This document shows positions 1-28,788 of a stretch of 28,788 bases of DNA, one piece after another. Below the pieces are notes generated by a model, which searched no databases, was not told the DNA's origin, and was given only the letters and a program-made list of their open reading frames with translations. The number at the start of each line of letters is the position of its first letter. The first letter of the stretch is position 1. Position numbers and translations under genes: made by a program. Origin of the DNA: a virus. Location: IMG/VR virus record IMGVR_UViG_3300008120_000231, positions 1 to 28,788 of that record; one strand, 5' to 3'.

Positions 1-590
1 TATAATAAGCTGGCAGTTGTCCGCCAAAATTAGATGCATTATTTGCGCTAATAGTAGCGATATACGCAGCATTTACAGATACACCATCAGTATTAACAAT
101 GATACCAGTGTGAGATTTTACAAATACACCATCAGTACTGGCAATAATACCATTGTTAGCTACAACAGCAAGCGAAGGAACAGTAGAAGTTCCGCCTTTA
201 ACTAGACCAACACCAGCATTAATATCTGTAAGAGTACCATCTTCGGCTGTTACTGCTGGACCCCAATAGGCTTTGCCTTCACCGTCAGTACGAAGAACCT
301 GACCAGCAGAACCAATGCTATTATTGGCGTTGATGACACCAGTTAAGGCGATGTTGGCAAATCCAGCATTTCCAGTGAAGGTAGGAGAAGCAGATAGAAC
401 AACAGAACCAGTACCAGTTGAAGTTCCAACGCCAGTACCACCACGAGCGACGGCTAATGTACCAGTTGAAATATTAGTAGCATTAGTATAATAAGCTGGC
501 AGTTCTCCGTTAAGATGAGATGCATTGTTTGCGCTAATAGTAGCGATGTATGCAGAGTTTACAAATACGCCATCAGCATTGGCAACAATA
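1..590 (-). repeat. Direct repeat pair in the distal fibre (about 100 bases, 486 apart)
   Basis: Positions 1-100 and 487-586 match closely. Both contain TATAATAAGCTGGCAGTT, then GCGCTAATAGTAGCGAT, then an ACACCATCAG-like block. They encode the two AYIATISANNAS..LPAYYT units. A smaller duplication of about 40 bases (about 76-115 and 118-157) sits inside the left copy. Confidence 0.7.
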
Positions 591-1015
591 CCAGTATTTG
601 GCACCACTCTTATAGTAGGAATAGATCCTTCGCCAGTTGGATTTACAACAGAATAAACAATATTTGAGGAAGCATTAACTAAAGCAGTATTAAACGCAGC
701 ATTGACTGTCATTGAAGTGTTGCTTTCGATCGCTGTAACGCTTCTAATTTCACTTGTGCTGTTATTCGAAACTTGAATAATGCTGCCGATATTTAGATCT
801 CTTTGGAATACTGTTAATCCGTCGCCTGCAGTAATAGTAGTTGTAGAACCATTAATTTTACCAACACCAACTGCAATTGAAGAAATACCATTGGCTCCCG
901 CAACATTAGCAACATAATTACCAGTTGTATCCGTACCAAGCGCGACAGAGTCAGCAGCAATGGTTGCGGTTAGAGTGCCATTTTGCAAGTCAGTTAGAGT
1001 TACAGAACCAGTTAA
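1..1015 (-). CDS. Tail fibre protein, distal part (partial, off the left edge; frame shifted from its N-terminal part)
   Basis: Read leftward, this stretch is open in one frame with no stop as far as base 1, so the gene continues outside the window. The product is rich in Thr, Ser, Asn, Ala and Gly and carries well-known fibre motifs: NATNISTGTLAVARGGTGVG, SPTFTGNAGF and GQVLRTDGEGKAYWG. Two copies of an AYIATISANNAS...LPAYYT unit occur. A domain of about 80 residues (positions about 640-870) is shared with the 1863-residue protein upstream. No ATG with a ribosome binding site lies near its beginning; the frame is open back to 1060, inside the preceding ORF. It therefore looks like the continuation of the fibre ORF that stops at 1012, reached by a -1 change of frame. 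The role is host recognition at the tail periphery. Family recognition is by motif; the frame join is inference. Confidence 0.75.
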
Positions 1016-2076
1016 ATCGCAACATCTAGCGTAGAGCGCAGATTTGTTGCGCCACCTACGTTAGCAGTGGTAGAAACATTGGCAAATCCAGTAATGGTTG
1101 TGTTGCCAGCTGCTAATGTAGAAGAAACATTAGCAAATCCAGTTACGGATAAGTTGGCGGTAGAAGTAATACCAGAAGATAAAGTGTTGGCAATTGTTAC
1201 AGCGCCATTTACAACTAAAGTAGAGCGCAGGTTTGTTGCGCCACCTACGTTGGCAGTAGTAGATACGTTAATAAATCCAGTGACGGTTGTATTGCCGACC
1301 GCAGCAGTATTTACTACTGTTAATGCACCATCTACAGTCGCATCGCCGCGCAGGTTCGTAGCACCGCCGACATTGGCAGTCGTCGATACATTAATAAATC
1401 CAGTGACGGTTGTGTTACCAAGAGCCGCAGTATTTGGAACAGTTACCGCACCGTTGACCGCGAGAGTGCTTCTTAGGTTTACTGCGCCACCAACGTTAGC
1501 GGTTGACGATACGTTAATAAAACCATTAATCGTGGTATCACCAGCAGCTAGCGTAGAAGATACGTTAGCGAAACCAGTGATGGTTGTATTACCTGCGCCA
1601 AGAGTATTAGAAATCGAGGTGGCGCCAAGAACCGAAAGGCTTCCGTCAGTATCGATACTAGAAGAAGTAATTACAGTATTTACAGAACTGTTGCCAATCA
1701 ACAATGCAGAGGTATTGGCGACTACGTTAGAACCAACAGAAGCAGTGGTTGAAGTAATTATGGAGTTTACAGTGCTGTTACCGACTTTTAATGCCGAGGT
1801 ATTTGCAGTTACGTTTGCTCCTACATTGACAGCTACTGTAACATTAGCAGAACCAACGATGTTTGCGCTGGCGTTTGCAGTTAACAAACCAGTCGTAACC
1901 GTCAGAGTATTAGCTATTAATACACCGTTTACACCCGCAGTTCCTTGCGGGAAAGTAGCTGGGTTGGTCGAATCTACTGAAACTACATTGGCAAACGAGC
2001 TAGCCAATTGGTTCGTCTTGTCTAACCACGCACTAAAAGTCTCTGTAGTTGCGACGTTGCTAATAATTTTTGCCAT
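1012..2076 (-). CDS. Repeat-rich tail fibre protein, N-terminal part
   Basis: The 354-residue product is almost entirely Ala, Asn, Thr, Val, Ser and Gly, with no Cys. Residues 1-60 (ATTETFSAWLDKTNQLAS) resemble the start of structural fibre proteins in marine T4-like phages. After this come two kinds of repeat. The first, TTASVGSNVVANTSAL.IGNSSVN, lies at about 1670-1860; the second, VTGFINVSTTANVGGATNLRSTL with an NG.VT..NT linker, occurs in four imperfect copies at about 1017-1600. Such repeats are expected to form an elongated trimeric shaft. The start follows GAAGAGG, and its ATG directly abuts the stop of the 76-residue gene. The ORF ends abruptly after TLDVAI while the next frame continues with fibre sequence (DLTGSVTLTD), so the stop at 1012-1014 probably interrupts a longer fibre gene. 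A real split gene, a frameshift mutation or an assembly error cannot be told apart here. Confidence 0.75.
   Translation of the reverse strand: MAKIISNVATTETFSAWLDKTNQLASSFANVVSVDSTNPATFPQGTAGVNGVLIANTLTVTTGLLTANASANIVGSANVTVAVNVGANVTANTSALKVGNSTVNSIITSTTASVGSNVVANTSALLIGNSSVNTVITSSSIDTDGSLSVLGATSISNTLGAGNTTITGFANVSSTLAAGDTTINGFINVSSTANVGGAVNLRSTLAVNGAVTVPNTAALGNTTVTGFINVSTTANVGGATNLRGDATVDGALTVVNTAAVGNTTVTGFINVSTTANVGGATNLRSTLVVNGAVTIANTLSSGITSTANLSVTGFANVSSTLAAGNTTITGFANVSTTANVGGATNLRSTLDVAI
1017..1600 (-). repeat. Tandem imperfect repeats in the fibre shaft
   Basis: Four imperfect copies of a unit of roughly 120-135 bases encode NVSTTANVGGATNLRSTL, a variable linker and VTGFINVSS. Copies begin near 1038, 1218, 1350 and 1470 on the plus strand. 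They share the plus-strand stretches GTTGCGCCACCTACGTT and AAATCCAGTGACGGTTGT with few changes. They encode the periodic shaft and could recombine with one another. Confidence 0.7.
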
Positions 2077-2307
2077 TTACCTCTTCTCCGAAGATGTTAG
2101 AGTCGATATTAACAACTCTTTAATTTCTCTTATTTCTGTTTTTAAATCTAATATTTGTTGCTGCATATCATTCAAATGGTTAGCCTGAGCCATCCTGGCT
2201 TTGTATGCTCTAAGAGCAGATACATTTGTATTTAGTAGCGCGCCAGTAACAGTATCTTTTACTAGGTCTGGCGCGTCTTCTACTTTTATTATTTTTTGTT
2301 TTGTCAT
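2077..2307 (-). CDS. Small coiled-coil protein, conserved type in T4-like tail clusters
   Basis: This 76-residue protein has an N-terminal half with EDAPDLVKDTVTGALLNTN, a pattern I associate with small proteins in structural clusters of marine T4-like phages. The C-terminal half (about residues 44-70) is a heptad-like helix, DMQQQILDLKTEIREIKELL, likely to form a coiled coil. Its ATG overlaps the TGA of the 569-residue gene (ATGA), and its stop abuts the fibre start, so it is translationally coupled to both. A role as a small virion component or fibre-assembly helper is inferred from position only; I cannot assign a function. Confidence 0.65.
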   Translation of the reverse strand: MTKQKIIKVEDAPDLVKDTVTGALLNTNVSALRAYKARMAQANHLNDMQQQILDLKTEIREIKELLISTLTSSEKR

Positions 2308-4013
2308 TTTTGTAGAGCGATTACTTTCAAATCTGTAACTTTAGGTGGATTGAATTCGTAATCGGTATCCGCAGTAAGTACAATCTTAATGCTATACTTC
2401 TTAAAGCCTTGGAATAGTTCGCCATTCGCGCCAGTATATTTTACAACACCCTCATTAGTTTTATCTTCTGTTCTAATCTGGTATTGGTATTCAATATAAT
2501 TTCTAGGATTTGTCGCGTTGCTAAACACAGTAGCAGGAGTAACTTGTTCCATCTCAATCCAATTCAAATCAGAGAATGCTTTATGATTATCTTCTGCGTT
2601 CTGCAATCTAGCAAAAACACGAACATTGGTTCTTGGCGGTTTGTAAGCAGAAACATATACGTTAAGATCTTCTGCGTCCATTCCCTCAGCTAGAGTAATT
2701 ACTTTACTGACGTACTTACTGCTGGCTGTTCCTGCAGTCGTTAATTCTGTGTTCAAAATGTCACCGTCGCTGTTAATAATGTTTGTAACTAACAACGCGC
2801 GAGAATTATTCAATTTAATAATTGGAGCACAATAATCATTAATTGTATTTAGCGTAACAATAACATCTAATGGACTTTCTGGTTCAGATAATAAATCCAA
2901 ATTCCAATTCGAAAAACTCGGAATCCAACGAGCAGAATCGCTAAAACTTTTTTCAAATTCTGTTGATAGCAATAATGCAGATCCAGGTGGATCTTTTACA
3001 TATGAACTTCCGTTGTATTTTGTTCCTCGCACTTTGAATGTAGTCGAAGAACCAGTTTTCGCATCAATATCAAATCTAGGAATAATTGAATGATATTTCA
3101 AATCAACGATATCTTCAATTTTAGCATCAACGATAAAAGTTTCTACCTTAGTAAAAATAGTGGTGTACACAGGAACACCAGCAACCGTACTGCTCTGATA
3201 TGGTGTAGAAATAAATCCTTCTTTTACAGCCTTAAAACGTTCGTTATCAGAAAAATTAGTTTCGCCAGTATTGTTTCTTTTTACTTTATAGATGTATCTT
3301 TCGCCATCATAAGAATCTAGTTTAACTTTATATCTGTCTTCCAATTCACCAACGTTAATCCAAGAACCAGACGAATCAGATCTATAAACTTTGTCTGTAG
3401 TAGAAAGAGGAACGGACAATGATTGTTTTGTTACAATTGGTGTTGTCTGAAGATAATCAAATTTGTTTTTAATTCTTAGAGTTGCTTGACTTTGTGTGTT
3501 TGTGACAAACTTAGCTCTGTATAGCTTAAACTTAATGTCATCGTTTTCCAAGATAGAATAAGATCCATTAATTTCGCGATAGTATACTTTTTCAAGTACT
3601 GGATTAGAGCCTAATAATTTAGAAGTTGATATATCTTTATCACCAGCGCCTGCTCCCCAGATGGTATATTCAGACGAAGGAGTTTGCAGAGCAAACGCAT
3701 ATCGTTTCGTAGAATTTAAGAATACTGGCTGGTCAAAAGTAAAGAGAGTTTCTGTTTCGCTATCTTCTGATATATTAACTTCGCTCGCCGATAAGAAAAC
3801 TAAGCTTCCAGGAACAATTTTAGTTGGGTCTGGTTGATTGTTGTTCATTTCCATTAAGAACAATTTTAACTCAGACAGCTGACCAGCTTTTCTAAAGAAT
3901 AACCCTATCTTAGTTATGTATGCTCCTGGTGTATTTTCAGGCGTTGGCAATGCGAATGCCTGCGCTATGAATTTTCCAGTTTCAATATTTTGTTTAGTAC
4001 CTATGGTTACCAT
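2304..4013 (-). CDS. Virion structural protein, peripheral baseplate or fibre-connector type
   Basis: This 569-residue protein has an N-terminal region (about residues 5-170) of the pattern KFIAQAFALPTPENTPGAYI, TKIGLFFRK, FTFDQPVFLNSTKRYAFALQ, SEYTIWGAG and DIKFKLYRAKF. This is a beta-rich module I recognise from T4-like marine phage structural proteins, where it often forms the C-terminal part of the large DUF4815 protein. Here it is a separate gene just downstream of the DUF4815 gene, with an 11-base gap and a good ribosome binding site (TAAGGA). The rest is beta-rich with no obvious catalytic motif. It probably attaches peripheral fibres to the baseplate. The exact role is inferred. Confidence 0.6.
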   Translation of the reverse strand: MVTIGTKQNIETGKFIAQAFALPTPENTPGAYITKIGLFFRKAGQLSELKLFLMEMNNNQPDPTKIVPGSLVFLSASEVNISEDSETETLFTFDQPVFLNSTKRYAFALQTPSSEYTIWGAGAGDKDISTSKLLGSNPVLEKVYYREINGSYSILENDDIKFKLYRAKFVTNTQSQATLRIKNKFDYLQTTPIVTKQSLSVPLSTTDKVYRSDSSGSWINVGELEDRYKVKLDSYDGERYIYKVKRNNTGETNFSDNERFKAVKEGFISTPYQSSTVAGVPVYTTIFTKVETFIVDAKIEDIVDLKYHSIIPRFDIDAKTGSSTTFKVRGTKYNGSSYVKDPPGSALLLSTEFEKSFSDSARWIPSFSNWNLDLLSEPESPLDVIVTLNTINDYCAPIIKLNNSRALLVTNIINSDGDILNTELTTAGTASSKYVSKVITLAEGMDAEDLNVYVSAYKPPRTNVRVFARLQNAEDNHKAFSDLNWIEMEQVTPATVFSNATNPRNYIEYQYQIRTEDKTNEGVVKYTGANGELFQGFKKYSIKIVLTADTDYEFNPPKVTDLKVIALQK

Positions 4014-4024
4014 TGTTTGTTTCC

Positions 4025-7000
4025 TTAGAATTGTTCGTCAGTATATTGAATATCAGAACCCACATAGCCAATCTCTCCCGAAGCAAAGTCTACGTAAATC
4101 TCTTGATATCTATTATCATAGATGTATACTAAACCTCCGCCAGATGAACCTACTGAGATAGAATCGTCTGGTGGTGTTGGTGTTGGGAAAACAGTATTAG
4201 CTGCAGTAGAACCAGCATCAAAAATTACGTATCTGGTTAGAACCGTAGTATTTGCTAAGCTACCTATCTTAACTTCTACTTTTAATGTTCCAGAAGGAAT
4301 TGTACTATTCCATCTTAAAGATAGTTTCTGATTACCATTTGTGGAATCTGCGCTTACTTGCTCGTCAACACCGATATTACTATATGAGTATTGTCCAGCA
4401 ACAGTACTAGATGCACCACCAGCGCTAGTAAATCCTGATTCTGCGCTTAGAACTAAGCATGTATTTGCGCCAGAAGTTTTATAACTGTCAAAATCTAAAT
4501 GGATACTTCCTTCAGAAGTGTAAACTTTTGCTCCCGAATCGCTTAGAATATATGGATTAGCATCGCCAGCAACATGTCTAGATATCTTTAAATCATATCC
4601 AACTGGAACTGGGAATACGCGAATCAGATTAATAGTTTTAACAACCTCATACGTTTTTCCACTCGACGTTGTTACTTTGAATTTTACATCAAAACTTGTC
4701 GCTTGTTCAGAGATAGTGTATGTTACCGTGTGCGGACCTTGTGTTGTTTCTGTTAGTTTAGAAGAAACAAAGGTTGTCGTATTTGGATTAGTTAGAGCGA
4801 AGTTCCATAGATATGAAGCTGGAGCTTCATCGTTATAACTGGTTGTATCTGTAAAGGTTAAAACGTGCTCAGATTGATCCACACCAATATATGTACTACC
4901 AGTATATTCGAACGAAGGTATTGCTTCTACGACAATAGTAGGCGGTTGAATTGGTGGTTGTCCATCTGGTGGTGGTGGCAACGGTGGTTCTGGCGCAGGT
5001 GGCGGTGTTGGCGGTGGTGGTGCTGGTGGTGGTGGTTCTGGTATTTTTACCACTACATCAATTGTTAGTCCACCAGTCGCCGAAGAGAACTGGATTCCTT
5101 TTGTGATCGGTGAACCCGTAACATTTAATGTGTGGTTTCCGATGGTAATATTTCCAGGAATAGTAACAATACCATAAACAACACCAGCAGAATCCGAATA
5201 AATCGGAGCGCCATAAATTCCATCGACCGTTACATTGACTGGAGCAATCGCGGCAGGTGAATCAATTTTACCTTGTACAGCAGAAGAAGAATAATCTGTA
5301 CTGTCAATGCTAATATAATGCCTTGCGTTGGGTAACAACCCTCTAGCGATAAACTTAATTGTTCTAAACGAAGGGAACACCAAATCGCTGTTGTTAGATG
5401 TAGGCAATTGATAATAAGAATCATATGCGCCAGTTGGTGTATTTACATAGGTAGAAGTTCTCTGAACGTCCGCGAAGATAGATGGAGTTAGAGAAACTGT
5501 ACCATGCGTATAACGGATATCGTTATCCACTAGCAATTCTTTTGAAGCTCCGAGCTGTTCGATTAAAACTTCATCGTCATAATTAACTGTTAAAAAGTCT
5601 TTGTTAAATTTGATGCGGTTAGCTGCATCAGTAACAATATCAATACTCTGTGCGTCGTCGTCAGCTAATTCAAGTTCGATTGTTTCTATAGAATAATTTG
5701 GTCTTCCGACTCCATAGTCAGTATCAATGACCATATTATGACCGTTGTACGCATCAGTAAAGTTTAGATTATCGAAAGGATCAACGAAGATACCATTTTT
5801 AAATCTATCTACGCCATTTTCATTAGGAATTGACAACTGAAGAGTTGATTTTTCTAGCAATGTCAGTGCTGTCTGATATTCTAAAGAAGAGATACGTTTC
5901 TCAAGAACAGAAATATCTCGCATCGTAAAGCGTCGCGAGTCAACGTTAGTTATCTGAATAGCATAATCAGTTCTTCCAGTATCTTTTACTTGCTGAGCTG
6001 GCATCGAAGGATATGGCGGAACATATACTTTAGCAATCGCCATACTAGTGTCAGTATCAATAGTTGGATACTTTGGGTTTAATCCAGAAATGCCTTGTTT
6101 TACTTCAATCGTTCCTTTGTTGGTGATTACCACTAGGTCACGACGAGGCAAATAATAGGTATAGTTATATTCGAAGTTATTTCCAGGAACTGGTTTTACG
6201 TCAGTAGTAAATGTATTATACTCAGCAACAGATTCTATTGATGGCTCATATACTGGATTTAGTGTAGCACTAGACGCGACAGTTGTCAAAATAGCAGTGT
6301 TGGATTTAACTGGTCGGAAGTCAATAGAATCGCGCAAGCTAATTGTTTGTTCAGAACTTGATGAATAATATGAAGGAATCTCCCAAGTAGCAATAGTGTT
6401 AGCTGGCGGATTTATTGAATCATTTACAGGATATGACTCAATTGAAAAGAATCCAGTTGGTGGCTGTGTATCAACAGTCATAACGTTGAAGTCTACAATT
6501 AATTTGGTGTCAGAATTCATAGTCAAACCTGCGTTAGAGCGTAATCTAACGGTAGCGTGGTCATAATAAGTATCGCGTTGACCATACTCAATTACAAACT
6601 GATCGGTAACATCCTGACCAATATCAACAGAGTCGTTAATAGAAGATGTTTTGTAGATTTTATTAACTTTGTACACATCAGCAAAACCAAGCGACCAGAC
6701 GCCAGTTGGATTCACAACAGAATATACTACGTTTGAAGAAGTATTAACTTGCGCAATATTAAACGCAGCATTGACTGTCAGCGAAGTATCACTTGCGATT
6801 GCTGTAATGCTTCTAATTTCACTTGCGCTGGCATTCGAGACTTGAATTACATCACCGATATGAAGTTGCTTTGTAAATAAGGTTTGATTTCCGCTATCAC
6901 CAGAAGTAATAGTGGTGTCAGAACCATTAATCTTACCTTTTAGTTGACCTTGGTATAAACGAACTTTTACATTTCTACTTACGTTCTTAGCGATTGCTGG

Positions 7001-9616
7001 CGCGACTGTTTTCTTTACAAGTACACGCGCTGTAGTTTTAATAGACGAATTCGTTGTTGAGCCAAGATTTATCTGGAACGTTCTAGCGTTTACGTCAATA
7101 TTAGATATAGTTCTGTTGCTTGGTGCTAGGCTGATTATTGAACCCTGTGGGTGCATGCGTCTATAATTTTCACCACTACCAAATGTCACTGCACTATTAA
7201 CAACCATAGAGGTGTTGCTGGCAATCGCTAAAACAGTTGCAGAATTAGCGCCAGAAACAATAGTTTCACCAACTTGAAAATCTCTTTCGAAGAAAGTTCC
7301 AACACCGATAACGGTAGCATTAGCAGAAGCAGTAACAGTTCCCGTTAGATTAGCAGTATAGATGGGCGCATTACCAGTAACAACCAACTCAAGTTTGCTT
7401 TCTGTGATGTCGCTAGTGTCGCTAAATCCTAATATAGTATCTGTCAATGAACTTAAATTGAAAGAAGCTATACCTGTTGTATTAACATTGGCATCAGCAA
7501 CTGCAGTGTAGTAATAAGATGTACTGCTTGTGTTATTTTTGTCTTTTAGATTTTTTACAGAACTTTTAGCTAACGGATAAATCGCCTTGCTAAATGTAGT
7601 TTCATTAATAGTAGTGTTTGGTATATTCTCGGTGGTACCGATAGTTATAGTCAATCCAGTGCCGCTGCCAGAATAAGACGTAGACACTGTTCCCGATGGT
7701 ACAGCAACATAAGAGCCACCATCGTATACAGAAACCGTTGCAGGAACACCGTTGCCAACCACACTATCGATTTCAATATAAGCAGGATCTCCATTGCCAC
7801 CGCTTAATCGTACGATATCTCCAGGAACATATCCTGTACCAGCAGTTCCAATGGAAACAGTTTTGACGCGCTTTAGAGCTGTTAGCGTTATATCTGCATA
7901 AGCGTACACGCCAGCATTAACATAATAAATTGATCTGACGTCACTAAAAGAATATCCCGAATTCATCTTAATATCGAACAGATACATTCTATATCTGCCG
8001 CGAGGAGAACCTTTTGTTCCAGAATCATAAACTAGATCGCGAATATTCGCAGTACCAATTAATGTTCCACCAGATACACCGCTAGAAGGATTCTTATTAG
8101 AAGAAACGCCACTTTGTGCAACAGTGTATAGATTTACAGTTGGATAATCAGAAACATCAAATAATCCGCGTAATTCGTCGACATAGATATAATCGCCCAA
8201 GCTAGTTGTTATAATTTGACTGGTTTCAGATAAAGTATCTATACCACGATCAGCATATAATAAATCTGAATTTATTCTAGAAACTTCTATTCCGCCGACA
8301 TACGCAAGACCGCCATCGACTTTATATGCAAATGAATCTGTGTTGATGCCGTTGTTTGTGCTTATGTTAAATGGCTTTACAGTATAATGACCAGATTCGT
8401 CATAAGTTCTTTTCGCAATAGTTTGCCCAATGGCGCCGAATTGCGGATCTGTTTTTGTGTAAAGAACGCCATTGGCGCCAAATTCTGCAATAGGGAAGAA
8501 GTTAGTATCAGCTGGAATATCAGCTTTGGTGTACGAAACTAGAGAAGTCAGCAACTGTAGTCTGTGTGCACCTGGGGCAGCTTCGTTAGAAAATCCTGCA
8601 GCATTATCGTATAGCGTGTTGTCCGCATATTCGTCGATAACCAACTCTTCAGTTTCATATCCAACTACCTTTCCAGCAGCTGCAGCCGCACCGCCAACAG
8701 AAGGATTTACAACTAATATTTGTCTATCAGTTTGTACGAAGAATCCTTTTTGATATACAATTGCTTCGTCTACTTGAACGCAATAAGCGTTACCAGTAGC
8801 AGAATAATTTAACGAAGTGTTACTAGACAACATTCTTGAACTGCCGATTAAAGTGCCTGTACTTTGAACAAGCGCACTTCCCACAGATATAATTTGAGCA
8901 GCTACCTCTGTGTTAGATTTAGAATAGATTGTTTCTGAATTAGCGAACACACCTCGTACATCTTCTAGAATAATGGTGTTTGCTGCATCTGAACCACCGT
9001 CAATAGCAACTATGCCAGATGCTCCAGAAGTTCCGCCGAAGTATGCTGCGCCAGCGCCATATCCGCCAGCACTAGAGAATGTTAAATTCGCGTCGATTTT
9101 CAGTACTGTCTGTCCACGGAAAGCATTTAGTTTAGCATCATATATGCGAAGGACTTCACCCTGCGCGCCATTTACACCCTCTAAAAAGGTATAAACGATT
9201 GAGCCATTAGCAGCTCGTCCAGGTTTTGTATATTTAATGAAGAATTTAGAAGGTCTAGAAGAAGCACTATAACCGTCGATACCAGTGTAGATATATGCTT
9301 CCACGCCAGAATCAGCGCCAACGATGGTAGCTCCTGAAAAAAGCGGATTCTCGGTATCCGAGTTATCAGCGACTGCAATATAACTGGCATCATCGATGGT
9401 GTTAATACCACCACCTTTTATAACAGAACCCGATTTTGTAACAAAGTCACCAAAACGTTCGACCTGATTTTGTAGGATAGATTGTAGCTGATTTAGCTCG
9501 CGCGCCTGCAGAGGAACAGAAGGTCTAAAAAGAACTCTGTGATAATTCTTATCCTCGTTGTAGTCGTCGTAATATGGAGCCGAAGCTAATACAGTATTTG
9601 CAGTTTCCAGTGGCAT
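4025..9616 (-). CDS. Giant DUF4815 virion structural protein with polyproline hinge and Ig/PKD-like C-terminus
   Basis: This 1863-residue protein is the largest in the window. The N-terminal 70 residues carry the DUF4815 signature: YYDDYNEDKNYHRVLFRP, QARELNQLQSILQNQVERFG and KSGSVIKGGG. DUF4815 proteins are virion components of T4-like and other tailed phages, placed at the baseplate periphery. Two modules of the form G(T/K)..T...FT..(L/F)..G(D/E).I.VS....SAT..AI.S(D/N)TSL.VN lie at about residues 755-810 and 890-970. Near residues 1525-1557 a polyproline hinge (PEPPPPAPPPPTPPPAPEPP) precedes a PKD/Ig-like domain (YLWNF, HTVTYTISEQATSFDVKFKV) and a further beta domain ending YIDNRYQEIYVDF-like (YIYDNRYQEIYVDF). 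The start follows GGAG about 14 bases upstream. It is likely to be a host-contacting arm. No enzymatic motif was seen. Confidence 0.8.
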   Translation of the reverse strand: MPLETANTVLASAPYYDDYNEDKNYHRVLFRPSVPLQARELNQLQSILQNQVERFGDFVTKSGSVIKGGGINTIDDASYIAVADNSDTENPLFSGATIVGADSGVEAYIYTGIDGYSASSRPSKFFIKYTKPGRAANGSIVYTFLEGVNGAQGEVLRIYDAKLNAFRGQTVLKIDANLTFSSAGGYGAGAAYFGGTSGASGIVAIDGGSDAANTIILEDVRGVFANSETIYSKSNTEVAAQIISVGSALVQSTGTLIGSSRMLSSNTSLNYSATGNAYCVQVDEAIVYQKGFFVQTDRQILVVNPSVGGAAAAAGKVVGYETEELVIDEYADNTLYDNAAGFSNEAAPGAHRLQLLTSLVSYTKADIPADTNFFPIAEFGANGVLYTKTDPQFGAIGQTIAKRTYDESGHYTVKPFNISTNNGINTDSFAYKVDGGLAYVGGIEVSRINSDLLYADRGIDTLSETSQIITTSLGDYIYVDELRGLFDVSDYPTVNLYTVAQSGVSSNKNPSSGVSGGTLIGTANIRDLVYDSGTKGSPRGRYRMYLFDIKMNSGYSFSDVRSIYYVNAGVYAYADITLTALKRVKTVSIGTAGTGYVPGDIVRLSGGNGDPAYIEIDSVVGNGVPATVSVYDGGSYVAVPSGTVSTSYSGSGTGLTITIGTTENIPNTTINETTFSKAIYPLAKSSVKNLKDKNNTSSTSYYYTAVADANVNTTGIASFNLSSLTDTILGFSDTSDITESKLELVVTGNAPIYTANLTGTVTASANATVIGVGTFFERDFQVGETIVSGANSATVLAIASNTSMVVNSAVTFGSGENYRRMHPQGSIISLAPSNRTISNIDVNARTFQINLGSTTNSSIKTTARVLVKKTVAPAIAKNVSRNVKVRLYQGQLKGKINGSDTTITSGDSGNQTLFTKQLHIGDVIQVSNASASEIRSITAIASDTSLTVNAAFNIAQVNTSSNVVYSVVNPTGVWSLGFADVYKVNKIYKTSSINDSVDIGQDVTDQFVIEYGQRDTYYDHATVRLRSNAGLTMNSDTKLIVDFNVMTVDTQPPTGFFSIESYPVNDSINPPANTIATWEIPSYYSSSSEQTISLRDSIDFRPVKSNTAILTTVASSATLNPVYEPSIESVAEYNTFTTDVKPVPGNNFEYNYTYYLPRRDLVVITNKGTIEVKQGISGLNPKYPTIDTDTSMAIAKVYVPPYPSMPAQQVKDTGRTDYAIQITNVDSRRFTMRDISVLEKRISSLEYQTALTLLEKSTLQLSIPNENGVDRFKNGIFVDPFDNLNFTDAYNGHNMVIDTDYGVGRPNYSIETIELELADDDAQSIDIVTDAANRIKFNKDFLTVNYDDEVLIEQLGASKELLVDNDIRYTHGTVSLTPSIFADVQRTSTYVNTPTGAYDSYYQLPTSNNSDLVFPSFRTIKFIARGLLPNARHYISIDSTDYSSSAVQGKIDSPAAIAPVNVTVDGIYGAPIYSDSAGVVYGIVTIPGNITIGNHTLNVTGSPITKGIQFSSATGGLTIDVVVKIPEPPPPAPPPPTPPPAPEPPLPPPPDGQPPIQPPTIVVEAIPSFEYTGSTYIGVDQSEHVLTFTDTTSYNDEAPASYLWNFALTNPNTTTFVSSKLTETTQGPHTVTYTISEQATSFDVKFKVTTSSGKTYEVVKTINLIRVFPVPVGYDLKISRHVAGDANPYILSDSGAKVYTSEGSIHLDFDSYKTSGANTCLVLSAESGFTSAGGASSTVAGQYSYSNIGVDEQVSADSTNGNQKLSLRWNSTIPSGTLKVEVKIGSLANTTVLTRYVIFDAGSTAANTVFPTPTPPDDSISVGSSGGGLVYIYDNRYQEIYVDFASGEIGYVGSDIQYTDEQF
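6705..6945 (-). repeat. Domain copy shared with the distal tail fibre (other copy about 640-870)
   Basis: This segment of the DUF4815 gene and positions about 640-870 in the fibre encode the same domain: KINGS.TTIT, IG.(V/I)IQVSN, SEIRS(I/V)TAI.S(D/N)TS, VNAAFN, SSN(V/I)VYSVVNPTG. The DNA is also very similar: 6757-6780 equals 688-711 over 24 bases, and 6810-6825 equals 741-756. This indicates a fairly recent duplication or gene conversion. Confidence 0.8.
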
Positions 9617-9632
9617 TTCTTATGTTACTCCG

Positions 9633-12065
9633 TTAGAATTTAACGATAATTTTTATGATTTCAGATTGGTCGCTTCTTTCAACCAATTCTACATTTTTGG
9701 CATACAGAATTTCGCCAGAGTATAACTTTACAATATAATCATTTGCTCCAACTTTAGGAGTTGATGTTGTAAAATAAGCATCCCACTCAGGCTGAGCCGC
9801 AGCTACAACATAATCTCCCGATGTTCGACCAGTTATAATGGATCCTGGCACAAAATTACCATCGACGCCAGTCAATTGTAATAAGGTATTGTTAGAAAAC
9901 GCGACTTTTCCTGATGGATATTCGCCAATACCATTAACAATTTCAAGCGTATTGCTATCAACAAATTCACCCTCTATTAAATCACCGACCTTAGACGCTA
10001 TCGGAATGCTAATCGTCTGTACAAACGTCGGACCATAGAAAGGAGAATCTTCGGTAGCAGCCGTTCGAGTTAAGCCATGACCCGTTTCGCTAATTCCAGG
10101 AACTAAAACGATAGCAGATCCGCCACTTATTTCAGAAAGACTTATAGTCGTTGAATTAGAAGAAGCAACATAATAAGTTTTTCCGCTGACCAGCGGTGAA
10201 ATTGCGGTGTTACCAGCTTTAACATCATATACAACTCCATCGCCAGTTCTTAAATTATTACTGGTAATAGTAATATAACCCTGACCGACTCTTCGTAAAG
10301 TATGACCAGTTTCAGAAGAACCAGCAGTTAGGTTAAGAGCAGAACCGCCAGGAGCTGTAGCTAGTTTAACCGCAGTGGTATTTGCAGAAACTACGAAATA
10401 GCTTGTAGCATTCACTAGTGGACTTACAGCGGTATTACCAGCAGCAACTAGATACTGAACCTTGTTACCATTAGCTAGACCGTGAGCAGAAGTAGTTGTG
10501 ATGAAATCATCAGTACCATCAACTCCAGTTTGCGCATTAAACGTATTATCTTTGATTAAAGCAGTATTAGCGTTAAATGTTTTTTCTGCTAAAGGCGGTA
10601 GATCTTTCGCATACGTTGGATTCTTCAATAATGCAACTGTATTATATTTAGGTTCCAAAGGAAAATTACTTCCATCAAATTTAGAAGAAATACTAACAGA
10701 ATCAACATACAGCTCATCAAAAATATTAGAACAATGACCGCCAGATGGAGATATGATTCCTATTAGTTCTGCGCCAGTTCCTATTTCTGGAGCATTTCTA
10801 ATTGTTATCGTGGCATCTTTGTAACCAGAACCGTAATTTGCCATAACAATTTTATTTATACTACCATCATTGGCAACGACTGAATATGCTGCAGCGCCTG
10901 ATCCCGTTTTACTTTTTATCTCTACATAAGGAGCAATAGTATACTGTTGGCCAAGTTTTAAGAACTCTGCGGGGAAGTTTTCGCCTTCTGCCAGTTGAAC
11001 TTCGGTGAATATATTTAATGGGTTGGAAGAGTTAACAGTAAGGCTATTAATCTTTTTTACATAACTGTCGTTATTATCTACTATGTAAATACCACAATTT
11101 TCATAATAAGAAGGGTTAGCAACTGCGCCAGCAATCGCAACACGATTTGTGACGTTATCGCCGAGTGGTGCGGCAGTAACTCCGTTAATAGTAAGATATT
11201 CTGTTCCGCCAGCGTTGACTTTAATCGAGAATAGCCCGCCATCAACTGCAGCGTTCTTGGTGTTTGCATATTCTTGTACAGGAAAGTATGAGTTAGTTCC
11301 GAACAAATTATCAATCTCACTATTAAGGCTTCCCATGTGAATCCAAATATAACCGTCGCCGACAGAGAACGGAGTTCCTTTTGGAGTTGTGCTTTCATTA
11401 TATGCTGGCGGAACTATAGAAAGCGGCGAAGAAACGCTAGAATTAGCTCCATTATCTATACACTTAAACACATGTCCGCCATTTATAACGAAGAAATTTT
11501 TAGTTCTAATATCTGGATCTTTATCATCATACGGATAATATGTTTGATTAAGTTGCCAATTGACTCTTCTAGCAACAGGAATTATATCTGCAACTCTTCC
11601 GAATAGGGTTTCATCCCAAATATTTAAGAACGAATCAAACTCTGTTTCTTTTTCTGTTTGGATGGTGTCATACTGAGTTGTGCCAGAAGCCACAAAATAG
11701 AAACGATTTTTCTTTGGGGCATTAGTATCAAAAACAACATTGATTCTTAAGTTCGCCCCAGCAACAGTTTCACGACCACCATATGTGCTGTTGGCAACAG
11801 CATTTGCAACATTATACACAGATACGTTAGAAAGAGCCGTTAGGTTAGAATATGTACCAGACGCAACTACGTTAATCGACGTTACCACGTTAGAAGATAC
11901 TTCGTTTATCTTTAGAACGGTTCCACCAGCAATTTGGACTACGTCTCCAGGAGCCCAATTAGTTCCGCCATTTTGTATTCCGACAGAAGTAATCACGCGT
12001 TCATTTAACGAACCAACAAGTTCGTCAATGGTAGTGCGTTTGAATTTAGAAAATATTTTGCTCAT
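9633..12065 (-). CDS. 8: Baseplate wedge subunit, gp8-like, enlarged by inserted repeats
   Basis: This 810-residue protein has a core (about residues 110-270) that matches the layout of T4 gp8: an F.N.WDE segment, DIIPVARRVNW followed by Y.YDDKDPD, GGHVFKCIDN, TTPKGTPFSVGDGYIWIHM. T4 gp8 is about 334 residues, so this protein is more than twice that size. Extra material includes an N-terminal beta region (residues 1-100) and two tandem modules at about residues 515-670 with AGNTA(V/I)SPLV...YYV...T...GGSA...SETGH.L.R. Modules of this type occur in many phage adhesion and structural proteins. It lies directly after the gp7-like gene, as gene 8 follows gene 7 in T4. It probably joins the wedge and carries surface-exposed decorations. 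Confidence 0.6.
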   Translation of the reverse strand: MSKIFSKFKRTTIDELVGSLNERVITSVGIQNGGTNWAPGDVVQIAGGTVLKINEVSSNVVTSINVVASGTYSNLTALSNVSVYNVANAVANSTYGGRETVAGANLRINVVFDTNAPKKNRFYFVASGTTQYDTIQTEKETEFDSFLNIWDETLFGRVADIIPVARRVNWQLNQTYYPYDDKDPDIRTKNFFVINGGHVFKCIDNGANSSVSSPLSIVPPAYNESTTPKGTPFSVGDGYIWIHMGSLNSEIDNLFGTNSYFPVQEYANTKNAAVDGGLFSIKVNAGGTEYLTINGVTAAPLGDNVTNRVAIAGAVANPSYYENCGIYIVDNNDSYVKKINSLTVNSSNPLNIFTEVQLAEGENFPAEFLKLGQQYTIAPYVEIKSKTGSGAAAYSVVANDGSINKIVMANYGSGYKDATITIRNAPEIGTGAELIGIISPSGGHCSNIFDELYVDSVSISSKFDGSNFPLEPKYNTVALLKNPTYAKDLPPLAEKTFNANTALIKDNTFNAQTGVDGTDDFITTTSAHGLANGNKVQYLVAAGNTAVSPLVNATSYFVVSANTTAVKLATAPGGSALNLTAGSSETGHTLRRVGQGYITITSNNLRTGDGVVYDVKAGNTAISPLVSGKTYYVASSNSTTISLSEISGGSAIVLVPGISETGHGLTRTAATEDSPFYGPTFVQTISIPIASKVGDLIEGEFVDSNTLEIVNGIGEYPSGKVAFSNNTLLQLTGVDGNFVPGSIITGRTSGDYVVAAAQPEWDAYFTTSTPKVGANDYIVKLYSGEILYAKNVELVERSDQSEIIKIIVKF

Positions 12066-12085
12066 TAGTGTCCCGTTAAATGTAA

Positions 12086-14683
12086 TTAGACAAATTCAAT
12101 TTCAGTTTCTATTGAATCTGAAGAAGGTGGTTCTGTACTGGTAATAATTACTCTACCAAATTTAGAAATACCAGCTGGGTGCCATATTTCTCTTAAGATA
12201 GAAGAATATCGTGAAAATGGTAATGAAGATTGTACTTCGTAAGAAAACTCTTGATAATATCTATTGTCATGGATATATTTATTCGAATTTAAGAAGCTTC
12301 TATTTGAACGGAAGTAGCCTTCGTCTTCGCCCTGTCCTTCTGCTATGGCATAAGCAGAAACTGTTCTTGAATCGTCTTTGGTATAGTATAGAGTTAATTG
12401 TTCTCCGTTCTGATAACCTATACCCGAATTAATAATAGCCAATCTTGAAACTGTTCCCTTACCAAAACCAGCTACGCCATATACGTCTGCGTCTTCAATT
12501 AACTCAGAAGCAGGGACGTCAATTCTTCCCCAGTAAGTAACAGCGTGTAGTATTTGATTATTGATAGTTAATGAATTTGAAGCTATATCTTTAAATGCTT
12601 CATCGAGCGTTAGTTGAGTATCGCTTGTTATCGCAGAAACTTTTCTTGGGTTTGCTACAATATCAGGGAAATAGACTTCAGAACCAACGATTAATTCTTT
12701 GGTAAACTTAGTATTTGTTCCTGTTACAGTTGTTCCGGAAACAGAAACTGTTCCGGAAAGAGTTCTTGGCTCGCCAATTCTACGAAGACCGTAAATAATA
12801 GGATCGATGATAGAAACAAGGACGTTTGTTTTATAGCCATCGCCGCCGAACACCGAAGAAAGACCAGATGGACTTGCTCGCTCATCTGCGATTTTTCCGT
12901 ATGTTATCTGACCGAATTTTATCGCGTTCTGTATGTCAGTGTCAATATCTGGTGGATCTGCGACAGAAGCGTTAATAGTTGATAGAGTTTTTACCGCTGC
13001 GTCAGCCCAGCCACCATAATTCGGAGCATCGATTGTCATATCAATCGTAGCAGTACCGCTGGTAGCACCGCCGTTTAATCCGACTATGGTGTAATAATCA
13101 TTTAAATTGACTGTGCCAACATTTGCGACTGTTGCTGTTTTTGCAATCGAAATAGTATTCGAGTCCACAACATTAACATCAAATATTGTTTCACTGTTAA
13201 TTAATGTGTTGTTTGAACAGGATCTAACAATCACAGTATCAGAACCATCATAAGAATGATTATTTGCTGTGATAAACATCGCGGTAGAATTAATCGAATA
13301 TGCTAAGTCTGATAGTTGTATAGTAACATTGGCAGTGGGGTTTTGTGGCAACGCAGAAGTATCACTAGATGTTTTTACTACTACCTTATCACCGTCGCGA
13401 AGACAATGAAACTTATGATTGACTATGATATCATTCGCTGATCTAGTCCAAGAAACAGCGACATTCATAGCTTGTTCTAATCTAATACCAGTTAAAAGTT
13501 CTGTTCTGGTGTTGAGTAGCTCTCCGATTTTGAACGACGCTTCAGACACTAGATCTTCACCTGCCACAGTTCTTTCTGTCTCAGATGTGTTTCCTTTTAT
13601 TATTTCGCCTTGTGTAAAGTTTCCATATACTCTGCGGAGAAATATTGTTCTATTTGCTCCTGATATAGTTTCCGAAACAAATATACCTCTAGCTCCAGAG
13701 GAAAGACCATCAACATATTCGCCAAGATCAAATAAATCTACATCACCTGTTACTGAAATCTCTGCGCTGGTTCTTTCTAAACTTATCTGCGGCATGTATT
13801 CTGGATACAAAGTTTCGCTGAAGCCAGCCAGAGAAAGCGTAGAAGTATTACTAAAACCAAACCCGCTGTTTCTTATATCAAAAGTAACGAAGCCTGCTCG
13901 TTGTCTAACATCGACAGCAACTGCCTTTGCGTTTGTACCGTTCTGAAATCCATCAACATCAAAAGTATCGCCTACCTTAAAATTAATGCCGCCATCAATG
14001 ATAATAATATCAGAAAGAGAACCTAATATCAAAGGGCTTTGAGATACTTTTAGATTGTTATCGTCAAGAACAGTACTATTAATAATTTCTTCGCCAGCCT
14101 GAAACTCGCCACTCACGTTAGAAATATACAAAATATCAAAACGACTATTTTCTTTTAGGAACACTTGATAGTCGTTTACTATACCAGTCGCTCCAGAAAG
14201 GCGACCTCGTATGGGCTTGTTAACATACAGAGGAAGATATGGGCTGAATTGCATTTCTAGATATCTTGGTACGACGAAATCACCATCAGATGGTTTTAAT
14301 ACGTCATCGCCAGGAACATAAACATTAATATCTTCGTTGAATAGAAGGCGGAATAATAATTCTAGTCCGCGAGGAGAACCCTTAGATGAATATATTTCTT
14401 TGATGTGTTTTTGTAGAGTTCTTCTATCGCCAGCGTATTCGCGCGGCACACCTTGCAGATATTTGTATTGAAAGTTCTCTATGAATTTATCTAGAGTTGT
14501 ATCAATATCTCTATAAGAGGGTAGCTTTCTAGTTTCGTAACCAATTTGATTTGTAGTGCCTGTCTCTTCTAGCCAATCAAAATATGCCTTTACGAAGGCG
14601 ACGAACATCTCTCCTTCTTCTTTGTAAAAAGAAGGAAATTGACTTTCAACTAAGCTGGATACATATAACTCTACTTCTTTCAT
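12086..14683 (-). CDS. 7: Baseplate wedge protein, probably gp7-like
   Basis: This 865-residue protein begins YVSSLVESQFPSFYKEEG followed by FVAFVKAYFDWLEETG, then KYLQGVPREYAGDRRTLQKH and KEIYSSKGSPRGLELLFRLL. This N-terminus is typical of a large baseplate structural protein encoded directly after gp6 in marine T4-like phages. Further beta-rich segments follow, including a module at about residues 639-705 (SGTVSVSGTTVTGTNTKFTK, AITSDTQLTLDEAF) related to those in the DUF4815 protein. The C-terminus (YRYSSILREIWHPAGISKFG-like; here PFSRYSSILREIWHPAGISK) is also typical. Position between gp6 and the gp8-like gene supports gene 7, but T4 gp7 itself is divergent, so the number is inferred from synteny. 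It would initiate wedge assembly. Confidence 0.6.
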   Translation of the reverse strand: MKEVELYVSSLVESQFPSFYKEEGEMFVAFVKAYFDWLEETGTTNQIGYETRKLPSYRDIDTTLDKFIENFQYKYLQGVPREYAGDRRTLQKHIKEIYSSKGSPRGLELLFRLLFNEDINVYVPGDDVLKPSDGDFVVPRYLEMQFSPYLPLYVNKPIRGRLSGATGIVNDYQVFLKENSRFDILYISNVSGEFQAGEEIINSTVLDDNNLKVSQSPLILGSLSDIIIIDGGINFKVGDTFDVDGFQNGTNAKAVAVDVRQRAGFVTFDIRNSGFGFSNTSTLSLAGFSETLYPEYMPQISLERTSAEISVTGDVDLFDLGEYVDGLSSGARGIFVSETISGANRTIFLRRVYGNFTQGEIIKGNTSETERTVAGEDLVSEASFKIGELLNTRTELLTGIRLEQAMNVAVSWTRSANDIIVNHKFHCLRDGDKVVVKTSSDTSALPQNPTANVTIQLSDLAYSINSTAMFITANNHSYDGSDTVIVRSCSNNTLINSETIFDVNVVDSNTISIAKTATVANVGTVNLNDYYTIVGLNGGATSGTATIDMTIDAPNYGGWADAAVKTLSTINASVADPPDIDTDIQNAIKFGQITYGKIADERASPSGLSSVFGGDGYKTNVLVSIIDPIIYGLRRIGEPRTLSGTVSVSGTTVTGTNTKFTKELIVGSEVYFPDIVANPRKVSAITSDTQLTLDEAFKDIASNSLTINNQILHAVTYWGRIDVPASELIEDADVYGVAGFGKGTVSRLAIINSGIGYQNGEQLTLYYTKDDSRTVSAYAIAEGQGEDEGYFRSNRSFLNSNKYIHDNRYYQEFSYEVQSSLPFSRYSSILREIWHPAGISKFGRVIITSTEPPSSDSIETEIEFV

Positions 14684-14686
14684 CTA

Positions 14687-16468
14687 TTATGCTCTTACTG
14701 CATTTACTTGAATTGAAATATCTTCTTGGTCAATAATAATTACTTTATTTGTTGCTGTTTCAACATCTTGATTTTGTAATAATGCGTATATCTTAATAGA
14801 ATTACCTGGATAAGAATCCACAGTCAACGAAGTTATGTTTACGATACCTACAGTGTAATCTACTGTACCAACATTAACATCATCAAGCTCATCTGTTTTT
14901 AACAACAGGGTTCCATTTCCATCGTCTTCTATACTAGCGTTAAATCCTCTATACAAAAATTGGCTAGAAGTAATTACTGGTGTTTCATTTACATATGCTC
15001 TTCCAATGTAATCCGTCAATAAAGCATTTTCGAAGTTCCAGGTAGTGGTAAACGGAACTGCTGGTTGAGGAGTAATTCGTTTTGATAGTCGCAAATTAGT
15101 TTCGTTACTTACAATAGAAGCGTCAGAAAGATCGATAGCATTTGTTAGTTTTGAGAACCTTAAATCTGAGCCAAAGTCTGCAAGATTTAAATCAGTATAA
15201 TCATGTATTGCTTGGTTAACAATAGTTCTAAGCTCGTTTGCTGTTTTATTGGTCTTTGTATTGTTATATTTAACTACAGATTGAACGTCAACGAAGATAA
15301 AGTCAGGATCAACGACCAGAGGATCGATAGAAAGAGTAGTTCTATTTCTTGCGAATTCTTGAATTGCTAATTTTAACGGATCTGATAGAATTACTCCATC
15401 AAATGGAACTGCGGATATCAACACCTTACCAAATCTCGGCGGAGTAGCTTCTTCGCCGCCATATGCGATAACAGTTCTAAGCGATGGGAAGTTTGTTTTA
15501 ATCAGCGACACGAAGTCACCAGAAGTAATAGCTCTTTCTTGAGTCTGAAAATATTTCGTAGAATTGAAACGAATAGATTCGGTTGTTTCTTGATACGAAC
15601 CACCGTCAGTTTTGTCGGTATTGTTAATTAAAGAAAGTGATACAGAATAACCTTCTACCGAATCAACCGAAGCGAATCTATTGATGCCGTTTGCATCTTC
15701 GCCGACAGTCTTTCTATATTGAAGATATACTATATTTCCTGGAGTCAGTGATTTACCGACTACGTTATTACCAAACACGATTTCATATTTGTAGTCTTGC
15801 GCACCTTGGACAAAATAGATGGTATCTGTCGCAGAAAGTCCAAATAAACTATCAGCTCTAGACCACGTCGTGCTATTGGTAGAAATAGCAGAATCTCTCA
15901 CTAGAACAGTAATAGAATCAGTGTCAGCATCTTCAGAAGAAGCGATAATTCTGCTATTATAGTTGAATGCTTCTGTAAGAACAATACCTTCAAAGAATTG
16001 CACTTGTGCCGAATAACCGCTTGCTCTAGAAAGAATAATTGGTTCTTCTGTGACAAAATAATAAGAGGTATTATTGTTTATGTCCTTACCAGATATCTTA
16101 AAATATTTTGGGATCGTTACCGAATCCGGAGGAGTAAATATTTCTGTAGCAGCAGGAACATTTACGGTAACATCTAGTGTTATTCTTGCACTGGTTCTGG
16201 ATCTTGGCACGTAGTTAAGTTCTTTAGCATGAGAAACAACAGACTCACGTAATTGCGCGGTGTCTAAGAACATTTCACTTCCGACCATGTTTAGATACAA
16301 CGCATTGTGGTATGTGTTGTAAGCCAATATGTCTAATAAGACCGAGAGGTTAGAACCCTCGTAATCGTAGTCTTTGAACTGGTCTTGTTGTCTCAGATAT
16401 TGCTTCAGGCTTTCTTTATAAGCCGAAAGGTCTAACTGAGTAGTGTTCAAAAATCCATTGGCTGCCAT
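14687..16468 (-). CDS. 6: Baseplate wedge protein gp6 (J-like)
   Basis: This 593-residue protein has the strongly conserved gp6 N-terminus: LKQYLRQQDQFKDYDYEGSN, VLLDILAYNTYHNALYLNMV, GSEMFLDTAQLRESVVSHAK, ELNYVPRSRTSA. T4 gp6 is about 660 residues and forms a dimer with gp7 to make the inner iris ring of the baseplate; it belongs to the baseplate J family. The middle (YKYEIVFGNNVVGKSLTPGN) and the stretch with ERAITSGDF....TNFPSLRTVIAYGGEE also fit the family. Its ATG overlaps the stop region of gp25 and is preceded by AGGA, so the two are coupled. It is the structural heart of the wedge operon. Confidence 0.92.
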   Translation of the reverse strand: MAANGFLNTTQLDLSAYKESLKQYLRQQDQFKDYDYEGSNLSVLLDILAYNTYHNALYLNMVGSEMFLDTAQLRESVVSHAKELNYVPRSRTSARITLDVTVNVPAATEIFTPPDSVTIPKYFKISGKDINNNTSYYFVTEEPIILSRASGYSAQVQFFEGIVLTEAFNYNSRIIASSEDADTDSITVLVRDSAISTNSTTWSRADSLFGLSATDTIYFVQGAQDYKYEIVFGNNVVGKSLTPGNIVYLQYRKTVGEDANGINRFASVDSVEGYSVSLSLINNTDKTDGGSYQETTESIRFNSTKYFQTQERAITSGDFVSLIKTNFPSLRTVIAYGGEEATPPRFGKVLISAVPFDGVILSDPLKLAIQEFARNRTTLSIDPLVVDPDFIFVDVQSVVKYNNTKTNKTANELRTIVNQAIHDYTDLNLADFGSDLRFSKLTNAIDLSDASIVSNETNLRLSKRITPQPAVPFTTTWNFENALLTDYIGRAYVNETPVITSSQFLYRGFNASIEDDGNGTLLLKTDELDDVNVGTVDYTVGIVNITSLTVDSYPGNSIKIYALLQNQDVETATNKVIIIDQEDISIQVNAVRA

Positions 16469-16863
16469 TATCGGATCCTATTTAAGAAAAATTCAACAGC
16501 TGCTTGCTGTTCTGAATATATTAGTGAGAAAGTAATTTGCACATAATATGCTTGTCTATCGTAATCTGGTTTGATAACGATTTCTCTAATTACCGCTCTT
16601 GGTTCATAATTATTTAGAGTATTTTCAATTGCGTTTCTTAGAGTAATCGTAGTTGCTGCATCAATTGGCTCAAACAACAAAGCGCGAATATTGCCACCTA
16701 TGTTTGGGTCTAATAATCGTTCATATTTATCCGTTAAGATTAAACTTCTTACAGAACGTTTTACTGCGTCAAATTCAGAAATTCTTAGTAAGTCGCTCTG
16801 TATTGGATTTCTAGCAAACGATGTGCTAAAGTCGCTATATTTTGGTTGTTTTTTCTCTGCCAT
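16468..16863 (-). CDS. 25: Baseplate wedge protein gp25
   Basis: This 131-residue protein matches the usual length of T4 gp25 (132). The GPW/gp25 pattern is clear: DAVKRSVRSLILTDKYERLL, DPNIGGNIRALLFEPID, then an amphipathic helix TLRNAIENTLNNYEPRA and a final strand region (YYVQITFSLIYSEQQ). gp25 sits at the inner baseplate, contacts gp6/gp7 and the sheath, and helps trigger contraction. Type VI secretion TssE is a relative. The ATG is preceded by GAGAAG. The start is supported by the fit to family length. Confidence 0.93.
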   Translation of the reverse strand: MAEKKQPKYSDFSTSFARNPIQSDLLRISEFDAVKRSVRSLILTDKYERLLDPNIGGNIRALLFEPIDAATTITLRNAIENTLNNYEPRAVIREIVIKPDYDRQAYYVQITFSLIYSEQQAAVEFFLNRIR

Positions 16864-16876
16864 TTTACTTCTCTAT

Positions 16877-17923
16877 TTATACTTGCGTTGGACGGAAAAC
16901 TTTTAATAACGAACCATTATTATTTACAGGATCATATCCTTTGCTCCAAGAAACAGAAATTGTTCCTGAATTCGGTTCATTTTGAAGCGATTGACAGCCA
17001 CCGAGGAAAGACATCTTTCCATCGGGGAATACCTGATACACGAAATTAGCATGACCATAATCCCACAAACATATATCTCCCACGCGAGCTTCAGAAAGAG
17101 GAACTTCAACTGCGCCATAATCTGAAGCTCTATTCATAATATCATATGCGTCTAATGTAGTTGTATATCTGTATCCAGATCTTTTTAGAACCCAGTTTAC
17201 AAGAGCCATCGACCAAGGTGTTTGGTCAGAATTAAATGGAGCTATGTTAGTATCATAGCCCATATCAGCAAAGATTCCTATAATGTTTCTATTACTCTGG
17301 AAGCCCTGTGTCCCAGTTTCTTTCCAAGCACCATCAAGACCTTCTGATACTAATGTTTGGAACGCAACTCCGAGCGGTATGACAGCTTCTTTTGGAGCTA
17401 TTGATTCAAGGGGATCTAAAGAAAGATTTCTTAGAGTTCCAGGAAAAGTAGATTTAATGTTTCCAGTGAGAACGTTTTCTATTTTCATCTTATATGAATC
17501 TGGATTGGCAACATACGCTGCCATCTGTGTTGCGTATGATTCGACAGTTTTAGTCGGCAACGTTGATGGCGCTTCAGGAGTTTGTGAAGATAAGACCAAT
17601 CCATTATCTGGAGCTGGAGCGCCAGATAATCCAGAATTTGGTGGAATGGTTTCTGGCTGTTGTAAATCACTAGTTGGAACACTTGGGACTGAGTTAGTTT
17701 GTTCAGCCACAGACTTATCAAATGTAGCAGAAGCACTGGACGATATTTGCGGGGTATCATCCTGTTGTGCATTAACACCACCCGACGAAGTGGATTTAGA
17801 TCCGCTGGTTGGTCCTTTTGATGGAGCTTTCCAAAGCGCAACATTTACACCATTTATAAAAATATTTGGCGAGTAAAATACATCAGAACTTGTAGGATAT
17901 GAACCTGGATTTTTTACTGGCAT
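16877..17923 (-). CDS. NlpC/P60-like (TIGR02594-type) spike-associated protein with PAAR-like N-terminus; catalytic Cys apparently replaced by Ser
   Basis: This 348-residue protein begins SSDVFYSPNIFINGVNVALW (residues 12-31), like the SPN.F.NG.P.A pattern of PAAR-type spike tips. A Ser/Pro/Gly-rich linker (about 35-125) follows. The C-terminal domain (about 180-345) follows the TIGR02594 peptidase layout: TPWSMALVNWVLKRSG, then RVGDICLWDYGHANFVYQV, then SFLGGCQS. In this family the PWC Cys is the usual nucleophile; here the codon at 17210-17212 is TCG, giving Ser238, while the partner His (His291) remains. The usual GGNQ also reads GGCQ. It may be an inactive wall-binding or structural domain. 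It lies between the gp5 spike and gp25, a fitting place for a spike tip or hub enzyme, and has a strong AAGGG site. Confidence 0.6.
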   Translation of the reverse strand: MPVKNPGSYPTSSDVFYSPNIFINGVNVALWKAPSKGPTSGSKSTSSGGVNAQQDDTPQISSSASATFDKSVAEQTNSVPSVPTSDLQQPETIPPNSGLSGAPAPDNGLVLSSQTPEAPSTLPTKTVESYATQMAAYVANPDSYKMKIENVLTGNIKSTFPGTLRNLSLDPLESIAPKEAVIPLGVAFQTLVSEGLDGAWKETGTQGFQSNRNIIGIFADMGYDTNIAPFNSDQTPWSMALVNWVLKRSGYRYTTTLDAYDIMNRASDYGAVEVPLSEARVGDICLWDYGHANFVYQVFPDGKMSFLGGCQSLQNEPNSGTISVSWSKGYDPVNNNGSLLKVFRPTQV

Positions 17924-17926
17924 AAT

Positions 17927-20359
17927 TTAACCCTTTCTTCCATTTTTATAATCTTTGAATTTGTTAGGAACATGTGCGTTTTTGTGATTCATAAAGGTAG
18001 CGACAGGCGTCGATGATTTCGCGCCATTCGGATTCTTAGCACCGAACCCGCCGATTGCTATATGATTCCAGCCAACAGCACCTTTGCTAGTGTATTCTAG
18101 CAGATGTTGTCTTGCTCGATTACCAACAATTTCGTGAATTTTTAATGCTTGATCGTATGCCGACATTCCGACTGGACCAAGGTCGATTGCACATCCAGTA
18201 ATATGATCGCTTTTCGGGTTTCCCTTACCAGTTGCAGAATTTGGATCGCGCAAACCATCATTGATATTAAATCTTAATCCTGCATCTCTTAGCGGATCTA
18301 ATATTACTTGAGCTAAAATAGTTAGATTATTTACAACATCTGCTGCGCTAATACCACGACTTCCTCTAATAGGAATACCTTTGGTTAGATCTTTTAATTT
18401 ATAATATTTAGAGATCTTGACATTTAAATCACCATTCCATTCTATCTTGGTCGGCTTCACATCAGTAGAACCACCAGCTGTTGGTGTAGTACCACCTGTA
18501 TCAGTAGTGTATGGCGTTTCGTCGCTTCCTTCGCCAGATCCGTCTAATACACCGCGACTGTTCTGGGTATAACCTTCGCCATCTGCCAATGTTTCAGCAG
18601 AAGACGCAGAAACACTTAATTCATTTACTGGTGTTGGCGCGCCGATACCAGCAGTTCCTTCGTTCATTCTAATTTCTGAACCTTCTAAGAATAATTTACT
18701 TGTGATTATCTTAGCTTCACCCTGAGAGGTTAGATTAAACTTACCGCCGACTTTCCAATTTACGTCGCCGACTGTTGATATGTTTGTCGCCTTATTTGAC
18801 AACAAGTTAATATCACCTGTTGCTGAAATGTTACAATTACCACGGATATAGAAATTACCATCACCATATGTTATCTGATTCATAGAGCCATTGGAACGCA
18901 TAACAATTCTACCATCTGGATGTATTTCTATAAATGATCCAGTTTTATGGAAAATGTGAATTCGCTCAGAACCTTCCGTATCGTCAAATTCTAATACGTG
19001 ACCGCCAGCAGTTTCCATAACATGATTCTTGGGATATTCTGTAGCATACTTTGACGAAGGCTCATTCCAAGTTAATCCAGAAGCAGTTAGAATTCCTGCA
19101 GCAGCAGTTCTCTTTGTGTAGGTAATCGCGTCTTCATCTGTTTGGCGACTAGGAGTTTTATAGTTTGGCTGGGTAACTGATGTTATCTCTCCAGTCACAG
19201 GATCAGTTTCAACTACAGATTCTGACGCGTCTACTGTTCCCTTTAATTTGTTCAAATATTCTTTGAAATATTTTACTCGTTCAGCCTGACCGTTTGAAGG
19301 TACTTTTCCGTTTACGATACCACCAGTTGCTATAATGTATGCGTCAGTTTCATTCGGCGGAGAAGGTTTATTGTATCTAGAACTCCTGCTTACATTTGTT
19401 TTCCACCACCAAGCAGAAGACAAAGCGGCAGACTCAATTGATTTTGCCAAGTCATCTGGAGATCGTACGCAGTTAATACCACATGCTCTTTCTACTGCAG
19501 CATAATTACTCTTTCCAGTAATTTGCAAATATCCTCTTCCTCTATATTTGTAACCATCTCCACTAGCTTCATTACCATTACCAAGTTCTTCTCTTGCATA
19601 AACCCTACTTCCTAGTCTAGGTGGATTCTTAATATAAGGAGCAGTATCAACGCCTTTGAAATATTTGCCAAAAGTTTTTCTAATTGCAGAATCAGTACTG
19701 TACGACAAATTCTCTTCTAGTTTTCTAAAGTTTCCAGTTTCATGTTTGCAGTTAGCCAAGAACGCAGCGAGTTCTGGAATTGTTGTGATTCCTTGTTTCT
19801 TTGCTGCTTCTATCAATGCTGTTTCGTGTTCGTTGAAATCGGCGGTGCTAGGAGTATTTGTAGCAGGGGCAACTTGTTGTGATGGAGCTTCGGTATTCTC
19901 CGATGGTGCTGGCGGTTCATAATAAGATGGCTGAGCTTCTACGCCAGTAGGAATTCCAAGTTCTCCGCGCGCGAGCGGTGAGTTAGTACCATATGTTATC
20001 TGGCCAGATCTAGGGAATATTCCATCAGGGTCACTGAATCCTCGCGCGGTATCTGCTGGTTGTGTTGGTATACCAGTAATAGAACCCAATACAACTGGCT
20101 GTTGTGCTGTTCTTCCGTCGATAAAGAATCCAACAACCCAGTCGCCCTGATTTAACATAGGAGCAGACATATTTGCAGTTGAACTCACCATTGGCGCCCA
20201 AGGTAAACTCTCAGTCGGAACTTCTGATTTGTTGTCAGAATGAAATCCAATGCATCTTACTCGGACGCGATTAATTTTGAGAGGATCTTCGATATCCTCT
20301 ATCACGCCCATAAACCATATAAATTGACCAAATGGAGTATTTTCTAGATTATCTCTCAC
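17927..20359 (-). CDS. 5: Baseplate hub spike / tail lysozyme gp5 with GH19 and M15 peptidase domains
   Basis: This 810-residue protein starts with GTG, directly after the TAA of the hub gene, with an AGAGGA site. Residues 8-100 are a gp5/VgrG-type OB fold (FGQFIWFMGVIEDIEDPLKI, RVRVRCIGFH, QGDWVVGFFIDG, QQPVVLGSITG). Residues 175-340 are a GH19-type muramidase/chitinase domain with NCKHETGNFRKL (catalytic Glu in HET) and YKYRGRGYLQITGKSNY, where T4 gp5 has a T4-lysozyme domain. Residues about 430-600 form the beta-helix needle (GGHVLEFDDTEGSERI, repeated I.A.GD...S). The C-terminus (about 650-790) is an M15-type zinc peptidase with GLRDP, SDHITGCAIDL and GWNHIAIG carrying the His, Asp and His ligands. 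It would pierce the outer membrane and cut both glycan and peptide of the wall. Confidence 0.88.
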   Translation of the reverse strand: MRDNLENTPFGQFIWFMGVIEDIEDPLKINRVRVRCIGFHSDNKSEVPTESLPWAPMVSSTANMSAPMLNQGDWVVGFFIDGRTAQQPVVLGSITGIPTQPADTARGFSDPDGIFPRSGQITYGTNSPLARGELGIPTGVEAQPSYYEPPAPSENTEAPSQQVAPATNTPSTADFNEHETALIEAAKKQGITTIPELAAFLANCKHETGNFRKLEENLSYSTDSAIRKTFGKYFKGVDTAPYIKNPPRLGSRVYAREELGNGNEASGDGYKYRGRGYLQITGKSNYAAVERACGINCVRSPDDLAKSIESAALSSAWWWKTNVSRSSRYNKPSPPNETDAYIIATGGIVNGKVPSNGQAERVKYFKEYLNKLKGTVDASESVVETDPVTGEITSVTQPNYKTPSRQTDEDAITYTKRTAAAGILTASGLTWNEPSSKYATEYPKNHVMETAGGHVLEFDDTEGSERIHIFHKTGSFIEIHPDGRIVMRSNGSMNQITYGDGNFYIRGNCNISATGDINLLSNKATNISTVGDVNWKVGGKFNLTSQGEAKIITSKLFLEGSEIRMNEGTAGIGAPTPVNELSVSASSAETLADGEGYTQNSRGVLDGSGEGSDETPYTTDTGGTTPTAGGSTDVKPTKIEWNGDLNVKISKYYKLKDLTKGIPIRGSRGISAADVVNNLTILAQVILDPLRDAGLRFNINDGLRDPNSATGKGNPKSDHITGCAIDLGPVGMSAYDQALKIHEIVGNRARQHLLEYTSKGAVGWNHIAIGGFGAKNPNGAKSSTPVATFMNHKNAHVPNKFKDYKNGRKG

Positions 20360-21781
20360 TTATCCTCTACCTTTAGCAATTGTTATGTTGTTAGTATTTA
20401 AGAAGTCATCAAATCCAGCAGCACCGCCAGATTGAAGTTCGTATCTATATTCTTTTCGTTGTACTGGAGAATCGCTGTTTGTGCTGCCAGACACAGGTAT
20501 TTCAAACGCATCTTTATACAAATCTATGATGGTGTCAAAGATAACTCCGACACCAATATCATGTCTTACGCCAGCCACGAGGTAGCGACCGTGCATTTTG
20601 TTATCAAATTGTTTGAATTCTTCCTCTACCAAGAATTTGGCAGGAACTTCCATATCGATTATATCTCCAGGAACTATCTCATGATTCCCATATACTTTAA
20701 TTGTTACCTTATTTTCACGAAGCATTGCTAGTTGAGCTTTTGCTACTGGCTCTTTTTTATTTCTAAATTCAGTTCTTTCGTAAGAAGCGTCGTCGCATAT
20801 AATTTTGGTATTTGCAGATGTATCAATTGAAGCCTGTGTTGTTGTAGTTTCTTTTAGCTGCGCTTTTAATCCAGAAATATCGTGCGGAGAATATTTACCC
20901 ATTAGCGATACTTTGTCTTTATCTGTTTCGTAATCAAATCTGTTTGATGCTACTGTTCTATCGATGAAGTTAAATGAAACAATTTCGTTGTCTATAATAC
21001 CCTGCGAAATCATATTATTGCGAGAACCAGCTGCTGGTTGAGTATAATGCAAGATTCTATAATAGTCATCCTCATCATCAGATGGAGTAGAGGTTGCGAA
21101 TTGTTTATATTTGAACACTCGCGCGGTATTTACCAATTCTCTAGCAGATTTAAAATTATATTTTGAAACGGTTTCAAACGCAAAAAATAAGTTATCCTCA
21201 TACGAAGAGTTAGCAGAAATAGAACGATCGCTAAGATTCTGAAGAACGACAAATGGTTTTGCTTTAGTGAATACAAACTTTACATCACCAGAAGTTTCTT
21301 CCGCGTCAATATCAGCTTCATTGACTGATAGATATGTCTTTAGAACATCTTTAGCGGTGTCAGAACTTTTTCCGCTTCCAGTAACTGAAATGAATATATT
21401 TTTATTTAAGTATCCTGGCTTAGTAAGAGCCGCAATGGTCATTACTCTGTGTTTGGTATTTTGAGTCTGCTGCGACGAAGAGAATTCGCTTATGTAAAAC
21501 TTCTTGATTATTTTGAATGTATCTTCTTCGTTTCTGTACAAAGTTATTTCTAACTCATCTCCCATAGAGATGAATCCCTTATCATATAACCCAAGACCGT
21601 CAGAAAATATTCCCTTAAAGAACATAGACTTCATAGACAACGCTTGGGAAATAGAGAATGCAGTAAAGAATTGTGAAACACCATATTGTAGTATTTCACC
21701 ATCTTTAGCATTCTTTCTCGTTAGACGAATATCAAACGAGTGTTGGTTTATCTTTCCTACGTTGATTATCGGTAGTGACAT
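20360..21781 (-). CDS. 27: Baseplate hub protein, gp27-like
   Basis: This 473-residue protein lies between gp53 and the gp5 spike, with its stop touching the gp5 GTG and its start overlapping the gp53 end. The N-terminal region (NVGKINQHSFDIRLTRKNAK, FFTAFSISQALSMKSMFFKG, GDELEITLYRNEEDTFKIIK, KFYISEF) is beta-rich and has the layout of the first tube-like domains of gp27/VgrG hubs. The middle (TAKDVLKTYLSVNE) and later part (VPGDIIDMEVPAKFL) fit the gp27-like fold, where the trimer docks gp5. T4 gp27 is 391 residues. Sequence similarity to T4 gp27 is weak, so the name rests on layout and on the adjacent gp5 gene. Confidence 0.7.
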   Translation of the reverse strand: MSLPIINVGKINQHSFDIRLTRKNAKDGEILQYGVSQFFTAFSISQALSMKSMFFKGIFSDGLGLYDKGFISMGDELEITLYRNEEDTFKIIKKFYISEFSSSQQTQNTKHRVMTIAALTKPGYLNKNIFISVTGSGKSSDTAKDVLKTYLSVNEADIDAEETSGDVKFVFTKAKPFVVLQNLSDRSISANSSYEDNLFFAFETVSKYNFKSARELVNTARVFKYKQFATSTPSDDEDDYYRILHYTQPAAGSRNNMISQGIIDNEIVSFNFIDRTVASNRFDYETDKDKVSLMGKYSPHDISGLKAQLKETTTTQASIDTSANTKIICDDASYERTEFRNKKEPVAKAQLAMLRENKVTIKVYGNHEIVPGDIIDMEVPAKFLVEEEFKQFDNKMHGRYLVAGVRHDIGVGVIFDTIIDLYKDAFEIPVSGSTNSDSPVQRKEYRYELQSGGAAGFDDFLNTNNITIAKGRG

Positions 21782-21782
21782 A

Positions 21783-22316
21783 TTAGCTCAATTTCTTTTT
21801 CAATTCAATCGCAATGTTCGGAGCAAAAGAAGCTTCGACTAATTTAATTCTACGACGATTTTCATTTAACTCAAACTCTTTATCATAGTTAGTAATACCG
21901 ACAAAGTTTCCTTTGGTAGTATTATCATATGCATACGTGTAAGTGGTCGGTGTAATATTAAAATCTACTAGCTTACCATTTTGTAATAAGCGATACTCGT
22001 AAAATGCAGATTTAGCAGCCTGAATAGAACCATATTTCTTAACGATAAACTGGTCAAATTCTTCTTGAGTCATTGGCCATTCAAAATACGGATCTATTAT
22101 AGTATTTGACAAAATAACCAGCCAAGCATAGTCGACGGAGCCATAGTAGTTGAACGCCACTGTGGTCGGTCTGTCTCCTTCTTTTAGAACATAGTCATAA
22201 AATGCAGTAGATAGCTGAAACAATTCTTTTACGAAGTCTGTCTTCAGCATGATATTACGCATAGGAACACCATCATACGTTATTCTAGGAAAATTACTGA
22301 AATATTTACTTGACAT
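21783..22316 (-). CDS. 53: Baseplate wedge protein gp53
   Basis: This 177-residue protein (T4 gp53 has 196) shows the family core: a short N-terminal strand with FPRITYDG, then VAFNYYGSVDYAWLVILSNT, DPYFEWPMTQEEFDQFIVKK, YGSIQAAKS. The YG...YWV.L..N...DP...W pattern is the gp53 hallmark. gp53 joins wedges and is required before hub and wedges come together; it carries a LysM-like fold in T4. The start has an AAGG site 6 bases upstream and lies 8 bases after gp48. It is part of the gp48-53-27-5 order. Confidence 0.88.
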   Translation of the reverse strand: MSSKYFSNFPRITYDGVPMRNIMLKTDFVKELFQLSTAFYDYVLKEGDRPTTVAFNYYGSVDYAWLVILSNTIIDPYFEWPMTQEEFDQFIVKKYGSIQAAKSAFYEYRLLQNGKLVDFNITPTTYTYAYDNTTKGNFVGITNYDKEFELNENRRRIKLVEASFAPNIAIELKKKLS

Positions 22317-22324
22317 ATATTACC

Positions 22325-23323
22325 TTATGCTGATGTATTTGCGGCAGGAGGAATAGTTAAAACAGTACCTCTATCTCTGCTTGCTGAATCTAGAGATTGA
22401 ACTGCGTCGTTTGCACCTCGTTGATTAGTTATCGGAGTCATGGAAGAACCAGAAATATCGATGAGAGTTTTGTTCATAGGGAATATTTCTTTGAAAGTAA
22501 ACGACATCTTTACAAATTGTGGTGCTCCTGTGTCTTTGAAAAACGCCATGCCGCCAGAAGCTCCATAACTTACCTGAAAATCTGTAATTACACCTCGTGA
22601 CATCGAAAACAGATAATCGGTTCCGCCAAAACTGATTTCCCACTCATATGGAAAATCAAGGAAGTTCTTATCTTCTCTAGGAAGCGAAAGATATCTAATC
22701 TGATTGATTATCTCTTTTAACACGTCACTTTCTTGTTTACTTGCAGGAGCAAAATTGAAAGAAAACTGAAATTGTCGTTGATCTACGTTCTTGAATAATA
22801 GGGTTGAGTATGGATTTGGAACATCGCCCATACCAGAATTTACAAGCGCACCGACCTCGTCGCTAATACCACCAATGGCAGAACGCAAAGCATAATTACC
22901 CCCAGCCATAAGTTCGGTTTTCATGGAAGAAATGCCTGCTCCGAAACCACCAGAACTAAATGCGTCTCCAATTGCAGCTCCAGCTCTAAACCCTGCAGCT
23001 ACCATTCCGAGATCGATAGAATTGTAGTTTAAGTTAAGCTGATCTTGGATCTGTTCTGGAAGAGGTAACATAATAGTTTTCCCAGAAGTCGAGCCTGCTT
23101 TAACTACGGGTATAGATTTGCTACCAGAACTAATTGTAATATCAATTTTATCTGGTTCGAGACCAGCGACAGTCTGTACATATTTTATCGGGGACAAAAC
23201 CATAAAGTAATCTGGCTTTCCACTCAACGGATACTCTAATGGTGCAGTTGACCCTGCGGTGATATTAGCTTTTTTGGCTTCGATCGCGCTGCTCGGATTT
23301 CTTGCTGTTGTTCTCGTTGACAT
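22325..23323 (-). CDS. 48: Baseplate tail-tube cap protein gp48
   Basis: This 332-residue protein is read from the ATG at 23323 (MSTRTTARNP), which has AAGG 7 bases upstream. A longer frame from 23371 would add 16 residues and overlap the gp4 start, so I prefer the shorter one. The core is the tube-fold family of gp48/gp54/gp19: VDQRQFQFSFNFAPASKQES, VLKEIINQIRYLSLPREDKN, FPYEWEISFGG, GVITDFQVSYGASGG, FKDTGAPQFVKMSFTFKEIF. T4 gp48 has 364 residues. It sits on the hub and starts the tail tube together with gp54. The Gly/Ala-rich stretch near residues 110-165 (SSGGFGAGISSMK) is less conserved. It is the first gene of the leftward operon. Confidence 0.8.
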   Translation of the reverse strand: MSTRTTARNPSSAIEAKKANITAGSTAPLEYPLSGKPDYFMVLSPIKYVQTVAGLEPDKIDITISSGSKSIPVVKAGSTSGKTIMLPLPEQIQDQLNLNYNSIDLGMVAAGFRAGAAIGDAFSSGGFGAGISSMKTELMAGGNYALRSAIGGISDEVGALVNSGMGDVPNPYSTLLFKNVDQRQFQFSFNFAPASKQESDVLKEIINQIRYLSLPREDKNFLDFPYEWEISFGGTDYLFSMSRGVITDFQVSYGASGGMAFFKDTGAPQFVKMSFTFKEIFPMNKTLIDISGSSMTPITNQRGANDAVQSLDSASRDRGTVLTIPPAANTSA

Positions 23324-23330
23324 ATAAATA
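23323..23330 (+). promoter_or_regulatory. T4-type late promoter box TATAAATA, driving gp4 and the rightward genes
   Basis: A perfect T4 late promoter core, TATAAATA, lies 34 bases before the gp4 ATG. A start site about 6-7 bases after the box gives a leader of roughly 28 bases ending in a TTTAGG-containing site. The box lies on top of the gp48 start region on the opposite strand. Phage-encoded sigma-like gp55 would recognise it. Confidence 0.65.
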
Positions 23331-23349
23331 CCTTGTTGATTATACTCTT

Positions 23350-23357
23350 TATTTAGG
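23350..23357 (-). promoter_or_regulatory. Possible leftward late promoter (CCTAAATA)
   Basis: On the minus strand CCTAAATA matches six of eight bases of TATAAATA. It lies about 27 bases upstream of the gp48 ATG at 23323 and would give a leader of about 20 bases that contains AAGG. Placement is good, but the match is imperfect. Confidence 0.4.
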
Positions 23358-23364
23358 CGATAAA

Positions 23365-23799
23365 ATGGCATGGAAAGGAAGATACAAGGTCAAGAACCCA
23401 TCTAAATATAAGGGAGACCCGACCAAAGTTATTTATAGGTCAAGCCTAGAGCTGAAATTCATGAACTTCCTTGATACTCATTCTGATGTTCTTGAATGGA
23501 ATTCAGAGGAAGTTGTAGTTCCTTATAGATGTGTAACTGACAATAAAATGCATCGATATTTCGTGGACTTTTGGTTTAGAAAAAGAACACCAGATGGTAA
23601 AATAGAAAGTATACTTGTTGAGATTAAACCACTAGCTCAGACGCGCGAACCAAAGAAACAGCAGCGAAGAACTAGAAGGTACATTAACGAAGTTATGACT
23701 TGGGGTAAGAATCAGTCGAAATGGAAAGCTGCGGAAGAGTATTGTAAGGATCGCGGCTGGAAGTTTCAAATTATTACAGAGAAGGAATTGAACAACTAA
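23365..23799 (+). CDS. 4: Head completion nuclease gp4
   Basis: This 144-residue protein is read from MAWKGRYKVKNPSKYKGDP at 23365, close to T4 gp4 (150 residues, MAKWKG.YRV.NP.KY.GD). The frame is open further upstream, but those residues are unlike the family. It has the TnsA-like PD-(D/E)XK layout: Glu in YRSSLELKFMNFLD, then HRYFVDFWFRKR, then SILVEIKPLAQT, giving the E...D...ExK set. gp4 (also called gp50) finishes packaged heads so that tails can join. It is the first gene of the rightward operon. Its TAA overlaps the next ATG (TAATG), so translation is coupled. Key residues look intact. Confidence 0.92.
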   Translation: MAWKGRYKVKNPSKYKGDPTKVIYRSSLELKFMNFLDTHSDVLEWNSEEVVVPYRCVTDNKMHRYFVDFWFRKRTPDGKIESILVEIKPLAQTREPKKQQRRTRRYINEVMTWGKNQSKWKAAEEYCKDRGWKFQIITEKELNN

Positions 23800-24410
23800 T
23801 GCCAGCATACATTTACACTAAAATGGTCGAAGAAGCTTCTAAAACTGGTGTATCATTAGCACAGTTTACAAATAGGGCTAGGTCTTGGCTAACGCAAAAA
23901 TATGCTCAGATTGGTAAAGAAACGGTTCGTCCTGTTCGATTTATTGAACAAGTAGACCGTAAGAAACGAAGAATTCGTATAGGAAGATTGTATATGTTTT
24001 TATACGATCCAAAGGGAAAGAAAGAACTCCCTTACTACGATAGATTTCCTTTAGTGTTTCCTGTTGATTTCGAAACTGATGGTTTCTATGGTCTAAACAT
24101 GCATTACTTGCCGCCAGTTCTTCGCGCGAAACTATACGATAGTTTGCTAGAATTAAAAACAAAAAGCGAAAACGAGAACATCAGCGCTGTCGAATTAACA
24201 AGAATAAGAATAACATATACTCTACTTAAGAAAGCGGCAAGATTTAGATTTTTCAAACCATGCTTTAAGCATTATTTGTATAAACAAGTTCGTTCTCCAT
24301 TCATCATTGTTCCAGAGGAAGAATGGAATATCACCATGTTTTTACCTTCTGAGCAATTTAAGAAAGCAACTAAAGAACAAGTCTGGAAAGACAGCAGGAG
24401 CAAAGTCTAA
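23799..24410 (+). CDS. Conserved T4-like phage protein, possibly DNA end protector gp2
   Basis: This 203-residue protein is basic. It contains IGRLYMFLYDPKGKKELPYY, DRFPLVFPVDFETDGFYGLN, MHYLPPVLRAKLYDSLLEL and, near the end, VPEEEWNITMFLPSEQFKKA followed by VWKDSRSKV. I recognise this as a conserved family in T4-like phages, with F.YDP..K..LPYYD.FPLV as its hallmark. In T4, gene 2 (DNA end protector) is next to gene 4, and this gene directly follows gp4, so gp2 is a reasonable guess from synteny; the sequence alone does not prove it. The high Lys/Arg content would suit DNA binding. Its start overlaps the gp4 stop and its stop overlaps the next start. Confidence 0.5.
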   Translation: MPAYIYTKMVEEASKTGVSLAQFTNRARSWLTQKYAQIGKETVRPVRFIEQVDRKKRRIRIGRLYMFLYDPKGKKELPYYDRFPLVFPVDFETDGFYGLNMHYLPPVLRAKLYDSLLELKTKSENENISAVELTRIRITYTLLKKAARFRFFKPCFKHYLYKQVRSPFIIVPEEEWNITMFLPSEQFKKATKEQVWKDSRSKV

Positions 24411-25225
24411 TGGCTTTTAACATAAACGAGTTCAGCGCCAATATCGGCGGAACTGTACTTTCACAAGCGCATTTTTTAGTTAAGTTTGGAAAGCCAAACT
24501 GTTTACTCAAAACAAATGAAATGCAAGACCTAGAATTTCTTTGTAATTCTGCGCAACATCCACGTGTAACTGTCGCAACCGAAAGAATCCAACCTTTCGG
24601 ATATGGTCGAGGATATCTAAGTCCATATGCTGCTGTTTTGGAAGATTCCACAGTTTTTGATTTTTATGTTAGAGCCAAGGACGCACTACCAGCGAGAATG
24701 TTTCATTTCTGGGTGCAACAAATTGTAGGAACCCCTACTGAATCATTCGACGTTCCTAGCGCAGGAAAGGCATTAAAAACTGGTCAAGTCGCTTATAGAA
24801 GCGACTATGTTTCTACAATAGAAATTATTAGCTTTAACTCTGCTGGAACCGAGCTAATAAAAAGCACTCTATATGAAGCATATCCTACTTCAGTTTCTGA
24901 TATTCAGCATTCTTGGGTTTCTGAAGATATTCTGAGAATGCAAGTATCAGTTACATTCGCTGGGTTTAGAATGCAAACATTTAAAGCCAACGATGATACG
25001 TTTGAACAAATATCGGATCAAGAATATGGAAATCCAGATTACAGATCGCCAGCATATGCAGACGCTGTAAACAAGGCAAGAGAATCCACAGAAAAGAATA
25101 GATCTTTGGTGGATAAGCTATCAAGTAGCTCAAAGTTCGCTCAGAGCTTCTTAAATAAAAACTTACCAGAACAACTAAATACATTGACCTCTAAGACTTT
25201 TACTGATTTTGGCGGCATAATATAA
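24410..25225 (+). CDS. 54: Tail-tube-like protein, probably baseplate tube initiator gp54
   Basis: This 271-residue protein has the tube-protein pattern: an N-terminal MAFNINEFSAN, LEFLCNSAQHPRVTVATERI, a YGRGYLSPYAAVLEDSTVFD segment, ARMFHFWVQQIVG, and a final strand region LYEAYPTSVSDIQHSW followed by LRMQVSVTFAGFRMQTF. gp19, gp48 and gp54 share this fold. Because it is next to gp26 and near gp48, and is longer than a plain gp19 tube subunit, I favour gp54, which starts tube polymerisation on the baseplate. gp19 cannot be excluded. The C-terminal 70 residues (about 200-271) are polar and helical, unlike a simple tube subunit. Translation is coupled by a TAATG overlap. Confidence 0.55.
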   Translation: MAFNINEFSANIGGTVLSQAHFLVKFGKPNCLLKTNEMQDLEFLCNSAQHPRVTVATERIQPFGYGRGYLSPYAAVLEDSTVFDFYVRAKDALPARMFHFWVQQIVGTPTESFDVPSAGKALKTGQVAYRSDYVSTIEIISFNSAGTELIKSTLYEAYPTSVSDIQHSWVSEDILRMQVSVTFAGFRMQTFKANDDTFEQISDQEYGNPDYRSPAYADAVNKARESTEKNRSLVDKLSSSSKFAQSFLNKNLPEQLNTLTSKTFTDFGGII

Positions 25226-25228
25226 ATG
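25221..25228 (+). promoter_or_regulatory. Possible internal late promoter (TATAAATG) before gp26
   Basis: This matches seven of eight bases of the T4 late box, 22 bases before the gp26 ATG. A start about 6 bases downstream would leave a short leader with the GGAG site at 25240-25243. It overlaps the stop codon of the upstream gene. Confidence 0.3.
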
Positions 25229-25249
25229 AATGACTGAATGGAGAATACC

Positions 25250-25948
25250 ATGGGATTACCAAAGATTAAACAACCTGTTTTTACAATGACGCTTCCTTCT
25301 ACGAAGAAAGCTGTTAGATATCGCCCATTTACTGTGGCGGAAGAAAAACTGGTTCTAATTGCCAAAGAAGGCGATTTAAAAGATACAATTAATGTCTATA
25401 AACAAATTATTAACAACTGCTGTTTAGACCAGATTGATGTGGATAAGATGGCTTCATTTGATATTGAATATTTCTTTATCAATATCCGAGCGAAATCTGT
25501 ATCCAATATTATTGAAGCAACAATTAAAGACCACGATGATGGAGCCACATATCCAATCACAATCGATTTAGACAAAATTAAAGTTACAGAAAGCAAGCAT
25601 TCCAATAATATCAAGTTGACAGACAGCATCGGAGTTGTGCTTAGATATCCTACATTTGAAGCACTAACTACCATAGAAACTACTAGCGTCGGTCAAGAAA
25701 ATAAAGTGATGAGTTTGATGGCTTCTTGTATAGAGCAGATTTACGAAGGCTCAGAAGTATACGAAGTTTCAAACTATACCAGAAGCGAATTAGAAGAATT
25801 TGTATCTTCGCTAGGTATGAAAGAACTTGGTCTTATTAAAGATTTTATCGAAGATATGCCGAAGGTATATGTTGATGTTACTTACAAGACCTCAGCAGGA
25901 AAAGAAAAGAGTATTAAATTAGAGGGGTTACAAAGTTTTTTCGTCTAA
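25250..25948 (+). CDS. 26: Baseplate hub assembly protein gp26
   Basis: This 232-residue protein is read from MGLPKIKQPVF at 25250, which has GGAG 6 bases upstream; an ATG at 25238 would add four residues and lacks such a site. The T4 baseplate family pattern is clear: LPSTKKAVRYRPFTVAEEKL followed by IAKEGDLKD, INNCCLDQIDVDKMASFDIE, YFFINIRAKSVSN, IKLEGLQSFFV. gp26 helps build the hub together with gp51, gp28 and gp29. Before the stop at 25946-25948 lies a T TTT TTC slippery heptamer with a hairpin beyond it, suggesting a second, longer product by -1 frameshifting into the following 58-residue ORF. It is directly upstream of that ORF and the tape measure gene. Confidence 0.85.
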   Translation: MGLPKIKQPVFTMTLPSTKKAVRYRPFTVAEEKLVLIAKEGDLKDTINVYKQIINNCCLDQIDVDKMASFDIEYFFINIRAKSVSNIIEATIKDHDDGATYPITIDLDKIKVTESKHSNNIKLTDSIGVVLRYPTFEALTTIETTSVGQENKVMSLMASCIEQIYEGSEVYEVSNYTRSELEEFVSSLGMKELGLIKDFIEDMPKVYVDVTYKTSAGKEKSIKLEGLQSFFV

Positions 25949-25971
25949 TGGTAGGTTACAGCGATCTACCA
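25936..25971 (+). other. Probable programmed -1 ribosomal frameshift site at the end of gp26
   Basis: Three parts are seen. The slippery heptamer T TTT TTC (25936-25942) is in the gp26 frame with zero-frame codons TTT TTC. A spacer of 6 bases (25943-25948) contains the gp26 stop. A hairpin follows, with TGGTAG (25949-25954) pairing with CTACCA (25966-25971), extended by a G-T and a T-A pair inside. An SD-like AGAGGGG at 25921-25927 ends 8 bases before the heptamer, as in dnaX-type sites. A -1 slip leads into the 58-residue ORF without a stop. The predicted product reads QSFF, then RLMVGYSDLP, about 291 residues in total. Confidence 0.7.
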
Positions 25972-26124
25972 CAGTACTATCAATTAAACTTCTCATTGAT
26001 GCAACATCATAATTATGCTATGGCTGATATAGAAAATTGGCTTCCATTTGAGCGTGATATCTATGTTAATATGCTACTCAAATATTTAGAAAAAGAAAAA
26101 GAACGACTAGCTAGGAACAAGTAA
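25948..26124 (+). CDS. 58-residue ORF: frameshift extension of gp26 and/or separate small hub-assembly protein (gp51-like)
   Basis: The ORF begins at an ATG overlapping the gp26 stop (TAATG) and ends at TAA overlapping the tape measure ATG. The product is MVGYSDLPQYYQL..., with ADIENWLPFERDIYVNMLLK and a charged helix LEKEKERLARNK. The ENW.PFER..Y...L motif is typical of short proteins encoded just before tape measure genes in T4-like phages, where some are labelled gp51; that label is from memory and position. No good ribosome binding site is near its ATG: AGAGGGG is about 20 bases away. The ORF lies in the -1 frame relative to gp26, open from 25918, so it could be made as a gp26 fusion. By analogy with lambda G-T, it would bind the tape measure. 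Confidence 0.75.
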   Translation: MVGYSDLPQYYQLNFSLMQHHNYAMADIENWLPFERDIYVNMLLKYLEKEKERLARNK

Positions 26125-28151
26125 TGGCAGATGATATAAAAACAAGTCTTGCTGATATAATGAAAACCATAAAAGATTGGAAAAAATCTTCTAAGGAAAA
26201 AGAAGGCGGCAAGAAGAAAGAAGACAAGAAGAAAGACGAAACAGTCGAGCTTCAGAAATCACAACTTTCTGAATTTAGCTTAATGAATGGCTCATTGTTG
26301 AAACTAGTCGATAACTCACAGCTTCAAATCATCGCCTTGGAGAATATCTCCGCAACTATCGCAGCAATAGCGACTGACATACTTCCTTCTAATTCGATGG
26401 ATCTGATAGACGTGTTTCGCGAAAAAGACAATCGCGACAAAATGGAAGCTGAAAAACTACAAGAGAAACAAGCAGCAGCCGCAGCTGAAGCTGGGTTAGA
26501 AACTCCAAAAGGCGAAGGCGAAGAAGATGAAGATGAAGAAAAAGAAAAAGGTGGATTCTTTAAGAATATATTCAAGTTTCTATCAGTATTGCTGATTCCT
26601 TTCATAGCTGGATTTGTTACTGGACTAAGAAAGAAGTTTGATGAAGTGACAGTGATAATTACTGGATTAATAGCTTGGATTACAACGAGTCCATTGAAAG
26701 CATTTAAGTTAATTTCCAAAATGTTCGGATTCCTGTACGAGATGACTCTAAAAGTATTTGAAGGCATCAAATCTATTGGAACAAAAATAAGAGATGGTAT
26801 ATTGCGAGGTCCTAAGTTAGTGAAGTCACTATTCACTGACCTTAGCTTAATGTTCTTGAAAATAAAAGACGCCATCACCGAAAGCAAAGCGTTCAAACTA
26901 GTCGAATCTATATTCTCGAAAATAAAGAAATTCTTTACAATGGTGGGCGAAGCTCTAAAACCAGTATTAAAATACTTCGACGAAGGAAGAGCAATATTTG
27001 GCAAACTGTTTCAGTTTATGTCAAAACTCGGTGGACTGTTTAAGTTTATTGCGCCAATCCTAGGAAAACTCGCGCTCCCAATAACCATTTTATATTCTTT
27101 ATACGAAGGTGTAATGGGAGCAATAGAAGGATTTAAGGAAGACGGTATAGTGGGCGCAATTAAAGGTGCCCTCGTTGGAATTATAGATGGTCTGGTTGGT
27201 TGGCTAGTTGGAATAGGTCAGTGGATTGTTTCTAATCTATTAGAGCTGTTTGGGTTTGACGAACTGGCGAAAATAGTAGAAGATTTTAACTTCAAGGATT
27301 TCCTAAATCAATTCATAGAATTCTTTTCACCAATAGCTATGCTCGCAAGTTTGTTCGACGAGAAGAGCATGATTAGAAAACAACTATCGAAGGCATTAGA
27401 CGTGATCGCCAAGTTTAATATCGGCGATATGATTGATGAACTGTTCGGCTCTATTACTGGATGGTTGAAAAATATCGCAGAGAAACTATCAGATTTGATT
27501 CCAGACATATTCAAGTCTGATGATGGCAAACCGAAGAGTGGTGGAACAAAAGATGGCGGAAAACAGAACAAGCCAACCCCATCTGCATCTAAAACCGCAG
27601 AAGAAGCAGAAAATAAAGTAGCAAATCTAGCAACTGCGCTATATGATGCCGCTTCTATTAGTGGCAATAAACAAATGAAAGAAGTTGCAGACGATATCTC
27701 TGGCGAAGGAATCGCATTGATGGACAGTTGGCCAGACGCGTTCGAGAAAGCTGGCAAATTTGGATTTACTGCTCAAGAAATAGAAGAGATGGCGAAGACT
27801 GGAACCAAACCATCGAAGAAACAAGCGCAACCGAAACCAAAAAAAGAAGCACCAGCAGCTCCACCATCGCAAACAAACGCTGGCGGTCCTGTTCCACAAC
27901 CAACAGCCATGGCGCCAGCCACACCTGCCGCTGGCAGTCCTGCGCTAGAACCAGCAGCTGCGCCACAAAAGGCAGCTGCTCTACAAATCGCTACTGACGC
28001 TGTAGTAGACGCGAAGAGCCAAAGCACAGTCGGACAGCAACCAGTTGTTCAAAATAACGTAAGTGCTCCGACAGTTAATAATAGTCAGAATAGCTATCAA
28101 GGATCTCTCGGTCCCGCAATTCAAGGCGATGCACTAGCAGCAATGGCATAA
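26124..28151 (+). CDS. 29: Tape measure protein (gp29-like hub subunit and tail-length determinant)
   Basis: This 675-residue protein begins with a highly charged segment (KKSSKEKEGGKKKEDKKKDE, residues about 20-42), then a helix, then an acidic run (EGEEDEDEEKEK, about 132-143). Hydrophobic helices follow at about 144-167 (FFKNIFKFLSVLLIPFIAGF), 314-337 and 342-372 (VGAIKGALVGIIDGLVGWLV), with long amphipathic helices between. The last 150 residues are Ala, Pro and Gln-rich and end VVQNNVSAPTVNNSQNSYQG. Such a helical protein with internal hydrophobic segments, right after gp26, fits a tape measure/gp29 (T4 gp29 is 590 residues). It fixes tail length and may leave the tail and insert in the inner membrane at infection. 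An AGGA site sits 7 bases before the ATG. Confidence 0.8.
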   Translation: MADDIKTSLADIMKTIKDWKKSSKEKEGGKKKEDKKKDETVELQKSQLSEFSLMNGSLLKLVDNSQLQIIALENISATIAAIATDILPSNSMDLIDVFREKDNRDKMEAEKLQEKQAAAAAEAGLETPKGEGEEDEDEEKEKGGFFKNIFKFLSVLLIPFIAGFVTGLRKKFDEVTVIITGLIAWITTSPLKAFKLISKMFGFLYEMTLKVFEGIKSIGTKIRDGILRGPKLVKSLFTDLSLMFLKIKDAITESKAFKLVESIFSKIKKFFTMVGEALKPVLKYFDEGRAIFGKLFQFMSKLGGLFKFIAPILGKLALPITILYSLYEGVMGAIEGFKEDGIVGAIKGALVGIIDGLVGWLVGIGQWIVSNLLELFGFDELAKIVEDFNFKDFLNQFIEFFSPIAMLASLFDEKSMIRKQLSKALDVIAKFNIGDMIDELFGSITGWLKNIAEKLSDLIPDIFKSDDGKPKSGGTKDGGKQNKPTPSASKTAEEAENKVANLATALYDAASISGNKQMKEVADDISGEGIALMDSWPDAFEKAGKFGFTAQEIEEMAKTGTKPSKKQAQPKPKKEAPAAPPSQTNAGGPVPQPTAMAPATPAAGSPALEPAAAPQKAAALQIATDAVVDAKSQSTVGQQPVVQNNVSAPTVNNSQNSYQGSLGPAIQGDALAAMA

Positions 28152-28153
28152 AA

Positions 28154-28183
28154 AAAGGGAGCCGAAGCTCCCTTTCTTTTTTT
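28154..28183. terminator. Bidirectional intrinsic terminator between tape measure and gp32
   Basis: A perfect 9-bp stem, AAAGGGAGC (28154-28162) with GCTCCCTTT (28167-28175), has a CGAA loop on the plus strand, read on the minus strand as the very stable C(TTCG)G tetraloop. A run of T follows at 28177-28183, and A-runs on the other side give a T-tail for leftward transcripts. It lies in the 30-base gap between two convergent genes and can stop both. Confidence 0.9.
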
Positions 28184-28788
28184 AACCAGCTAATTTTCGG
28201 AAGAAATCCAAATCATCATCTTCATCAGAAGCTGGAGTATCTGCTACTGGAGCAGATGGCGCTTCAGCGACTTTCGTGCGAGGAACGTACTCGGCGACTT
28301 CTTCATCAGTATCAGCAGCAGTTGCGCTAACACCGCCAGATGCACCAAGAACCATATCCAAATGTTTCTTTAATTCATCGTACGACTTGAAGTTCGACGG
28401 ATCGACGATCTTCTTCAGGCTGTGCTCAGAAGCCCAGACTGATTCTAACTTAGCGTCGTCATCAAGAAGCGCAGTCTTAGGATCGAACTGCGATTGGTCG
28501 TAGTTGCGATAGCCAGCGACTTGGCGAATCTTTAGACGGAAGTTAGCACCTTCCCACAAGTCAAACGGATTGACTGCTTCGTCTCCTTCAAATTCAGGAT
28601 ACATCACAGCCTGAATCTTATCCCAGATCTTCTTGCCGAATTTGTACAAGAATACCTTGCCCTCGTTTTCAGGGTGGGCTGGATCTTTTACAACGTAGAC
28701 GTTTGCGATGTAGGACAGGCGACGCTTTTGCTTGCGAGCTTGTTGGCGATTAGGATGTTCGTCATCCTTAGTTGAATTCCAGAGTTGC
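28182..28788 (-). CDS. 32: Single-stranded DNA-binding protein gp32, C-terminal part (partial, off the right edge)
   Basis: The reading frame enters from the right edge; 201 residues are visible and the start is not. It shows the T4 gp32 pattern: RLSYIANVYVVKDPAHPENE, GKVFLYKFGKKIWDKIQAV, then NPFDLWEGANFRLKIRQVAG, YRNYDQSQFDP, and a later FKSYDELKKHLDMVLGA segment. The tail ends in Asp/Glu-rich sequence (ASDEDDDLDFFRKLAG), matching the acidic C-terminal tail that binds other replication proteins. gp32 coats single-stranded DNA during replication, recombination and repair. The N-terminal part with the zinc-binding residues lies beyond the window. The gene is convergent with the tape measure gene and ends in the shared terminator. 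Confidence 0.95.
   Translation of the reverse strand, partial: QLWNSTKDDEHPNRQQARKQKRRLSYIANVYVVKDPAHPENEGKVFLYKFGKKIWDKIQAVMYPEFEGDEAVNPFDLWEGANFRLKIRQVAGYRNYDQSQFDPKTALLDDDAKLESVWASEHSLKKIVDPSNFKSYDELKKHLDMVLGASGGVSATAADTDEEVAEYVPRTKVAEAPSAPVADTPASDEDDDLDFFRKLAG

Follow-up and report, generated by a model that had tools for sequence, protein, structure and literature searches.

A predicted −1 ribosomal frameshift joins gp26 to a gp51-like extension in the tail chaperone locus of T4-like phages

We propose that the gp26 homologue of a T4-like phage and the small gp51-like reading frame behind it very probably encode a tail assembly chaperone (TAC) of the lambda G/GT type, in which a programmed −1 ribosomal frameshift would make a long form (gp26-gp51) in addition to the short form (gp26). 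At the level of sequence comparison, the slippery heptamer, the −1 phase, the stimulatory signals, and the architecture of the fusion are all conserved among relatives. We infer the slippage itself, its rate, and the chaperone role of the products as follows. Most ribosomes would finish gp26 and give the short form. For a minority, an SD-like element (10 nt before the heptamer) and a hairpin (6 nt after it) would cause a pause, and a one-base backward slip on T TTT TTC would then carry these ribosomes into the gp51-like frame, yielding a predicted fusion of about 291 residues (...QSFF-RLMVGY...NK). If the products act like those of lambda G/GT, the numerous short copies would cover the tape measure protein, and a few long ones would recruit tail tube subunits.

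Results

Locus layout and gene identities

The window (the whole stretch of DNA analyzed, 28,788 nucleotides) holds a T4-like virion module, with a baseplate wedge, a tube cap, and tail proteins on the minus strand. On the plus strand, a tail tube-like gene is followed by the gp26 homologue, a 58-residue ORF, and a 675-residue ORF (Table 1). The gp26 homologue matched PF12322 with an E value of 6.8e-56 (189.8 bits, with a family cutoff of 24.5) and phrog_150 with an E value of 1.7e-62. Its true start is probably 25250 and not 25238, because relatives begin at that Met and a GGAG lies 6 nt upstream; its stop codon, TAA, occupies 25946-25948. The small ORF matched phrog_634 (gp51) at profile positions 59-114 of 121 (E = 2.1e-22) and also matched the C-terminal end of phrog_150, with no match in Pfam/NCBIfam. 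Its ATG overlaps the gp26 stop (TAATG, 25946-25950).

The small ORF was first described as ending at the tape measure ATG. Its stop does overlap the ATG of the next gene at 26124; the identity of that gene as the tape measure is positional. The 675-residue product had no convincing family match and no sequence match to T4 gp29, and we therefore use the name “tape measure” for it on the basis of its place in the gene order.

The AlphaFold2 model of gp26 had a pLDDT of 91. A Foldseek search of this model against the PDB gave no significant match, the best relevant entries being the TAC structures 2ob9 (HK97 gp13; E = 0.46) and 3fgx (E = 3.5), and when the gp26 profile was searched against PDB sequences, it returned chance matches only.

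Table 1. Features of the predicted frameshift locus and its neighbors (positions are those of the window)
Feature	Position	Strand	Basis or remark
Tail tube-like protein	24410-25225	+	phrog_45 tail tube, E = 1.3e-20; expected upstream TAC neighbor
gp26 homologue, short chaperone form (TAC-N)	25250-25948 (ORF readable from 25238)	+	PF12322, phrog_150
SD-like AGAGGGG	25921-25927	+	GAGG core 10 nt before heptamer; probable 5′ stimulator
Slippery heptamer T TTT TTC	25936-25942	+	0 frame read as T-TTT-TTC
−1 frame extension (TAC-C, gp51-like)	25942-26124	+	60 residues, RLMVGYSDL...ARNK
Small gp51-like ORF	25948-26124	+	58 aa; phrog_634, “baseplate hub assembly catalyst”
9-bp hairpin	25949-25957 with 25963-25971	+	starts 6 nt after heptamer; probable 3′ stimulator
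Next gene, probable tape measure	26124-28151	+	675 aa; position, long hydrophobic stretches

The slippery site in the window

The gp26 frame ends with the codons TTA GAG GGG TTA CAA AGT TTT TTC GTC TAA. The first-pass annotation had placed a T TTT TTC heptamer in this frame, with the −1 phase open from 25918 through the end of gp26 into the 58-residue ORF, and both were read directly from the DNA at those coordinates. The SD-like AGAGGGG that it had reported upstream was confirmed as well and ends 8 nt before the heptamer. It had also stated that the small ORF has no well-placed ribosome binding site, and indeed no SD-like tetramer lies at the usual spacing from the ATG at 25948.

Heptamers of the form X XXY YYZ occur 9 times in the 4060 codons of plus-strand ORFs of at least 60 aa in the window, and of these, only the one at the end of gp26 is 15 codons or fewer from the end of its ORF. 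As a plain 7-mer, the sequence is no rarity in the window, where 13 copies are expected and 6 are present, and so the case is carried by frame, place, and conservation.

Conservation of the heptamer and the −1 phase

Relatives were gathered from IMG/VR with gp26 as the query and with the small ORF as the query, and named phages were added. The first set consisted of 98 junctions, after removal of gp26 proteins that were at least 90% identical. The second set consisted of 110 further distinct junctions, some of which came from the small-ORF search. The two sets partly overlap; pooled and thinned to less than 90% nucleotide identity, they yielded 158 junctions. Most of the relatives compared share 35 to 60% gp26 identity with the window phage.

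Relatives that have the same ORF pair but lack a slippery site or use another phase had been named in the first-pass annotation as evidence against a frameshift. Both features were kept in 96 of the 98 divergent relatives, in which T TTT TTY/A lies in the gp26 frame just before the stop and the −1 phase is open into gp51-like sequence. The last base of the heptamer was C in 53 of these, T in 42, and A in 1. All 110 further junctions likewise retained the heptamer and the open −1 phase.

Codon usage at the junction points the same way. All 95 Phe-Phe pairs at the junction are encoded by TTTTTT, compared to 5/100 of those at other places in these genes. A final T in the codon preceding the first Phe and TTT as the codon for that Phe are each found in 96/96 (backgrounds of 62% and 68%, respectively), but these two counts are conditional on a heptamer having been found, which makes the Phe-Phe comparison the cleaner one.

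The heptamer was absent from Vibrio phage K452 and Vibrio phage YC, the remaining two of the 98, which keep the ORF pair. In both phages, an ATG overlaps the gp26 stop (TAATG). These lineages suggest a switch from frameshifting to reinitiation or the use of another site. Variation was also seen in the distance from the heptamer to the gp26 stop. In one clade (L213, L214, L217, L218, L224, and L226), the stop follows the heptamer directly in the pattern TTTTTTC TAG; given this placement, a slowly read stop beside the A site may add to slippage. In Pelagibacter phage Mosig EXVC030M (about 2501-2549), the gp26 stop lies 24 nt past the heptamer compared to 0 to 9 nt elsewhere, and thus a longer stretch is coding in both frames.

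The upstream SD-like element

In 121/158 junctions, compared to 6.8% of control windows, the start of an SD-like tetramer lies 10 to 16 nt before the heptamer, and GAGG begins exactly 14 nt before it in 67/158. Where a Glu codon occupies the SD site, it is GAG in 41/55 cases versus a background of 28.6% over the remainder of the genes (P of about 2e-12). This preference argues for selection on the nucleotides and not on the protein alone.

Downstream RNA structure

The hairpin after the heptamer had been described as 6 to 8 bp long, pairing 25949-25954 with 25966-25971. Its place and its 6-nt spacing stand, but the stem is 9 bp long, and those coordinates are its outer 6 bp. Folding of 25915-25990, a check proposed in the first-pass annotation, gave a z score of −2.2, and folding of 25943-26000 gave −2.0. 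Structure is also found beyond the window. Against dinucleotide shuffles, the 70 nt after the heptamer had a mean folding z score of −2.4 (n = 95) compared to −0.2 for control gene bodies, and against synonymous recodings, the same region had a mean of −2.3, with 66/90 below −1.5. In the window's own clade (9 close relatives), the hairpin cells are 97% paired, both-side (compensatory) changes occur at three pairs among the 9 sequences, and the covariation score of the hairpin is 0.524 versus 0.208 or less for slid registers.

Plain APC-corrected mutual information, computed across all junctions, mostly reflected phylogeny and failed to single out the stems, and for this reason, we adopted a tree-aware simulation. 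Because codon constraints are left out of these simulations and the stems had been picked with the same data in view, the simulations are good but not final evidence for two stem designs: in the TTTTTTT junctions (n = 81), a long stem pairing positions 7 to 15 with positions 54 to 62 after the heptamer exceeded all 200 simulations (covariation, 2.33), and in the TTTTTTC junctions (n = 75), the local hairpin exceeded all 200 (covariation, 2.48), with the long stem unsupported there (covariation, 1.17; null, 1.03). We rejected a downstream stem common to all relatives because the long stem is supported only in the TTTTTTT members.

In the TTTTTTT class (for example, L020, L033, and L047), the long stem pairs the region of the gp26 stop with the LAQHH codons about 45 nt downstream. 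Compensatory changes in this stem include AGT/GCT, TGC/GCA, and AAT/ATT, and here, coding and RNA roles are tied together.

On balance, we lean toward a compound signal that has diversified, with TTTTTTC accompanied by a short hairpin, TTTTTTT by a long-range stem (often including the gp26 stop) to the L-A-Q-H-H codons, and a fixed-spacing SD in a large share of lineages. Heptamer and stimulator types would then have coevolved.

The fusion and single-ORF gp51

A profile of the conceptual fusion aligned over most of its length with single-ORF gp51, straight through the slip point. This search covered three proteins only, gp51 of T4, of Cronobacter phage Pet-CM3-4, and of Stenotrophomonas phage IME13, and gave E values of 6e-15 to 2e-21. 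That a single-ORF gp51 matches the conceptual fusion implies that the fusion is a real protein architecture. The gp26 profile alone matched T4 gp51 over its first 200 residues (hhalign, 97.6%; E = 3.3e-12) as well as T4 gp26 (hhalign, 99.6%). Judged from these alignments, T4 gp51 is the single-ORF counterpart of the gp26-gp51 fusion, and the short form has its homologue in T4 gp26. In T4, gene 26 is on the strand opposite to that of gene 51, and T4 therefore has no gp26/gp51 frameshift and makes both forms from separate genes. The long form is thus the separate gene gp51 in T4, whereas in the window locus, it would be gp26 plus the −1 extension. Taken together, the comparison of relatives strongly supports the first-pass proposal that gp26 and the small ORF are the T4-like counterpart of frameshifted tail chaperones.

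Start codons at the junction and alternative explanations

The window phage carries both the frameshift signals and the TAATG overlap, so that the fusion could be accompanied by some free gp51-like protein made by reinitiation. This is compatible with the frameshift, and we give it a small but real chance; most relatives lack a junction ATG, and nothing indicates a need for the free small protein.

A second possibility is that two separate proteins are made, with the small ORF expressed only by termination-reinitiation at TAATG and no fusion formed. The overlap is present in the window phage, in some close relatives, and in the two Vibrio phages without the heptamer, and in 25/158 junctions, the gp26 stop shares bases with an ATG. 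Public annotations of the relatives examined show two CDSs, and a joined gp26-gp51 CDS is absent from them. However, the ATG varies even among close relatives (L129 and L131 have TAACGAC) while the heptamer, SD, and hairpin are kept, and the same three features persist in relatives at 52 to 57% gp26 identity that lack the junction ATG. From ten codons before to nine codons after the slip, ATG, GTG, and TTG are all absent from the −1 frame in 69/158 junctions, and ATG is absent in 106/158, although the protein sequence there is conserved. Independent initiation is therefore not general. Annotated gp51 starts in public records cut into the conserved domain in Syn1, P-SSM7, Melnitz-3, S-H38, and others; in several of these (Syn1, P-SSM7, and Melnitz-3), gp51 is annotated inside the domain because a start codon is lacking. 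Separate proteins would also leave the invariant TTTTTT coding of Phe-Phe unexplained, and we regard this account as very improbable.

We consider transcriptional slippage, in which RNA polymerase makes a shifted message on the T run, to be slightly less probable still. Seven Ts are found in 82/158 junctions, but the window has only six followed by a C, and six Ts are a short run for polymerase slippage. Moreover, a phase-exact heptamer, an SD 10 nt upstream, and structured downstream RNA are ribosomal signals. A chance T run at a gene end beside an unrelated small ORF, which a 7-mer that is not rare would allow, is refuted by the conservation of the site in both sets of junctions, most of them at 35 to 60% gp26 identity.

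Discussion

The frameshift proposed here for gp26 resembles that of lambda gpG/gpGT in several respects. A −1 shift where the first gene ends gives a long form in addition to the short protein, the neighboring ORFs overlap, and the site lies after the tail tube gene and before the tape measure gene, which is only probable in our case. Unlike lambda, the window locus has a T-run heptamer, a conserved SD-like element and hairpins, and a T4-like contractile tail, and no sequence relation was found between the two. In P2 E/E+E′, from a different phage group, the gene for the short chaperone carries a T-rich −1 slippery site close to its end. The same holds for the TAC loci of the Vandenendeviridae and Andersonviridae (PMC12846349); these are again different groups from that of the window phage, with GTTTTT as the motif in the Vandenendeviridae.

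In lambda, the binding partner of gpG is the tape measure, and that of the T portion of gpGT is the major tail protein (PMC5009743). By this analogy, the extension described here would recruit tube subunits, and the earlier suggestion that the fusion links gp26 to the tape measure needs adjusting to match.

According to two later papers (PMC10885494 and PMC12846349), Vladimirov, Gautam, and Davidson (2022, Virology 566:9-15) assigned TAC genes in T4-like phages, the same phage group as the window locus. Their work is the source given in the 2025 paper (PMC12846349) for polyT −1 sites in T4-like TAC-N genes, and the PRFect paper (PMC10885494) refers to it for some T4-like phages that carry a short gene and a separate, fused long gene. 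The first-pass annotation knew of no description of such a shift for the T4 gp26/gp51 pair, a point that has to be corrected in light of the polyT sites already cited. As the citing papers present it, a frameshifted TAC in T4-like phages is not new in kind, and our locus is an expected extension of published work. Relative to those accounts, the present analysis adds its breadth, the SD signal, and two downstream RNA designs that follow the type of heptamer.

The arrangement also bears on gp51. The gp51 of cyanophages reaches about 20% of the length of its counterparts elsewhere and matches only their C-terminal part (PMC3037559), and a gp51 that is a C-terminal extension of gp26 explains this short form. 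The T4 gp51 protein is in turn suggested to work as a long chaperone. In the annotations of the relatives examined, the frameshift product is missing and gp51 is listed as a gene of its own, although the predicted device is conserved in well over a hundred of the related phages examined. With more than 150 natural junctions and two stimulator designs, these loci would be a good natural series for the tuning of −1 frameshifting.
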